DNA of 64,000 nucleotides, from positions 8,184,001 to 8,248,000 of the forward strand of contig NZ_CP023699.1 of the NCBI RefSeq assembly GCF_008704495.1, in the 5' to 3' direction. Within the stretch, counting starts at the first letter, position 1. The number at the start of each line of letters is the position of its first letter. The position numbers and the translations under genes are program-made. The stretch is from Streptomyces kanamyceticus. Lineage in GTDB: Bacteria > Actinomycetota > Actinomycetes > Streptomycetales > Streptomycetaceae. Below are positions 1 through 64,000 of the stretch, in pieces. The notes beneath the pieces were generated by a model. That model saw only the letters and a list, made by a program, of their open reading frames with translations. It made no database searches and had not been told where the DNA came from.

Positions 1-2
1 AC

Positions 3-347
3 AAGGTCGACCAGGTGCTCAGCAACCTGATCGAAAATGCGGTGCGGCACGGCGAGGGAACCGTCACCATCGACGTGGCGCCCTTCTCGTCACCGCGCGA
101 GCGGGGCGGCGCCGAGACCGCCGTGACCGTGAGCGACGAGGGTCCCGGCATTCCGGAGGAATCCATGGGCCGCGTCTTCACCCGCTTCTGGCGGGGCAGC
201 AAGCGCGGCGGGACAGGACTGGGTCTTTACATCGTGAAGGGCATCGTGGAAGCGCACGGCGGGTCGATCACCGTCGGCCGTGCCCCCGGCGGCGGTGCCC
301 AGTTCCGATTTACGTTGCCCGTGGGCACTCCGGCGTATCTTCTCTGA
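3..347 (+). CDS. Sensor histidine kinase, C-terminal end (5' truncated by window)
   Basis: This is the last ~114 residues of a two-component sensor kinase; the rest lies outside the window. What is visible is the ATP-binding (HATPase_c) domain: N box LSNLIENAVRHG at the window edge, G1 box VSDEGPGIP, F box VFTRFW and G2 box GGTGLGLYIVKGIVEAHGG, followed by the usual final strand and a short tail. The kinase would phosphorylate a response regulator encoded upstream; stimulus and partner cannot be inferred. A probable promoter and a hairpin separate it from pheS, so it is likely not part of the pheST operon. Domain assignment is firm. Confidence 0.9.
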   Translation, partial: KVDQVLSNLIENAVRHGEGTVTIDVAPFSSPRERGGAETAVTVSDEGPGIPEESMGRVFTRFWRGSKRGGTGLGLYIVKGIVEAHGGSITVGRAPGGGAQFRFTLPVGTPAYLL

Positions 348-373
348 TCCGCCCGAGCACCGCCCGCGGGCTC

Positions 374-400
374 TTTCACCTGCGTCACCCCCGTTAGACT
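374..400 (+). promoter_or_regulatory. Candidate pheST promoter
   Basis: A good -10 hexamer TAGACT lies at 395-400. The -35 is poor (TTTCAC at 374-379, 15-bp spacer). Transcription would begin near 406-408, placing the hairpin at 420-463 in the 5' leader of pheST. The call rests mainly on the -10 and the intergenic position. Confidence 0.35.
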
Positions 401-419
401 CGATCCTTGGCACGTTTGC

Positions 420-463
420 GTCCCCGTATGTGGACGATTCGTCTCCGAGTCGTAGACGGGGAC
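420..463 (+). promoter_or_regulatory. Stem-loop in the pheST leader
   Basis: Perfect 8-bp outer arms GTCCCCGT (420-427) and ACGGGGAC (456-463) enclose an inner helix GATTCG/CGAGTC (one G-U pair) around a TCTC loop. It starts about 13 nt downstream of the predicted transcription start and ends 33 nt before the pheS start codon. It could be an attenuator, a mRNA-stabilising hairpin or a protein site. There is no U-run after it, so it is not a classical intrinsic terminator, and I recognise no T-box conserved sequence. Confidence 0.45.
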
Positions 464-496
464 CATCAGCCAAGCCAACCGGAAGCACGGGAAGAG

Positions 497-1627
497 ATGT
501 CCGCACCGAACAAGTCGTACGACCCTGTCGAGGTCGAGGCACTGAAACCTGAAGAGATCGAGCGCATGCGGGACGAGGCGCTGGCCGCCTTCACCGCCGC
601 CGACTCCCTCGACGCGCTCCAGGAGGCCAAGGTCGCGCACACCGGCGGCACCTCGCCGCTGGCGCTGGCCAACCGCGAGATCGGCGCGCTGCCCCCGCAG
701 GCCAAGGCCGAGGCCGGCAAGCGCGTCGGCATGGCGCGCGGCGCCGTGAGCAAGGCGCTCGCGGCCCGCCAGAGCGAGCTCGAGGCCGAGCGCGACGCCC
801 GCGTCCTGGTCGAGGAGGCGGTCGACGTCACGCTGCCGTACGACCGCACGCCCGCGGGCGCCCGGCACCCGCTGACCACGATGATGGAGCGCGTCGCCGA
901 CGTCTTCGTCTCGATGGGCTACGAGGTCGCCGAGGGCCCCGAGGTCGAGGCGGAGTGGTTCAACTTCGACGCCCTCAACTTCACCCCGGACCACCCGGCC
1001 CGGCAGATGCAGGACACCTTCTTCGTCCAGGGGCCCGAGGGCGCCCAGGGCGACGAATCCGGTGTCGTGCTGCGCACGCACACCTCGCCCGTGCAGGCCC
1101 GTGCGCTCATCGAGCGCCGCGAGCCGCCGGTCTACATCGTCTGCCCCGGCCGCGTGTACCGCACGGACGAGCTGGACGCGACGCACACCCCGGTCTTCCA
1201 CCAGATCGAGCTGCTCGCCGTCGACGAGGGCCTGACCATGGCCGACCTCAAGGGCACCCTCGACCACATGGTCCAGGCGCTCTTCGGACCGGACATGAAG
1301 ACCCGGCTGCGGCCGAACTACTTCCCGTTCACCGAGCCGTCCGCCGAGATGGACATGGTCTGTTACGTGTGCCGCGGCGAGTCCGTCGGCAACCCCGACC
1401 GCCCCTGCCGCACCTGCGGCAGCGAGGGCTGGATCGAGCTCGGCGGCTGCGGCATGGTCAACCCCAAGGTGCTCACCGCCTGCGGCGTCGACCCCCAGAA
1501 GTACAGCGGATTCGCCTTCGGGTTCGGCATCGAGCGAATGCTGATGTTCCGCCACAACGTCGAAGACATGCGAGACATGGTCGAGGGTGACGTCAGGTTC
1601 ACCCGGCCGTTCGGGATGGAGATCTGA
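497..1627 (+). CDS. pheS: Phenylalanyl-tRNA synthetase alpha subunit
   Basis: Catalytic subunit of the (alpha-beta)2 class II synthetase that charges tRNA-Phe with phenylalanine in the cytoplasm. The 376-residue product has the usual PheS layout: an N-terminal helical coiled-coil arm (~1-105) that contacts tRNA, then the aminoacylation core. Motif 2 follows [11 protein letters not shown] (~190) and motif 3 is GFGIERMLM (~342-350). The ATG at 497 is chosen because it has a GGGAAGAG ribosome site and begins [10 protein letters not shown]; the frame is open upstream to 407 but that would read through the leader hairpin. It overlaps pheT by one base (TGATG), so the subunits are translationally coupled. 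Confidence 0.97.
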
Positions 1628-4140
1628 TGCGGGTCCCGCTTTCCTGGCTGCGGGAGTACGTCGACCTCCCCGCCACCGAGACCGGCCGTGACGTGCAGGC
1701 CAAGCTCATCGACGTCGGCCTGGAGGTCGAGACCGTCGAGCCGCTCGGCACCGGCCTCAAGGGCCCGCTCGTCGTGGGCAAGGTCCTCACCATCGAGGAG
1801 CTGGAGGGCTTCAAGAAGCCCATCCGCTTCTGCACCGTCGACGTCGGCACCGCCAACGGCACCGGCGAACCGCAGGAGATCGTCTGCGGCGCCCGGAACT
1901 TCGCCGTCGGCGACAAGGTCGTCGTGGTCCTGCCCGGCGCCGTCCTGCCCGGCGACTTCGCCATCGCCGCGCGCAAGACGTACGGCAAGACCTCGCACGG
2001 CATGATCTGCTCCGGCGACGAGCTCGGCATGGGCGACGACGGCAGCGGCGGCATCATCGTCCTGCCGCCCGAGCACGAGGCGGGCACCGACGCCATCGAG
2101 CTGCTCGAACTGGTCGACGAGGTCCTGGACATCGCCGTCACGCCCGACCGCGGCTACGCGCTCTCGATGCGCGGCGTCGCCCGCGAGACCGCCATCGCGT
2201 ACGGCCTGCCGCTGCGCGACCCGGCGCTCCTGGACGTGCCCGCGCCGAATTCCTACGGCTACCCCGTCAAGATCAGCGACCCGCGCGGCTGCGACCGCTT
2301 CACCGCGCGCACCGTCACCGGGCTTCAGCCCGAGACCCGCTCGCCGATCTGGCTCAAGCGCCGCCTGCAGAAGGCGGGCATGCGCCCCATCTCGCTGGCC
2401 GTCGACATCACCAACTACGTGATGCTGGAGCTCGGCCAGCCCCTGCACGCCTACGACCGCTCCCGCATCCAGGGGACGATCGGCGTGCGCAGGGCCGAGC
2501 AGGGCGAGAAGTTCACGACGCTCGACGGCGCCAAGCGCGTCCTGGACGCCGAGGACCTGGTCATCACCGACGACCGCGGGCCGATCGGCCTCGCCGGTGT
2601 CATGGGCGGCGCGAACACCGAGATCGCGGACGACGAGGACGAGGCCGGTGTGACCACCGACGTCGTCATCGAGGCCGCGCACTTCGACGCGCTCTCCATC
2701 GCCCGCACCGCGCGCCGCCACAAGCTGGGCTCGGAGGCCGCCAAGCGCTTCGAGCGCGGCGTCGACCCGCAGGCCGCGTCCGCCGCGGCGCAGCGCACCG
2801 TCGACCTGCTCGTGCTGCTCGCGGGCGGCACCGCCGAGGCCGGTGTCACCGAGGTCATCGCCCCGTCCGCGCCGCGCACCATCGCGATGCCCGCCGACCA
2901 CCCGGACAAGGTCGCCGGTGTGGACTACGGCCGCGAGACCGTGGTGCGCCGCCTCCAGCAGGTCGGCTGCGACGTGTACGGCCAGGACGACCTGACCATC
3001 ACGGTGCCGTCCTGGCGCCCGGACCTCGCCGAGCCGAACGACCTCGCCGAAGAGGTCATCCGTCTCGAGGGATACGAGAACCTGCCCTCGACCCTGCCGA
3101 AGCCCCCCGCGGGCCGCGGCCTGACCGAGCGGCAGCGCACCCACCGCCGCGTCGGCCGCGCCCTCGCCGGGGCCGGGTACGTCGAGGCGCCGAGCTACCC
3201 CTTCATCGGCGAGGGCGTCTTCGACCAGCTGGGTCTCGAGAAGGACGACGCGAACCGCCGCGTGGTCAAGCTCGTCAACCCGCTCTCCGACGAAGAGCCC
3301 GCGCTCCGCACCACGCTGCTGCCGGGGCTGCTCCACGCCCTGCGCCGCAACGACGGCCGCGGCAGCCACGACCTCGCGCTCTTCGAGACGGGCCTGGTCT
3401 TCCACCCGCGCGAGGAGCTCAAGGTCGCGACGCGCCTGCGCGTCGACCAGCGGCCCACCGACGAGGAGATCGCCTCCCTCACCGAGGCGCTGCCCGTCCA
3501 GCCCCGGCACGCCGCCGTCGTCCTCGCGGGCGCCCGCGAGCAGGCCGGCTGGTGGGGCAAGGGCCGCCCGGCCGACTGGGCCGACGCCGTCGAGGCCGCG
3601 CGGACCATCGCCCGCGAGGCCGGTGTCGAACTCATCGTGGACCAGGGGCAGTACGGCCCCTGGCACCCCGGTCGTTGCGCCGAGCTGAAGGTCGTCATCG
3701 ACGGCGAGATCGTCTCCGTCGGGTACGCGGGCGAGCTGCACCCGCGCGTCGTCAAGGCGCTCGGGGTGCCCGCGCGGACCTGCGCCATGGAGCTCGACCT
3801 GGACCGCCTGGAGCAGGCCGCCGACGGTGTGCCGCGCGCGCCGCGGATCTCCGGCTTCCCGGTGGCCACCCAGGACGTCGCGCTCGTCGTCGACAAGGAG
3901 GTGCCGGCCGCCGTGGTCGAGTACTTCCTGAAGGGCGGCGCGGGTGAACTCCTGGAGTCCATCCGGCTGTTCGACGTCTTCGAGGGCGAGCAGGTCGGCG
4001 AGGGCAAGAAGTCCCTGGCGTACGCGCTGCGCTTCCGCGCGGCCGACCGCACGCTGACCGTCGACGAGGCGACGGCGGCCAGGGACGCCGCCGTCGCGCG
4101 CGCGGCCGAGGCCACGGGCGCGGTGCTGCGCGGAGCGTAG
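1627..4140 (+). CDS. pheT: Phenylalanyl-tRNA synthetase beta subunit
   Basis: Structural, editing and tRNA-binding partner of PheS; 837 residues, normal for bacterial PheT. Domains in order: N-terminal EMAP/tRNA-bind OB fold (~40-155, with VCGARNF), B3/B4 editing region containing the RFERGVDP segment, B5 DNA-binding-like fold, a catalytically inactive class II synthetase-like core (~480-700), and a C-terminal ferredoxin-like anticodon-binding domain (~745-837, [21 protein letters not shown]). Its ATG overlaps the pheS stop by one base. A hairpin terminator starts ~40 nt after the stop, so the operon appears to be pheST only. Confidence 0.97.
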
Positions 4141-4181
4141 TCACCACCCGTAGGCGAGAACAGGCGCACAAGGGGCGCAAA

Positions 4182-4215
4182 GAGGGGCTTATCCGGACCG
4201 CCGGGTGAGCCCCTC
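4182..4215 (+). terminator. Hairpin terminator after pheST
   Basis: GAGGGGCT (4182-4189) pairs with AGCCCCTC (4208-4215); inside, after one mismatch, ATCCGG pairs with CCGGGT around ACCG. No U-tract follows, as is usual in Streptomyces. A second small stem CACTC/GAGTG (4215-4228) abuts it. Confidence 0.65.
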
Positions 4216-4333
4216 ACTCGTTTGAGTGACAAGTCCTTTCACTCTGGCCCGATGGGCCCATGCGGTCGACAGAATCAATCCGGCCGTAGGCGCCGGCCTG
4301 CTCGCTGAACAGGGCCTTAGGGGGGCCGTCGGC

Positions 4334-5479
4334 ATGATCCGTAGCAAGGCTGGGGTTCCCTCCCGGACGAGGCTCCGGGCGAGGGTGCGGGCGAGGGTGC
4401 GGAACAGGGCACCCCGAGCAGTGGCCCGGTTGCCGCGCCGGGCCGAGGGGCAGCGGGCCGGGCGCGCGCTCTCCCTGGGCCTGCCGACCATATGGGGAGC
4501 CTTCGCCATCACGTACAAACTGGCCTGCCCGCTCGCGCAGCAGGACGGCATGGGCGCGCGCATCGTCAGCAGCGCCGTCTTCTTCGCCGTCGGCACCGGA
4601 CTGATATTGCACGTACGCCGCGCGCTGCTCAGGGAGTTGCGGCAGATCCGCGAGGTCGCGGGCGCCGCCCAGAACGTACTGCTCAGGCCGCTGCCACCGC
4701 GTATCGAGGGGCTCGCGCTCGCCGCCGGACGGCTCTCCGCCTCGCGCGGCGCCTCCGTCGGGGGCGATCTCTACGAGGTGGCCGCCACCGACCACGGGGT
4801 CCGCGTGATCATGGGCGATGTGCGCGGTCACGGCCTCGGAGCCCTGGCCACCGTCGCCGCCGTCCTCGGCAGCTTCCGCGAGGCCGCGCACGACGAGGCC
4901 GAACTGCCGCAGGTGCTGCGGCGGTTGGAGCGGGCGATGGGACGTCATTTGCGGGAGCGCTCCCGCGCCGAGCACCCGGCGAGCGGCGGGGCGGCGCCGG
5001 ACAGCCCGCTGGCCGAGGAGTTCGTCACCGTACTGCTCCTGGAGATCGACCAGGACGGCGAGATCTCGGCGCTCAACTGCGGCCACCCCTGGCCCCATCT
5101 GCTGAGCGGTCAGGCGCGGCCCCTGACGGATCGCGATCCGCTGCCGCCGCTCGGCCCGTTCCCGCTCCCCGCCGAGCTGAACGTGCTGCGGTGCGGCCGA
5201 CTGCTGCCGGGCCAGGCGCTCGTCCTGCACACGGACGGCATGGAGGACGCGCGAGACGCGAGGGGGGCGTTCTTTCCGCTGCGGGACGAGCTGACCGAGG
5301 CCGCCCGTGTCCCACCGGTCTCGCCGCAGTCCCTGATCCGCTCGGTCTACGCCGAACTCCTGCGGCACACCGGGAAGTCGCCGTCCGACGACGCCGCGCT
5401 GCTCGTCCTGCGCAACGACCGCAAGAGAGTCCCCCTCCAGTACCCGGAGTCCGGGTGCAGGGCCGGAACCATGAGCTGA
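4334..5479 (+). CDS. Membrane-anchored PP2C/SpoIIE-type protein phosphatase
   Basis: Probable Mn/Mg-dependent serine/threonine phosphatase of the RsbU/SpoIIE type, which typically dephosphorylates anti-anti-sigma factors. With this start it is 381 residues: a basic Arg-rich N-terminus, two hydrophobic segments (~46-68 and ~76-93, including IVSSAVFFAVGTGLILHV), then the phosphatase domain (~115-370). Metal-binding motifs are intact: VGGDLYE, GDVRGHG, CGHPWP, LHTDGMED and SDDAALLVL. The ATG at 4334 is preferred because AGGGGGG lies 8 nt before it; an in-frame GTG at 4226 would add 36 residues but sits against the pheST terminator. It stands alone with no adjacent sigma/anti-sigma genes, so the substrate is unknown. 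Confidence 0.85.
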   Translation: MIRSKAGVPSRTRLRARVRARVRNRAPRAVARLPRRAEGQRAGRALSLGLPTIWGAFAITYKLACPLAQQDGMGARIVSSAVFFAVGTGLILHVRRALLRELRQIREVAGAAQNVLLRPLPPRIEGLALAAGRLSASRGASVGGDLYEVAATDHGVRVIMGDVRGHGLGALATVAAVLGSFREAAHDEAELPQVLRRLERAMGRHLRERSRAEHPASGGAAPDSPLAEEFVTVLLLEIDQDGEISALNCGHPWPHLLSGQARPLTDRDPLPPLGPFPLPAELNVLRCGRLLPGQALVLHTDGMEDARDARGAFFPLRDELTEAARVPPVSPQSLIRSVYAELLRHTGKSPSDDAALLVLRNDRKRVPLQYPESGCRAGTMS

Positions 5480-5698
5480 GCCCGTGCGGGAAGGTGCGCC
5501 CGGAGGTCGGACTGCGCCGACCGCCCCGCCATGGAGTTGTCGGGCAGACGGCGGGACGGACGGCGCCTGTGAGGGCCGCCGCGCTGTACGAGGGGGAACC
5601 GGCGGCCCGGCCGGCCTCCTTAACTGATGAGGCATCTCAGTCAAGCGATCCCACCCCGCACGCGGCAGAGCGCACACCCCCCGGATCCGGGCACTCCG

Positions 5699-5715
5699 TT
5701 CACACCCCGTGTGAA
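5699..5715. promoter_or_regulatory. Inverted repeat upstream of the NsdA-like gene
   Basis: TTCACAC-CCC-GTGTGAA is a perfect 7+7 bp inverted repeat in the 282-bp gap 5480-5761, 46 bp before the start codon at 5762. A TAATCT hexamer at 5727-5732 could be the -10, which would put the repeat in the spacer/-35 region. A repressor or autoregulatory site is the simplest reading. I see nothing else structured in the gap. Confidence 0.45.
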
Positions 5716-5761
5716 GCCGCCTCCACTAATCTGAACAGCACCGAGCCACCGGAGGGCATCC

Positions 5762-7111
5762 ATGCAGCCCAACACCCTGCTCGACGCGATTCTCGACGAA
5801 GCAGGCGTCTCCCACGCGGGACTTGCCGCACACGTGAACCAGGCGGGCAAGGCAAGAGGTCTCGCACTGCGGTACGAACACACCGCGGTGGCACGCTGGT
5901 TGAAGGGCCAGCGGCCGCGCGGGCAGGTCCCCGACCTGATCTGCGAGGTGCTCGCCGCCCGGCTGCAGCGGCAGGTCACCCTCGACGACATCGGCCTCGG
6001 TGTGCCGGGGCTGCCCGCGGCCCGCCTCGGCTCGGCGTCCTCCACGTTGTCCGGCTTCGTCGAGCGCGCCACGGCCCTGTGGCGTTCCGACGAACAGCAG
6101 CGTCCGCACCTGCTCGGGGCGCCCGCCGTCACCGGCACCCCCGCCGTGATGCCGGTCTGGGAGTGGGAGAACCCGCCCGAGGACGTCGACGTGTCCCGCG
6201 GCGGACGGCACCCCGTCAGTACGGCCGACATCGAGATGATGCGCGCCGCCCGCGCCCACTACGAGCAGATGTACCGCAAGACCGGCGGCATCGCGACGCG
6301 CACCCGCATCGTCGGCTTCCTCAACGCCGAGGCGGCGCCCCTGCTGAGGGGCAGCTACACCGACGAGATGGGCCGCCAACTGCACCGCTCGACGGGCGGG
6401 TTGGTCGCGATAGCGGGGATCTGCGCCTACGACTCCGACGCGCACGGCCTCGCCCAGCGCTACTTCCACCAGGCGCTGCGCCTCGCGAAGGCCAGCGGGG
6501 ACAGAGGACTCGGGGGGTACGTCATCGCCCTCCTGGTCAACCAGTCGCTGTTCATGCGCGAATACCGCCAGGCCGTCGCGTTCGCCGAGGCGGCGCTGCG
6601 GGCCGCGGGCCGGGACCTCACCCCGGCGCTCGCCTCCGACCTGTACGCGATGCAGGCCAAGGCGTACGCGCATCTGGGCGACGGCAGGAGCGCGCTGTCC
6701 TGCATCCGGCGTGCGGAGGCCGCGGCCGACCGGATCCTGCGCGGCCGGGAGCCGGACGAGACGGGCTATGTCCAGCCCGGCCTGGTCAACGTGCAGGTGG
6801 CGGAGGCACTGCTCAGCCTCGGAGATCTGACCAGCGCCCGCGAGCACGCGGCGGCGGCGGTGGACACTCCGGCGCACGACCGGGGCAGGGTCCACCGGCT
6901 CGCCATGCTCAGCCAGATCGAACTGCGCCAGGGCAACACCGACGAGGCGGTGGCCACCGCGGTGGAAATGGCGGAACAGGCACGGGGGATGGAGTCGCAG
7001 CGGCTGCGCGACCGGCTGCGCGCGGTGCGCGAGCACCTGGTGCGCAGCGACTGTGCGGGGACTGCCGAGGCGGCCGAACTCATCGACGGGGCACTGCGCG
7101 TCCCGCTGTAG
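5762..7111 (+). CDS. NsdA-like TPR regulator with N-terminal HTH-like region
   Basis: A 449-residue protein resembling the Streptomyces NsdA/sporulation-regulator family, whose founding member represses differentiation and antibiotic production. Residues ~1-75 look like a divergent XRE-type DNA-binding region (LLDAILDEAGVSHAGLAAHV, then HTAVARWLKGQRPRGQVPDL). The rest is helical repeats of TPR type (~200-430), for example GYVIALLVNQSLFMREYRQA and RVHRLAMLSQIELRQGNTDE. The start is supported by GGAGGGC 6-11 nt upstream of the ATG. It is monocistronic between a phosphatase and a Nudix gene. Family assignment is from recognition; which NsdA paralogue it matches is not determined. Confidence 0.75.
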   Translation: MQPNTLLDAILDEAGVSHAGLAAHVNQAGKARGLALRYEHTAVARWLKGQRPRGQVPDLICEVLAARLQRQVTLDDIGLGVPGLPAARLGSASSTLSGFVERATALWRSDEQQRPHLLGAPAVTGTPAVMPVWEWENPPEDVDVSRGGRHPVSTADIEMMRAARAHYEQMYRKTGGIATRTRIVGFLNAEAAPLLRGSYTDEMGRQLHRSTGGLVAIAGICAYDSDAHGLAQRYFHQALRLAKASGDRGLGGYVIALLVNQSLFMREYRQAVAFAEAALRAAGRDLTPALASDLYAMQAKAYAHLGDGRSALSCIRRAEAAADRILRGREPDETGYVQPGLVNVQVAEALLSLGDLTSAREHAAAAVDTPAHDRGRVHRLAMLSQIELRQGNTDEAVATAVEMAEQARGMESQRLRDRLRAVREHLVRSDCAGTAEAAELIDGALRVPL

Positions 7112-7132
7112 TGCGCTGGTGACACGCGTCGT

Positions 7133-7150
7133 ACGCCGCACCGACGGCGT
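7133..7150 (+). terminator. Small hairpin after the NsdA-like gene
   Basis: ACGCCG-CACCGA-CGGCGT forms a 6-bp stem 22 nt after the stop at 7111. It is the only hairpin before the Nudix gene; weak, with no U-run. Confidence 0.3.
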
Positions 7151-7220
7151 TGTGCACACTCTGCTCTGAGAATCCTCCTGCTGCGATATTGCCATCTATT
7201 CGGCGGAAGGTGGCAGAACC

Positions 7221-7763
7221 GTGCAGTGGACGAAGCAGAGCGAACAAACTGTGTATGGAAACCGATGGTTCACGGTCAATCTCGCAGATGTCGAGCTGCC
7301 GAACGGCCGGCATCTCGACCACTTCCTCATACGGATGCGGCCCGTGGCCGTGGCCACCGTCGTCAACGACGCCAATGAAGTGCTGCTGCTCTGGCGGCAC
7401 CGCTTCATCACCGACAGCTGGGGCTGGGAGCTCGCGGCAGGCGTCGTCGAGGACGGCGAGGACATCGCGTACGCGGCGGCACGCGAAATGGAGGAGGAGA
7501 CCGGCTGGCGGCCGGGCCCGCTGCGGCACCTGATGAGCGTCGAGCCCTCGAACGGGCTCACCGACGCCCGGCACCACATCTACTGGTCCGACGAAGGGAC
7601 CTACATCGGCCACCCCGAGGACGACTTCGAGTCGGACCGCCGCGAGTGGGTCCCGCTCAAGCTCGTCCCCGACATGGTGGCGCGCGGGGAGGTCCCGGCC
7701 GCCAACATGGCCGCGGCGCTTCTCCTCCTCCATCATGTCCGTCTCGGCCAGGACGCGCGCTAG
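7221..7763 (+). CDS. Nudix hydrolase
   Basis: A 180-residue Nudix-fold pyrophosphohydrolase. Residues 74-95 fit the Nudix box G-x5-E-x7-R-E-x2-E-E-x-G exactly (G74, E80, R88, E89, E92, E93, G95), the Mg-binding catalytic loop. The N-terminal part (VYGNRWFTVNLADVELPNGR) and LWRHRFITDSWGWELAAG resemble ADP-ribose/nucleotide-sugar pyrophosphatases; the true substrate is not known. GTG at 7221 is chosen for the upstream AAGGTGG. Its TAG stop shares the palindrome CTAG (7760-7763) with the stop of the convergent gene on the other strand. Confidence 0.9.
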   Translation: MQWTKQSEQTVYGNRWFTVNLADVELPNGRHLDHFLIRMRPVAVATVVNDANEVLLLWRHRFITDSWGWELAAGVVEDGEDIAYAAAREMEEETGWRPGPLRHLMSVEPSNGLTDARHHIYWSDEGTYIGHPEDDFESDRREWVPLKLVPDMVARGEVPAANMAAALLLLHHVRLGQDAR

Positions 7764-8017
7764 CGGCCGAGGGCCTGCCAGACCGCCACGGCGAGTGCCG
7801 CGACCGCCGCGAGAGCGACGATCGTGGGCAGGGGCCAGCGCGTGTGTTCCAGGGCGGCGACCCGGGTCTCCAGGGCCTCCACGTTCTTGGCGGTCTGTTC
7901 GTCGTGCTGAGTGAGCAACGCCAGCCGTCCGTCGACGCGGGCCAATCCCACGTCCTGGCTACGGCGTAACTCGGCGACTTCTTCCGGGACCACGGCAATC
8001 TCGCCGTCGGTGGTCAC
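7760..8017 (-). CDS. Small membrane-anchored coiled-coil protein
   Basis: No known family recognised. With a GTG start at 8017 the product is 85 residues. Residues ~5-60 are charged and heptad-like (EEVAELRRSQDVGLARVDGR, EALETRVAALEH), and the C-terminus is one transmembrane helix (LPTIVALAAVAALAVAVWQAL) ending in GR. It is therefore a tail-anchored protein with a cytoplasmic coiled coil. The start is chosen because GAGAGGAG lies 7-8 nt upstream on this strand; the frame is open to 8062. It converges on the Nudix gene with a 4-bp overlap of the stop codons. Confidence 0.65.
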   Translation of the reverse strand: MTTDGEIAVVPEEVAELRRSQDVGLARVDGRLALLTQHDEQTAKNVEALETRVAALEHTRWPLPTIVALAAVAALAVAVWQALGR

Positions 8018-8148
8018 GAGTCCACTCCTCTCTGTAGTGGCGCGTCCCCCCTTCATCCGCACAGGAAGTCAACTCGCCTGGTGGGCAAGGCGGGAGAGTG
8101 TGCGAAGGGCATATGCGAGCCCATTGCGCACACGGTGTGTGAACGCCG

Positions 8149-8180
8149 CGGGCCCGGCACTCGTAGGAGTGCCGGGCCCG
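8149..8180 (-). terminator. Strong hairpin terminator of the hydroxybutyryl-CoA dehydrogenase gene
   Basis: A perfect 14-bp stem (8149-8162 with 8167-8180, arm CGGGCCCGGCACTC) around the loop GTAG, 38 bp downstream of the minus-strand stop at 8219. Confidence 0.8.
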
Positions 8181-8218
8181 TGTGTGACGGAGAGTGAGAT
8201 CCGTCGGGGTGCCTGTCG

Positions 8219-9091
8219 TCAGGCGTACGTGTAGAAGCCGGAGCTGGACTTGCGGCCCAGGCGGCCCGCGTCGACCATCCGCTGGAGCAGCGGGGGAGCG
8301 GCGTACAGCGGCTCCTTGTACTCGGCGTACATCGAGTCGGCGACCGAGGCGACCGTGTCGAGGCCGATCAGGTCGGCGAGCTTGAGCGGGCCCATCGGGT
8401 GGGCGCAGCCCATCTCCATGCCGTTGTCGATGTCCTCGCGCGAGGCGATGCCCGACTCGAACATCCGGATCGCGGAGAGCAGATAGGGGATGAGGAGCGC
8501 GTTGACCACGAAGCCCGAGCGGTCCTGGGCACGGATCGCGTGCTTGCCGAGGATCTTCTCGACCATGACCTGGGCACGGCTGATGGTGCCCTCGGACGTG
8601 GTGAGGGCCGGGATCAGCTCGACGAGCTGCTGCACCGGCGCCGGGTTGAAGAAGTGGATGCCGATGACCTGGTCGGGACGGGACGTCGCGACGGCCAGCT
8701 TCACCAGCGGGATGGAGGAGGTGTTGGAGGCGAGGATCGCGTCCTGCCGGGTCACCACCTGGTCGAGCACCTGGAAGATCTCGGTCTTGACCTGCTCGTT
8801 CTCCACCACGGCCTCGATGACCAGGTCACGGTCGGAGAACTCGCCGAGGTCGGTGGTGTAGCTGAGGCGGGCCAGCGTGGCGTCGCGCTCCTCCTCGGAG
8901 ATCTTGCCGCGCTCGGCCGCCTTGGAGAGGGAGTTGTACAGCCGGGTACGGCCGATCTCCAGGGCCTCGCCGGTGGTCTCCGCGACCTTCACGTCCAGTC
9001 CTGAGCGGGCGCAGACCTCTGCGATTCCGGCGCCCATCTGCCCACAGCCCACCACTCCGACGCGTGCGATATCGGTCATGGAGTCGGTCAC
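8219..9091 (-). CDS. 3-hydroxybutyryl-CoA dehydrogenase
   Basis: NAD(P)-dependent oxidoreductase interconverting acetoacetyl-CoA and 3-hydroxybutyryl-CoA, with roles in fatty acid/butyrate metabolism and extender-unit supply. The Rossmann fold begins VGVVGCGQMGAGIAEVCAR; IGIHFFNPAP carries the catalytic His of the HAD family; the C-terminal helical domain starts near DRSGFVVNALLIPYLLSAIR and ends SSSGFYTYA. Two starts compete: GTG 9091 (290 residues, AAAGG 6 nt upstream) and ATG 9079 (286 residues, weaker GAGGTG site); I use 9091. It is monocistronic, with a strong terminator downstream and divergent from the secreted hydrolase gene. Confidence 0.93.
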   Translation of the reverse strand: MTDSMTDIARVGVVGCGQMGAGIAEVCARSGLDVKVAETTGEALEIGRTRLYNSLSKAAERGKISEEERDATLARLSYTTDLGEFSDRDLVIEAVVENEQVKTEIFQVLDQVVTRQDAILASNTSSIPLVKLAVATSRPDQVIGIHFFNPAPVQQLVELIPALTTSEGTISRAQVMVEKILGKHAIRAQDRSGFVVNALLIPYLLSAIRMFESGIASREDIDNGMEMGCAHPMGPLKLADLIGLDTVASVADSMYAEYKEPLYAAPPLLQRMVDAGRLGRKSSSGFYTYA

Positions 9092-9260
9092 CTCGTGCCT
9101 TTCGCTGATCAACGGGGCAGGCAGGCCCCCCGTACGGATTCGGTGCCTGCCTCGGCCGTGAACGTTACTCCGCAACGGCGGGTGCATGGCGGGCCGGGTC
9201 GGGCATGCTGTGCGCATCGGCAAGGGGTGCCGGTGTACGGCGAGCTCTGGGGGTGGACTG

Positions 9261-10496
9261 ATGAGGCGTATGTCACGTCGGGGGTTCTCCGCGGTGGCGA
9301 TCGCGACGGTGGCGGGACTGGCGATGGCCGGGGACGCGGCGGCGATCGGCGAGCGGGGGCGCAAGAAGGGCCGTGAACTGCGGGGCATGTGGCTGGCGAG
9401 CGTGGTCAACCGCGACTGGCCCTCCAAGCCGGGGCTGCCCGCGGAGCGGCAGCGCGCGGAGCTGCTCGCCCATCTGGACTCCGCGGTGGAGCGGCGGCTC
9501 AACGCGGTCGTCTTCCAGGTGAGACCGACCGCCGACGCGCTCTGGGCCTCGCCGTACGAGCCGTGGTCGGAGTACCTCACCGGCGTGCAGGGCAAGGACC
9601 CGGGCTGGGACCCGCTGGGCACCGCGGTGAAGGAGGCGCATCGCAGGGGTCTGGAGCTGCACGCCTGGTTCAACCCCTTCCGGGTGGCGAATCACACCGA
9701 TCCGTCCCGGCTCGTGGCCACACACCCCGCGCGCGTGCACCCGGACTGGGTGATTCCGTACGGCGGGAAGCTCTACTACAACCCGGGCCTGCCCGAGGTG
9801 CGCCGTTTCGTGCAGGACGCGATGCTCGACGCGGTGCGGCGCTACCCGCTCGACGCGGTGCACTGGGACGACTACTTCTACCCGTATCCGGTCGCGGGTC
9901 AGGTCTTCGACGACGACGACGCCTTCGCGCGGTACGGCGAAGGCTTCCCCGACCGGGCCTCCTGGCGGCGCGACAACATCGACCGCCTGGTGCGCGAGAT
10001 GGCGCGGCGGGTGAAGAAGGTCCGGCCCCGCACCCAGTTCGGGATAAGCCCGTTCGCGGTCTGGCGCAACATCGCGACCGACCCGACGGGATCGGACACC
10101 AGGGCGGGCGTACAGACCTACGACGACCTGTACGCGGACACCCGGGGCTGGGTGGAGAAGGGCTGGCTGGACTACATCGTTCCGCAGGTCTACTGGAACA
10201 TCGGCTTCGCCGCCGCGGACTACGCGAAGCTGATCCCGTGGTGGAACGACGTCGCGCGCGGCACGGGCGTGCGCCTCTACATCGGCGAGGCCCTCTACAA
10301 GGCGGGCGACCCCGCGCAGCCCGCCGCCTGGCAGGACCCGGCGGAGCTGTCCCGCCACCTCACGTACGCCGAAGGGTTCCGCGAGGTGCGCGGGCACGTC
10401 TTCTTCTCGGCGAAGGAGGTGGGCGTCGACAAGATCGGCGCGATGGCGCGGGTGGTGGCCGACCACTACCAGGAGCCGGCCAAGCCGCCGCGCTGA
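9261..10496 (+). CDS. Secreted GH10-like glycosyl hydrolase (GHL10/DUF187 type)
   Basis: A 411-residue exported TIM-barrel protein of the glycosyl-hydrolase-like family 10 group, presumed to act on cell-surface or environmental glycans; substrate unknown. The N-terminus MRRMSRRGFSAVAIATVAG carries a Tat twin-arginine motif (SRRGF) and a hydrophobic segment ending GDAAA. Family marks follow: ELRGMWLASV, FQVRPTADALW, LHAWFNPFRV, YYNPGLPEVRRFV, DAVHWDDYFYPYP, and DYIVPQVYWN. ATG 9261 is preferred (GGGGGTGG upstream) over the open extension to 9186, because it places the twin arginines at the N-terminus. Confidence 0.88.
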   Translation: MRRMSRRGFSAVAIATVAGLAMAGDAAAIGERGRKKGRELRGMWLASVVNRDWPSKPGLPAERQRAELLAHLDSAVERRLNAVVFQVRPTADALWASPYEPWSEYLTGVQGKDPGWDPLGTAVKEAHRRGLELHAWFNPFRVANHTDPSRLVATHPARVHPDWVIPYGGKLYYNPGLPEVRRFVQDAMLDAVRRYPLDAVHWDDYFYPYPVAGQVFDDDDAFARYGEGFPDRASWRRDNIDRLVREMARRVKKVRPRTQFGISPFAVWRNIATDPTGSDTRAGVQTYDDLYADTRGWVEKGWLDYIVPQVYWNIGFAAADYAKLIPWWNDVARGTGVRLYIGEALYKAGDPAQPAAWQDPAELSRHLTYAEGFREVRGHVFFSAKEVGVDKIGAMARVVADHYQEPAKPPR

Positions 10497-10506
10497 ACCC
10501 GGTGGG

Positions 10507-10698
10507 TTACGCCGGGTCCTGATGCCGTACGACGGTGTCGGGACCCGGCGACATCAGCGTCTCGTGACCGTCCTCGAAGCGGACGCGGTACGGCGGTCCG
10601 CCGTCCGCGCCGAGCACCTCGACGATCCGTGCGATGCGGTCGTGCTGCCCGACGATCCTGCCGTGCACCACCAGCTCGTCGCCTACGGTTGCACGCAT
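10507..10698 (-). CDS. DUF1918 small protein
   Basis: A 63-residue protein of the actinobacterial DUF1918 family: VGDELVVHGRIVG, RIVEVLGADGGPPYRVRFEDG and HETLMSPGPDTVV match the usual small beta-barrel/SH3-like sequence. Function is unknown; members commonly accompany stress and membrane genes. The ATG at 10698 has AGGGGG 8 nt upstream, so the longer open frame to 10773 is not needed. It converges on the GH10-like gene with only 10 bp between stop codons, where ACCCGG/CCGGGT (10497-10517) could be a weak shared terminator. Confidence 0.78.
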   Translation of the reverse strand: MRATVGDELVVHGRIVGQHDRIARIVEVLGADGGPPYRVRFEDGHETLMSPGPDTVVRHQDPA

Positions 10699-10805
10699 CT
10701 GGAGTGCCCCCTCGTCCCGCTCTGTCGTCCGTTCCAGGGTCGCGATCCGTGGCCGCAAGTGTACGACGGGCAACGGGAGTTGGGGCCCCTTGAGCCGGTA
10801 ACCCG

Positions 10806-11744
10806 TCAGCCGCGGGCCCGTTGGGTGACGGCGATGCAGACGAGCACGGCGGCCGCGGTGAGCGGGGCGGCGACGGTGAGGTGCTCGCCGAGCAGGAACA
10901 CCGACCAGATGAGGGTCAGGAGCGGCTGGGCGAGCTGCAGCTGACTGGCCTTGGGTACGCCGATGGCCGCCATGCCCCGGTACCAGACGACCAGGCCGAG
11001 GAACTGCGAGCCGATCGCGGAGTAGAGCAGACCCGCCGTGCTGTGCCCGGTGGGCTGGAAGGACTCGTGCTGCAGGGCGACGCTCGCCCCGACGATGTTG
11101 AGCGGCAGGCAGAGGATCAGGCCCCAGCCGATGACCTGCCAGCCGGGCATCTCGCGGGCCAGGCGGCCGCCCTCGGTGTATCCGGCCGCGCAGATCAGGA
11201 GCGCGCCGAAGAGGTAGAGGTCGGCGGTGGTCAGCGCGCCGCCGCTCTGCTGCACGGTGAACGCGATGACCGCGGCGGCCCCGGCGAGCGCCGCGGCCCA
11301 GAAGGCGCGGGAGGGCCGGGCGCCGGTGCGCAGCGCGGAGAAGACGGCGGTCGTCAGGGGGAGCAGCCCCACGACGACGGCCGCGTGCGCGGTGGTGGAC
11401 GTCTGCAGGGCGAGCGTGGTCAGCAGCGGGAAGCCGACGACGACACCGGCGCCGACCACCGCGAGCCCTGCCCAGTGGCGGCGGTCGGGGACCGGGACGC
11501 GCAGGGCGAGCAGACAGCCGCCCGCGATGAGCGCGCTGAGCACGCCCCGCAGCGTCACCAGGCTCCAGGGGCCGATGCCTTCCAGGCCCCAGGCGGTGGC
11601 GGGGAAGGTGAGCGAGAAGGCGGTGACGCCGAGCGCGGCGAGCAGGGTGCCGGTGCGGCGGGAGCCGTGCGCGGCGGTGCCGGGCTTCTCCGTGACCTCG
11701 ACCGCTATCCGGGTCGGACGAGTAGCGCTATCCTGTGCTGTCAT
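10806..11744 (-). CDS. EamA/DMT-family exporter
   Basis: A 312-residue integral membrane protein of the drug/metabolite transporter superfamily with about ten hydrophobic helices in two EamA repeats (~35-165 and ~180-310): for example FSLTFPATAWGLEGIGPWSL, VVGFPLLTTLALQTS, GLLYSAIGSQFLGLVVWYRG and LTLIWSVFLLGEHL. Likely exports an amino acid or small metabolite. It is divergent from the MocR regulator and the two start codons overlap inside one 12-bp palindrome (11740-11751). On this strand TACCGT (11755-11750) could be a -10 giving a leaderless mRNA, because no ribosome site precedes the ATG. The divergent regulator probably controls it. Confidence 0.88.
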   Translation of the reverse strand: MTAQDSATRPTRIAVEVTEKPGTAAHGSRRTGTLLAALGVTAFSLTFPATAWGLEGIGPWSLVTLRGVLSALIAGGCLLALRVPVPDRRHWAGLAVVGAGVVVGFPLLTTLALQTSTTAHAAVVVGLLPLTTAVFSALRTGARPSRAFWAAALAGAAAVIAFTVQQSGGALTTADLYLFGALLICAAGYTEGGRLAREMPGWQVIGWGLILCLPLNIVGASVALQHESFQPTGHSTAGLLYSAIGSQFLGLVVWYRGMAAIGVPKASQLQLAQPLLTLIWSVFLLGEHLTVAAPLTAAAVLVCIAVTQRARG

Positions 11745-11751
11745 GCATGAC
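11740..11751. promoter_or_regulatory. 12-bp palindrome containing both divergent start codons
   Basis: GTCATGCATGAC is a perfect palindrome. The MocR ATG is 11743-11745 and the EamA ATG is the complement of 11742-11744, so the start codons overlap by two bases. An 8-bp palindrome TAGCGCTA sits next to it at 11723-11730. A -10-like TATCCT (11729-11734) faces mocR and TACCGT (11755-11750) faces the exporter. Simplest reading: a MocR operator overlapping both promoters and both starts. Confidence 0.55.
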
Positions 11752-13179
11752 GGTAGCAGTGTGGGCGAATTGGCGAAACAGCTGCGAGATGAGCTGGACC
11801 GCTACTCTCCAGGTGGAAAGCTCCCATCGAGCCGGGCCCTGGTCGAGCGGTTCAGGGTCAGCCCGGTGACCGTGTCACGGGCCCTGGGGCAGCTGGCCGC
11901 CGAAGGGCTTGTCGTCACCCGGCCCGGCGCCGGGGTCTTCCGCGCCGAACCGCAGGCCGCCGCGGCCCCGGCCGGTGACACCTCCTGGCAGGAGGTGACG
12001 CTGAGCGCCGACGCCGCCGCGGAACCGGTGCCGCGCGCTGTCGACGCCTCCGGCGTCCTGGTCACCCTGGCCGCGCCCGCGCCCGGCGTCATCGAGTTCA
12101 ACGGCGGCTATCTGGACGCCTCGCTGCAGCCCGAGCGCGCGATGGCGGCGGCCCTCGCGCGCGCGGGGCGACGGCCGGGCGCGTGGGGGCGGCCGCCGGT
12201 CGACGGCCTCATGGAGCTGCGGGAGTGGTTCGCGCGGGGCATCGGCGGGGCGATCACGGCGGCCGAGGTGCTCATCACGGCGGGCGGGCAGAGCGCGCTG
12301 ACGACGGCGCTGCGGGCACTCGCGCCGCCCGGCGCCCCGGTGCTCGTCGAGTCGCCCACCTACCCGGGGATGCTCGCCATCGCCCGCGCCGCGGGGCTGC
12401 GTCCCGTGCCGGTCCCGGTGGACACCGACGGCGTGCGCCCCGACCTGCTTGAGGCGGCGTTCCGGGCCACGGGGGCGCGCGTCCTCGTCTGCCAGCCGCT
12501 CTTCCAGAACCCGACGGGGGCGGTGCTCTCCGCCGAGCGCCGCCCCGAGGTGCTGCGGATCGCCCGCGCGGCAGGCGCGTTCGTCATCGAGGACGACTTC
12601 GTACGCCGACTCGTGCACGAGGACGCGGGACCGCTGCCGCGGCCGCTCGCCTCCGACGACCGCGACGGCGTCGTCGTGCACGTCTGCTCGCTCACCAAGG
12701 CCACCTCGCCGAGCTTCCGGGTGAGCGCGCTCGTCGCCCGCGGCCCCGTCCTCGAACGGCTGCGCGCCATCCAGGTCGTCGACCACTTCTTCGTGCCCCG
12801 GCCCTTGCAGGAGGCGGCGCTCGAACTGGTGGGCTCGCCCGCCTGGCCCCGCCATCTGCGGGCGGTGGCAGGCGAGTTGAAGGACCGCAGGGACGCGATG
12901 GCGGCGGCGCTGCGGCTGCGCTTCCCCGAGCTCGCGATGCCGCACGTCCCGGCGGGCGGCTACCACCTGTGGCAGCGCATGCCCGACGGCACGGACGAGG
13001 CGGCGCTGGTCTCCGCGGCACTGCGCGCGGGCGTCGCCGTCGCCCCCGGCCGCCCGTACTTCGCGGCCGAACCCCCGGCGGCGTACATCAGGCTGAGCTT
13101 CGCGGCGGTCGCGGGGACGGGGGAGATCGCGGAGGGCGTACGCAGGCTCAGGGCCGCCTGCGACGAAGTCCTCGGGTGA
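11743..13179 (+). CDS. MocR-type regulator (GntR wHTH fused to aminotransferase fold)
   Basis: A 478-residue PLP-dependent transcriptional regulator. Residues ~1-65 are a GntR winged helix (LPSSRALVERFRVSPVTVSR, ALGQLAAEGLVVTRPGAGVF); from ~110 it is a fold-type I aminotransferase domain with GGQSALTTALRALAPPG, QNPTGAVLS, EDDFVRRLVHED, the PLP lysine region CSLTKATSPSFRVS, and a C-terminal AGVAVAPGRPYF. Such regulators bind PLP and often control an adjacent transporter or enzyme, here the divergent EamA exporter. The frame is open upstream to 11227 but that runs antisense through the exporter, so ATG 11743 is used; no ribosome site is visible, suggesting leaderless translation. Confidence 0.9.
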   Translation: MHDGSSVGELAKQLRDELDRYSPGGKLPSSRALVERFRVSPVTVSRALGQLAAEGLVVTRPGAGVFRAEPQAAAAPAGDTSWQEVTLSADAAAEPVPRAVDASGVLVTLAAPAPGVIEFNGGYLDASLQPERAMAAALARAGRRPGAWGRPPVDGLMELREWFARGIGGAITAAEVLITAGGQSALTTALRALAPPGAPVLVESPTYPGMLAIARAAGLRPVPVPVDTDGVRPDLLEAAFRATGARVLVCQPLFQNPTGAVLSAERRPEVLRIARAAGAFVIEDDFVRRLVHEDAGPLPRPLASDDRDGVVVHVCSLTKATSPSFRVSALVARGPVLERLRAIQVVDHFFVPRPLQEAALELVGSPAWPRHLRAVAGELKDRRDAMAAALRLRFPELAMPHVPAGGYHLWQRMPDGTDEAALVSAALRAGVAVAPGRPYFAAEPPAAYIRLSFAAVAGTGEIAEGVRRLRAACDEVLG

Positions 13180-13223
13180 GAAACGGGCTCGACGGCGCGT
13201 CGGGCAGCTGGCAGGGTCGGGGG

Positions 13224-13667
13224 ATGAGCGACAGCACAGCACCCGGCATCGCCGACGGCTACGAGATATCCGCCGACCCCGCCCGCATCGACGCCGCGCG
13301 CGTCCACCAGTGGCTCTCCACGGACGCGTACTGGGCCCTCGGGCGCACCCGCGAGAAGCAGGACGCGGCGATCGCCGGATCGGTCAACTTCGGTGTGTAC
13401 GAGGAGGCTTCCGGCGAACAGGTCGCCTACGCCCGCGTGGTGACCGACCGGGCCACCTTCGCCTGGCTCTGCGACGTGTACGTCGCCCCGGCCGCCCGCG
13501 GCAAGGGGCTCGGTACCGCACTCGTCGCCGAGGTCCGCGCGCACGTGGAGCCGTTCGGAGTGCGCCGCGTCCTGCTCGCCACGGCCGACGCGCACGGCGT
13601 CTACGAGAAGCTCGGCTTCGCGCCCCTGGACAACCCGGAGAAGTGGATGGCGCTCGGTATCCAGTGA
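13224..13667 (+). CDS. GNAT family N-acetyltransferase
   Basis: A 147-residue GCN5-type acetyltransferase. The acetyl-CoA pyrophosphate loop is RGKGLGT, preceded by LCDVYVAPAA (motif D/A junction) and followed by RRVLLATADAHGVYEKLGF (motif B). N-terminal DAARVHQWLSTDAYWALGRT resembles small actinobacterial GNATs of unknown substrate. Start ATG 13224 has a GGTCGGGGG purine stretch upstream. It lies 44 bp after mocR on the same strand and could be co-transcribed. Confidence 0.88.
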   Translation: MSDSTAPGIADGYEISADPARIDAARVHQWLSTDAYWALGRTREKQDAAIAGSVNFGVYEEASGEQVAYARVVTDRATFAWLCDVYVAPAARGKGLGTALVAEVRAHVEPFGVRRVLLATADAHGVYEKLGFAPLDNPEKWMALGIQ

Positions 13668-13721
13668 GCGCACCCTGGGTGAGCCCTTGACCTGCGCTCT
13701 CGTGCGCCTCAACATCACCGC

Positions 13722-14306
13722 ATGCATGCTCGCGTCACACTCATCGCCGCCGCGCGCAGCGCCTCGCTGCTCGCGGAGCGCTTCGACGACGACCGGCCGC
13801 TCGACCGGGCCGGGTGGCAGGAGGTCCAGGCCGCCGCTCCCGCGCTGCTTCCGCTCGGCGTGGCCGAGTTGCGCTACTGCTCGCCCACCCCGCGCAGCCG
13901 CGCCACCGGCGACGCACTCGGCTTCGCGCCGCTCGCCCAACCCGCGCTGCGGGACTGCGACATGGGGCGGTGGCGCGGTCTTACGCTCGCCGAGGTCACC
14001 GCGCGCGAACCGGCCGTGGTCGACGCCTGGCTCGGCGACCCCCGTGCCGCGCCGCACGGCGGCGAGTCGCTGCTCGGGTTCATCTCGCGGGTCGGCGGCT
14101 GGCTCGACACCCGGCCGACAGGACCCGACGCCCGCGTCCTCGCCGTGGCGGAGCCCGCCGTGGTGCGCGCCGCGCTCACCTACGCCCTGAAGGCGCCCCC
14201 CTCGACGTACTGGAACATCGACGTCCGCCCGCTCTCGACGGTCACCCTGACCGGTCACGGCGGCCGCTGGAACCTCCGCCTCGAGGCGAGCGCCGGTACT
14301 CCGTGA
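13722..14306 (+). CDS. Histidine-phosphatase-fold protein lacking catalytic histidines
   Basis: A 194-residue protein with the layout of the phosphoglycerate mutase/histidine phosphatase superfamily: YCSPTPRSRATGDALG, LRDCDMGRWRGLTLAEV, HGGESLLGFISRVGGWLD and the final NIDVRPLSTVTLTGHGGRW. The normal catalytic start, L-x-R-H-G, is here TLIAAARSASL, and the second conserved histidine region reads LAVAEPAVVRAAL instead of the usual v-x-H-G-g-v-x-r. It is thus probably a pseudo-phosphatase or binding protein. ATG 13722 is the natural start. Its end overlaps the convergent DUF6314 gene by 65 bp. Confidence 0.7.
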   Translation: MHARVTLIAAARSASLLAERFDDDRPLDRAGWQEVQAAAPALLPLGVAELRYCSPTPRSRATGDALGFAPLAQPALRDCDMGRWRGLTLAEVTAREPAVVDAWLGDPRAAPHGGESLLGFISRVGGWLDTRPTGPDARVLAVAEPAVVRAALTYALKAPPSTYWNIDVRPLSTVTLTGHGGRWNLRLEASAGTP

Positions 14307-14763
14307 CCAGCAGCAGGTCCTTGGCGGGTCCGCCGACCCGCCAGCTCGTACGCCATCGGTCCTCGTCGTACACCGCGAACTCGCCGCGGTAGAGGTCGGC
14401 GACGCACGGGTGGTCCGCCGTGTGGCGCCCGGTGCGCAGGTCGAGGTCGTGGAAGGGACGGCCGTCGGCGAACTCGACGCGGGCGGTGCCCGGTTCGTCG
14501 CCGGGCAGGAAGCGCAGGGTGCGCTCGGCGGGGCGTGCGGTGCCCCGCCAGGTGAACGTGCCCGACTCGTGGTGGAGGAGACCGCCGTCGTCCGGGGCGG
14601 GCAGCGGCGTGAAGCGCGTCGTGCCGGTGAAGCGGCCCTCGGGCCCTTCCGTGAGGTCGCGGACCGTGCGCTCCACGTGCCAGGTGCCCGCGAGATGGGC
14701 GAGGACGTCGGGTACGGGATGCCCGGTCATCGCGGGGTGGGCGCTCTCATCGGGGAAGGGCAT
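14242..14763 (-). CDS. DUF6314 family protein
   Basis: A 173-residue protein that looks like the lipocalin-like DUF6314 family: LAHLAGTWHVERTVRDL, GRFTGTTRFTPL, HHESGTFTW, RTLRFLPGD, ARVEFADGRPFHDLDLRTG and VADLYRGEFAVYDEDRWRT. These form the strands of a small beta-barrel; function unknown. ATG 14763 is used; ATG 14730 (MTGHPVPDV) would remove 11 residues. The last ~20 residues (SPRGGGSSGRRDRSG) are probably non-structural and run into the oppositely oriented phosphatase-fold gene. Confidence 0.7.
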   Translation of the reverse strand: MPFPDESAHPAMTGHPVPDVLAHLAGTWHVERTVRDLTEGPEGRFTGTTRFTPLPAPDDGGLLHHESGTFTWRGTARPAERTLRFLPGDEPGTARVEFADGRPFHDLDLRTGRHTADHPCVADLYRGEFAVYDEDRWRTSWRVGGPAKDLLLVTEYRRSPRGGGSSGRRDRSG

Positions 14764-14810
14764 GCCACCGAGGCTACGTCCCCGATGAGAGGCGCCGGAC
14801 GGGGCGGGGC

Positions 14811-15800
14811 CTAGCTGTCGACGACGGACAGGCTCCGCTCGTCGTACCGCGTGCCCGCGACCCCGCCCGCGGGCGCCGCCGCGTCGATCGCGGCGAGCTC
14901 GTCGGCGGAGAGCTCGATCGCGACGGCCGCGAGGTTCTCCTCCAGGTACTTCTCGCGGCGCGTGCCGGGGATCGGCACGACGTCGTCGCCGCGGTGCTGC
15001 ACCCAGGCGAGCGCGAGCTGCCCCGCGGTGACGCCCTTCTCGGCGGCGAGCGCGTTCAGGGTGTCCACAATGCCCAGGTTTCGCTCCAGGTTGCCGTCGG
15101 CGAAGCGGGGCTGGGTGCGCCGCAGATCGTCCTCGGGCAGCCCGTCGAGCGTGGTGTAGCGGCCGGTGAGGAAGCCGCGGCCGAGCGGCGAGAACGGCAC
15201 GATGCCGATGCCGAGCTCGCGGCAGACCGGCGCGATCTCCGCCTCCAGGTCCCTGGTCCACAGCGACCACTCGCTCTGCAGCGCGGCGATCGGGTGCACG
15301 GCGTGCGCCCGCTCGATCGTGCGCGCGCTCGCCTCGGAGAGCCCGAGGTGGCGCACCTTGCCCGCGTCGACAAGATCGGCCATCGCGCCGACGGTCTCCT
15401 CGATCGGCACGGACCTGTCCACCCGGTGCAGGTAGTACAGGTCGATGTGGTCGACGCCCAGGCGCCGCAGCGAGGCGTCGCACGCCTCGCGGACGTACGC
15501 CGCGTCGCCCCGGATGTGCAAGGGCTCGCCGAGCCGGTTGGCGAAGCCGAACTTGGTGGCGATGACGGCCTGTTCGCGGCGGGATCCGGCGAGCGCCCGG
15601 CCGAGGAGCTGCTCGTTGTGGCCCGAGCCGTAGAAGTCGGAGGTGTCGAGCAGGGTGGTGCCGAGGTCGAGGGCACGGTGGATCGTCGCTGTCGACTGCG
15701 CGTCGTCCGACGTGCCGTAGCCATGGCTCATCCCCATGCACCCGAGCCCCTGCGCCGAGACCGTCAGCGCGCCGAGGTGTCGCGTGGGAAGGCTGGTCAT
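14811..15800 (-). CDS. Aldo/keto reductase
   Basis: A 329-residue NADPH-dependent TIM-barrel oxidoreductase of the AKR superfamily, YajO/AKR13-like. Catalytic and family motifs are intact: [32 protein letters not shown] (Asp and Tyr), VIATKFGF (Lys), DLYYLHRVD (His), and C-terminal [19 protein letters not shown] for NADP binding. ATG 15800 has a perfect AGGAGG 7 nt upstream. Upstream lies a MerR-type promoter with a 19-bp spacer, so expression is probably induced by an electrophile or oxidant sensed by a MerR regulator encoded elsewhere. Confidence 0.93.
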
Positions 15801-15838
15801 GGTGAAACCTCCTGGGTCGTTCCTGGTGAACGTGCATG

Positions 15839-15869
15839 ACCCTATGAGTTGGAGAGAACTCCAGGTCAA
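15839..15869 (-). promoter_or_regulatory. MerR-type promoter of the aldo/keto reductase
   Basis: On the minus strand: -35 TTGACC (15869-15864), a 19-bp spacer, -10 TAGGGT (15844-15839). The spacer contains the dyad TGGAG-TTCT-CTCCA. A 19-bp spacer with a central dyad is the hallmark of promoters that MerR-family activators underwind. No merR gene is adjacent. Confidence 0.7.
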
Positions 15870-16048
15870 CCGGGACGCGGCGGCCGTTCGCCGGGGCGCG
15901 GAGCATAGAGATCCAGAGCAGGCAAGTAGGGCTGTCCCCAGGGGAGTTCGGGCGGAGAGCCCGATGGTCCGGCCCCGAGCGTGCTCCTACTGTCATGATC
16001 AGCACTTCCGCCCACACTTCCGCCCACCGGAATCACTCAAGGAGCACG

Positions 16049-17545
16049 ATGCGCATCGCGTCAGCAGTCACAGCGGGTCTCGGCCTCGCGGGACTCCTCG
16101 CCACAGGGGCGGCGGCCGCCCCGCAGGACTCGCCGCGCGGCCCTCGCGAGACGGTGAACTGGGGCGCCTGCTCCGCCGACCAGAAGGAGCTGAACGAGGC
16201 GGGCGCGCAGTGCGCGAAGGTGGCCGTTCCGCTCGACTACAGCGACCCCGGCGGCCGTACGATCGACATCGCGATATCCCGGATCAAGGCGAAGTCGCCC
16301 GGGCAGCGGCGCGGCATCCTGCTCTCCAACCCGGGCGGCCCCGGCGGCAACGGCCTGGCCACCACCCTCTCCCTGCGCCCCACCCTGAAGGACGTCGCCG
16401 ACCGCTACGACCTGATCGGCTTCGACCCGCGCTTCCTCGGCGAGAGCACCCCGCTCACCTGCGGCCCCGCGCCGCGCCCGACGCCGCCCCCGGAGACCAC
16501 GACGCCGCGCGCCGACTTCGACGCCTCGACGCGCGCCGCCCGCGACACCGCGCGCCGCTGCCAGGAGCACGGCGACAACGCCGCGCTGCTGCCGCACGCC
16601 TCGACCCGCAACGTCGCCCGCGACATGGACGCGATCCGCGCCGCGCTCGGCGAGCGCAAGATGTCGTACTACGGCGTCTCGTACGGCGCGGACCTGGGCG
16701 CCGTCTTCACCCAGATGTTCCCGCGCCGGGCCGACCGGATCGTGATCGACTCCTCGACCGATCCGGCGGCCACGCAGTACGAGCTGTTCCAGCGGTCGGG
16801 GGCGCCCGCCGAGGCGGCACTGTCCCCCGGCATGCGGGCGGACATGGAGAAGCTGCTCGCACGGGCGGAGCGGCATCCCGTCCCGATCGCCGGGCAGCGC
16901 CTGGACGCGAAGCTGGTGCGGGTCATGTTCAAGCAGCTCGTGCAGCACGAGGAGAACGACGAACAGCTCGCGGGCATGGTCAGCGACCTGACGAGGGCGG
17001 CCGCCGGTGAGGAGGTCGAGCCCGGGCCCGCGCTCGCCGCGATGCTGGCGTTCCTCAATTCGCCCGAGGTGGAGAACAGCATGCTCGGCGGCGCGATGTT
17101 CATGTGCGGCGACGGCGGCTGGCCCGCGGGCGGCTGGCCCAAGGACCCGGAGACGTACTGGAAGAACATGGAGGGAAGCCGCGCCACGCAGCCGGTCTTC
17201 GGGCCCTATGTGAACTCGATGATCGCCCCGTGCGCGTTCTGGAATTCGGCGCCCCGCGAGCCCGGCACGAAGATCGGCAACAAGGTGCCCGTCCTGATGC
17301 TCCAGGCCCGCCTGGACAACAACGTCCCCTACGAGGGCGCGCTCGCGCTGCACCGCAAGCTCAAGGGATCCCGGCTGCTCACGGCCGACATCCGCTCGCA
17401 CGGCGTGTACGGGCGCGGCAACGAGGGCCACACGGCCATCCCGTGCGCCGACCGGACCGTCAACGCGTACCTGCGGGACGGCAAGTTGCCCGCCGCCGAC
17501 GTGACCTGCGCGCACCCCGACAAGAAGACGGGGGCACAGCGATGA
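16049..17545 (+). CDS. Secreted alpha/beta-hydrolase, tripeptidyl aminopeptidase (TAP) family
   Basis: A 498-residue exported serine peptidase/hydrolase of the Streptomyces TAP/SlpD-SlpE type, which removes N-terminal peptides from proteins outside the cell. Signal peptide: MRIASAVTAGLGLAGLLATG with cleavage near AAAAP. The alpha/beta-hydrolase domain has the oxyanion region LLSNPGGPGGNG, nucleophile elbow YYGVSYGADLG (Ser), acid VLMLQARLDNNVPY and catalytic His in NEGHTAIPC; the C-terminal part is the TAP-C domain. AAGGAG lies 5 nt before the ATG. The gene overlaps the following serine hydrolase by 4 bp (ATGA), so the two exported hydrolases form an operon. Confidence 0.9.
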   Translation: MRIASAVTAGLGLAGLLATGAAAAPQDSPRGPRETVNWGACSADQKELNEAGAQCAKVAVPLDYSDPGGRTIDIAISRIKAKSPGQRRGILLSNPGGPGGNGLATTLSLRPTLKDVADRYDLIGFDPRFLGESTPLTCGPAPRPTPPPETTTPRADFDASTRAARDTARRCQEHGDNAALLPHASTRNVARDMDAIRAALGERKMSYYGVSYGADLGAVFTQMFPRRADRIVIDSSTDPAATQYELFQRSGAPAEAALSPGMRADMEKLLARAERHPVPIAGQRLDAKLVRVMFKQLVQHEENDEQLAGMVSDLTRAAAGEEVEPGPALAAMLAFLNSPEVENSMLGGAMFMCGDGGWPAGGWPKDPETYWKNMEGSRATQPVFGPYVNSMIAPCAFWNSAPREPGTKIGNKVPVLMLQARLDNNVPYEGALALHRKLKGSRLLTADIRSHGVYGRGNEGHTAIPCADRTVNAYLRDGKLPAADVTCAHPDKKTGAQR

Positions 17546-18738
17546 TCACCAGGCGTACCGGACTCGCGGCCACCGCCGCTGCGCTGCTCGGCGGGGCGGT
17601 GATGACGACGGAGGCGAGGGCGTCCGAGTCCCGCGCGCGCCGCTCGGACCCTGCCGGGTCCGCGCTCCAGAAGAACGTCGAAGCCGTCAGGGACGCCGGA
17701 GTGTCCGGTGTCATCGCCGAGGTGCAGAGCGCGCACGGGAGCACGAGGGCCCGCGCGGGTGTCGCCGACCTCGCGTCGCGGGAGCCCGTGCCCCAGGACG
17801 CGTACTACCGGATCGGCAGCGACACCAAGACCTTCACCGCCACCGTCGCCCTCCAACTCGTCGGCGAGGGACGCCTGAAGCTCACCGACACCGTCGAGCG
17901 GTGGCTGCCGGGGGCCATCAGGGGCCACGGCAACGACGGCCGCCGGATCACGGTCGCCAACCTGCTGCGGCAGACCAGCGGTCTCAACGACTACTTCGCC
18001 GTCGGCGCGGACCCCGGCGAGTTCACGCCGGATGCCTACCGCCGCAACCGGTTCCGCGCGCAGCGCCCCGAGGAGCAGCTGGCGGCGGCCGTCGGCGCAC
18101 CGCCGCAGTGGCTGCCCGACGCCGACGACCCCGCGGGGGAGCGGCGCTGGGGATACTCCAACACCAACTACGTCGCGGCCGGACTGGTCATCGAGGCGGT
18201 CACGGGGCATTCCTGGGCCCAGGAGGTGCACGAGCGGATCATCGAACCGCTCGGCCTGCGCCACACGTTCACCCCGGGCACGTCGCCGTACCTGCCGATG
18301 CCGACCGCCACCGCATACACGTACTTCCCGAAGGAGACCCGCCCCACCGACACGACCGTCGCCCAGGGCGGGGGAGCGGACGGCTGCGTCATCTCGACGA
18401 CCCACGACCACGCGCTGTTCCTGCGCGCCCTGTTCGACGGGCGGCTGCTGCGCCCGGCCCAACTGGCGGCGATGCGCCGGACGGTGCCCGCCCCCGACTG
18501 GATCGCGGCGCCCGGTGTCCGCTACGGGCTCGGCATCGCCTGGCGCCCGGTGGCGGGGATCGGCGAAGGCATCTGGTTCCACGGCGGGACCAGCCTCGGC
18601 TGCGTCTCCGAGTGCGGTGTCACCGGGGACGGTGCCAGGGCCGTGACCAGCGCCGCGTTCACCGTACGACTCGGCGGCCCGGAGTCGGATGAGCAGGCGG
18701 CGCGGACCCTGCGGATGGTGGAGGCGGCGCTGCGCTGA
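17542..18738 (+). CDS. Secreted serine hydrolase, class C beta-lactamase/DD-carboxypeptidase type
   Basis: A 398-residue exported penicillin-binding-fold hydrolase. Signal peptide: MITRRTGLAATAAALLGGAV, possibly Tat-dependent. The three active-site motifs are present: SxxK in YRIGSDTKTFTA, YxN in GYSNTNYVAAG, and the HGG triad in FHGGTSLG. It resembles Streptomyces D-alanyl-D-alanine carboxypeptidases and esterase-type beta-lactamase homologues; peptidoglycan or small-molecule hydrolysis are both possible. Its ATG overlaps the TAP stop codon. Its 3' end overlaps the convergent MFS gene by 80 bp. Confidence 0.88.
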   Translation: MITRRTGLAATAAALLGGAVMTTEARASESRARRSDPAGSALQKNVEAVRDAGVSGVIAEVQSAHGSTRARAGVADLASREPVPQDAYYRIGSDTKTFTATVALQLVGEGRLKLTDTVERWLPGAIRGHGNDGRRITVANLLRQTSGLNDYFAVGADPGEFTPDAYRRNRFRAQRPEEQLAAAVGAPPQWLPDADDPAGERRWGYSNTNYVAAGLVIEAVTGHSWAQEVHERIIEPLGLRHTFTPGTSPYLPMPTATAYTYFPKETRPTDTTVAQGGGADGCVISTTHDHALFLRALFDGRLLRPAQLAAMRRTVPAPDWIAAPGVRYGLGIAWRPVAGIGEGIWFHGGTSLGCVSECGVTGDGARAVTSAAFTVRLGGPESDEQAARTLRMVEAALR

Positions 18739-20191
18739 CGGGGGGTGGGGTGTCCGTCGCGTCCGTCCCCGCGGCCGCGGCGGTCTCCGCGTTCCGGCGC
18801 GGCAGCCGGGCCGCCACCAGCGCGCCGAGCGCCGCGACCACCGCGAGCACCGTGAGCGTCGGGCCCATCGCGGCGACGAAGTCCCCGTCGCTCCAGTGGG
18901 GCGCCGTGGCGCCGGGCCGCGTGGTGGCGGGGGTGAGAAGGGTCATCAGCGCCGTCGCGAGGGCGACGCCGAGTGCGGGGCCGATGTTCATGGCGGTCTG
19001 CTGGAGCCCGCCCGCGACTCCGGCGTCGCCCACCGGTGCATGTCGTACGGCCACGGTGGTCGCGGCGACCATCACGGTGCCGAACCCGGCACCGACGAGC
19101 AGGAACCCGGCGCCGACGGCCCCGGCGGCGGGATCGGGGCCGAGGCGCGACAGGACGAGCACGCCGGCCGTGAGCACCGCCATCGCCGTCATGACCGTGC
19201 GCCGCGGCCCGTGCGCGCGAAGGATTACGGCCGCCAGCGGCGCGGCCACCACCATCAGCACGGCGAGGGGCAGCGCCTGGACGGCGCTGCGCAGCGGGTC
19301 GAGCGCGAGGACGTCCTGAAGGAAGTACGTGGCGACGAAGAGCGCCCCGAACATCGCGGCGGACGCGGCGAGCAGGACGCAGAGCGCCGGGCCGACCGCG
19401 GCGGAGGCGAGCAGTCCGGGCGGCACGAGGGGACCGGGCGTACGCCGCTCGTGCCGGGCGAACGCGCCGCCCGCGACCGCCGTCACCAGGAGCCCCGCCC
19501 AGGTGCCCGCCGTCGGACCGCTCTCCGCGACGGCGACCAGCGTGTGCACGAGAGCGGCCAGGGTCACCGCGAGCAGCACGGCCCCCGGCACGTCGAGCCG
19601 GGGCGCGGGGCCCCGGCGGCGCGGCGCGGGCACCCGGACAAGCAGGGCGAGGACGCCGATCGCCAGCGCGGGCACGACGTTGAGGAAGAAGACGGAACGC
19701 CAGCCCAGGTGGGTGGCGAGCGCGCCGCCGAGCAGCGGGCCCGTGGCGGCCGCGAGGCCGATGGCGCTGGTCCGCAGCGCGATGGGCATGGCGAGCTTGT
19801 CGGGCGGGAACGCGGCTCGCAGCATCCCGAGGGTGGCGGGCTGGAGCAGCGCGCCGCAGACGCCCTGGACGACGCGCAGCGCGATCACCCAGCCGATGCC
19901 GGACGCGAGCCCGATGCCCGCCGACGCGAGCGCGAACCCGAGCGTGCCGACGGCGAAGAGCCGCCGGTGCCCGTACCGGTCGCCGAGCCGCCCCGCGAAG
20001 ACGAGCAGGCTCGCCACGGCGATGAGATATCCGGTGCTGGTCCACTGCACCTGCGCGAACGAGGCGTCCAGATCGCGCTGCAGGACGGGCTGCACGACGG
20101 TCAGCACGGTGCCGTCCAAGGCGACGATCATGGCGCCGACGACGCTGCAGGCCAGGGTGAGGTGGCGCCGGAGCGCAGGGGCGGCCGTCAT
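18659..20191 (-). CDS. MFS multidrug exporter (DHA2, 14-TM type)
   Basis: A 510-residue proton-coupled efflux pump of the major facilitator superfamily. The first helix carries the DHA2-type motif MIVALDGTVLTVVQPVLQRD; motif A is GRLGDRYGHRRLF and motif C-like glycine patterns follow (ATGPLLGGALATHLGWR). About 14 hydrophobic helices are visible, then a Pro/Ala-rich tail of ~45 residues (PPPVSAAPPPPSAGSAPP) that is probably disordered. Its ATG overlaps the TetR stop (ATGA at 20191-20188), so it is co-transcribed with and probably repressed by that regulator. The tail overlaps the 3' end of the serine hydrolase gene on the other strand. Confidence 0.92.
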   Translation of the reverse strand: MTAAPALRRHLTLACSVVGAMIVALDGTVLTVVQPVLQRDLDASFAQVQWTSTGYLIAVASLLVFAGRLGDRYGHRRLFAVGTLGFALASAGIGLASGIGWVIALRVVQGVCGALLQPATLGMLRAAFPPDKLAMPIALRTSAIGLAAATGPLLGGALATHLGWRSVFFLNVVPALAIGVLALLVRVPAPRRRGPAPRLDVPGAVLLAVTLAALVHTLVAVAESGPTAGTWAGLLVTAVAGGAFARHERRTPGPLVPPGLLASAAVGPALCVLLAASAAMFGALFVATYFLQDVLALDPLRSAVQALPLAVLMVVAAPLAAVILRAHGPRRTVMTAMAVLTAGVLVLSRLGPDPAAGAVGAGFLLVGAGFGTVMVAATTVAVRHAPVGDAGVAGGLQQTAMNIGPALGVALATALMTLLTPATTRPGATAPHWSDGDFVAAMGPTLTVLAVVAALGALVAARLPRRNAETAAAAGTDATDTPPPVSAAPPPPSAGSAPPAHPTPGRRVVR

Positions 20192-20777
20192 GAACCCGCC
20201 GGACCCAGGTGCGCGTCGAGCGCGGCCGCGAGCAGCTCGTCGGCGTCCTCGGCCCCCGACGCGAGGCGCAGGCTGCCCCACGCCCACAGCTGCGCGATGC
20301 CGTGCAGGTTCGCCCAGAGCGCGCCCGCGACGACCCGGGCCCCGGGGCCCCCTTCGGACCCCTGGCGCGCCTCGGCGACCAGGCCGACCAGGACGTCGAA
20401 GAGCGGCAGGCTGGTCTCCCGCAGGCCGAGCTGGTTGCTCTCCAGGAGGTCGTGGCGGAACATCAGCTCGAACATGCCGCGGTTGGCGGCGGCGAAGTCG
20501 AGGTAGGCGCGGCTCAGCGCCCGAAGCCGGTCCCGCGCGCTCCCGCTCGCCTCACCCGTCGCCTGCTCCGCCCCGGCCGCCAGCTCGGCGAAGCCCCGCT
20601 GGGCGATGGCGGACAGCAGCGCCACGTGCGTGGGGAAGTACCGCCGGGGCGCCCCGTGCGAGACCCCCGCCCTGCGCGCGATCTCCCGCAGTGTCAGGGC
20701 CTGTACTCCCTGTGCGGCGACGAGTTCGACGCCCACGTCCACAAGCCGGGCCCGCAGCCCGGCGTCCTGTTCGTTCA

Positions 20778-20778
<1 letters not shown>
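20188..20778 (-). CDS. TetR-family repressor of the adjacent MFS pump
   Basis: A 196-residue TetR/AcrR-type regulator. The N-terminal helix-turn-helix is ALTLREIARRAGVSHGAPRRYFPTH (shown in pieces: TLREIARRAG, then SHGAPRRYF); the C-terminal ligand domain contains RAYLDFAAANRGMFELMFRH, typical of the WHG-domain subgroup. It lies upstream of and overlaps the MFS gene. Two tandem 13-bp palindromes at 20778-20813 cover its start region, strongly suggesting autorepression of the tetR-MFS operon. ATG 20778 is used; GTG 20784 would add two residues. Confidence 0.9.
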
Positions 20779-23128
<2,350 letters not shown>

Positions 23129-23166
23129 ACACGCTGTGCCGACGCCTTGAGCTGACGCACGGCATG

Positions 23167-23208
23167 CGCCGCCGCCCCGGCCGGAACCTTCCGGCCGGGG
23201 CGGCGGCG
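23167..23208 (+). terminator. Perfect 42-bp palindromic terminator
   Basis: Two perfect 20-nt arms (23167-23186 and 23189-23208) separated by CC lie between isocitrate dehydrogenase (stop 23128) and the convergent ABC permease (stop 23228). It can stop transcription from both sides. Confidence 0.85.
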
Positions 23209-23227
23209 TACGCGCACCGATGTCTCC

Positions 23228-24040
23228 TCAGGCATCCCGTGCCCGCAGCACCAGCGCGCCCAGAGCGAGCGACACCGCCGCGTACGCGCCGAGCACCCCG
23301 AGCCCCGCCCAGGGCCCGATCGGCAGCCGGTCCAGATCCCGGGTGGCCCGCACCGCGAGGCCCGCCGTCGACGGGGTGAGGCGCTGCGCCCACTTCTGCC
23401 AGTCGGGGTCGGCGAGCAGCCCCGCGAGCAGCGGCAGGGCGTAGAACAGGGCGAGCGCGGAGGTGGCCGCGGCCGCCGTGTCCCGCAGGGCCGTGGCCAC
23501 GCCGAGGCCGACCAGGGCCGCGAGGACCAGATGGAGCACGGAGCCGAAGGCCGCCCGGAGCACGGCCCCTGCCAGGAGCCCCGGCACCGCGAAACCCTCG
23601 TCGGCGAGCAGCTCGCGCCCCGCGAGCAGCGACCCGGCGACGCCGATGGCCGCCGCGGCAGCCGTCAGCGCGCACACCACCGTCGCCTTGGCGGCCAGCA
23701 TCCGCATCCGTCCCGGCTCCGCCGCCAGCGTCGTACGGATGGTGCCCGTGGCGTACTCGCCGCTCATCGCGAGCACCGCGAGGACGACGGCCGCGCCCTG
23801 GCCCACCCACACGCCCGTGAGGCTGAGCTTCACGGTGTCCTCGTGGCACGCGGCCGGATCAGGGCAGTCACCCGCGGACAGCGCCGCGCAGGTCACCGCG
23901 CCCACCGCGACGGTCAGCGCCACCAGGGCGAGCAGCAGCCACCACGTGCTGTGCAGCGTACGGAGTTTGGTCCACTCGGCGCGCAGCGTGCCGAGCCCCC
24001 GGCCGCCGCTCGCGCGAAGCGGCGTGGTCGGCGCCGTCAC
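23228..24040 (-). CDS. ABC transporter permease (ABC-2 type)
   Basis: A 270-residue membrane protein with about six transmembrane segments. It starts with the Streptomyces permease signature [20 protein letters not shown], and has [20 protein letters not shown], the conserved cytoplasmic coupling segment of this exporter class. GTG 24040 overlaps the stop of the preceding permease (GTGA), so translation is coupled. Together with the other permease and the ATPase it forms one exporter, whose substrate is unknown; such operons next to two-component systems often protect against antibiotics or lipids. Confidence 0.88.
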
Positions 24041-25548
24041 GCGTCCCGCCTCCGCAGCCGCCACATCGCGGCGCCGAGGACCAGCACGGCGTACAGGGCG
24101 AGCGTCGCGACGCCCGTCCAGGGGCCCTGCGGATAGCAGCTCTCCTCCGGCAGGCACACCGTCGCCACCTGGTCGTAGCGCGGCAGCGTGTTCTGCACGG
24201 CGAACCCCGCGACGGGCGTGAGGCGTTGGATGCCGTGGGCGAGGCCGAGCGGCAGGCCGCCGAGCAGGATCAGCGGCAGCACGAACAGGACGACGACGGT
24301 GGCGATCGCCGCCGCCGTACCGCGCATCAGGGCGCCGAGGCCGAGCGCGAGCACGGCGACCAGGGCCAGTACGGCGGCCGTGCCGATGACGGCGCGCAGC
24401 GCGGGCCCGTCGGTCAGCGAGAGGTCGGCGAAGAGCATCGGCAGGGGATCGCCGCCCTTCAGCTCGGGCGCGCTGACCAGGAACGCGGCGACGCACGCGA
24501 CGAGTCCCGCGACGAACGCGGCGGCGCCGATGACGACGGCCTTGGCGGCGAGCACCCGGCCGCGCCGCGGGCTGGCCGTGAACGTGGTGCGGATCATGTC
24601 GCGCCGGTACTCGGACGTGATGAAAAGGACGCCGAGCGCGGCGATCAGGACGAGCCCCAACTGGGCGCCGTCCAGGGCCATGACGGCGAGGTCGTTCTGC
24701 GGCGGCGCGGGGGCGATGTCGCCCGACCCGGCGAGCGTGAAGGTGCCTTTCGACCGGTCGAGGTCGCCCATCCGCACGTGCGGCTCGCCGACGTCGGTGA
24801 GCCGCCAGTCCGCCGCCCCGGCGCGGCCGTCGAGCGCCACCCGGTCGAAGCGCGCGGCGGACCGCGAGGGGTTCTGGTCAAGGGACATGCTGCCGAACGA
24901 CCGCTCGGCCGACTGGATGTCGGGCGAGGCGACGAACATGCCGACGGGCAACGCGCGCGGCGGTCCTGCCAGTTCGACCGTGCCGACCTCGCGCCAGTGG
25001 CTGCCGTCGGCCGACTCGTACCCGGTGACGGTGGCGCCCGAGCGGGTGAGCCGCAGCCAGCGGGAGGTCCCCGGGGGGACGGCGGAGCCCGCCACGTCAC
25101 GGGAGAATCCGCTCTGCAGGCGCACTCCGTGCCGGGCGGTGAGCATCAGCGCCGCGTACTCGGATCCCGGCCGGGTGCTCTCCTTGATGAGCAGTCCCGC
25201 CTTCGCCCACGGCGGCGTCGCGCTGTCGCCCTGCCCGGCGGGCGCCCCGACGCGGGCGGTGACGCTGCCGTCGCCGGTGAGGGTGCGGTGCACGAAGGGG
25301 AAGTTGTCGACGATCGACTGTCCCTCGGGGCCGGTGGGCGGCTTCCCGCGTCCCCCGTTCGAGACCTCGCTGCCCGAACTGACGGCGGAGAAGAGGGAGA
25401 CGAGGACGGTCACCAGGACCGCGGCGAGCAGGGTGATCCCCCAGCGGCGTACGGTACGCAGCTTGGTCCACTCGGCGCGCAGCAGCTGCGGGAAGCCGTC
25501 GCGGGCGACGGGCACGGCCGAGGCGCGGCGGGGCGTGACGGTGCTCAT
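24037..25548 (-). CDS. ABC-2 permease with a large lectin-like extracytoplasmic domain
   Basis: A 503-residue permease. After the signature [15 protein letters not shown] and a first helix (ITLLAAVLVTVLVSLFSAV, ~30-50) comes an insert of about 230 residues before the second helix (LGLVLIAALGVLFI). The insert has features of a DUF1349/concanavalin-A-like fold: WAKAGLLIKEST, EYAALMLTARHGVRLQSGF, SRWLRLTRSGATVTGYESAD, HWREVGTVEL, MFVASPD. The remaining helices resemble the partner permease (ITSEYRRDMIRTTFTASPRR). ATG 25548 has GGAAGGTG 4 nt upstream, inside a duplicated 26-bp unit. The ectodomain may bind glycan or peptidoglycan, or a substrate; that is inference. Confidence 0.85.
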   Translation of the reverse strand: MSTVTPRRASAVPVARDGFPQLLRAEWTKLRTVRRWGITLLAAVLVTVLVSLFSAVSSGSEVSNGGRGKPPTGPEGQSIVDNFPFVHRTLTGDGSVTARVGAPAGQGDSATPPWAKAGLLIKESTRPGSEYAALMLTARHGVRLQSGFSRDVAGSAVPPGTSRWLRLTRSGATVTGYESADGSHWREVGTVELAGPPRALPVGMFVASPDIQSAERSFGSMSLDQNPSRSAARFDRVALDGRAGAADWRLTDVGEPHVRMGDLDRSKGTFTLAGSGDIAPAPPQNDLAVMALDGAQLGLVLIAALGVLFITSEYRRDMIRTTFTASPRRGRVLAAKAVVIGAAAFVAGLVACVAAFLVSAPELKGGDPLPMLFADLSLTDGPALRAVIGTAAVLALVAVLALGLGALMRGTAAAIATVVVLFVLPLILLGGLPLGLAHGIQRLTPVAGFAVQNTLPRYDQVATVCLPEESCYPQGPWTGVATLALYAVLVLGAAMWRLRRRDA

Positions 25549-25587
25549 CGCACACCTTCCGTAACGGTGCTCATCGCACACCTTCCG
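25534..25587 (-). repeat. 26-bp tandem duplication creating a nine-codon ORF between ABC genes
   Basis: Two copies (25534-25561 and 25560-25587, one mismatch, offset 26 bp) contain ribosome site plus start codon. The upstream ATG (25574) overlaps the ATPase stop and opens MSTVTEGVR, whose stop overlaps the real permease start at 25548. Because 26 is not a multiple of 3 the copy is out of frame with the permease. The ATPase therefore couples to a mini-ORF (25545-25574), which couples to the permease. Confidence 0.85.
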
Positions 25588-26578
25588 CAACTGCGGCATC
25601 GTCTCCGCCGTCGTCCGCGTCCTCGTCCCCGGCCGCGCCTGCCGCGCGCTCCGGCCCCACAGCGGTCTCGTCCGCCGCGAACTGCACCGCGTCCCTGGTG
25701 AGTTCCATGTACGCCTCCTCCAGCGTCGCCCGGTGCGCGGCGACCCCCGAGAACACCACGCCAGCACTGCCGAGCAGCGCCACGACGCGCTCCGCGGGCA
25801 GCAAGGAGACGGTGAGCGTGTCGCGCCCGGTGGCGGCGACGCTCGCGCCCGCCCCCGAGAGGACGGCCATCGCCCGTGCCCGGTCGGCTGTGCGCACCGC
25901 CACCCGGTCCCCGGAAGCGGCGGCGAGCAGCTCGGCCACACCGGTGTCGGCGATCACCCGGCCGCGCCCGATCACCACCAAGTGGTCGGCGGTGTCCTCC
26001 AGTTCGCCCATCAGATGGCTGGAGACGAGCACGGTGCGGCCCTCGGCGGCCAGCGTCCTGAGGAACCCCCGGATCCAGCGGATGCCCTCGGGGTCGAGGC
26101 CGTTGACCGGTTCGTCGAGCAGCAGCACCGGCGGATCGCCGAGCAGCGCCGCGGCGATGCCGAGCCGCTGCCGCATCCCGAGCGAGTAGCCGCCCGCCCT
26201 GCGCCGCGCGGCGCCGCCGAGCCCCACCACGTCGAGCACCTCGTCCACGCGGCGCACCGGCAGGCCGTGCGAGTGCGCGAGCCACAGCAGGTGGTCGCGC
26301 CCGCGCCTGCTGGGATGCACGGCGGCCGCGTCCAGCAGGGCGCCGACCTCCAACAGCGGGGTGCGCAGGGCCTGGTAGCGGCGCCCGCCGATCAGCGCCG
26401 TGCCCTCGTCGGCCGTGTCCAGGCCGAGCAGGATGCGCAACGTGGTCGACTTTCCCGCCCCGTTGGGCCCCACGAACCCGGTCACCTGACCCGGCGTCAC
26501 GTCGAAGCTGAGCCCGTCCAACGCGGCGACGGACCCGAACCGTTTGCGCAACTCCCGTACTTCGATGGTCGCTTCCAT
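25571..26578 (-). CDS. ABC transporter ATPase (DrrA-like)
   Basis: A 335-residue ATP-binding subunit energising the two downstream permeases. Walker A GPNGAGKST, Q-loop region, signature YSLGMRQRLG, Walker B PPVLLLDEPVNGLDPEG and the switch-His segment VLVSSHLMGELE are all intact. The C-terminal ~100 residues are the variable DrrA-type extension (TLEEAYMELTRDAVQF), then an acidic tail ([12 protein letters not shown]). ATG 26578 gives a normal N-terminus MEATIEVRELRKRFG. The stop overlaps an ATG (ATGA) belonging to the duplicated start region. Confidence 0.93.
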   Translation of the reverse strand: MEATIEVRELRKRFGSVAALDGLSFDVTPGQVTGFVGPNGAGKSTTLRILLGLDTADEGTALIGGRRYQALRTPLLEVGALLDAAAVHPSRRGRDHLLWLAHSHGLPVRRVDEVLDVVGLGGAARRRAGGYSLGMRQRLGIAAALLGDPPVLLLDEPVNGLDPEGIRWIRGFLRTLAAEGRTVLVSSHLMGELEDTADHLVVIGRGRVIADTGVAELLAAASGDRVAVRTADRARAMAVLSGAGASVAATGRDTLTVSLLPAERVVALLGSAGVVFSGVAAHRATLEEAYMELTRDAVQFAADETAVGPERAAGAAGDEDADDGGDDAAVAEGVR

Positions 26579-26683
26579 GCGCCCCGCTTCCCTTCCCCCG
26601 AGATTCCCCGTACTCCCCGTCATGGGAAGTGAGGTTAGGGATGCCGAGGGCGCGGGTCGTCACGCGCCGGAGCCGTCTTCGTA

Positions 26684-26699
26684 TCCCTCACGTGAGGGA
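26684..26699. promoter_or_regulatory. 16-bp perfect palindrome between the ABC operon and the two-component genes
   Basis: TCCCTCACGTGAGGGA lies in the 141-bp divergent gap, 20 bp before the kinase start (26720) and 105 bp from the ATPase start. Its position and symmetry fit the binding site of the NarL-type response regulator encoded next to it, controlling itself and/or the exporter. Confidence 0.6.
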
Positions 26700-26719
26700 C
26701 TCCCCGAACGCCCGCGCCG

Positions 26720-27937
26720 GTGACAATGACACCCGTGAAGGCACCCATCACCTGGCGGCGGCCCGGCGGCGCGGGTCCGCCGGAGGCCCCGGTCGTGGCG
26801 GCGGCCCTCCTCGCGCTCGCCGCCGCGGGAGAGGTCCTGCTGCGCGCCGACGGAAGGATCCCGCTGCCGCTCGCGCTCAGCCTCGCCCTCGGCGCGACGG
26901 CCCCGGTCGCGGTGCTCGCGGCACCGGCGCGAGGCAGTGGCCGCAGGACGGCAGGGGCAGCGGCCCTGACGGCGGGCGCCGCCGGGATGCTCGCGCTCGC
27001 CCCCTTCCACGTGCTGACCGCGGCCGGTCTGTGCGGGCTCCTGTTCGCCCTGTACCGGACCGGACGCCACGGCCCCAAGGCGCTCGCCGTGCTGCTCGCG
27101 CTGCCCTTCGTCGGCTACGCGGTCGCCGCGCCGTCCGGCACCGGCACCGCGACCCGCCTCCTCGCGGTGGCGGTCGCCGCCTGCGCGGCCGCCGCGTCCG
27201 GCGCCGGGCTCGCCCGCACCGCCCGTGACACGGCGCTCGCCAAGGGCGCCACCGACCGGGCCATCGCCGACACCCTGCTCGAACACGCGGCACGTGGCGA
27301 ACGGGCGCGCATCGCACGGGAGTTGCACGACGTGGTCGCCCACCACATCTCGATGATCGCCGTGCAGGCCGAGACCGGCAGGCTGACCACCGAGGGCCTG
27401 CCCCCGGCCGGGGCCGAACGCTTCCTCGCCATCGGCGACACGGCTCGCACCGCGCTCACCGAGATGCGCAGACTGCTCGGCGTCCTGCGCGGGGACGCGG
27501 GCCCGGCGGACGTGCCCGAGCGGCGCCCGCAGCCCGGCATCGAGCAGCTCGTCGAGCTCGTCGACGAGGCACGCGACGCGTCGGGCGCGGCGCTGCGGCT
27601 GATCGTCGAGGGCGCGATGCGCCCGGTGGACCCGGGCGTCGAGCTCACCGCGTACCGCATCGTCCAGGAGGCCCTCACCAATGCCCGCAGACACGCGCCG
27701 GGCGCCGCGGTCGACATCGAACTCCGTTACGCCCGCGAGGCGTTGATCCTGCGCGTGCGCGACAACGGACCCGGCCCGAGAACGACCACGGAGGGCGGCG
27801 GCGTTGGGCACGGCCTGCTCGGCATGCGCGAGCGCGCCGCGATGGCGGGCGGCGACCTGCGCGCGGGCCCCGCACACCTCGGCGGCTTCCTGATCGAGGC
27901 GACGTTCCCGACCCCGTCACGAGAGCAGGCCGCATGA
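26720..27937 (+). CDS. Two-component sensor histidine kinase (HisKA_3 / NarX-DesK type)
   Basis: A 405-residue membrane kinase. The first ~165 residues contain five or six hydrophobic helices with short loops (for example LGATAPVAVLAAPARG, VLLALPFVGYAVAAP), so it probably senses within the membrane. The dimerisation/phosphoacceptor helix is ERARIARELHDVVAHHIS (His in ELHD), followed by HATPase: IVQEALTNARRHAPG, LRVRDNGPGP, GHGLLGMRERAAMAGGDL. GTG 26720 is used; ATG 26726 is only two codons in. Its stop overlaps the response regulator start (ATGA). It is divergent from the ABC exporter and probably regulates it. Confidence 0.92.
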   Translation: MTMTPVKAPITWRRPGGAGPPEAPVVAAALLALAAAGEVLLRADGRIPLPLALSLALGATAPVAVLAAPARGSGRRTAGAAALTAGAAGMLALAPFHVLTAAGLCGLLFALYRTGRHGPKALAVLLALPFVGYAVAAPSGTGTATRLLAVAVAACAAAASGAGLARTARDTALAKGATDRAIADTLLEHAARGERARIARELHDVVAHHISMIAVQAETGRLTTEGLPPAGAERFLAIGDTARTALTEMRRLLGVLRGDAGPADVPERRPQPGIEQLVELVDEARDASGAALRLIVEGAMRPVDPGVELTAYRIVQEALTNARRHAPGAAVDIELRYAREALILRVRDNGPGPRTTTEGGGVGHGLLGMRERAAMAGGDLRAGPAHLGGFLIEATFPTPSREQAA

Positions 27938-28656
27938 CCACCCCCGTACCGGACGCCCCCGGACTGACCACCCCCGTACCGGACGCCTCCGCGCCGCTGC
28001 GCATCGTCATCGCCGACGACCACGAGGTCGTCCGCTTCGGCTACGCCGGGCTGCTCGCCACCCAGCCCGACTTCACGGTCGTCGGCACGGCCGCGGACGG
28101 CGCCGAGGCCGTCCGCGTCTGTCGTGAACTCCGGCCCGATCTCGTCCTGATGGACGTCCGCATGCCGGTGATGGACGGCATCGAGGCGACCGGGCAGCTC
28201 GCGGACACGGACACCCGCGTCCTCATCCTCACCACCTTCGACCTCGACGAGCACGTGTACGACGCCCTGGCCGCGGGAGCCGCCGGGTTCCTGCTCAAGG
28301 ACGTCACGGCGGAGCACCTCTTCGACGCCGTACGCGTGGTCGCCGCGGGCGAAGGACTGCTCGCGCCGACGGTGACCCGCCGTCTGATCGCCGAGTTCGC
28401 CCGGATCCGGCCCGGCAGGACGGCGGCCCGCGCGCCCCGTGTCGACGCCCTCACCCCGCGCGAGACGGAGGTGCTCCGGCTGATCGCGGAGGGCCTGTCC
28501 AACCCGGAGATCGCCGCGCGGCTGCACGTCGGCGAGGAGACCGTGAAGACCCACGTGAGCCGCGTGCTCGGCAAACTGGGCCTGCGGGACCGCACGCAGG
28601 CGGTGGTCGCCGCGTACGAGTCGGGCCTGGTGGTGCCGAGGGTTACGGACGGCTGA
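27934..28656 (+). CDS. NarL/LuxR-type response regulator
   Basis: A 240-residue response regulator. Receiver domain (~22-140): acidic pocket IADDHEV, phospho-acceptor D74 in LVLMDVRMPVMDG, switch T in ILTTFD and K in LLKDV. The C-terminal LuxR helix-turn-helix is LTPRETEVLRLIAEGLSNPE then VKTHVSRVLGKLGLRDRTQA. The N-terminus carries a duplicated TTPVPDA segment from a 30-bp repeat. It pairs with the upstream kinase (4-bp overlap) and likely binds the palindrome at 26684-26699. Confidence 0.95.
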   Translation: MTTPVPDAPGLTTPVPDASAPLRIVIADDHEVVRFGYAGLLATQPDFTVVGTAADGAEAVRVCRELRPDLVLMDVRMPVMDGIEATGQLADTDTRVLILTTFDLDEHVYDALAAGAAGFLLKDVTAEHLFDAVRVVAAGEGLLAPTVTRRLIAEFARIRPGRTAARAPRVDALTPRETEVLRLIAEGLSNPEIAARLHVGEETVKTHVSRVLGKLGLRDRTQAVVAAYESGLVVPRVTDG

Positions 28657-28695
28657 GGGGCGGCGCGGGCCGCCTCGGTGGGGCGCCGGGGCCCG

Positions 28696-29505
28696 TCAGG
28701 ACCGGCGCTTGGGCTTGCCCCGCTTGGCGGTCGGCTTCCCCGACTTGGCCCGTGCGGTGCCGCCGCCCCCTCGCGCGGGCTTGCCCGCACCCGACTTCCC
28801 CGCGCCCGACTTGCCCGCACCGGACGGCTTCCGCCGCGCGCCGCCCGCCGCCTCCGGGCGCTTGTCCTTCGCCTTCGCCTGCGCGGGCTGCTGCGTACGT
28901 CCCCGTGAGCTGTTCACCGTGCGCCCGCGCACGATCCCGATGAAGTCCTCCACCAGGTCCGTGGTCGCGTCCTCGGGCCAGGACAGCGCGACGCGCGACT
29001 CCGGCGCGTCGGAGACCGGCCGGTAGGTGAGGTCCTTGCGGTGGTGCAGCCGGGCGAGCGACTGCGGTACGACGAGCACGCCGATGCCCGCCGCCACCAG
29101 CTCCACGGCGTCCTCGGTCGTGGCGGGCCGCTCGTTCGCGGGCAGTCCGGGGCGCCGCTCCCACTCCAGGACGTCGTCGAGCGGATGCAGCACGATCTCG
29201 TCGGCGAGGTCCTCGGCGGACACCTCGTCGACCGCCGCCACGACGTGGTCCTTGGGGACGATCACCACGGTCGCCTCGGTGTAGAGGGGGATCGCGCTCA
29301 GCGCCGTACGGTCGATGGGCAGCCGGACGAATCCGGCGTCGGCCCCGCCGCCGCGCAGCACGTCAGGTGCTTCCGCGGCGGACACCGTGTGGAGCGTCAG
29401 CGGGACGCCGGGCTGCCGCTCGTTCCAGATACGCACCCATTTGGCGGGTGTCACCCCGGGGACGTAGGCGAGCCGGAACGAAGGGGATACATCCGAGCCT
29501 GTCAC
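28696..29505 (-). CDS. LysR-type substrate-binding domain without HTH, with basic tail
   Basis: A 269-residue protein. Residues ~8-195 look like the effector-binding domain of LysR-type regulators (FRLAYVPGVTPAKWVRIWNE, TLHTVSAAEAPDVLRGGGAD, FVRLPID, IPLYTEATVVIVPKDH, AGIGVLVVPQSLARLHH), but the N-terminal winged helix is absent. The C-terminal ~65 residues are Lys/Arg/Gly/Ala-rich with three GAGKS/GAGKP-type repeats and end KRGKPKRRS, a possible nonspecific nucleic-acid-binding tail. GTG 29505 follows TAGCCT (29517-29512) by 6 nt with no ribosome site, so the mRNA is probably leaderless. Paired divergently with DUF5997. Confidence 0.8.
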   Translation of the reverse strand: MTGSDVSPSFRLAYVPGVTPAKWVRIWNERQPGVPLTLHTVSAAEAPDVLRGGGADAGFVRLPIDRTALSAIPLYTEATVVIVPKDHVVAAVDEVSAEDLADEIVLHPLDDVLEWERRPGLPANERPATTEDAVELVAAGIGVLVVPQSLARLHHRKDLTYRPVSDAPESRVALSWPEDATTDLVEDFIGIVRGRTVNSSRGRTQQPAQAKAKDKRPEAAGGARRKPSGAGKSGAGKSGAGKPARGGGGTARAKSGKPTAKRGKPKRRS

Positions 29506-29511
29506 CTCGCC

Positions 29512-29556
29512 AGGCTACCCGGCGTGGTCGGGAGTAGCGCACACGCTCGATACCCT
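29512..29556. promoter_or_regulatory. Back-to-back promoters giving leaderless transcripts
   Basis: On the minus strand TAGCCT (29517-29512) is 6 nt from GTG 29505. On the plus strand TACCCT (29551-29556) is 6 nt from ATG 29563. Neither gene has a ribosome site, so both transcripts probably start at the initiation codon. -35 elements are weak. Confidence 0.5.
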
Positions 29557-29562
29557 GGACCC

Positions 29563-29967
29563 ATGACGTCGCACCAGACCACCCAGACCATGAAGCCCGC
29601 GACCGCGGCGAAGAAGCTGGGTGTGTACCTCCAGGCCACACCCGCCGAGTTCCAGGCGGGTGTCGTCTCGCGCGGCGAGCTCGCCGCGCTGCAGGCCGAC
29701 CCGCCCGAGTGGCTCCAGGAACTGCGGCGCAACGGCCCGCACCCGCGCCCCGTGGTCGCGGCCAAGCTGGGCGTCTCCATCGCGGGCCTCGCCCGCGGCG
29801 GAGTCACCGAGCCGCTCACCACGGAGCAGATCGAGGCCCTGAAGGAGGAGTTCCCCTCGTGGCTGCGCCAGGAGCGCGCCACCCAGGCCGAGGTCCGCAA
29901 GGAGACGGTCCGCATCAAGGAGAAGCACCAGCAGGAGAAGGACCGGGCGCAGGCTCAGGACCAGTAG
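29563..29967 (+). CDS. DUF5997 family protein
   Basis: A 134-residue actinobacterial protein of the DUF5997 family: MKPATAAKKLGVYLQATP, QAGVVSRGELAALQADPPEW, NGPHPRPVVAAKLGVSIAGL, LKEEFPSWLRQERATQAEV. The last ~35 residues are a charged helix (RKETVRIKEKHQQEKDRAQ). The function is unknown. Its standing partner is the divergent LysR-effector-domain gene, 57 bp away, which suggests a joint role. The 3' end overlaps the convergent membrane protein gene by 53 bp. Confidence 0.82.
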   Translation: MTSHQTTQTMKPATAAKKLGVYLQATPAEFQAGVVSRGELAALQADPPEWLQELRRNGPHPRPVVAAKLGVSIAGLARGGVTEPLTTEQIEALKEEFPSWLRQERATQAEVRKETVRIKEKHQQEKDRAQAQDQ

Positions 29968-30907
29968 GAACCCCCTCCCGCCCGGCACGGGCGCGGACGA
30001 GCGTCCGCAGCATCGCGGCCCCCGTCCCCACCGCCACCACGTGCAGCACCGCGGCGACCAGCAGGTTCTCCGGCAGGGCCGCGTCGGCCGGTCGGGCAAG
30101 GGCCAAGTAGAGGGTGAACGGCAGTTTCCAGGCGCTCCAGGCGAAGAGCGCCCCGGAGCCGAGCCAGCACAGGGCCAGGGGCACCCGGCGGGGCAGCCGG
30201 GCGGGGCGGCCCCGGGCGATCGTCCAGGTGGCCGCCGCGGCGAGCAGTGACCAGCCGCTGAGTACGCCCGTCAGGAGCCGCCCGGTGAGGTCGCGCTCCG
30301 CCGGGTGGGCGATGCCCGCGGTGCCGCCCGCGGCCCAGTACAGCCAGACCGCCGCGATCGCGACGGCGGTGACGGCGGGCCACGGCGGTACGCGCGGCGG
30401 CCCGGACCCGCCGTCGCCCGTCCGCCCCGCGAACACGCCGGGCCACCGGCGGCGCAGATACGCGGGAAGCGCCACGGCGAGGCCGAGTCCCATGCCCACG
30501 AAGCCGATCTGCACGAGGACGGCCTCCCAGCCGGGCATCGCCGGGTCGTCGTCGGCGCCGCTCCTCGGCCCGTCGTCCGACGGCAGCAGCAGGGAGCCGA
30601 GTACGGCGTAGGGGAGCAGCGGCACGAGGAAGCCCGTGCCCACCCAGGCGCAGAAGGCCAGCGGCCGCCCGGGGAGCCGCGCTCCCCAGGGCCGTACCAG
30701 CGCGAGGGCGACCGCGATCCCGGTCGCCGCCATGCCGACGGTCACGGTGTTGAGCACCACCCACCCCGTCACGTCGAACCCGGCGCCGATCGGCGCGAGC
30801 CCGAGCAGCGAGCCGATCACCCACGACACCTTGATCACCAGATAGGGCGTCAGCGCGAGCGCGGCACCGTACCCGCCGATCCGCCCGGTCCGGTCCCACA
30901 GGTCCAT
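29915..30907 (-). CDS. Uncharacterised polytopic membrane protein
   Basis: A 330-residue protein with about eight hydrophobic helices, e.g. YGAALALTPYLVIKVSWVIG, WVVLNTVTVGMAATGIAVAL, FCAWVGTGFLVPLLPYAVLG, VLVQIGFVGMGLGLAVALP and LLVAAVLHVVAVGTGAAML, an Asp-rich loop near residue 112 (PSDDGPRSGADDDPAMPG), and a Pro-rich C-terminus. No family recognised and no catalytic motif seen. ATG 30907 has AGGGGAG 7 nt upstream. It converges on DUF5997 with a 53-bp overlap. Confidence 0.72.
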   Translation of the reverse strand: MDLWDRTGRIGGYGAALALTPYLVIKVSWVIGSLLGLAPIGAGFDVTGWVVLNTVTVGMAATGIAVALALVRPWGARLPGRPLAFCAWVGTGFLVPLLPYAVLGSLLLPSDDGPRSGADDDPAMPGWEAVLVQIGFVGMGLGLAVALPAYLRRRWPGVFAGRTGDGGSGPPRVPPWPAVTAVAIAAVWLYWAAGGTAGIAHPAERDLTGRLLTGVLSGWSLLAAAATWTIARGRPARLPRRVPLALCWLGSGALFAWSAWKLPFTLYLALARPADAALPENLLVAAVLHVVAVGTGAAMLRTLVRARAGREGVPTGPEPAPGPSPAGASP

Positions 30908-31021
30908 GCGAACTCCCCTCGCTCGGTGCGGAGTTCAAGCCTGTGTACGGGCGGGCGGCCGGACGTCGGCCGACGGGGGTATCCGCCTCGCCCGCGCGGG
31001 GGAGGCGGCGCCGCCCGGGGC

Positions 31022-31564
31022 CTACGCCCCGCGGCGGAGCTGGGCCGAGAGGTGGTGCTGCAACGGCTGTCCGACCGCCGCGAGGTCGTGCGCGAAGTCC
31101 AGCGCGTCGGCGTCGGTGAGCGTGTAGCGGCGGCGGGTGGCGTCGACCTCCTTGGCCGTGGGGGTGCGCGCCACCTCGTGGGTGGCGATCTCCACCGTGC
31201 CGTCCGCCGCGCGGCCGACCGCGATCTCCGCGATGCCGGTGGGCTGGGTGATCAGCGCCTCGACGCGGCCGTCCTCCTGCAGCCGCCACCAGCCGCTCTC
31301 GCGGGCGGACGGGCGCAGCGGCGCACCGTCGGCGTCGAGCAGCCAGGCCCGGGCCTCGTAGTGGAGGAAGGGGCGGCCGTCATGGCTGAAGGTCACTTCC
31401 TGGGCGTACGAGAAGTCCGCTTCGAGCGTGGGGTATTCACCGCGCCCACGGCCGTGCCAGGTGCCGAGGAGACCGAGCACCGGCGCGAGGAGCGGGTGCG
31501 GCGCGGGTGCCTCGTCGGGGCGGTGGCCGTCGGGGAACGGGTGCCCGGATGCGGGATCGAACAT
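31022..31564 (-). CDS. Nitrobindin/THAP4-like heme-binding beta-barrel (FABP family)
   Basis: A 180-residue protein matching the bacterial nitrobindin family, ten-stranded beta-barrels that bind ferric heme and react with NO or peroxynitrite. Marks: [13 protein letters not shown] near residue 35, [43 protein letters not shown] and a C-terminal [13 protein letters not shown] with candidate heme-ligand histidines. ATG 31564 has AGGAGC 7 nt upstream. Monocistronic; a MITE-like element starts 63 bp upstream of its start codon. Confidence 0.85.
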
Positions 31565-31627
31565 GGGTGGCGCTCCTGAGGTCGGGGCTGGGGCCTGGGC
31601 TGGGGTCTGGGCTGATGCCGGGGGAAG

Positions 31628-31730
31628 CCTAGGGCCTGTCCGGCAGGTCAGGGCGTGCTCGGGTGGCGTCCACGGTCCGGTGCGTGCCAGACCCCGCGAC
31701 AGCGCCATGGTCCGCCGGACAGGCCCTAGG
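31628..31730. mobile_element. 103-bp MITE-like element with 17-bp terminal inverted repeats
   Basis: Perfect 17-nt inverted repeats (31628-31644 and 31714-31730, arm CCTAGGGCCTGTCCGGC) bound a non-coding 69-bp centre. The ends GGCCTGTCC are flanked on both sides by CTAG, the kind of target duplication made by IS5-family (IS427-group) transposases. There is no transposase, so it would be a non-autonomous element mobilised in trans. Confidence 0.6.
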
Positions 31731-31742
31731 ACCGTCACGCGC

Positions 31743-31794
31743 CGATCAGCAGTCCTGGCCGAGCGCCGCGATCAGCAGCCCTGGCCGAGCGCCG
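31743..31794. repeat. Two 26-bp tandem repeats beside the MITE-like element
   Basis: Two adjacent 26-nt copies (31743-31768, 31769-31794) differ at one base; a degenerate third follows to ~31820. Non-coding, between the MITE-like element and the end of the DUF6299 gene. Confidence 0.7.
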
Positions 31795-31850
31795 CGGTCG
31801 GCAGGAGTGGCCGACCGCGGCACTCGCCCGCGCGTGGGGGCCGAGCGGCC

Positions 31851-32291
31851 TCAGCCCTTCGCCGGGCGCAGTTCGACGTCGTGCTGGTCGCTCGCGACGA
31901 TGGTCGGCATGGGCAGCCCGCCGCGGGTGTTCAGATGCATCAAGGTCGCCTCGACCTCGGCGGATCCGGGCGTCAGGGACGTCCCGTTCCCGGGCTTCTC
32001 CCGGTTCACCCAGGTGTGCTCGGCGCCGTCGCACCGCGCGGCCGTCCCGCCGATGCCGTGCCGCACCGGGCCCTGCCGCACCGTCGACGACACGAACACC
32101 GGCCCCGGGGCTGACCGCGGTGAGCAGCGGTAGGTACCGGAGACGGTGACCGTCCCGTCCCTGGACACGGTCCCCTCCGCATCGGCGGAGACCGACCCGG
32201 ACCAGATCGTGATCGCGCCCGCCGACCCCGTCACTCCCGTCAACAGCCCCGCGGCGACCACGGCACTCGCGGCAACAAGACTTCCTCGCAC
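31851..32291 (-). CDS. Secreted DUF6299-like protein
   Basis: A 146-residue exported protein: signal peptide VRGSLVAASAVVAAGLLTGV with cleavage near GSAGA, then a small beta-rich domain (GTVTVSGTYRCSP, VFVSSTVRQGP, HTWVNREKPGNG) with two cysteines that may form a disulphide. It resembles the Streptomyces DUF6299 family of unknown function. The second GTG (32291) is chosen over GTG 32297 because AAGGAG is 8 nt from the former but only 2 nt from the latter. Divergent from argC. Confidence 0.65.
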   Translation of the reverse strand: MRGSLVAASAVVAAGLLTGVTGSAGAITIWSGSVSADAEGTVSRDGTVTVSGTYRCSPRSAPGPVFVSSTVRQGPVRHGIGGTAARCDGAEHTWVNREKPGNGTSLTPGSAEVEATLMHLNTRGGLPMPTIVASDQHDVELRPAKG

Positions 32292-32436
32292 TGGCACAGC
32301 TCCTTGTCGTAGGCATTCCGATGCGCCCGTGCCGGAAACCTGACGTTCGCCGGGCGCACGCGCTGATCAACGCGCCGACCGCGCATGACGACACGTGTCG
32401 ACGACGGACCGCGTGGCGGCCCCGAAAGAAGTCTCA

Positions 32437-34701
<2,265 letters not shown>

Positions 34702-34705
<4 letters not shown>

Positions 34706-35610
34706 GCACTCCCACCGCGCGCAAGCACACCGCCCTGCCCAAGGCACAGACCCTCATCGAGGCGCTGCCCTGGCTCACCCGGCACCGCGGCAAGACCGTC
34801 GTCATCAAGTTCGGCGGCAACGCCATGGTCGACGAGGAGCTGAAGGCCGCCTTCGCGCAGGACGTCGTCTTCCTGCACCACGCGGGCCTCAGGCCCGTCG
34901 TCGTGCACGGCGGCGGACCGCAGATCAGCAAGGCCCTCGACCGGCACGGCATCGTCAGCGAGTTCAAGGCGGGCCTGCGCGTCACCACCGAGGACGCCAT
35001 GGACGTCGTACGCATGGTGCTCGCGGGACAGGTGCAGCGCGAGCTCGTCGGGCTGCTCAACCAGCACGGCCCGCTCGCCGTCGGCCTCACCGGCGAGGAC
35101 GCGCACACCATCACCGCCACCAAGCACCGGCCCCGCATCGAGGGCGAGCTGGTCGACATCGGCCGGGTCGGCCAGATCACCGAGATCGACACCGGCGCCA
35201 TCGAGGCGCTGCTCGCCGACGGCCGCATCCCGGTGGTCTCCTCGATCGCCCGTTCCCAGGACGACGGACATGTCTACAACGTCAATGCTGATACGGCGGC
35301 TGCGGCACTCGCTGCGGCGCTTGATGCCGAAACCCTGATGGTCCTCACCGACGTCGAGGGTCTCTACGAGGACTGGCCGAACAGCGACGAGGTGATAAGC
35401 CGCCTCACCGCCACCGAGCTGGAGAAACTCCTGCCCGAGCTGGCCAGCGGCATGGTCCCGAAGATGGAGGGCTGTCTGCACGCCGTGCGCAACGGCGTCG
35501 AGACGGCCCGCGTGATCGACGGCCGGGTCCAGCACTCGATCCTGCTGGAGATCTTCACGGATGAAGGAATCGGCACGATGGTCGTGCCCGACGCACAGGG
35601 GGAGTCATGA
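34702..35610 (+). CDS. argB: Acetylglutamate kinase
   Basis: Phosphorylates N-acetylglutamate, the committed and usually arginine-inhibited step. The 302-residue amino-acid-kinase fold shows [10 protein letters not shown] (ATP phosphate loop), [11 protein letters not shown] (substrate/phosphate loop), [16 protein letters not shown] and LTDVEGLY. The N-terminal helix ([20 protein letters not shown]) is of the arginine-sensitive hexameric type, so feedback inhibition by arginine is likely. ATGA overlaps with both argJ and argD. Confidence 0.97.
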
Positions 35611-36812
35611 GCAACCAGGAGCTGACCACGCGCTGGCAGGGCGCGCTCATGGACAACTACGGCACACCCAGGCTCCCTCTGGTGCGTGGCGCGGGCAGCA
35701 AGCTGTGGGACGCCGACGGCAAGGAGTACGTCGACTTCGTCGGCGGCATCGCGGTCAATGCCCTCGGCCACGGCCATCCGGCGATCGTCGAGGCGGTGAC
35801 CCGGCAGATCGGCTCGCTCGGCCACGTCTCGAACCTCTTCGTCGCCGAGCCGCCCGTCGCGCTCGCCGAGAAGCTGCTCCAGCTCTTCGGGCGCGCGGGC
35901 AGGGTGTACTTCTGCAACTCCGGCGCCGAGGCCAACGAGGGCGCCTTCAAGATCGGGCGGCTGACCGGGCGCTCGCACATGGTCGCCACCCAGGGCGGCT
36001 TCCACGGCCGGACCATGGGCGCGCTCGCCCTCACCGGACAGCCCGGCAAGCAGACCCCGTTCCTGCCGCTGCCCGGCGACGTCACGCACGTTCCCTACGG
36101 CGACGCCGAGGCGCTGCGCGCGGCGGTCACCACCGACACCGCGCTCGTGATCATCGAACCGATCCAGGGCGAGAACGGCGTGGTCGTGCCGCCCGCGGGC
36201 TACCTCAAGGCGGCCCGGGAGATCACCGCCGCCACCGGCACGCTGCTCGTCCTCGACGAGGTGCAGACCGGAATCGGCCGTACCGGCCACTGGTTCGCGT
36301 ACCTCGCCCACGAGGGCGTCGAGCCCGACGTCGTCACGCTCGCGAAGGGTCTGGGCGGCGGTCTGCCGCTCGGCGCGACGGTCGCCTTCGGCGCGGCGGC
36401 CGAGCTCTTCAAGCCCGGCCACCACGGCACGACGTTCGGCGGAAACCCCGTCGCGTGCGCCGCGGGACTCGCCGTCGTCGACACCATCGGGTCCGAGGGC
36501 CTCCTTGAGAACACCAAGCGGGCGGGCGAGAAGCTGCGCGACGGAATCGAGTCACTGGGACACCGGCTCGTCGGTCATGTCAGGGGCTCGGGCCTGCTGC
36601 TGGGTATCGTGCTCACCGAGCCGCTCGCGCCACGGGCGCAGCAGGCGGCTCAGGACGCCGGCTTCCTGGTGAACGCGCCCGCCCCCGATGTCGTACGGCT
36701 GATGCCCCCGCTGAACGTGCGCGACGACGAGGTGGACGCGTTCCTCCAGGCACTGCCCGGCATCCTGGACAAGGCTCTTGAAGCCGACGGGGACGGACGA
36801 TCCGGAGAATGA
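35607..36812 (+). CDS. argD: Acetylornithine aminotransferase
   Basis: PLP-dependent class III aminotransferase making N2-acetylornithine from the semialdehyde and glutamate; may also act in lysine synthesis. 401 residues with [61 protein letters not shown] (Asp for PLP), the PLP lysine in TLAKGLGGG, and [13 protein letters not shown]. The ATG overlaps argB (4 bp); the stop is 7 bp from argR. Confidence 0.96.
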
Positions 36813-36819
36813 GACGACG

Positions 36820-37374
36820 ATGAGCCAGGCGCAAGGCAACGAGCACGGAGACCACGCGGAGCACGCGGGGCCCGCCGTGCCGCAGACCCGCACCGCACGC
36901 CACCGCCGGATCGTGGATATCCTCAACCGGCAGCCGGTCCGCTCCCAGAGCCAGCTGGCGAAGCTGCTCGCCGACGACGGTCTGACCGTCACCCAGGCGA
37001 CGCTCTCCAGGGACCTGGACGAGCTGAACGCGGTGAAGATCCGCAACGCCGAGGGCGACCTCATCTACGCGGTGCCGAGCGAGGGCGGATTCCGCACCCC
37101 GCGCGCGCCGCTGGGGGAGTCGGCCAAGGAGGAGCGGATGCGGCGTCTCTCCGCGGAGCTGCTCATCTCCGCGGAGGCCTCGGCCAATCTCGTGGTCCTG
37201 CGCACGCCGCCGGGCGCGGCCCAGTTCCTGGCGTCCGCGATCGACCAGGCGGAGCTGCACGACATTCTCGGGACGATCGCGGGTGACGACACGTTGATGC
37301 TGATCAGCCGGGAGGCCACCGGGGGGCAGGCGCTTGCGGACCACTTGCTGCGGTTGGCCTCGAACGAGCATTGA
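36820..37374 (+). CDS. argR: Arginine repressor
   Basis: Arginine-dependent hexameric regulator of arg genes. 184 residues: a ~24-residue acidic/His-containing N-terminal extension ([13 protein letters not shown]), winged helix [20 protein letters not shown] with recognition region [17 protein letters not shown], then the C-terminal arginine-binding/oligomerisation domain ([32 protein letters not shown]). ATG 36820 has a GAGACGACG context; the frame opens at 36778 inside argD. Its likely targets in this window are the argC and argG promoters, which contain ARG-box-like sites, giving autoregulation. Confidence 0.96.
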
Positions 37375-37380
37375 CGGTTT

Positions 37381-37419
37381 CTCGGCGCCGGTGCCCTGTC
37401 TGTCACCGGCTTCGCCGAG
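37381..37419 (+). terminator. Nested hairpin terminator after argR
   Basis: Outer arms CTCGGCG/CGCCGAG (37381-37387, 37413-37419) and inner arms GCCGGTG/CACCGGC (37387-37393, 37404-37410), starting 7 nt after the argR stop and ending 8 bp before the stop of the convergent symporter gene. Likely terminates argCJBDR. Confidence 0.7.
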
Positions 37420-37426
37420 TTCGTCC

Positions 37427-38407
37427 TCAATCGCCGGACGGGCTTGAATTCCTCCGCGCCATCCACGCCGCCACCAATGCCCCCGACACGTTGTGCCACA
37501 CGGAGAACACCGCCGAAGGCAGCGCGGCCAGGGGACTGAAGTGGGCCGTGGCCAGTGACGCCGCGAGGCCCGAGTTCTGCATGCCGACCTCGAAGGCCAT
37601 CGCCCGCGAGGCCGGTGGGCCGAGCCGGGCCAGCTTGCCGGCGCCGTAGCCGAGCGCGAGGCCGAGCCCGTTGTGCAGGAACACCGCGAGGAACACCAGT
37701 GCCGCGGCCGACTTGATGGCCGCGGCACTGCCCGCGACGACGATCGCCACGATGGCGGCGATGGTCAGCGCGGACAGCCACGGCAGCGCGCCGAGCACCC
37801 GGTCGACGTACCGCCCGAAGAGGAATCGCACCACCAGACCCGCGAGCACCGGGAGCAGCACGGTCTTGAGGATGTCCGTGACCATCGAACCCGCGTCCAC
37901 GGGCAGGTACTCACCCGCGAGCAGCAGCGTGAGCGGCGGCGTGATCAGCGGCGCGAGGACGGTCGAGACGGTGGCCACGGAGACGGAGAGCGCCACGTCG
38001 CCGCGGGCCAGATAGGTCACGACGTTGGACGCGGTGCCGCTCGGCGCGCAGCCCACCAGGATCACACCGGCCGCCAACTGCGGGGAGAGACCGAGCGCGT
38101 GGGCGATCAGCCAGCCGAGCCCCGGCATGATCACGTAGTGGGCGACGAGCCCGAGCGCGACGGCCCAGGGCCGCTTGACCACGCCCTGGAAGTCCAGCGG
38201 GGTCATGGTGAGACCCATGCAGAACATCACCACGCCGAGCAGGTACGGGACGTTGGTCCCCCAGCCCTCGAAGGCGTCGGGCACCAGGAGGCCGAGGGCG
38301 CCCGCGGCGAGGACGAGGACGGGGAAGACGGTGACGGCACGGCGGGCCGCCTTGTCGGCGGAGCCGGGGCCCTCGCTCTGGCTGGGGATCGTCTGTTCGG
38401 ATTGCAC
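37427..38407 (-). CDS. Bile acid:sodium symporter family transporter
   Basis: A ~326-residue membrane protein of the BASS family with about nine to ten helices: VFPVLVLAAGALGLLVPDAF, GVVMFCMGLTMTPLDFQGV, the conserved crossover segments LVGCAPSGTASNVVTYLARGD and AFEVGMQNSGLAASLA, and VFSVWHNVSGALVAAW. Imports organic anions with Na+; the substrate is unknown (2-keto acids and pantoate are known for relatives). The start is uncertain: GTG 38407 is used, TTG 38443 would add 12 residues, and neither has a clear ribosome site. It is one of four genes separating argR from argG. Confidence 0.88.
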   Translation of the reverse strand: MQSEQTIPSQSEGPGSADKAARRAVTVFPVLVLAAGALGLLVPDAFEGWGTNVPYLLGVVMFCMGLTMTPLDFQGVVKRPWAVALGLVAHYVIMPGLGWLIAHALGLSPQLAAGVILVGCAPSGTASNVVTYLARGDVALSVSVATVSTVLAPLITPPLTLLLAGEYLPVDAGSMVTDILKTVLLPVLAGLVVRFLFGRYVDRVLGALPWLSALTIAAIVAIVVAGSAAAIKSAAALVFLAVFLHNGLGLALGYGAGKLARLGPPASRAMAFEVGMQNSGLAASLATAHFSPLAALPSAVFSVWHNVSGALVAAWMARRNSSPSGD

Positions 38408-38508
38408 GGCGCGATGCAACGCCCCGGCCACGCGCGCGTGCAACCCCGTCTCGGTATGTGGTCGCTACACGGGAGTGGTGCGCGGCGGTTCGTTCAGCGG
38501 CGATTCGG

Positions 38509-39213
38509 TCAGTAGCGCGTGAGCGCCGTCCGCCCCGAATCCGTACCGATCGCGATGTGCGGCCGCCGCCCCGGCTCCGCCCACCGCAGGATCCGCCGCA
38601 TCGCGTCCCGGGGCACCGACACGCAACCGGCCGTCGCCCCACGGCCGTTGACGTGCAGGAAGATCCCCGCGCCGCGCCCGCGCACGGGGCGGTCGTAGTT
38701 GAAGCCGACCACCAGCGCGTGCGCGTACTGCGGGTCGTACGTGCTGAGGTGCTCCGACTCGGCGGCACGGCAGTCGGCCGGGCGCGGCTCGGTCCAGCGG
38801 TTGTAGGCGCGCGACCAGTTGTCCTGGCACCACCAGGACTCCGGCGTGACGCGGCGGTACGGGTAGGCGGCGCCGGTCGGCCGGGCGCTGATGCCGAAGG
38901 CGTACGGGAGTCCGTACAGGCCCGTCGGCGTCGTGTTCGTCCCCTGCTTGCGCGAGCCGCCCGCCACCAGGCCCTTCGCGCCGAACCTCGCGGGTGCCGA
39001 GCCCGCCTCGGTCCACCGGCCGCCGCGCCGGTCCCACCAGGTGACGGTGCCCGTGGTGGAGCCGGTGCGCGCGGCCCCGGCGGTGATGAGCTGGCTGCCG
39101 CCGCCGGTGTCGGCCATGCGTTCGGGCAGCGGGGCGCCGCTGTCGATGCCGGGCGCGGCGCCGAGGGTGAGCAGGACTGCGGAGGTCGTGAGGGCGGCGG
39201 CTCGTAAGCGCAT
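38509..39213 (-). CDS. Secreted L,D-transpeptidase (YkuD-type)
   Basis: A 234-residue exported protein with a signal peptide (MRLRAAALTTSAVLLTLGAA). The YkuD domain ends with the catalytic motif FLHVNGRGATAGCVSV, where His and Cys are the active-site pair; TTPTGLYGLPYAFG and NYDRPVRGRGAG are typical surroundings. It lacks a LysM or PG-binding domain. Likely a peptidoglycan cross-linking or carboxypeptidase enzyme, although the variant domain (WWCQDNWSRAYNRW) is of the less-studied actinobacterial type. Only 3 bp separate it from the oxidase-like gene upstream, so they share an mRNA. Confidence 0.88.
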   Translation of the reverse strand: MRLRAAALTTSAVLLTLGAAPGIDSGAPLPERMADTGGGSQLITAGAARTGSTTGTVTWWDRRGGRWTEAGSAPARFGAKGLVAGGSRKQGTNTTPTGLYGLPYAFGISARPTGAAYPYRRVTPESWWCQDNWSRAYNRWTEPRPADCRAAESEHLSTYDPQYAHALVVGFNYDRPVRGRGAGIFLHVNGRGATAGCVSVPRDAMRRILRWAEPGRRPHIAIGTDSGRTALTRY

Positions 39214-39216
39214 GGC

Positions 39217-39804
39217 TCAGACGGTACTGGGAGGCAGCGGAAGCGGCAGTCCGGGAAGCCCGTCGATGCTCTGTGCGATGTACTCCTTCTTGGCGAAGTA
39301 CGCGCTGAGCGACGCGTCGTCCTCGCGCGCGAACCGCTTGCCGTGCAGATCGCGGTCCTTGTCGTACGACATGGTGGGCACCGCGTATCCGCAGGTGTCA
39401 CGGATGAGTTCGGCCGTCACGACGATGATGGCGCGCAGCCCGTGCGGGGTCGGGTCGATGTCGGGGAAACGGGCGAGCAGTTCCCCGAATCGCGGGTCGT
39501 CACGGAAGACGGGCTCGCCCCGGCCGTGCACCCGGACGATGTTCGGTGGGCCCTGGAACGCGCACCACATGACCGTGATGCGGCCGTTCTCGCGCAGGTG
39601 CGCGATCGTCTCCGCGTTGCTGCCCGCGAAGTCCAGGTAGGCGACGGTCTGTTCGTCGAGGACCACGAAGGAGCCCTTGAGGCCCTTGGGGGAGAGGTTG
39701 ATCGTGCCGTCGTCGGAGAGCGGTGCGGTGGCCGTGAAGAACATCGGCTGTGCCTCGATGAAGGTACGGAGGCGGCCGTCTATGCGCGCATAAGTCTTTC
39801 CCAT
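39217..39804 (-). CDS. Pyridoxamine 5'-phosphate oxidase family protein
   Basis: A 195-residue split-barrel flavin-binding-fold protein: GRLRTFIEAQPMFFTATAPL, INLSPKGLKGSFVVLDEQTV, AYLDFAGSNAETIAHLRENG, VMWCAFQGPPNIVRVHGRGE. This form (SPKG and FxGxxxET) is the general-stress/F420-or-FMN binding subgroup rather than true PdxH; the substrate is unknown. ATG 39804 is the natural start. It is the first gene of a two-gene unit with the L,D-transpeptidase. Confidence 0.85.
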   Translation of the reverse strand: MGKTYARIDGRLRTFIEAQPMFFTATAPLSDDGTINLSPKGLKGSFVVLDEQTVAYLDFAGSNAETIAHLRENGRITVMWCAFQGPPNIVRVHGRGEPVFRDDPRFGELLARFPDIDPTPHGLRAIIVVTAELIRDTCGYAVPTMSYDKDRDLHGKRFAREDDASLSAYFAKKEYIAQSIDGLPGLPLPLPPSTV

Positions 39805-39929
39805 GCCTAATGATTATCCACTCAAACATTTCGCCTGTCTAACGACTTTGAGAGGTGGTGGGCGGATGGCAGGAAAGGTGGGGTGCTCGTCATTGCTGCC
39901 ATCGCGCGGTCGGGTCAAGAATTGGTCAA

Positions 39930-39980
39930 CCCCTCCGCCTGTCCCACCCCTCCGCCTGTCCCACCCCTCCGCCTGCCCCA
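39930..39980. repeat. Three tandem copies of a 17-bp repeat
   Basis: CCCCTCCGCCTGTCCCA occurs at 39930-39946 and 39947-39963, with a one-base variant at 39964-39980, just upstream of the DUF2269-like gene (start 40006). Pyrimidine-rich on the plus strand. Otherwise the 201-bp gap 39805-40005 holds no gene I can support. Confidence 0.85.
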
Positions 39981-40005
39981 CCCCTTGCGAGAAAGCGGCC
40001 CCTCC

Positions 40006-40470
40006 GTGACGAAGCTCCTCCTGACCCTCCACGTCCTGGCCGCGATCCTCGCCGTCGGCCCGGTCGCCGTCGCCGCCAGCATGTTCGGCCCCGCCGCCCG
40101 GCGGGCCGCGGAGAGTCCGGACGACGTGCGGGCCCGCTCCACGGTCGGGCTGCTGCACCGCATCTGCCGGGTGTACGCCGGTGTCGGCATCGCGGTACCG
40201 GTTCTCGGTCTCGCCACGGCCGGTGTCATGGGGGTGATGGGGGACGCCTGGGTGATCGCGTCGCTCGTGCTCACGATGCTGGCGGCGGCCGCGCTCATCG
40301 TGTTCGTCCTGCCCGGCCAGGAGCGGCTCGTCGAGGGCGGCGGTGGTGGTGGCGAGGGCGTCGCGGCCGCGACCGGGCGGCTCGCCATGACCACCGGGAT
40401 CTTCAACGTGCTGTGGGTCGCGGTCACCGTCCTCATGATCGTCCGCCCCGGCTCCACGACGGGGGCGTGA
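40006..40470 (+). CDS. DUF2269-like membrane protein
   Basis: A 154-residue protein with four hydrophobic helices: LLLTLHVLAAILAVGPVAVA, YAGVGIAVPVLGLATAGVMG, VIASLVLTMLAAAALIVFVL and IFNVLWVAVTVLMIV, separated by RRAAESPDDVRARSTVG and a Gly-rich loop (EGGGGGGEG). Early LHVLA and glycine pattern resemble the DUF2269/CopD-like integral membrane family. Function unknown. GTG 40006 follows three tandem 17-bp repeats and has no strong ribosome site (GAAAGCGG is 7 nt away). It ends ~18 bp before the argG promoter. Confidence 0.72.
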   Translation: MTKLLLTLHVLAAILAVGPVAVAASMFGPAARRAAESPDDVRARSTVGLLHRICRVYAGVGIAVPVLGLATAGVMGVMGDAWVIASLVLTMLAAAALIVFVLPGQERLVEGGGGGGEGVAAATGRLAMTTGIFNVLWVAVTVLMIVRPGSTTGA

Positions 40471-40487
40471 CCGTCCGGGCGGCTCGA

Positions 40488-40523
40488 TTGACGAAACATA
40501 CGGTGCAATGCATACTCATGCAT
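40488..40523 (+). promoter_or_regulatory. argG promoter and ARG box
   Basis: -35 TTGACG (40488-40493), 17-bp spacer, -10 CATACT (40511-40516). ATGCAT-ACTC-ATGCAT (40508-40523) is a perfect 6+6 inverted repeat covering the -10, matching the ARG-box style of Streptomyces. ArgR bound there would exclude RNA polymerase. Confidence 0.8.
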
Positions 40524-40552
40524 AACAGTGAACGCACCGTAAGGAGAGACCC

Positions 40553-43202
<2,650 letters not shown>

Positions 43203-43266
43203 CGCGGCGGGCAGCGCGGGTTACGTTGGTCGGGAGCCGCAAGCAACCGACCGAACGGAGCCCGCG

Positions 43267-44241
43267 ATGCCCTTCGCCCGGCTGGCCGCAGCCACCACCC
43301 CGACCGCGCACATAGGGCTCGGTCTCGCCGCCGTCGGCAGGCCCGGCTACATCACGCTCGACCGCGAGGCCGACCTGCCGCCGTCGCGCAGCGTCGAGGC
43401 GCTGCGCGAGCGCACCTTCGAACTCCTCGACGCCGCCTACGCCTCGGGGGTCCGCTACCTCGACGTGGCGCGTTCCTACGGCCGTTCCGAGGAGTTCCTC
43501 GCCGACTGGCTGCACGCCAGGCCCGACATTCGCGACGTGGTCGTCGGCAGCAAGTGGGGCTATACGTACACCGCGGCCTGGCGCACCGACGCCGAGGGCC
43601 CGCACGAGGTCAAGGACCACAGCGCGGCCGCGTACGACCGCCAGCGCGCCGAGACCGCCGAGCAGCTCGGCGACCGGCTCGACCTCTACCAGATCCACTC
43701 CGTGACGCCCGAGAGTCCGGCGCTCACGGACAAGGAACTCCACGCCAGGCTCGGCGAGTTGACTGCCGAAGGCGTGACGGTCGGTCTCTCCGTGAGCGGC
43801 CCCGAGCAGGCGGCCGCGATCCGTGCCGCGCTCGAAGTGACCGTCGACGGGGAGCCGCTCTTCCGCACGGTTCAGGCCACGTACAACCTCTTCGACACCT
43901 CGGCGGGCCCCGCGCTCGCCCAGGCGCACGACGCGGGCCTCACCGTGCTGGTCAAGGAGGGCATGGCCAACGGCAGGCTCGCCGCCGCGCACGCGCCCGC
44001 CGCGCTGCGCGAGGTCGCCGAGGAGACCGGGCTCGGCTGCGACGCGGTGGCGCTCGCCGCGGTGCTGCGACAGCCGTGGACGGGCGTCGTGCTGTCCGGC
44101 GCGGCCACCTCGGTCCAGCTCGTGTCGAACCTGCACGCCGCGGCGGTCGACCTGGACGACGAGCAGCTGGCACGCCTCGCGGGGCTCGTGGAGGAGCCCG
44201 TCGCGTACTGGGAGCGGCGCGGCCGACTGCCCTGGCACTGA
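43267..44241 (+). CDS. Aldo/keto reductase family protein
   Basis: A 324-residue AKR-fold protein in the L-fucose/D-threo-aldose dehydrogenase-like branch. HIGLGLAAVGRPGYI opens the barrel; VRYLDVARSYGRSEEFLADW keeps Asp and Tyr, VVGSKWGYTYTA keeps Lys, and DLYQIHSVTPES the His, so the tetrad looks complete. ATYNLFDTSAGPALAQAHDA and LSGAATSVQLVSNLHA complete the fold. Substrate unknown. GGAG lies 6 nt before the ATG. It follows argH by 64 bp and might be transcribed with it. Confidence 0.88.
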   Translation: MPFARLAAATTPTAHIGLGLAAVGRPGYITLDREADLPPSRSVEALRERTFELLDAAYASGVRYLDVARSYGRSEEFLADWLHARPDIRDVVVGSKWGYTYTAAWRTDAEGPHEVKDHSAAAYDRQRAETAEQLGDRLDLYQIHSVTPESPALTDKELHARLGELTAEGVTVGLSVSGPEQAAAIRAALEVTVDGEPLFRTVQATYNLFDTSAGPALAQAHDAGLTVLVKEGMANGRLAAAHAPAALREVAEETGLGCDAVALAAVLRQPWTGVVLSGAATSVQLVSNLHAAAVDLDDEQLARLAGLVEEPVAYWERRGRLPWH

Positions 44242-44249
44242 GGGGCGGC

Positions 44250-44313
44250 GCGTCGACCGGGCTGAGGCACAGGGCGTCGACCGGCGCTGAGGCACCGGAC
44301 GCGTCGACCGGCG
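44250..44313. repeat. Three imperfect tandem repeats before the TetR gene
   Basis: CGTCGACCGG recurs at 44251, 44275 and 44302, with GCTGAGGCAC between the copies, giving units of 24 and 27 bp. Non-coding, between the aldo/keto reductase stop and the TetR operator. Confidence 0.75.
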
Positions 44314-44322
44314 CATAATCTA

Positions 44323-44360
44323 TGAGACGCCCTTGTCTCAGGTGGCTTATGGTTGTCTCA
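44323..44360. promoter_or_regulatory. TetR operator and leaderless promoter
   Basis: TGAGAC-GCCCTT-GTCTCA (44323-44340) is a perfect 6+6 repeat; a third half-site GTCTCA at 44355-44360 runs into the start codon. TATGGT (44348-44353) could be the -10, placing transcription start at the ATG (44360). The arrangement suggests autorepression. Confidence 0.6.
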
Positions 44361-44911
44361 TGTCAGTCGATCGCGACCAGGTCCTGCGCAGCGCCGCGGC
44401 CCTGCTCACCCGAAAAGCCACCTCCACCATGGACGAGGTGGCGCGCGCCGCGGGCATCAGCAGGGCCACCCTGCACCGCCACTTCGCGGGCCGCGACGCA
44501 CTCGTCCTGGCCCTCGAAGAGCTCGGACTCCAGGAGTGCGAAGCCGCACTCGAACGGGCCAGGCTCGGCGAGGACAGCGCCCAGGACGCCCTGCGCCGCC
44601 TGGTGAAGGAGGTCGAGCCCGCCGCGGGCCTGCTCGCCTTCCTCGTCACCGAGAACCAGCTGTTCGAGGGCGACGTCCAGAACGAGGGCTGGGCCCGCCT
44701 GGACTCCCACATCAGCGCGCTCTTCCGGCGCGGCCAGGAGAACGGCGAGTTCCGCATCGACCTGACCCCCGTCTGGCTCACCGAGGCGCTCTACGGGCTC
44801 ATCGGCTCGGGCGCCTGGGCCGTCCTCGACGGCCGCGTGGCGGCCAAGGACTTCTCGTACATGATCGCCGAGCTGCTGATCGGCGGCGCACAGCGGAGAG
44901 TGGAAGCATGA
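44360..44911 (+). CDS. TetR-family repressor of the downstream MFS pump
   Basis: A 183-residue TetR regulator: the HTH is TMDEVARAAGISRATLHRHF after VLRSAAALLTRKATS; the C-terminal domain contains LLAFLVTENQLFEGD and LTEALYGLIGSGAWAVLDGR. No ribosome site is evident and a -10 hexamer sits 6 nt upstream, so the mRNA is probably leaderless. It overlaps the MFS gene by 4 bp (ATGA) and is preceded by its probable operator, so it likely represses both. Confidence 0.9.
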   Translation: MSVDRDQVLRSAAALLTRKATSTMDEVARAAGISRATLHRHFAGRDALVLALEELGLQECEAALERARLGEDSAQDALRRLVKEVEPAAGLLAFLVTENQLFEGDVQNEGWARLDSHISALFRRGQENGEFRIDLTPVWLTEALYGLIGSGAWAVLDGRVAAKDFSYMIAELLIGGAQRRVEA

Positions 44912-46449
44912 CCAGCACCCAACAGCGGACCGCAGAGGCGGATGTCGAGCGCGGTCCCGGGCGCTGGCTCGCCCTCGCCGTACTCGTCCTCGCCGTGCTC
45001 CTGGTCGCCGTGGACGCGACCGTACTCGGCCTCGCGACGCCCTTCCTCAGCGAGGACCTCAAGCCGTCCGGCACCCAGCTGCTCTGGATCGGTGACGTCT
45101 ACTCCTTCGTCATCGCGGGCCTCCTGGTGTCGATGGGCAGCCTCGGCGACCGCATCGGCCGCAAGAAGCTGCTGCTCACCGGAGCCGTCGCGTTCGGCGC
45201 CGTCTCCGTCCTGAACGCGTACGCCACCAGCCCGGAGATGATGATCCTGGCGCGGGCGCTGCTCGGCGTCGCGGGCGCGACGCTGATGCCGTCCACGCTC
45301 GCCCTGATCCGGAACATCTTCCACGACCCCAAGGAGCGCAGCGTCGCCGTCGGCATCTGGGGCGCCGCGGCCTCCGCGGGCGCGGCGGTCGGCCCGGTGG
45401 TCGGCGGCTTCCTGCTCGAACACTTCTGGTGGGGCTCGGTCTTCCTGATCAACCTGCCCGTGATGGCGGTGCTCGTCCTCGTCGGCATCAAGCTGCTGCC
45501 CGAGTCGCGCGACCCGAACCCGGGCCCCTGGGACCTGATCAGCGTCGGCCTCTCGCTCGTCGGCATGGTCGCGGTCGTCTACGCCGTGAAGGAAGCGGCG
45601 GTGCACGGCTTCCGCTGGGACATCGCGGCGGCGGGCGCCCTCGGCATCGGGGCCCTGTTCTGGTTCGTACGACGCCAGTTGACCCTGAAGTCGCCGCTCC
45701 TGGACATGCGGCTCTTCCACCACAAGGGCTTCTCCGGAGCCGTACTCGCCGATCTGCTGACCATCCTCGGCCTGTCCGGACTCGTCTTCTTCCTCTCCCA
45801 GTTCCTGCAACTGGTCCAGGTGCGTTCACCGTTGGAGGCAGGTCTGATCGAACTGCCCGCCGCCGTCGGCGCGGTGGGCGCGGGCCTCACGGCCGGGATC
45901 GTGGCCCGCAAGGCATCCGTGCGCAGCGCGGTCTCCGGCGGCCTCGCCGCGGTCGGCCTCGCGCTCGCCGCGTGCATGGCGATCGGCGCGGACACCGGGG
46001 TGGTGGCCCTGGGCTGCGCGCTGTTCCTTGGCGGCCTCGGCGCGGGCCTCGCCTTCACCGTCACCGCCGACGTGATCCTCTCCAGCGTCCCCAAGGAGCA
46101 GGCGGGCGCGGCGTCCGCGGTCTCGGAGACGGCGTACGAACTGGGCGCGGCCCTCGGCATCGCCCTGCTCGGCACGGTGGTCACCGGCATCTACCGGGAC
46201 TTCACCACCCCGGAGGGCGTCCCCGCCGACGTGGCCGCCGCGGCGCACGATTCGCTCGGCGGCGCGGTGGAGGCGGCGGGGACGTTGCCTCCCGGACAGG
46301 CGGACGCGATGCTTGCCGCTGCGCGCGGGGCGTTCACGGATGGGTTCCAGGTTGCTGCGGGGGTCGGCTCGGCGGTCTTGTTCGCTACGGCCGTCGCGGC
46401 GTGGTTCCTCTTGAAGGGCCAGAAGCTGGAGGACGGCGTCCAGCACTAG
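44908..46449 (+). CDS. MFS multidrug exporter (14-TM, DHA2)
   Basis: A 513-residue efflux pump: first helix LVLAVLLVAVDATVLGLATP, motif A MGSLGDRIGRKKLLLTG, motif C AAASAGAAVGPVVGGFLLEH, and 14 hydrophobic helices with long loops of the LfrA/SmvA/QacA type (antiseptics, quaternary amines, dyes). DMRLFHHKGFSGAVLADLL in the middle is typical. Coupled to the upstream TetR gene. The end is followed by a dispersed 51-nt Streptomyces extragenic element. Confidence 0.93.
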   Translation: MTSTQQRTAEADVERGPGRWLALAVLVLAVLLVAVDATVLGLATPFLSEDLKPSGTQLLWIGDVYSFVIAGLLVSMGSLGDRIGRKKLLLTGAVAFGAVSVLNAYATSPEMMILARALLGVAGATLMPSTLALIRNIFHDPKERSVAVGIWGAAASAGAAVGPVVGGFLLEHFWWGSVFLINLPVMAVLVLVGIKLLPESRDPNPGPWDLISVGLSLVGMVAVVYAVKEAAVHGFRWDIAAAGALGIGALFWFVRRQLTLKSPLLDMRLFHHKGFSGAVLADLLTILGLSGLVFFLSQFLQLVQVRSPLEAGLIELPAAVGAVGAGLTAGIVARKASVRSAVSGGLAAVGLALAACMAIGADTGVVALGCALFLGGLGAGLAFTVTADVILSSVPKEQAGAASAVSETAYELGAALGIALLGTVVTGIYRDFTTPEGVPADVAAAAHDSLGGAVEAAGTLPPGQADAMLAAARGAFTDGFQVAAGVGSAVLFATAVAAWFLLKGQKLEDGVQH

Positions 46450-46476
46450 CCCTCCGGGGTGCAGGTTGCTTCGTCT

Positions 46477-46527
46477 GCGGGCCGCAGGGGGCTGAGCGCG
46501 CAGTTCCCCGCGCCCCTTACGGGGCCC
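46477..46527. repeat. Dispersed extragenic element, copy 1
   Basis: A 51-nt non-coding element after the MFS gene. The 31 nt at 46497-46527 are identical, in inverted orientation, to 50073-50103; the remaining ~20 nt match with a few differences. Contains the palindromic core CCCCTTACGGGG. I recognise it as a sequence recurrent at gene ends in Streptomyces. Confidence 0.8.
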
Positions 46528-46612
46528 GTCCCGCTGCCCCGCTGTGGGCAGGCGTTCCGCACGGCGGAACGGGTGGGCACAGCCCACGGTGCCGAGCAAG
46601 CGAAACGAAGAA

Positions 46613-46660
46613 CGCCCGCCCCGGTGCCGGGGGGTGTCCCCACCAGCACCGGCGCGGGCG
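46613..46660 (-). terminator. Terminator of plsC
   Basis: Arms CGCCCGC and CCGGTGC (46613-46619, 46621-46627) pair with GCACCGG and GCGGGCG (46646-46652, 46654-46660), one-base bulges in between. It lies 16 bp past the minus-strand stop at 46676. Confidence 0.75.
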
Positions 46661-46675
46661 CACCAGAACCGAGGC

Positions 46676-47347
46676 TTAGGCCGCCTTCGCCTTAGTCGCA
46701 TACATGTCCACGTACTCCTGGCCGGACAGCCGCATGACCTCCGTCATCACGGAGTCCGTCACGGCCCGCAGCACGTACCGGTCGCGGTCCATCCCGTCGT
46801 ACCGGGAGAACTCCATCGCCTCGCCGAACCGCACCGTCACCTTGCCGGGACGCGGCAGCCCCTTGCCGCCGGGCTGGAGCTTGTCCGTGCCGATCATCGC
46901 GAAGGGGACGACGGGCGCGTTCGTCATCAGGGTCAGCCGCGCGATGCCCGTACGGCCGCGGTACAGACGCCCGTCGGGGGAGCGGGTGCCCTCCGGGTAG
47001 ATGCCGAAGACCTTGCCGTCGTCGAGAATGCGCCGACCTGTCATCAGCGCGGCGACACCGCCGCGCCCGCCGTCCCGGTCCACCGGGATCATGCCGACGC
47101 CGGTGAAGAACCACGCCATGAGGCGGCCCTTGAGCCCCTTGCCCGTGACGTACTCGTCCTTGCCGATGAAGAACACCGGTCGGTTGGCCACCAGCGGCAT
47201 GATCATCGAGTCGATGAACGTCAGGTGGTTTCCGGCCAGGATCACCGGGCCTGTCCCCGGAATGTTCTCGGCGCCTTCTACCCGTGGGCGGAACATCAGG
47301 CGCAAGATCGGTCCGAGCACTGCCTTGATGAGCGCTAGACGGGACAA
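46676..47347 (-). CDS. plsC: 1-acyl-sn-glycerol-3-phosphate acyltransferase
   Basis: Phospholipid-synthesis acyltransferase at the membrane, making phosphatidate from lysophosphatidate. 223 residues with motif I NHLTFIDSM (HX4D), motif II GMIPVDRDGG, motif III FGIYPEGTRSPDG and motif IV APVVPFAMIGT. TTG 47347 (SRLALIKAVLGPILRLMF) is preferred: GGAGGG is 5 nt upstream and the family N-terminus begins there. The frame stays open to 47620 with no recognisable sequence. Monocistronic, divergent from the GDPD gene. Confidence 0.88.
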   Translation of the reverse strand: MSRLALIKAVLGPILRLMFRPRVEGAENIPGTGPVILAGNHLTFIDSMIMPLVANRPVFFIGKDEYVTGKGLKGRLMAWFFTGVGMIPVDRDGGRGGVAALMTGRRILDDGKVFGIYPEGTRSPDGRLYRGRTGIARLTLMTNAPVVPFAMIGTDKLQPGGKGLPRPGKVTVRFGEAMEFSRYDGMDRDRYVLRAVTDSVMTEVMRLSGQEYVDMYATKAKAA

Positions 47348-47730
47348 CGGGCCCTCCGGTGTCAACGGGTCGACGACGAGTAAATGCAGGTGAGGACGAT
47401 ACTCGCGGGCCCCCGTTGATTGCACATCGGGTTCATGCACTCGATACGCAGTGTTGACCTGAGTTTGCACGGTATTGCCCTGGGGCGTCGCCTCTGTGAC
47501 GACGGTATCCCCGGGGGACGGGTGTGGCCCGAAGTAGTGGTCCTTGTCACGCGCGCACTTCTCTGTGCGTAGCGGCCGTACGGCACGGGCCGCCAACTCC
47601 ATGGTGCGCCCACTCGCCATGTGCCGTCATCCCGTCGTTTCGTCCAGGGACTCCCACACGTCACTCGCGGCCACCTACGATCGTCCCGCTTTGTCAGGTG
47701 CAAGGCGGCAGTACATCGGGAGGAGCGCCA
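47348..47730. other. 383-bp divergent gap between plsC and the GDPD gene
   Basis: No gene with family support. The upstream continuation of the plsC frame (47348-47620) encodes MASGRTMELAARAVRPLR and onward, with no similarity I recognise and no ribosome site. A TTGTCA (47691-47696) could belong to a GDPD promoter but lacks a good -10. Confidence 0.4.
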
Positions 47731-48912
47731 ATGGCGACGCAGGAGTCGGGTCAGCAGCAGCCGGGGACGAGCCGGGGGCGGCGAGCGGTACTGGGGGCGG
47801 CGATCCTCGGCGCGGGCACGGCCGTGGTCGGGCTGCCCGGCGTGGCGAGAGCCGATGAGCGGCACGGCGGCGGACACGGCGGGCACGGCGGCTACAAGGA
47901 CCTGCCGGTGCCCACGATCGTCGCGCACCGGGGGACCAGCGGCTACCGGCCCGAGCACACGCTCGGCTCGTACCAGCTCGCCCTCGACATGGGCGCGCAC
48001 GTCATCGAGCAGGACGTCGTACCCACCAAGGACGGCCATCTCGTATGCCGTCACGAGAACGACATCACCGCGACGACGGACGTCTCGGCGCACCCCGAGT
48101 TCGCGTCCCGCAAGACCACCAAGTCGGTGGACGGCGCCTCGCTCACCGGCTGGTTCACCGAGGACTTCACGCTCGCCGAGCTGAAGACGCTGCGTGCCAA
48201 GGAGCGCATCCCTGGCACCCGCCAGCACAACACCCTCTACGACGGCCGCTGGGACGTGCCCACCCTCGAAGAGGTCCTCAAGTGGGCCGACAAGCAGGGC
48301 CGCAAGCGCGGCAGGCCCATCTGGCTGCACATCGAGACCAAGCACCCCACGTACTTCCGCAAGCTGGGCCTCGGCCTGGAGGAGCCGCTCGCCAAGCTCC
48401 TTCGCCGCTACGGACGGCACAAGAAGAACTCGGCGAACTTCCTGCAGTCCTTCGAGCCCAGCAGCATCCAGCGCCTGGCCAAGCTGGTCTCCGCGCCGCG
48501 CGTGGTGCTCCTGTCCACCGCGAACTCCCGGCCCTGGGACTTCGTCGAGGCGGGCGACCCGCGCACCGTCGCCGACCTCATCAAGCCCGAAGGGCTGAAG
48601 TGGATGGCCGGTTTCGCGCAGGGCATCGGCCCCACCCTCGACCTGGTCATCCCCAAGAAGCCGGACGGCAGCCTCGGCACCCCGTCCACCCTGGTCAAGG
48701 ACGCGCACGCGGCGGGCCTGATCCTGCACCCGTACACGATGCGCAACGAGAACACCTTCCTGCCGACCAACTTCAGGAAGGGCACCGACCCGAACGCCTA
48801 CGGCGACGCCTTCGGCGCCTTCAAGGCCTACTTCGAGACGGGCATCGACGGGCTGTTCTCGGACAACTGCGACACCGCGCTCCTCGCCCGCGAGGACTTC
48901 GTCAACGGCTGA
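47731..48912 (+). CDS. Exported glycerophosphodiester phosphodiesterase
   Basis: A 393-residue secreted GDPD that hydrolyses glycerophosphodiesters to glycerol 3-phosphate and an alcohol, supplying phosphate and carbon. Tat signal: TSRGRRAVLGAAILGAGT, then a His/Gly-rich stretch (ERHGGGHGGHGGY) that may bind metal. The domain has VAHRGTSGYRPEHT, EQDVVPTKDGHLVCRHE, WLHIETKHPTYFR and the C-terminal GIDGLFSDNCDTAL. ATG 47731 has GGGAGGAG 6 nt upstream. Ends in a 12-bp hairpin terminator. Confidence 0.93.
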   Translation: MATQESGQQQPGTSRGRRAVLGAAILGAGTAVVGLPGVARADERHGGGHGGHGGYKDLPVPTIVAHRGTSGYRPEHTLGSYQLALDMGAHVIEQDVVPTKDGHLVCRHENDITATTDVSAHPEFASRKTTKSVDGASLTGWFTEDFTLAELKTLRAKERIPGTRQHNTLYDGRWDVPTLEEVLKWADKQGRKRGRPIWLHIETKHPTYFRKLGLGLEEPLAKLLRRYGRHKKNSANFLQSFEPSSIQRLAKLVSAPRVVLLSTANSRPWDFVEAGDPRTVADLIKPEGLKWMAGFAQGIGPTLDLVIPKKPDGSLGTPSTLVKDAHAAGLILHPYTMRNENTFLPTNFRKGTDPNAYGDAFGAFKAYFETGIDGLFSDNCDTALLAREDFVNG

Positions 48913-48939
48913 TCGCCGAAGCCCGGTTGGGGTGAGAGA

Positions 48940-48973
48940 CGGCCGCTCCGGAAACCTCTTCCCGGAGCGGCCG
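48940..48973 (+). terminator. Hairpin terminator after the GDPD gene
   Basis: Perfect 12-bp arms CGGCCGCTCCGG (48940-48951) and CCGGAGCGGCCG (48962-48973) with a 10-nt loop. It ends only 13 nt before the GTG of the next gene. Confidence 0.8.
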
Positions 48974-48986
48974 CGTCCCGCCCTGC

Positions 48987-49532
48987 GTGACCTACGACCT
49001 CGCCCCCACGCTCATCCCCGCCCTGCGCCCGCTGCTCGCCGCCGAGGCGTCCGCGGAGGCGCTCGGCTCGGGCACCGACCCCGGTGACCTCGAACAGGAC
49101 GTCTGGCTGCTGCTGTTGGAGCGCCTGGAGTCCGAGGGCCCGCCCGCCGACCCCGCGCTGTGGGTGCGCGGCGCGGTCCAGGCCGAGGCCCGCCGCAACC
49201 GGCGTACGACACAGCGCGAAGTGGCGTACGAGGCCGGGCCCGCCGAGCCCGTCGACCCCGCCGACGACGGCGAGCGCGGCCCCGAGCAGCGCGCCCTGAC
49301 CGCGGACCGGCACCGCACCCTGCACGCCGCGGTGCGCAGACTGCCGGGCCGCTGCCCCCGCATCATGGCCGCGCTGCTGTCCCCCGAGGACCTCACCTAC
49401 CGGGAGATCGCGGGGGAGTTGGGAATGTCACAGGGCAGCCTGGGGCCGGAACGTTCCCGATGTCTGGGATGCCTGCGCAGAATGCTCGCGGCGGAGGTTG
49501 CGGCTCCTGAACCCTGGGGAAAGGAGCGATAG
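48987..49532 (+). CDS. Sigma-70-like / region-4 HTH protein
   Basis: A 181-residue protein resembling small sigma factors: ALGSGTDPGDLEQDVWLLLL suggests a region-2-like helix bundle, and LTYREIAGELGMSQGSLGPE a region-4 HTH, with ERSRCLGCLRRML completing it. Region 2 is short and weak, so it may be a diverged ECF sigma factor or an anti-sigma-like adaptor. GTG 48987 lacks a ribosome site and begins just after the upstream terminator; a leaderless mRNA is possible, or the true start is later. Confidence 0.65.
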   Translation: MTYDLAPTLIPALRPLLAAEASAEALGSGTDPGDLEQDVWLLLLERLESEGPPADPALWVRGAVQAEARRNRRTTQREVAYEAGPAEPVDPADDGERGPEQRALTADRHRTLHAAVRRLPGRCPRIMAALLSPEDLTYREIAGELGMSQGSLGPERSRCLGCLRRMLAAEVAAPEPWGKER

Positions 49533-49569
49533 ACAACCGGTGGAGCAGGTGAGCGGGAGGCATGCACAC

Positions 49570-50073
49570 ATGGGCATGAGCGTGACCATCTCGGCGGCGA
49601 CCGAAGCGGACGCCGAGCAGATCCTCAAACTGCAGTACCTCTGCTACCAGAGCGAGGCCGAGCTCTACGGCGACTACTCGATCGAGCCGCTGACCCAGGG
49701 CCTCGACTCCATCAAGGCCGAACTGACCACGGGCACGGTCCTGGTGGCCAGGCTCGGCGACGAGGTGGTGGCCTCCGTGCGCGGCACGGTCGACGCCGAC
49801 GGCACGGCGCGGATCGGCAAGCTCATCGTCCACCCCAGGATGCAGCGGCACGGCCTGGGCGGGCGGCTCCTGGAGGCGGTGGAGGAGCGGCTCGGCGCGG
49901 GCGGCACGGCGAAGTGCTTCCAGCTCTTCACCGGTCACCGCAGCGAGCAGAATCTCCAGCTGTACCGCAAGCACGGGTACGCCCCTGTGGGCAGCCAGCG
50001 CGTGAACGAGCGGCTCACGCAGGTCACCTTGTCCAAGGACGTGCCGGCAAGCGCATACGTCACGAGTGCGTAG
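49570..50073 (+). CDS. GNAT family N-acetyltransferase
   Basis: A 167-residue acetyltransferase: VTISAATEADAEQILKLQYL, the strand and CoA loop ARIGKLIVHPRMQRHGLGGR (R/Q-x-x-G-x-G), and FQLFTGHRSEQNLQLYRKHG. Substrate unknown. ATG 49570 has GGGAGG 9 nt upstream; ATG 49576 (MSVTI) is an alternative. It lies 38 bp after the sigma-like gene and may be co-transcribed. The dispersed element copy 2 begins at its stop codon. Confidence 0.88.
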   Translation: MGMSVTISAATEADAEQILKLQYLCYQSEAELYGDYSIEPLTQGLDSIKAELTTGTVLVARLGDEVVASVRGTVDADGTARIGKLIVHPRMQRHGLGGRLLEAVEERLGAGGTAKCFQLFTGHRSEQNLQLYRKHGYAPVGSQRVNERLTQVTLSKDVPASAYVTSA

Positions 50074-50123
50074 GGCCCCGTAAGGGGCGCGGGGAACTGC
50101 GCGACCAGCCACATGCGGCCCGC
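50073..50123. repeat. Dispersed extragenic element, copy 2 (inverted relative to copy 1)
   Basis: The first 31 nt are the exact reverse complement of 46497-46527; the next ~20 nt also match copy 1 with a few differences. It lies between the GNAT stop and the convergent membrane gene, where the GGCCCCGTAAGGGGC core could fold as a hairpin. Confidence 0.8.
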
Positions 50124-50133
50124 GGCGAACTGC

Positions 50134-50583
50134 TCAACCGGCGGAAGCCCGACGCGCCTTGCTGAGCCAGAAGATGGCCGTCACCGGCAAGATCACCGGG
50201 ATGAAGAGGTACCCCATCCCGAAGTCCGACCACACCGTGGCATCGGGGAACGCGGAGGGCTCCGCGAGGGTCCACGCGCCCACGGCCAGCACGCCGACCA
50301 GCTCGGCGGCGCAGCACACCAGCGCCGCCCTGCGGGCCGTGTCCCCGCCGCGCACCAGTGAGTACGTGATGAAGCCGTAGACGAGGCCGGCGAGCGCCGA
50401 CAGCGAGTACGCGAGCGGGGCCTTGTGGAAGTCCGTGGAGATCTGCACCGCGGAGCGCGACACCGCGCCGACGACCATCACGCCGTACAGCCACACCAGC
50501 AGGATGCCGGGGCCCGAGATCAGCTTCTGCCGGGCGGGAGCCGCGTCCGCGCCTGTGTTCTTGTCGGGCTCGGTCACCGTCAC
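50134..50583 (-). CDS. Uncharacterised four-TM membrane protein
   Basis: A 149-residue protein with helices ILLVWLYGVMVVGAVSRSAV, LSALAGLVYGFITYSLVRGG, LVCCAAELVGVLAVGAWTLA and GYLFIPVILPVTAIFWLSKA. N-terminal ~20 residues are hydrophilic (TEPDKNTGADAAPARQ). The family appears to be a conserved actinobacterial integral membrane protein of unknown function. GTG 50583 has GGGGAGG 5 nt upstream. It follows the next gene by one base and shares an operon with it. Confidence 0.75.
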   Translation of the reverse strand: MTVTEPDKNTGADAAPARQKLISGPGILLVWLYGVMVVGAVSRSAVQISTDFHKAPLAYSLSALAGLVYGFITYSLVRGGDTARRAALVCCAAELVGVLAVGAWTLAEPSAFPDATVWSDFGMGYLFIPVILPVTAIFWLSKARRASAG

Positions 50584-50584
50584 C

Positions 50585-50944
50585 TCAGCCTCCCCAGATG
50601 TCGTAGAGCCGCACTTCGAGCACGGCGAGGACCACGCCGCCCGCCGCGACCGTCAGGGAACCCCAACGGCTGCGCTCCGCGAGGGACATGAAGCCCGCCG
50701 CGGGCACGCACGCGAAGGAACCGAGCAGATACGCCACGAAGATCGTCGTGCCCTGCTCGGCCTCCTCGCCGCGCGCGAGCTGGACGATGCCGACGATCAG
50801 CTGGACCAGGGCGAGGAAGGTCACCACACCCATGCCGATGAAGTGCCAGTCCTTGGTCGGCTGGTCGCGGTAGGCGGCGAAACCGCACCAGGCGGCGAGG
50901 GCGAGCGCGGCCACCGAGGTCGCGATCGTCAGGGCATCAAGCAT
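50585..50944 (-). CDS. Uncharacterised small membrane protein
   Basis: A 119-residue protein with four hydrophobic helices: TIATSVAALALAAWCGFAAY, VTFLALVQLIVGIVQLA, TTIFVAYLLGSFACVPAAGF and SLTVAAGGVVLAVLEVRLYD. No known family recognised. ATG 50944 is the first gene of a two-gene unit with the downstream four-TM protein; the pair probably forms a complex or pathway, by inference from tight linkage only. Confidence 0.75.
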   Translation of the reverse strand: MLDALTIATSVAALALAAWCGFAAYRDQPTKDWHFIGMGVVTFLALVQLIVGIVQLARGEEAEQGTTIFVAYLLGSFACVPAAGFMSLAERSRWGSLTVAAGGVVLAVLEVRLYDIWGG

Positions 50945-51015
50945 GCCCGTGACTTTATTACGGGTCCTTTGACCCGATGCGCGCGGCCCAGGGGTGCCAC
51001 GTAGGGTCGGGAGCC

Positions 51016-51663
51016 ATGAAGATCCAGGCTGACGCGCTCCTGTTCGACAACGACGGCACCCTCATCTCCTCGATGGAGTCGGTGTACCGCTGCTGGACGC
51101 GCTGGGCGGGGGAGTACGGGATCACCGCGGAGGACTTCGGGCGGGTCGAACTGCACGGCCGACCCGCCGCCGAGATCGCCGCCGACCTGCTGCCCCCGGA
51201 GAAGATCGTCGAGGCCGTCGCCCGCATCGAGGAGCTCGAAGTCTCCGACGTCGCGGGCGGTGTCGTGCTGCTGCCCGGCACCCGGGAGCTCCTCGAATCC
51301 CTGCCCGTGGACCGCTGGGCCGTCGTCACCTCGGCGACCCGGGTGCTCGCCGAGGCCCGCCTCGCCGAGGTCGGCGTCAGGCCCGGCCTCGTCATCGCCG
51401 CCGACGACATCACGCGCGGCAAGCCCGACCCGGAGCCCTTCCTGCTCGCGGCCGCCAAGCTGGGTGTGGACCCGGCCCGCTGCGTGGTCTTCGAGGACGC
51501 CCCCGCGGGTCTCCAGGCGGGCCGGGCCGCGGGCATGAAGACCGTGGCGTTGACCACAACCCACACCGCCGCCGAGCTCTCCGCCGACGTCGTCGTCACG
51601 GACCTCTCCGCCGTGTCCGCGCAGGCCACAGCGGGTGGCGTGGAGATCACCTGCGCCGAGTGA
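51016..51663 (+). CDS. HAD-superfamily phosphatase
   Basis: A 215-residue phosphatase of the beta-phosphoglucomutase/sugar-phosphatase (2-deoxyglucose-6-phosphatase) subgroup. Motif I is LLFDNDGTLISS (Asp nucleophile), motif II VVTSAT, motif III lysine in TRGKPDPEPFLLAA and motif IV VVFEDAPAGLQAG. ATG 51016 has TAGGGT (51002-51007) 8 nt upstream and only a weak GGGAG site, so a leaderless or near-leaderless mRNA is likely. The stop is followed by an inverted repeat (51697-51719) that belongs to the met region or serves as its terminator. Confidence 0.9.
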   Translation: MKIQADALLFDNDGTLISSMESVYRCWTRWAGEYGITAEDFGRVELHGRPAAEIAADLLPPEKIVEAVARIEELEVSDVAGGVVLLPGTRELLESLPVDRWAVVTSATRVLAEARLAEVGVRPGLVIAADDITRGKPDPEPFLLAAAKLGVDPARCVVFEDAPAGLQAGRAAGMKTVALTTTHTAAELSADVVVTDLSAVSAQATAGGVEITCAE

Positions 51664-51696
51664 GCCAGCGGCTCCGTACCGCCGTGACTGTCCCAC

Positions 51697-51719
51697 CGCT
51701 GTCCGCTATACGGACAGCG
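51697..51719. promoter_or_regulatory. Inverted repeat upstream of the met leader
   Basis: CGCTGTCCG-CTATA-CGGACAGCG, perfect 9+9 arms, directly upstream of the predicted -35 of the leader-peptide ORF. Probably an operator (an AT-containing centre is unusual for a Streptomyces terminator), though it could also end the HAD transcript. Confidence 0.5.
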
Positions 51720-51758
51720 ATGGTGGACAGCCACCTCACGCGTGTTTTACTTGGGCCC

Positions 51759-51845
51759 ATGACCACGACGAGCAGCCGCACCCTTGCGACCGAGGCGATG
51801 ATGACGCCCGGTGCTCGTTGTATGTGTCGAATGTGCGCCTTCTGA
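51759..51845 (+). CDS. 28-residue Cys/Met-rich leader peptide of the met ABC operon
   Basis: A short ORF MTTTSSRTLATEAMMTPGAR followed by CMCRMCAF, ending 229 nt before metN. The last eight residues contain three Cys and two Met, the two sulfur amino acids. A GTGGAC -35 (51723-51728), 17-bp spacer and TTTACT -10 (51746-51751) put transcription start at the ATG, so it would be leaderless, as in Cys-rich uORFs of mycobacteria. It resembles the annotated class of Streptomyces putative leader peptides. Ribosome stalling at the Cys/Met run could control downstream met genes; the mechanism is inferred. Confidence 0.7.
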   Translation: MTTTSSRTLATEAMMTPGARCMCRMCAF

Positions 51846-52074
51846 GGGCCCCCGCACCACCCCCGAGCCTCGCGCCCCGAAGCGAAGCCGCCGCGCCGCG
51901 CTCCTGACCGACGTACTCGACGAAGTCGACAAGTCGACGCAGGAAGCGAGCCCGCCCCGCGCACACGTCCTCCGGTTCCACCGCCCCACCACCGCGAGAA
52001 CCGTGCCGCGTTCCGAACGAATGCCCCGTGCCCGGCTTCATCCCGCCGCGCACTCGACAGTGACGGAAACCCCT

Positions 52075-53127
52075 GTGATCACCACTTCCGGCCTCACCAA
52101 GGTCTACCGCTCACGCGGTCGTGAAGTAACCGCCCTCGACGGAGTCGACCTGCACGTCCGCGAGGGCGAGGTGTACGGCGTCATCGGCCAGTCCGGCGCC
52201 GGCAAATCCTCCCTGATCCGCTGCGTCAACCTCCTTGAGCGCCCCACCTCCGGCACCGTGACCGTCGCGGGCCAGGACCTCACCGCCCTGGCCGGACGCG
52301 GCCCGCGCGCGGGCAGGGAACTGCGGCAGGCCCGCAACCGCATCGGCATGGTCTTCCAGCACTTCAACCTGCTGTCCTCGCGGACCGTGCAGGGCAACAT
52401 CGAGCTGCCCCTGGAGATCCTCGGCCTCTCCGGCCAGGAGCGCTCCCGCAAGGCCCTCGAACTCCTCGACCTGGTCGGCCTCTCCGACAAGGCCAAGAGC
52501 TACCCGAGTCAGCTCTCCGGCGGCCAGAAGCAGCGCGTCGGCATCGCCCGCGCCCTGGCCGGTGACCCGAAGGTGCTGCTCTCGGACGAGGCGACCAGCG
52601 CGCTCGACCCCGAGACCACCCGCTCCATCCTCCAGCTCCTGCGCGACCTCAACCAGCAGCTCGGCCTGACCGTCCTGCTGATCACGCACGAGATGGACGT
52701 CGTCAAGAGCGTCTGCGACTCCGCCGCCCTCATGGAGCGCGGGCGGATCATCGAGTCCGGCACCGTCAGCGAGCTGCTCGCGACGCCGGGATCCGAGCTC
52801 GCCGCCGCGCTCTTCCCCGTCAGCGGCGAGGCCACGGGCGCCGACCGCACCGTCGTCGACGTGACCTTCCACGGCGAGGCCGCCACCCAGCCGGTCATCT
52901 CCCAGCTGTCGCGCACCTACAACATCGACATCTCGATCCTCGGCGCCGCGATGGACACCGTCGCGGGCAAGCAGGTCGGCCGCATGCGCATCGAACTGCC
53001 CGGCCGCTTCGAGGAGAACGTCGTCCCGATCGGCTTCCTGCGGGAGCAGGGCCTTCAGGTCGACATCGCGGGACATGACGTGCCTGCCCCGCAGGACGCC
53101 ACGCTGGTCAAGGAAGGTGCCAAGTGA
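52075..53127 (+). CDS. metN: Methionine ABC transporter ATPase
   Basis: Energises D/L-methionine import at the cytoplasmic membrane. 350 residues: Walker A GQSGAGKSS, Q-loop FQHFNLLSS, signature LSGGQKQRVGIARAL, Walker B VLLSDEATSALDPE, switch His LLITHEMDVV; the C-terminal ~90 residues are the NIL domain (VDVTFHGEAATQPVISQLSR) that binds methionine and inhibits transport when methionine is plentiful. GTG 52075 (MITTSGLTKVYRS) is chosen from family N-termini; GTG 52060 and ATG 52021 are alternatives with no better ribosome site. Confidence 0.95.
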   Translation: MITTSGLTKVYRSRGREVTALDGVDLHVREGEVYGVIGQSGAGKSSLIRCVNLLERPTSGTVTVAGQDLTALAGRGPRAGRELRQARNRIGMVFQHFNLLSSRTVQGNIELPLEILGLSGQERSRKALELLDLVGLSDKAKSYPSQLSGGQKQRVGIARALAGDPKVLLSDEATSALDPETTRSILQLLRDLNQQLGLTVLLITHEMDVVKSVCDSAALMERGRIIESGTVSELLATPGSELAAALFPVSGEATGADRTVVDVTFHGEAATQPVISQLSRTYNIDISILGAAMDTVAGKQVGRMRIELPGRFEENVVPIGFLREQGLQVDIAGHDVPAPQDATLVKEGAK

Positions 53128-53870
53128 CCTGGTCGGAGATGCAGCCCCTGCTGGAGCAGGCGTGTTGGGACACCCTCTACATGGTGGGCTGGGCGACGCT
53201 GATAGCCATCGTCGCCGGACTGCCCATCGGCATCCTGCTCATCCTCACCGAGCGCGGCGGACTCCTGCAGAACACCCTGCTCAACAAGGTGCTCGGGCAG
53301 ATCGTGAACATCGCGCGCTCGATGCCCTTCATCATCTTGATGGTCGCCCTGATGGGCTTCACGCGCTGGATCGTCGGCACCACGATCGGCCGCGAGGCCG
53401 CCCTCGTGCCGCTCGCCATCGGCGCCATCCCGTTCTTCGCGCGCCTGGTGGAGACCTCGGTCCGCGAGGTCGACGGCGGACTCGTCGAGGCCGTGCAGTC
53501 CATGGGCGGCTCCACCTGGACCGTCGTACGCAAGGTCCTCGTCCCCGAGTCGCTGCCCTCGCTGATCTCCGGCGCCACCACCACGATCGTCGCCCTCATC
53601 GGCTACTCCGCGATGGCGGGCACCGTCGGCGGCGGCGGCCTCGGCGACCTCGCGCTGCGCTACGGCTACCAGCGCTTCGAGACCGAGCTGATGTGGATCA
53701 CCGTGGCGATCCTCGCCGTGGTCATCTCGATCATCCAGTTCGTGGGCGACTACGCCGCCCGCAGGCTGCACAAGCGCGGCGGCGGCTCCGGCCCGCTGCT
53801 GCTTTTCCGGCCGCTGCGCGGCGTGCTGCCCGGCACCGTCGCCGCCGAGACGACCAGCAAGACCGGCTGA
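53124..53870 (+). CDS. metI: Methionine ABC transporter permease
   Basis: Membrane channel subunit. 248 residues with five to six helices (WATLIAIVAGLPIGILLIL, VPLAIGAIPFFARLVETSV, ITVAILAVVISIIQFVG) and the EAA loop GGLVEAVQSMGGSTWTVVR that docks onto MetN. GTG 53124 overlaps the metN stop (GTGA). The C-terminal ~30 residues (HKRGGGSGPLLLFRPLRGVL) are an Arg/Gly-rich cytoplasmic tail. Confidence 0.95.
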   Translation: MTWSEMQPLLEQACWDTLYMVGWATLIAIVAGLPIGILLILTERGGLLQNTLLNKVLGQIVNIARSMPFIILMVALMGFTRWIVGTTIGREAALVPLAIGAIPFFARLVETSVREVDGGLVEAVQSMGGSTWTVVRKVLVPESLPSLISGATTTIVALIGYSAMAGTVGGGGLGDLALRYGYQRFETELMWITVAILAVVISIIQFVGDYAARRLHKRGGGSGPLLLFRPLRGVLPGTVAAETTSKTG

Positions 53871-53953
53871 CCGGGGCCCGCCCAGGGCCCCACCCGCAGA
53901 CTTCCCCGTGTATCTGAGCGGGGCTGCACCACCCATGGAGAAAGGCACTTTTC

Positions 53954-54793
53954 GTGCGTAACACCGCCAAGATCACCACCGCTGTCCTCGCCACCGGCGC
54001 CCTCACCCTCGGGCTCTCCGCCTGCGGCTCCGACAAGGACTCCGCAGGCGACAAGGACGGCAAGCTCATCGTCGCCGCCACCCCGATGCCGCAGGGCGAG
54101 ATCCTGGACTACGTCCAGAAGAACCTCGCCAAGAAGGCCGGACTCGACCTCGAGGTCAAGGAGTTCACCGACTACGTCACGCCGAACACCGCTGTTCAGC
54201 AGGGCGAGGTCTTCGCGAACTACTTCCAGCACAAGCCGTACCTGGACGACTTCAACAAGAAGAACGGCACGGACATCGTGCCCGTCCCCGGGGCCACGGT
54301 TCACCTGGAGCCGCTCGGCGTCTACTCCAAGAGCCTCAAGAAGCTCGGTGACCTGAAGGACGGCGCCACCGTCGCCGTCCCGAACGACACCACGAACGAG
54401 GCCCGCGCGCTCAAGCTCCTCGCGGACAACGGCCTCATCGAGCTCAAGAAGGGCGTCGGCTACGAGGCCACCCCCAAGGACATCGCCAAGAACCCCAAGA
54501 ACCTCACGTTCAAGGAGCTCGAGGCCCCCACGCTGCCGCGCAGCCTGGGTGACGTCGACGCCGCGGTGATCAACGGCAACTACGCGCTCGAGGCCAAGCC
54601 CGCCCTCAGCCCCGCCAAGGACGCCCTCGTCGCCGAGAAGGCCAAGGGCAACCCCTACGGCAACTTCCTCGCCGTCAAGAAGGGCGACGAGAACGACCCG
54701 CGCGTGAAGAAGCTCGCCAAGCTCCTCACCTCGCCCGAGGTCAAGAAGTTCATCGACGACAAGTACGACGGCGCCGTCGTCGCCGCGTTCTGA
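53954..54793 (+). CDS. metQ: Methionine-binding lipoprotein 1
   Basis: Substrate-binding protein of the NlpA/MetQ family, anchored outside the membrane. 279 residues; lipobox LGLSACGSDKD gives lipidation at ~Cys24. Family motifs: VAATPMPQGEILDYV, LEVKEFTDYVTPNTAVQQGE, FANYFQHKPYLDDF, VAVPNDTTNEARALKLL, and DVDAAVINGNYAL. GTG 53954 has GGAGAAAGG upstream; the 83-bp gap from metI lacks a promoter. Followed 2 bp later by a second metQ. Confidence 0.95.
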   Translation: MRNTAKITTAVLATGALTLGLSACGSDKDSAGDKDGKLIVAATPMPQGEILDYVQKNLAKKAGLDLEVKEFTDYVTPNTAVQQGEVFANYFQHKPYLDDFNKKNGTDIVPVPGATVHLEPLGVYSKSLKKLGDLKDGATVAVPNDTTNEARALKLLADNGLIELKKGVGYEATPKDIAKNPKNLTFKELEAPTLPRSLGDVDAAVINGNYALEAKPALSPAKDALVAEKAKGNPYGNFLAVKKGDENDPRVKKLAKLLTSPEVKKFIDDKYDGAVVAAF

Positions 54794-54795
54794 TC

Positions 54796-55626
54796 ATGCG
54801 TACGTCCGTCATAGCGGCTGCCGCGGGGACCCTGGCCCTCGCGCTCGGCCTCACCGCCTGCGGCGCGGGCTCCGACAGCGGCTCGGGAGGTTCCGGCGAC
54901 AAGCTCGTCGTCGGAGCCACCCCGACCCCGGCCGGTGAAGTCCTCGCGTACGTCCAGAAGAACCTCGCGAAGAAGGCGGGCCTCGACCTCCAGATCACGG
55001 AGTTCACGGACTACGTCACGCCGAACACCGCGCTCCAGGAAGGCTCCCTGGACGCCAACCTCTACCAGCACACCCCGTACCTGACGGACTTCAACAAGTC
55101 CAAGAAGACGGACCTGGTGCCGGTCACCGAGGTGTACCTGCCGCCGATGGGCGTGTACGCGAAGAAGACCAAGGACGTCGCCGACCTCCCGGCGGGCGCG
55201 ACCGTGGGCGTTCCCAGCGACACGACCAACGAGGGCCGGGCACTCCAACTGCTCGCCGCCAAGGGCGTCATCGGGCTCAAGAAGGGCGTCGGCGGCACCG
55301 CGACGCCCGAGGACATCACGTCCAACCCGAAGAAGCTCACGGTCAAGCCGATCGACCCGGCACAGCTGCCGCGCTCGCTCGACGACCTCGACGCGGCGGT
55401 CATCAACAACAACTACGCGCTCGACGCCGGACTCAGCCCCAAGAAGGACGCGATCCTCCTGGAGTCCGCGAAGGGCAATCCCTACAACAACATCCTCGCC
55501 GCCAAGAAGGGCGACGAGGACGACCCGCGGATCAAGAAGCTGGCGAAACTGCTGACGTCGCCCGAGGTGAAGAAGTTCATCGAGGACACGTACAAGGGGT
55601 CCGTGCTGCCCGTCGCGGCGGGCTGA
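54796..55626 (+). CDS. metQ: Methionine-binding lipoprotein 2 (tandem paralogue)
   Basis: A second MetQ, 276 residues, lipobox LGLTACGAGSD, with the same motifs: VGATPTPAGEVLAYVQKNL, ITEFTDYVTPNTALQEGS, ANLYQHTPYLTDF, VGVPSDTTNEGRALQLL, DLDAAVINNNYAL and KLAKLLTSPEVKKFI. It is clearly a tandem duplicate of the first metQ but differs at many ligand-lining positions (for example PVTEVYLPPMGVYAKK versus PVPGATVHLEPLGVYSKS), so it may prefer another ligand such as D-Met, Met-sulfoxide or a dipeptide. ATG 54796 starts 2 bp after the preceding stop. Confidence 0.93.
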   Translation: MRTSVIAAAAGTLALALGLTACGAGSDSGSGGSGDKLVVGATPTPAGEVLAYVQKNLAKKAGLDLQITEFTDYVTPNTALQEGSLDANLYQHTPYLTDFNKSKKTDLVPVTEVYLPPMGVYAKKTKDVADLPAGATVGVPSDTTNEGRALQLLAAKGVIGLKKGVGGTATPEDITSNPKKLTVKPIDPAQLPRSLDDLDAAVINNNYALDAGLSPKKDAILLESAKGNPYNNILAAKKGDEDDPRIKKLAKLLTSPEVKKFIEDTYKGSVLPVAAG

Positions 55627-55663
55627 ACGGCCTCCCGCGCGCGGGACACATAACAAGACACCG

Positions 55664-55698
55664 ACGGGGTCCTCTCCTGAGACGGGAGAGGACCCCGT
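55664..55698 (+). terminator. Terminator of the metNIQQ operon
   Basis: Perfect 14-bp arms ACGGGGTCCTCTCC (55664-55677) and GGAGAGGACCCCGT (55685-55698) with a 7-nt loop, 37 nt after the second metQ. Confidence 0.85.
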
Positions 55699-55734
55699 GG
55701 TGCGTCCGCGCCCGCACATGTTGCATGCTGGTCA

Positions 55735-55751
55735 CTTCAGAAGGCCTGAAG
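55735..55751. promoter_or_regulatory. Inverted repeat upstream of the GNAT gene
   Basis: CTTCAG-AAGGC-CTGAAG, with an additional TTCAGG and TGAAGG downstream (55762-55780), 43 bp before the ATG at 55794. Several related half-sites suggest a regulator site. Confidence 0.4.
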
Positions 55752-55793
55752 GTGAAGGCTCTTCAGGTTTCTATGAAGGTTATGGAGCGGCGC

Positions 55794-56456
55794 ATGACTA
55801 CGGCCTCCTCAGGGTCCCCGGAGTTTCCTGACATCTCCATCAGCACGGAGAGGTTGGTGCTGCGCCCCCTCGAAGAGGCGGACGTCTCCGCGTACACGGA
55901 GATGATGAACGACGAACTCGTCACGGCCTGGACCTCCGTGCCCGAGCCCTACACCGAAACCGACGCCCGCACCTGGATCACCCGCCTCGCCCCCGCCGAG
56001 CGCGCCGAGGGCCGCGGCATCGTCCTCGCCGTCACCGAGTTCCTCACCCAGCGCCTTGTCGGCATCATCCAACTGCGCGCCACCGACTGGCGGGTGCGTT
56101 CCAGCGAGCTGAGCTACGTCGTCGCGCCCTGGGCCCGCGGCGAGGGCTACGCGTCAGAGGCCGCGCTCGCCACCGCCCAATGGCTCTTCCACGACCAGAA
56201 GTTCGAACGCATAGAGCTGCGCACCGCCGCCGACAACACCGCGGCCCAGCAGGTCGCGCAGAAGATCGGCTGCATCAGCGAGGGCGTCCTGCGCGGCGCC
56301 TGGATAGCGCGTACGAGAAACGGCGGCGACCCGTTCGGCGGCTGGCTCGACACGCGCACCGACCTCATCGTGTGGAGCCTGCTCCCCGAGGACATCGAAG
56401 GCGTCTCCGAGAGCCTCGCCGACAGCGGCTTCTCCGCCTACTCCGACTGGAACTGA
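55794..56456 (+). CDS. RimJ/RimL-type GNAT acetyltransferase
   Basis: A 220-residue acetyltransferase of the ribosomal-protein-alanine/tRNA/antibiotic acetyltransferase group: ISTERLVLRPLEEADVSAYT, VVAPWARGEGYASEAALATA (CoA-binding R/Q-x-x-G-x-G/A), and ERIELRTAADNTAAQQVAQK. The C-terminal extension to SGFSAYSDWN is not recognised. ATG 55794 has GGAG 6 nt upstream; the frame is open to 55725 over the repeat region. Substrate unknown; standalone gene between metQ and cobL. Confidence 0.87.
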   Translation: MTTASSGSPEFPDISISTERLVLRPLEEADVSAYTEMMNDELVTAWTSVPEPYTETDARTWITRLAPAERAEGRGIVLAVTEFLTQRLVGIIQLRATDWRVRSSELSYVVAPWARGEGYASEAALATAQWLFHDQKFERIELRTAADNTAAQQVAQKIGCISEGVLRGAWIARTRNGGDPFGGWLDTRTDLIVWSLLPEDIEGVSESLADSGFSAYSDWN

Positions 56457-56618
56457 GCCGGGCCCGCCCGGGCCGGGTCCGTCGGGGCCCCCGCCCCGCA
56501 GCACCGGGGCGCCGCCGGGGCGCCACCAGGTACGCTCGCCCCTGGCCGCGTGCGCGGTCACCCCTGCCACCGCCGCCCCGCACGGACGCCCCGCGAGACC
56601 AACAGGAGACAGACGACG

Positions 56619-57845
56619 ATGGCCGACCGGGTCACGGTGATCGGCTGGGACGGCACGCCACTGACCGCCGCCGCCCGCTCCGCGCTCGGCGCGGCCACGC
56701 TCGTGGCGGGCGCCGCCCACCACCTGGCCCTGGGTGAGGTCCCCGCCCGCGCCGAACGGATCCGCCTCGGCAGCGTCTCGCTCGCCGCCCGCCGCATCGC
56801 CGCCCACCGCGGCACCGCCGTGGTCCTCGCCGACGGCGACCCCGGCTTCTTCGGCGTCGTACGCACCCTGCGCGCTCCCGAATTCGGCCTCGAGGTCGAA
56901 GTGGTGCCCGCCGTCTCCTCCGTCGCCCAGGCCTTCGCCCGCGCCGGGATGCCCTGGGACGACGCCGAGGTCGTGGTCGCCCACCGCCGCACCCTGCGCC
57001 GCGCCGTGAACGTCTGCCGCGCCCACCCCAAGGTCGCCGTCCTCACCTCGCCGGGCGCGGGCCCCGCCGAGCTCGGACTGCTGCTCGACGGCGTCCACCG
57101 CACCTTCGTGATCTGCGAGGAGCTCGGCACCGACCGCGAGCAGGTCTCCGTGGTCACCTCCGACAAGGCCGCCGACCACGCCTGGCGCGACCCGAACGTC
57201 GTCATCGTCATCGGCGGTTCGGGACCCGGCGCCGCGGCCTCCCGGGACACCGGCTGGATCACCGGACGCGAGCCGGGCACCGGGCCGCGCGGCTGGGCGC
57301 TGCCCGCCGCGGAGTACGGCGGCGACATCTGGCTCGGCGAGGGCGAGACCGACCGGCTGCGCTCCGCCCAACTCGCCCGCCTCGGCCCGCGCGTGGGCGA
57401 CCTGGTCTGGGACATCGGCTGCGGCAGCGGCGCCTTCACCGCGGAGGCGGCCAGGTTCGGCGCCGCGGTGATCGCCGTCGACCGCGACCCCGACGCCCTG
57501 GGCCGCACCACGGCGGCGGTGCGCCGCTTCGGGGTCCAGGCGCAGACCGTGCACGGCGTCGCCCCGCACGTCCTGGAGGACCTGCCCGAACCCGACGTCG
57601 TACGGGTCGGCGGCGGGGGAGTCGCGGTGGTCTCCGCGGTCGCCGACCGGCGCCCCGAGCGCATCGTGACGCACGCCGCGACACGCCACGCCGCCGAGCT
57701 CATCGGCAGGGATCTGACCGAGCACGGATACGCCGTCGAATGTGCCCTCCTGCAGTCCGTGGAGCTCGACACACGCGCCTGGCGCGAGGAGAAGCGGACG
57801 GTGGTATTCCTGCTCTCCGGGCGGCTGCAGGACCGTTCCCCGTGA
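56619..57845 (+). CDS. cobL: Precorrin-6Y C5,15-methyltransferase (CbiE-CbiT fusion)
   Basis: SAM-dependent methylation (C5, C15) and decarboxylation of precorrin-6Y in corrin-ring synthesis. 408 residues combining an N-terminal CbiE tetrapyrrole methylase (VTVIGWDGTPLTAAARSALG, LADGDPGFFGVVRTL, VVPAVSSVAQAFARAG) and a C-terminal CbiT methyltransferase with the SAM motif LVWDIGCGSGAFTAEAARFG (~residue 265). AGGAGA is 9 nt before the ATG at 56619. Start codons further upstream (frame open to 56550) are not needed. No cobalamin riboswitch was recognised ahead of it. Confidence 0.95.
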   Translation: MADRVTVIGWDGTPLTAAARSALGAATLVAGAAHHLALGEVPARAERIRLGSVSLAARRIAAHRGTAVVLADGDPGFFGVVRTLRAPEFGLEVEVVPAVSSVAQAFARAGMPWDDAEVVVAHRRTLRRAVNVCRAHPKVAVLTSPGAGPAELGLLLDGVHRTFVICEELGTDREQVSVVTSDKAADHAWRDPNVVIVIGGSGPGAAASRDTGWITGREPGTGPRGWALPAAEYGGDIWLGEGETDRLRSAQLARLGPRVGDLVWDIGCGSGAFTAEAARFGAAVIAVDRDPDALGRTTAAVRRFGVQAQTVHGVAPHVLEDLPEPDVVRVGGGGVAVVSAVADRRPERIVTHAATRHAAELIGRDLTEHGYAVECALLQSVELDTRAWREEKRTVVFLLSGRLQDRSP

Positions 57846-58202
57846 CCCGGTCGGCGTACGGCGCGGGGTAGGCTGGCCGATCGTTGTACCGCACCCGGGT
57901 GTCCAGCAGTTCGTTGGCCAATGTCCGGAAAGCTCGCCCGTTTTGAGGGGTGTGTGTGGTACGGCAGGACCGGAGGACGCGCAACGTGGCGCAGTCCACA
58001 GTGGGCCGTGGCCGATCAAGCTGCCGCGGCGGCGGGCCGACCGGGACAATGCCTGTTGTCCGGTAAGCGGTTCGTGCCGCGCGGCGCGCACGCTCGTTGA
58101 GGATGACGGGCGGTTGGTGCGCCGCTCCGGGCAATGGGGCCTCCCCGGCCGAAGGCTGAGGGGCGGTCGAAGACGCACTAACCGATGGGCGAGGGGTTAC
58201 GC
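57846..58202. other. 357-bp gap between cobL and the BluB-CobT gene
   Basis: No supported gene. A hairpin is present at 58040-58064 (ACCGGGACAA with TTGTCCGGT, one bulged G, loop TGCCTG). TAGGCT near 57871 could be a -10. I looked for the conserved B12-box of a cobalamin riboswitch and did not see it, but cannot exclude a diverged one. Confidence 0.35.
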
Positions 58203-61200
58203 ATGACCGACACCGGCCAGGTCCCGGCCGAGGGGCTGCCGGAGAACGCAGGCATGGTGGAACAGCCGGGCGTCCCCGCGCCGGGTGCGTACACCTTCCT
58301 CGACCCCTCCGACAGCCCCGCCGATGACGACGACCTGCTGCTGATGCCGGGCGCCCAGGGCGCGTGGAGCGAGGCACAGTCGGCGCAGCAGCAGGGCCAC
58401 ACCCCGGCGCCGGGCCACGCCCAGGCCCCCGGTCACGCGCAGGCCCAGGGCTACGCCCAGGCTCCCGGCCACGCGCAGGCCCCGGGGCAGGCCCAGGCCT
58501 CCGGCCACGTGCAGGTTCCGGGGCACGCCCGTCCGGGGGCCGTGCACCAGCCCGGTCCGCACGAGACCGCGGGCCGGGACAGCGGCTCCTTCGACCTGAA
58601 CGGCATCCGCATGCCCGGCTCCCCGCCCGCCTCGCCCCACTCGGGCCCCGCCCGCCGCCCGCTGCACCGCGGCCCCTCCGGTCCCGCCGTGCCCGACGGC
58701 GCGGGCAGCCCCGTGCGCTCGCTCGCCGACCGCGGCCCCGCCGGGGCGACGCCGCCGCAGCACGCCGTGCCCGTACGTCACGCCGGTCCGCCGACCACGG
58801 GACCCGAGTACCTCGACATCCCGCGCGATGAGGCGGGGATGCCCTCGCAGGGGGCTACGCCGTGGACGGCGCAGCCGTCCGGGCCGCAGGGGGCATACGC
58901 CGCACCAGCAGAAACGGTCGTCCCAGGTGACACGGGGGCCTCGGGGGCCTCGGGGGTCCCGGGGATCTCGGAGGTCTCGGGGATCTCGGAGGTCTCGGAT
59001 GACACATCCGCACCGCAGACCACAGAGGCACCGGAGGTGTCCGCCTTCGAGCGGCCCGTGGCGGCGCCTGAGCAGGGGCTGTCCGAGCAAGCGCTGCCCG
59101 AGCAGGTGCTGAACGGGCAGGAGCAGTACGCCGCACAGGGCGCGGATGTCGCGCAGGGCATTCCGGCCGCGCCGGTCTCTCCGGTCTCCCAGACCACTCC
59201 GTCCACTCCCGCCCACGGCACCCCGGCTCCCGGCGCCGTACTCCCCGGCATGCCCGAGCACGCCGCCTTCCCGCAGGCAGCCGATGCCGCGGAGGCCGCG
59301 GACATCGCCGACGAAGAGGCCAGGGCCATGGCCGAGGCCCAGGCCGTCTCCGCCGCGCAGGCGGACGCCATGGCACGGGCCGCCGCCCACGCGCAGGCCG
59401 CCCCCGGCGCCCACGCCGAGCAGCCCGCCTTCGCCCAGGCCGTGCCTGCCGCCGCCGTCGCGCAGGCGCCGTTCGCCGTCGCGTCCGCGCAGCCGTGGGA
59501 CGGCGCGCGCATGCCGCACGCCGACGAGTCGGGTCAGCAGCCCGTCTTCGCCCCCGACGCCGCGCAGGGCGTGCCCGTCGGGATCGGCGCGGTCGGCGCC
59601 CAGCGCATGCGCGCGGCCGACGGCGGCCACCCCGCGGAGGCCCGGCACGCCGCCCAGGGCCCGCACGTTCCCGACCCCCAGGACGTCGCGGCACCCATGC
59701 CCACGTCGCTCCCCGGCCAGCACGGGGCACACGGTGCGCACCAAGCACCCACGCCCATCGGCCAGTTCGTGCCGGTGGACGGCATGGTCCCGACGACGCC
59801 GCACCTGGCGCCGACGCCGCCGCACCCCCTCTTCGTCCCCCAGGAGGACCCGCCGGCCGAGGCCGAAGCAGTCGCCGTGGACGCCGAGCAGGCCCCGGTT
59901 CAGGGCGCACCCGCCGAAGCGGTCGCCACCCCCATCGCCGTACCGCCGGTGGAACAGCCGGGGCAGCAGGGACAGCCGGAACAGCGGGAAGAGTCGGGAG
60001 AGCCGGAAGAGGCCCCCGCAGCCGTGCCCGCGCCGCGCGAAGGCGGCGATGCCGCGGCGGCACCCACCGCCGAGGGCCCCGACGCGGCCGCCGCGCCGCG
60101 GAGCGTGGCCCCGGAGAGCGAGACCACGGGCGAAGCCGTGGGAACCGTCGAGGCGGCGCCGGTCACGCCGGTCGCCCCGGCGGAGTTCCCCGCGGCGCCC
60201 GAGACGGCCGACCTGGCCGAGGAGTTGGACGAGGCCGACGAAGTCATCTCGTTCGAGCCGATCGATGCGAACGAAGTGACGGAAGTGGCCGAAGCACCTG
60301 AGATGGCCGTAGCGCCCGCAGCACCCGTAGCGCCCGCAGTACCGGAAGCGCCCGCAGTACCCGAGATGCTCGGTGCCCCCGAAGCACCCGAGGGGCCCGA
60401 AGCCTTCGCGGCACCGGCAGCCCCGGAAGGACCCGAGGCCCTCGCGGCGCAGGAGGCGACCGAGATCGCCGATGCCCCCGCGGCCCCCGAGGCTCCCGTG
60501 CCCGCAGGAACCCCGGACGCGGCCGAGGTGTTCGAGGTCCCTGAGGCCCCCGAGGTCCCTGAGACCTTCGGTGCCGATGAGCAGCCCGTCGCCGAACAGC
60601 CTGCCGAGGAACCCGTCGACGAATCCGGCGACCCGGCCGCCGCCGAGCCCCCCGTCGCCGTGGGCGCCCCCGCCCCGGCCTACGAGGACGCCGAGCGCGA
60701 GGCCGTCCTGCGCGTCATGCGCGAGCGCCGCGACATCCGCAACGGCTTCCGCAGCGACGCCATCCCGCACGAGGTGCTGCTCCGCGTCCTGGAGGCGGCG
60801 CACACCGCCCCGTCGGTCGGCCACTCCCAGCCCTGGGACTTCGTCGTCATCAAGTCCGCGGAGACCCGGCGCACGATGCACGAACTGGCCATGCGCCAGC
60901 GCGACGCGTACGCCAAGTCGCTCCCCAAGGGCCGCGCGAAGCAGTTCAAGGAACTGAAGATCGAGGCGATCCTCGACACCCCGGTGAACATCGTCGTCAC
61001 CGCCGACCCCACCCGCGGCGGCCGCCACACCCTCGGTCGGCACACCCAGCCGCAGATGGCCCCGTACTCCTCGGCGCTCGCCGTCGAGAACCTCTGGCTC
61101 GCCGCCCGCGCCGAGGGCCTCGGCGTCGGCTGGGTCAGCTTCTTCGACGAGCGCGAGATGGTCCGCGCCCTCGGCCTGCCCGAGCACCTGGAGGTCGTCG

Positions 61201-62396
61201 CCTACCTCTGCGTCGGATATGTCGACGAGTTCCCGGACGAGCCCGAGCTGATGCAGGCGGGCTGGTCCAAGCGCCGCCCGCTCTCCTGGGTCGTCCACGA
61301 GGAGACGTACGGCCGCCGCGCGCTGCCCGGCGAGGACCCGCACGACCTGCTCGCCGAGACCGTCTCCAACATCCGCCCGCTGGACGCCAAGGCGCTCGGC
61401 GAGGCGTGGGAGCGCCAGAAGCGGATGACGAAGCCGCCGGGCGCGCTCGGCATGCTGGAGATCATCTCCGCCCAGCTCTCAGGCCTGTCCCGGATGTGCC
61501 CGCCGCCCATCCCGGAGCCCGCGGCCGTCGCGATCTTCGCGGGCGACCACGGCGTGCACGCCCAGGGCGTCACCGCCTGGCCGCAGGAGGTGACCGCGCA
61601 GATGGTCGCCAACTTCCTCGGCGGCGGCGCGGTCTGCAACGCCTTCGCCAACCAGGTGGGCGCCGAGGTCTGCGTCATCGACGTGGGCGTGGCCAGTGAA
61701 CTCCCGGCCACGCCGGGCCTGTTGCCCCGCAAGGTGCGCGCGGGCACGGCCGACATGACGACCGGACCCGCGCTGACCCGCGAAGAGGTCAAGGCGGCCA
61801 TCGAGGTCGGCATCGAGACCGCCCGCGACCTGGTGGCGGCGGGCAACAAGGCGCTGCTCACCGGCGAGATGGGCATCGCCAACACCACGGCGTCCGCGGC
61901 CCTCATCTCGGTCTACACGGACACCGACCCGTCCGAGGTCACCGGCCGCGGCACCGGCATCAACGACGAGATGCACACCCGCAAGGTCGAGGTGGTCCGC
62001 CGCGCCCTGGACCTCCACAAGCCCGACCCCGCGGACCCGATCGGCGTTCTCTCGGCGATCGGCGGCCTGGAGCACGCGGCGATGGTCGGCCTGCTGCTCG
62101 GCGGCGCTTCGCTGCGCACCCCGGTCATCCTGGACGGCGTCAGCGCGGGCGCCGCGGCCCTGGTGGCCCGCGCCATCGCCCCCGAGGTCCTCGCGGCCTG
62201 CATCGCGGGCCACCGCAGCGCGGAGCCGGGCCACGTGGCGGCCCTGAACAAGCTGGGCCTGCGCCCCCTGGTCGACCTCGACCTCCGTCTCGGCGAGGGC
62301 ACCGGCGCCCTGCTCGCCCTCCCGGTGGTCCAGAGCGCGGCCCGTGCGATGCACGAGGTGGCGACGTTCGACTCGGCGGGCGTCACGGAGAAGTAG
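58203..62396 (+). CDS. cobT: BluB-CobT fusion with a giant low-complexity N-terminal region
   Basis: 1397 residues. Residues ~1-830 are Ala/Pro/Glu/Gln-rich with repeats (GHAQAPGHAQAQ, GISEVSGISEVSD, PEAPEVPETF) and no fold. ~831-1050 is a BluB nitroreductase-fold domain that makes 5,6-dimethylbenzimidazole from FMN: RRDIRNGFRSD and HTAPSVGHSQPWDFVVIKS, LDTPVNIVVTAD, HTQPQMAPYSSALAVENLWL, GLGVGWVSFFDER. ~1055-1397 is CobT, which attaches nicotinate mononucleotide to DMB: IFAGDHGVHAQGVTAWPQEV, LTGEMGIANTTASAAL, GRGTGINDEM and the catalytic Glu in DLRLGEGTGALLAL. The fusion couples DMB formation to its use. GAGGGG is 7 nt before the ATG at 58203. Confidence 0.93.
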   Translation: MTDTGQVPAEGLPENAGMVEQPGVPAPGAYTFLDPSDSPADDDDLLLMPGAQGAWSEAQSAQQQGHTPAPGHAQAPGHAQAQGYAQAPGHAQAPGQAQASGHVQVPGHARPGAVHQPGPHETAGRDSGSFDLNGIRMPGSPPASPHSGPARRPLHRGPSGPAVPDGAGSPVRSLADRGPAGATPPQHAVPVRHAGPPTTGPEYLDIPRDEAGMPSQGATPWTAQPSGPQGAYAAPAETVVPGDTGASGASGVPGISEVSGISEVSDDTSAPQTTEAPEVSAFERPVAAPEQGLSEQALPEQVLNGQEQYAAQGADVAQGIPAAPVSPVSQTTPSTPAHGTPAPGAVLPGMPEHAAFPQAADAAEAADIADEEARAMAEAQAVSAAQADAMARAAAHAQAAPGAHAEQPAFAQAVPAAAVAQAPFAVASAQPWDGARMPHADESGQQPVFAPDAAQGVPVGIGAVGAQRMRAADGGHPAEARHAAQGPHVPDPQDVAAPMPTSLPGQHGAHGAHQAPTPIGQFVPVDGMVPTTPHLAPTPPHPLFVPQEDPPAEAEAVAVDAEQAPVQGAPAEAVATPIAVPPVEQPGQQGQPEQREESGEPEEAPAAVPAPREGGDAAAAPTAEGPDAAAAPRSVAPESETTGEAVGTVEAAPVTPVAPAEFPAAPETADLAEELDEADEVISFEPIDANEVTEVAEAPEMAVAPAAPVAPAVPEAPAVPEMLGAPEAPEGPEAFAAPAAPEGPEALAAQEATEIADAPAAPEAPVPAGTPDAAEVFEVPEAPEVPETFGADEQPVAEQPAEEPVDESGDPAAAEPPVAVGAPAPAYEDAEREAVLRVMRERRDIRNGFRSDAIPHEVLLRVLEAAHTAPSVGHSQPWDFVVIKSAETRRTMHELAMRQRDAYAKSLPKGRAKQFKELKIEAILDTPVNIVVTADPTRGGRHTLGRHTQPQMAPYSSALAVENLWLAARAEGLGVGWVSFFDEREMVRALGLPEHLEVVAYLCVGYVDEFPDEPELMQAGWSKRRPLSWVVHEETYGRRALPGEDPHDLLAETVSNIRPLDAKALGEAWERQKRMTKPPGALGMLEIISAQLSGLSRMCPPPIPEPAAVAIFAGDHGVHAQGVTAWPQEVTAQMVANFLGGGAVCNAFANQVGAEVCVIDVGVASELPATPGLLPRKVRAGTADMTTGPALTREEVKAAIEVGIETARDLVAAGNKALLTGEMGIANTTASAALISVYTDTDPSEVTGRGTGINDEMHTRKVEVVRRALDLHKPDPADPIGVLSAIGGLEHAAMVGLLLGGASLRTPVILDGVSAGAAALVARAIAPEVLAACIAGHRSAEPGHVAALNKLGLRPLVDLDLRLGEGTGALLALPVVQSAARAMHEVATFDSAGVTEK

Positions 62397-62406
62397 TTTC
62401 GCGGTC

Positions 62407-62447
62407 CCCATCCGTGCCGCCCGTCCATGACGGGCGGCACGGATGGG
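62407..62447 (+). terminator. Perfect 19-bp stem terminator after BluB-CobT
   Basis: Arms 62407-62425 and 62429-62447 are exact reverse complements with the loop CAT, starting 11 nt after the stop codon. Separates BluB-CobT from the next cobalamin/siroheme gene. Confidence 0.85.
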
Positions 62448-62579
62448 CACAACGCTCCGTCGTCGGGCACCATGACCGCGACGTGAGACTGCCGCCATAC
62501 TGAAACCCGCACGTCAAAGAGCCGCCCCACCGTCGCAGCGGCAGCCGCACCGAACGCCCCGCACGAGGAGCCCCCAGCC

Positions 62580-63818
62580 ATGTCCACGGCCGAAAACCCC
62601 GCCTACCCCGTAGGCCTCCGCCTCACCGGCCGCCGCGTCGTCGTCCTCGGCGGCGGCCAGGTCGCCCAGCGCCGCCTCCCCGCCCTGCTCAACGCGGGCG
62701 CCGACGTCCTCCTCGTATCCCCGTCGGCGACGCCCTCAGTGGAGGCGATGGCCGACGCGGGCGAGCTCACCTGGGAGCGCCGCCGCTACGAGAGCGGTGA
62801 CCTGCACAACGCCTGGTACGCCCTGATCGCCACCAGCGACGCCGAGGCGAACACCCAGGCGTCGGCGGAGGCGGAGGCGCACCGCGTCTGGTGCGTGCGC
62901 TCGGACGACGCGGAGGCGGCCACCGCGTGGACCCCGGCCACGGGCCGCTCCGAGGGCGTGACCGTCGCCGTACTCAGCAGCGACCTGCACGACCGCGACC
63001 CGCGCCGCACCGCGGCGATCCGCGACGCGGTCGTCGAGGGCCTGCGCGACGGCAGCCTCGTCGCCCCGCACCTGCGCGTGCGCACTCCGGGCGTCGCGCT
63101 CGTCGGCGGCGGCCCCGGCGACCCCGACCTGATCACGGTCCGAGGGCGCCGCCTGCTCGCCGCGGCGGACGTCGTCATCGCCGACCGCCTCGGCCCCCGC
63201 GACCTCCTCGACGAGCTCCCGCCGCACGTCGAGGTGATCGACGCGGCGAAGATCCCGTACGGCCGCTACATGGCCCAGGAGGCGATCAACAACGCCCTGA
63301 TCGAGCACGCCAAGCAGGGCAAGGCCGTCGTCCGCCTGAAGGGCGGCGACCCCTACGTCTACGGCCGCGGCATGGAGGAGCTCCAGGCACTCGCGGAGGC
63401 GGGCATCACCTGCACCGTCGTACCCGGCATCTCCAGCTCGATCTCGGTTCCCTCGGCCGCCGGCATTCCCGTCACCCACCGCGGCGTCGCCCACGAGTTC
63501 ACGGTGGTCAGCGGCCACGTGGCCCCGGACGACGAGCGCTCCCTGGTCGACTGGCAGTCCCTGGCCAAGCTGCGCGGCACCCTCGTGATCCTCATGGGCG
63601 TCGACAAGATCGGCAAGATCGCCGAGGCCCTGATCGCCCACGGCAAGGCGGCCGATACCCCGCTCGCCCTGATCCAGGAGGGCACGACGGCGGCCCAGCG
63701 CCGCGTCGACGCGACGCTCGGCACGGTCGCCGACGCCGTGCGCACCCACGAGGTGAAGCCCCCCGCGGTCATCGTCGTCGGCGAGGTCGTGAAGGTCGGC
63801 CCGGCGCCCGCCGCCTGA
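62580..63818 (+). CDS. cobA: Uroporphyrinogen-III C-methyltransferase with siroheme-synthase domain (CysG-like)
   Basis: A 412-residue bifunctional enzyme. Residues ~1-165 are a precorrin-2 dehydrogenase/ferrochelatase-like domain with the NAD(P) loop RVVVLGGGQVAQRRLPALL and HRVWCVRSDDAEAAT. Residues ~170-410 are the SUMT domain: VALVGGGPGDPDLITVRG, VVIADRLGPRDLLDEL, VVRLKGGDPYVYGRGMEE and VVPGISSSISVPSAAGIPVT. It makes precorrin-2, the entry to cobalamin and siroheme. The central helical dimerisation part is short compared with E. coli CysG (457 residues). ATG 62580 has GAGGAGC 8 nt upstream; its own terminator-insulated transcript is likely. Confidence 0.93.
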   Translation: MSTAENPAYPVGLRLTGRRVVVLGGGQVAQRRLPALLNAGADVLLVSPSATPSVEAMADAGELTWERRRYESGDLHNAWYALIATSDAEANTQASAEAEAHRVWCVRSDDAEAATAWTPATGRSEGVTVAVLSSDLHDRDPRRTAAIRDAVVEGLRDGSLVAPHLRVRTPGVALVGGGPGDPDLITVRGRRLLAAADVVIADRLGPRDLLDELPPHVEVIDAAKIPYGRYMAQEAINNALIEHAKQGKAVVRLKGGDPYVYGRGMEELQALAEAGITCTVVPGISSSISVPSAAGIPVTHRGVAHEFTVVSGHVAPDDERSLVDWQSLAKLRGTLVILMGVDKIGKIAEALIAHGKAADTPLALIQEGTTAAQRRVDATLGTVADAVRTHEVKPPAVIVVGEVVKVGPAPAA

Positions 63819-63894
63819 CCGGCCCCGCGCCGTCGCCCGACAGGCCCGGAAGCCCCCGAACGTAACCAGCGGTAACGCGACCCGCCCCCAGCCG

Positions 63895-63923
63895 TTGGCA
63901 CCACACCCAGGACAAGGCAGTAT
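63895..63923 (+). promoter_or_regulatory. Promoter of the TrmH-like gene (leaderless)
   Basis: -35 TTGGCA (63895-63900), 17-bp spacer, -10 CAGTAT (63918-63923); start predicted at 63930, which is the first base of the GTG. No ribosome site is present. Confidence 0.5.
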
Positions 63924-63929
63924 CACCCT

Positions 63930-64000
63930 GTGGCTGATCTCATCACCGTCGACGATCCCGACGACCCGCGCCTGCGCGACTACACCGGACTGACCGACGT
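63930..64000 (+). CDS. TrmH/SpoU-family RNA methyltransferase, N-terminus (truncated by window end)
   Basis: Only the first 23 residues are inside the window: VADLITVDDPDDPRLRDYTG and LTD. This matches the N-terminus of actinobacterial SpoU-type 2'-O-ribose RNA methyltransferases, which continue with a substrate-binding (L30e-like) domain and a SAM-binding knot. The GTG at 63930 is preceded by a promoter that begins transcription at the codon itself. The call rests on N-terminal similarity alone. Confidence 0.65.
   Translation, partial: MADLITVDDPDDPRLRDYTGLTD

Follow-up and report, generated by a model that had tools for sequence, protein, structure and literature searches.

What is an ORF of only 28 codons doing in front of a methionine importer, and why does it end in alternating cysteines and methionines? 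The question arises from a locus of Streptomyces kanamyceticus lying within a 64,000-nucleotide stretch of DNA, here called the window. The ORF occupies positions 51759–51845 on the + strand and encodes MTTTSSRTLATEAMMTPGARCMCRMCAF followed by a stop codon. Its final eight residues, CMCRMCAF, include 3 Cys and 2 Met, just as a preliminary description of the DNA had claimed. With codon frequencies taken from six window genes (14 Cys and 20 Met among 1807 codons), the probability of at least 3 Cys together with 2 Met is 3e-8 for one given eight-codon stretch, a figure that carries no correction for the number of short ORFs. The same description had placed a methionine importer 229 nt further on, and the genes agree with this claim. 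The leader stop is followed after 229 nt by the GTG of metN (52075–53127), which encodes an ATP-binding subunit with a NIL domain (TIGR02314, 5e-114, below the curated cut-off). Next come a permease in the metI position (53124–53870; PF00528, 4e-19) and two metQ-like lipoprotein genes (53954–54793 and 54796–55626; PF03180, 5e-93 and 8e-94), all on the + strand. Because the second MetQ-like gene directly follows the first, this is an operon with two substrate-binding proteins (metNIQQ). Judged by MetN, the nearest named relatives are Streptomyces.

The element itself is already known from a single species. In Streptomyces lividans TK24, a leader named metL (SLIV_29928), with the sequence MSTTSDRTPATEATTTPGARCMCRRMCAF, precedes metNIQ and has a leaderless transcription start, and its termination is described as unclear (PMC8079986, Table 4). 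The leader studied here is the orthologue of metL; metL is the same gene, and MSTTSDRTPATEATTTPGARCMCRRMCAF is identical in loci L023 and L137. The leader metL was called a methionine attenuator in that publication, the text of which names methionines and threonines, not cysteine (PMC8079986). No discussion of Cys in a metL-type leader was found among open-licence PubMed Central main texts, taken without supplements. The published account concerns one species (PMC8079986), whereas the present analysis covers conservation across the family and the control codons; what is added is the family-wide core, the cysteine side and an upstream palindrome.

Conservation was followed first within the genus and then beyond it. 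The region 51700–52100 is matched in 142 of 150 genus genomes, and 137 of the 142 (own genome counted) were taken as loci. The leader was read in 151 of 152 loci, the exception being L213, which stops short of metN. In these 151 loci the leader was chosen by similarity to the window leader. For the rest of the family, 63 of 70 other-genus genomes with a close MetN were covered, and 23 of 121 genomes, those without a close MetN, were left out. A Cys/Met tract precedes metN in all 63 loci, which represent 14 other genera, and 62 of them have a recognisable start; every one has a terminal Arg-Met core as well as Cys and Met within the last 13 residues. L294 retains the tract before metN with an unrecognisable −10 and start, and its leader is perhaps decaying or rearranged. 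The combined set of 220 comprises loci and not independent genomes (L215 and L266 come from one genome, and named records may repeat species), and counts for 69 added loci within it are biased upward, as the ORF in them was chosen with a bonus for Cys/Met and for the −10. The set omits L236–L258, own-genus loci with the leader present, and the out-of-family loci L048, L087, L099 and L267–L279. The element extends beyond one family, since Actinomadura rubrisoli (L046) has a leaderless-type leader, MTAARSCLAHRSLTQRAGRMCCRRMCDR, before metN, with 373 nt from leader stop to metN. Elsewhere outside the family, no leader was accepted in 13 loci from a class search or in three further named records, with partial Cys/Met ORFs in some of them (L268, L270, L271 and L277). 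One of these, in L268 from another family, is an ORF encoding MTPQGRVMCRGTRMCGTARMCAMGGMPSMR about 175–270 nt upstream of metN, with repeated Met-Cys and without a leaderless −10; it may possibly be an independent Met/Cys leader. The class-wide profile search was positive in 26 of 296 genomes, 23 of them of the own genus and three weak ones elsewhere (E 0.002–0.007). Absence in this search means little, because it missed five own-genus genomes in which the leader was read directly. Against the own genome, the leader profile found a single good match (E 4.7e-10) with a runner-up at E 0.23, so the profile search yielded no convincing leader paralogue.

Whether ribosomes would read this ORF can be judged from the way its length changes. 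Measured from the ATG to the last CGN-ATG, the distance is a multiple of three in 219 of 219 loci, and ten different values occur; the 220th locus, L210, has no CGN-ATG core and no internal Met and carries four Cys. On a rough tree built from 190 nt of metN, this distance changed at least 42 times with zero frame breaks, whereas the length of the spacer between leader and metN changed 184 times, with 107 phase changes and no frame preference. The loci chosen by similarity alone give the same picture, with the core in frame in 150 of 150 (n = 151) and seven lengths. Because the distance to the core keeps frame while the spacer ignores it, translation of the leader ORF is supported. In a scan for Cys/Met ORFs, a score of at least 10 was reached by 216 of 220 upstream regions read forward, by 6 of 220 of their reverse complements and by 24 of 400 tiles of the window, a result that taken alone is suggestive and not decisive. 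A second frame, open from 51811 into metN, was considered and rejected as coding, since spacer indels disregard frame.

The end of the ORF is where conservation concentrates on particular residues and codons. Comparison among relatives upheld the mixed composition to which the preliminary description had drawn attention: within the last 13 residues of 176 distinct leader DNAs, Cys makes up 22.5% and Met 15.1%, with Cys present in 176 of 176 (five with a single Cys) and Met in 175 of 176. The presumed control tract, Cys-Met-Cys-Arg-Met-Cys (TGT ATG TGT CGA ATG TGC), lies at 51819–51836 (+). Within it lies a near-fixed core, CGA-ATG, at 51828–51833 (+); in 215 of 219 loci the last Arg-Met has its Arg encoded by CGA, and three codons separate the core Met from the stop in 202 of 219. 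After the core comes Cys in 174 loci, Arg in 43 and His in 2 (n = 219 loci). Of the 117 Arg codons in the six window genes, just 1 is CGA. Cysteine in the leaders is written TGT 364 times and TGC 209 times, and the corresponding numbers in the six window genes are 1 and 13. Rare codons at control sites suit attenuators. The tract also lengthens in frame by Met-Cys units, as in CMCRMCRMCAF, CMCRLMCRMCAF and RRMCRMCHMCRMCA. Another Met pair, at codons 14–15, is placed outside the conserved tract because it sits at a variable alignment position.

The locus presents some of the features by which amino-acid attenuators are known, namely a translated short ORF, a matching operon downstream and relevant control codons near the stop. 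We consider it probable that metNIQQ is under ribosome-mediated attenuation by this leaderless leader peptide, which would read the supply of Cys and Met, and attenuation is the best reading that we infer from the evidence. Transcription would start at the leader ATG, as published for the S. lividans orthologue (PMC8079986) and as expected here from the position of the −10, and ribosomes, to judge from frame conservation, would translate the ORF. When Cys-tRNA or Met-tRNA is scarce, a ribosome should stall in the Cys-Met-Cys-Arg-Met-Cys tract, probably aided by the rare TGT and CGA codons. The stalled ribosome would cover leader bases for which computation predicts a pairing partner immediately ahead of the metN ribosome-binding site; that site would then open and the importer would be made. 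With an ample supply of both amino acids, the ribosome would leave, the RNA refold and metN translation fall. Counted against attenuation are the replacement of the last Cys by Arg in 43 of 219 loci, the want of a recognisable −10 or start in L294, weak covariation in the proposed pairing and a result from S. coelicolor ilvB, where expression control survived mutation of the candidate control codons unaffected (as cited in PMC1262725).

Several known systems resemble this arrangement in part. The mycobacterial poly-Cys attenuators likewise have a leaderless short ORF with Cys codons near its stop ahead of sulfur genes, and in them a stalled ribosome is said to free the ribosome-binding site (PMC13236596, PMC9031893, PMC4633059). 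They differ in having runs of Cys and cysteine genes, as described in these sources, whereas this leader alternates Met with Cys and stands before genes for methionine import. The window leader has no contiguous run of Cys codons, its Cys alternating with Met and Arg, and CC occurs in some relatives. In Rhodobacterales, uORFC-8-2 before cysS is also a short ORF with conserved Cys codons ahead of a sulfur amino-acid gene, but it has tandem Cys only and an intrinsic terminator and belongs to a different phylum (PMC8632094). The LEU element upstream of leuA in Actinobacteria, unlike this leader, combines Leu codons with a conserved pseudoknot, and for methionine operons the same study found no conserved upstream RNA structure (PMC1262725).

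We tentatively suggest that one leader reads both Cys-tRNA and Met-tRNA, a single switch integrating the two sulfur amino acids across Streptomycetaceae with a near-fixed CGA-AUG before its stop. If dual sensing is true, a 28-codon ORF gauges both sulfur amino acids at the ribosome with no protein sensor, and methionine uptake is tied to cysteine supply. It may quite possibly be the case instead that only one amino acid is sensed (methionine, as published for S. lividans, or cysteine) and that the other is merely carried along by the Arg-Met-Cys repeat or by constraints on the RNA. Methionine alone would fit the downstream genes, which import methionine, and the contrast between CGA-ATG, which persists in 215 of 219 loci, and the codon after it, which has become Arg in 43. 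Cysteine alone would fit L210, with its four Cys and no internal Met, and the presence of Cys in every distinct leader. Set against sensing of a single amino acid, both residues are kept almost everywhere and the units by which the tract grows carry both; this conservation argues for adding cysteine to the published methionine reading of metL.

No intrinsic terminator was found in a scan ahead of metN, and because none precedes the first gene, this is not a classical transcription attenuator. Close to metN, a near-invariant block, GCGCACUCGACA, at 52048–52059 (+) is complementary to leader positions 51825–51830 and 51833–51838, and is followed by the conserved, probable metN ribosome-binding site GACGGAA at 52062–52068 (+). 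Since the spacing to the GTG shifts by 1–2 nt, the conserved DNA ahead of it is non-coding, which makes 52075 the likely start of metN. Pairing between the tract and 52048–52059 scores 9.63 of 12 in the genus set against 9.47 with swapped partners, with 3.5% of permutations as high, and 8.33 of 12 against 7.97 in other genera, with 0 of 2000 as high; the permutations ignore relatedness, six of the 220 loci were unplaced and the genus set includes Kitasatospora L043 and L044. Mismatches in the genus set are mostly uncompensated C-A. In genus g14 the number of pairs is only about 7 at many loci. The pairing is possible, not proven. Folding with a 30-nt footprint on the tract was also modelled in 89 leaders with distinct last nine residues (here the genus set includes L043, L044 and Actinomadura L046). 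The predicted openness of the metN site changed by +0.068 in 48 genus-set leaders and +0.025 in 41 other-genus leaders, compared with −0.001 and −0.011 for footprints in other windows. The effect exceeded +0.05 in 24 of 48 and 12 of 41 leaders and fell below −0.05 in 2 and 5; for the leader of this locus it was +0.150, above all 7 other blocked windows. These models suggest, with modest support, that stalling on the tract would make the metN ribosome-binding site accessible, which would most likely be the output of the switch.

A different output for the same sensor is unlikely, though less so than the explanations that follow. When amino acids are plentiful, the ribosome would leave, Rho would load on the C-rich spacer and transcription would end before metN, whereas a stalled ribosome would block Rho or alter the fold. 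The transcribed spacer (51846–52074, +) is indeed C-rich and G-poor, its excess of C over G ranking at the 99.7th percentile among 229-nt windows of both strands, and the missing intrinsic terminator, the unclear termination of S. lividans metL (PMC8079986) and the proposal of Rho for mycobacterial Cys leaders (PMC1262725) all lean the same way. However, C-richness is unspecific, and it is at the metN ribosome-binding site, not in mid-spacer, that the near-invariant block is found.

An arrest peptide or slow-codon brake, in which sequence or a ligand would halt the ribosome at CGA-AUG close to the stop regardless of tRNA charging, is improbable. Such a mechanism would account for the constancy of CGA-ATG, its place three codons before the stop in most loci and the rarity of CGA in the six window genes. 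It is at odds with the variation of the residues that flank the core and with a tract whose length varies in frame. In-frame length variation is unusual for arrest peptides.

The leader might also be a structured, riboswitch-like RNA in which the ORF is incidental. A three-way junction is predicted within the ORF (51761–51828, +), with pairing across 172 sequences, together with a short hairpin, P4, past the stop codon (51870–51885, +), whose outer pair 51870/51885 is U-A in 148 of 172 and C-G in 9 of 172. In junction and P4 combined, 96.3% of cells are paired compared with 22–43% for slid partners, and 47 cells are compensatory compared with 8–23, in a model derived from the window's own fold, which is a bias in its favour. 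Chief among the compensatory changes is a switch from G-C to A-U at 51772/51814, seen in 19 sequences but perhaps reflecting few events. At codon 9, where eleven residues occur, 134 of 170 have T as the third base. On the other hand, indels are in frame only, the tract is kept where the 5′ half has diverged, and stability is ordinary (window z −1.18 vs codon shuffles; −3.07 to +1.55 over 35 leaders, 4 of them under −2). An Rfam search with E up to 1 gave a snoRNA as its sole match, at 18.1 bits vs a gathering score of 45. With no Rfam family at gathering score, the preliminary report of no SAM riboswitch signature is also confirmed. With no Rfam match and an unexceptional fold, a riboswitch was rejected, and the structured-RNA explanation is very improbable. 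A chance ORF, finally, is so improbable as to be dismissed, for conservation of frame and codons over a family rules it out even where open frames are abundant in high-GC DNA and 24 of 400 window tiles reach the scan score.

The preliminary description had proposed a −35 GTGGAC, a −10 TTTACT and a leaderless start. The −10 TTTACT (51746–51751, +) ends 7 nt before the ATG, giving an expected transcription start at 51759, and the GTGGAC (51723–51728, +) is present 17 nt from it. Across 150 aligned sequences the −10 is kept and the −35 is not, so that the −10 and the spacing stand and the quoted −35 does not stand as a conserved element. TTTACT or a near variant lies 6–7 nt upstream of the ATG in 218 of 220 loci, a count in which the −10 gave a bonus in ORF choice for 69 loci. 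A strict sigma-70 scan of 51600–52200 returned zero promoters. The leaderless start fits both the −10 position here and the transcription-start evidence published for the S. lividans orthologue (PMC8079986).

A better candidate for promoter control than the quoted −35, judged from sequence, is a palindrome, CTGTCCGCTATACGGACAG, at 51699–51717, a candidate IclR-type (NdgR-like) operator with a conserved GTCCG-N5-CGGAC core; it may add promoter control to attenuation. With at most one mismatch, this core occurs in 148 of 157 genus-set loci (a set that includes Kitasatospora L043 and L044 and Actinomadura L046) and 35 of 63 other-genus loci, compared with a background of 9 of 711 90-nt window tiles. 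The start of the palindrome tends to fall in one of two zones, −56 to −58 or −65 to −68, separated by roughly a helical turn. Among the motifs recovered by ChIP for NdgR in S. coelicolor is GTCCGCCATGCGGAC, whose placement in the table leads us to regard it as the leuB site; leuB belongs to the regulon, and metN is absent from the regulon genes as listed there (PMC4340878). The 15-bp GTCC...GGAC palindrome here is two bases off an NdgR ChIP motif, and NdgR is a candidate only for the regulator acting at it. Under oxidative stress, S. coelicolor metNIQ rises with cysteine genes as part of an HbpS-SenS-SenR-dependent set (PMC4991794), which is compatible with a sulfur link and is no test of the leader. 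A SenR site is predicted 31 nt upstream of SCO1559 in the same source (PMC4991794); such a site was rejected as a general part of the element, CCGTGCCGCGY being present in just 32 of 220 spacers. In the own genome, the searched palindrome pattern has a sole other perfect match, found 39 nt upstream of an isopropylmalate-dehydrogenase gene (L218). A copy with one mismatch occurs in L226, about 40 nt upstream of an amino-acid permease gene.
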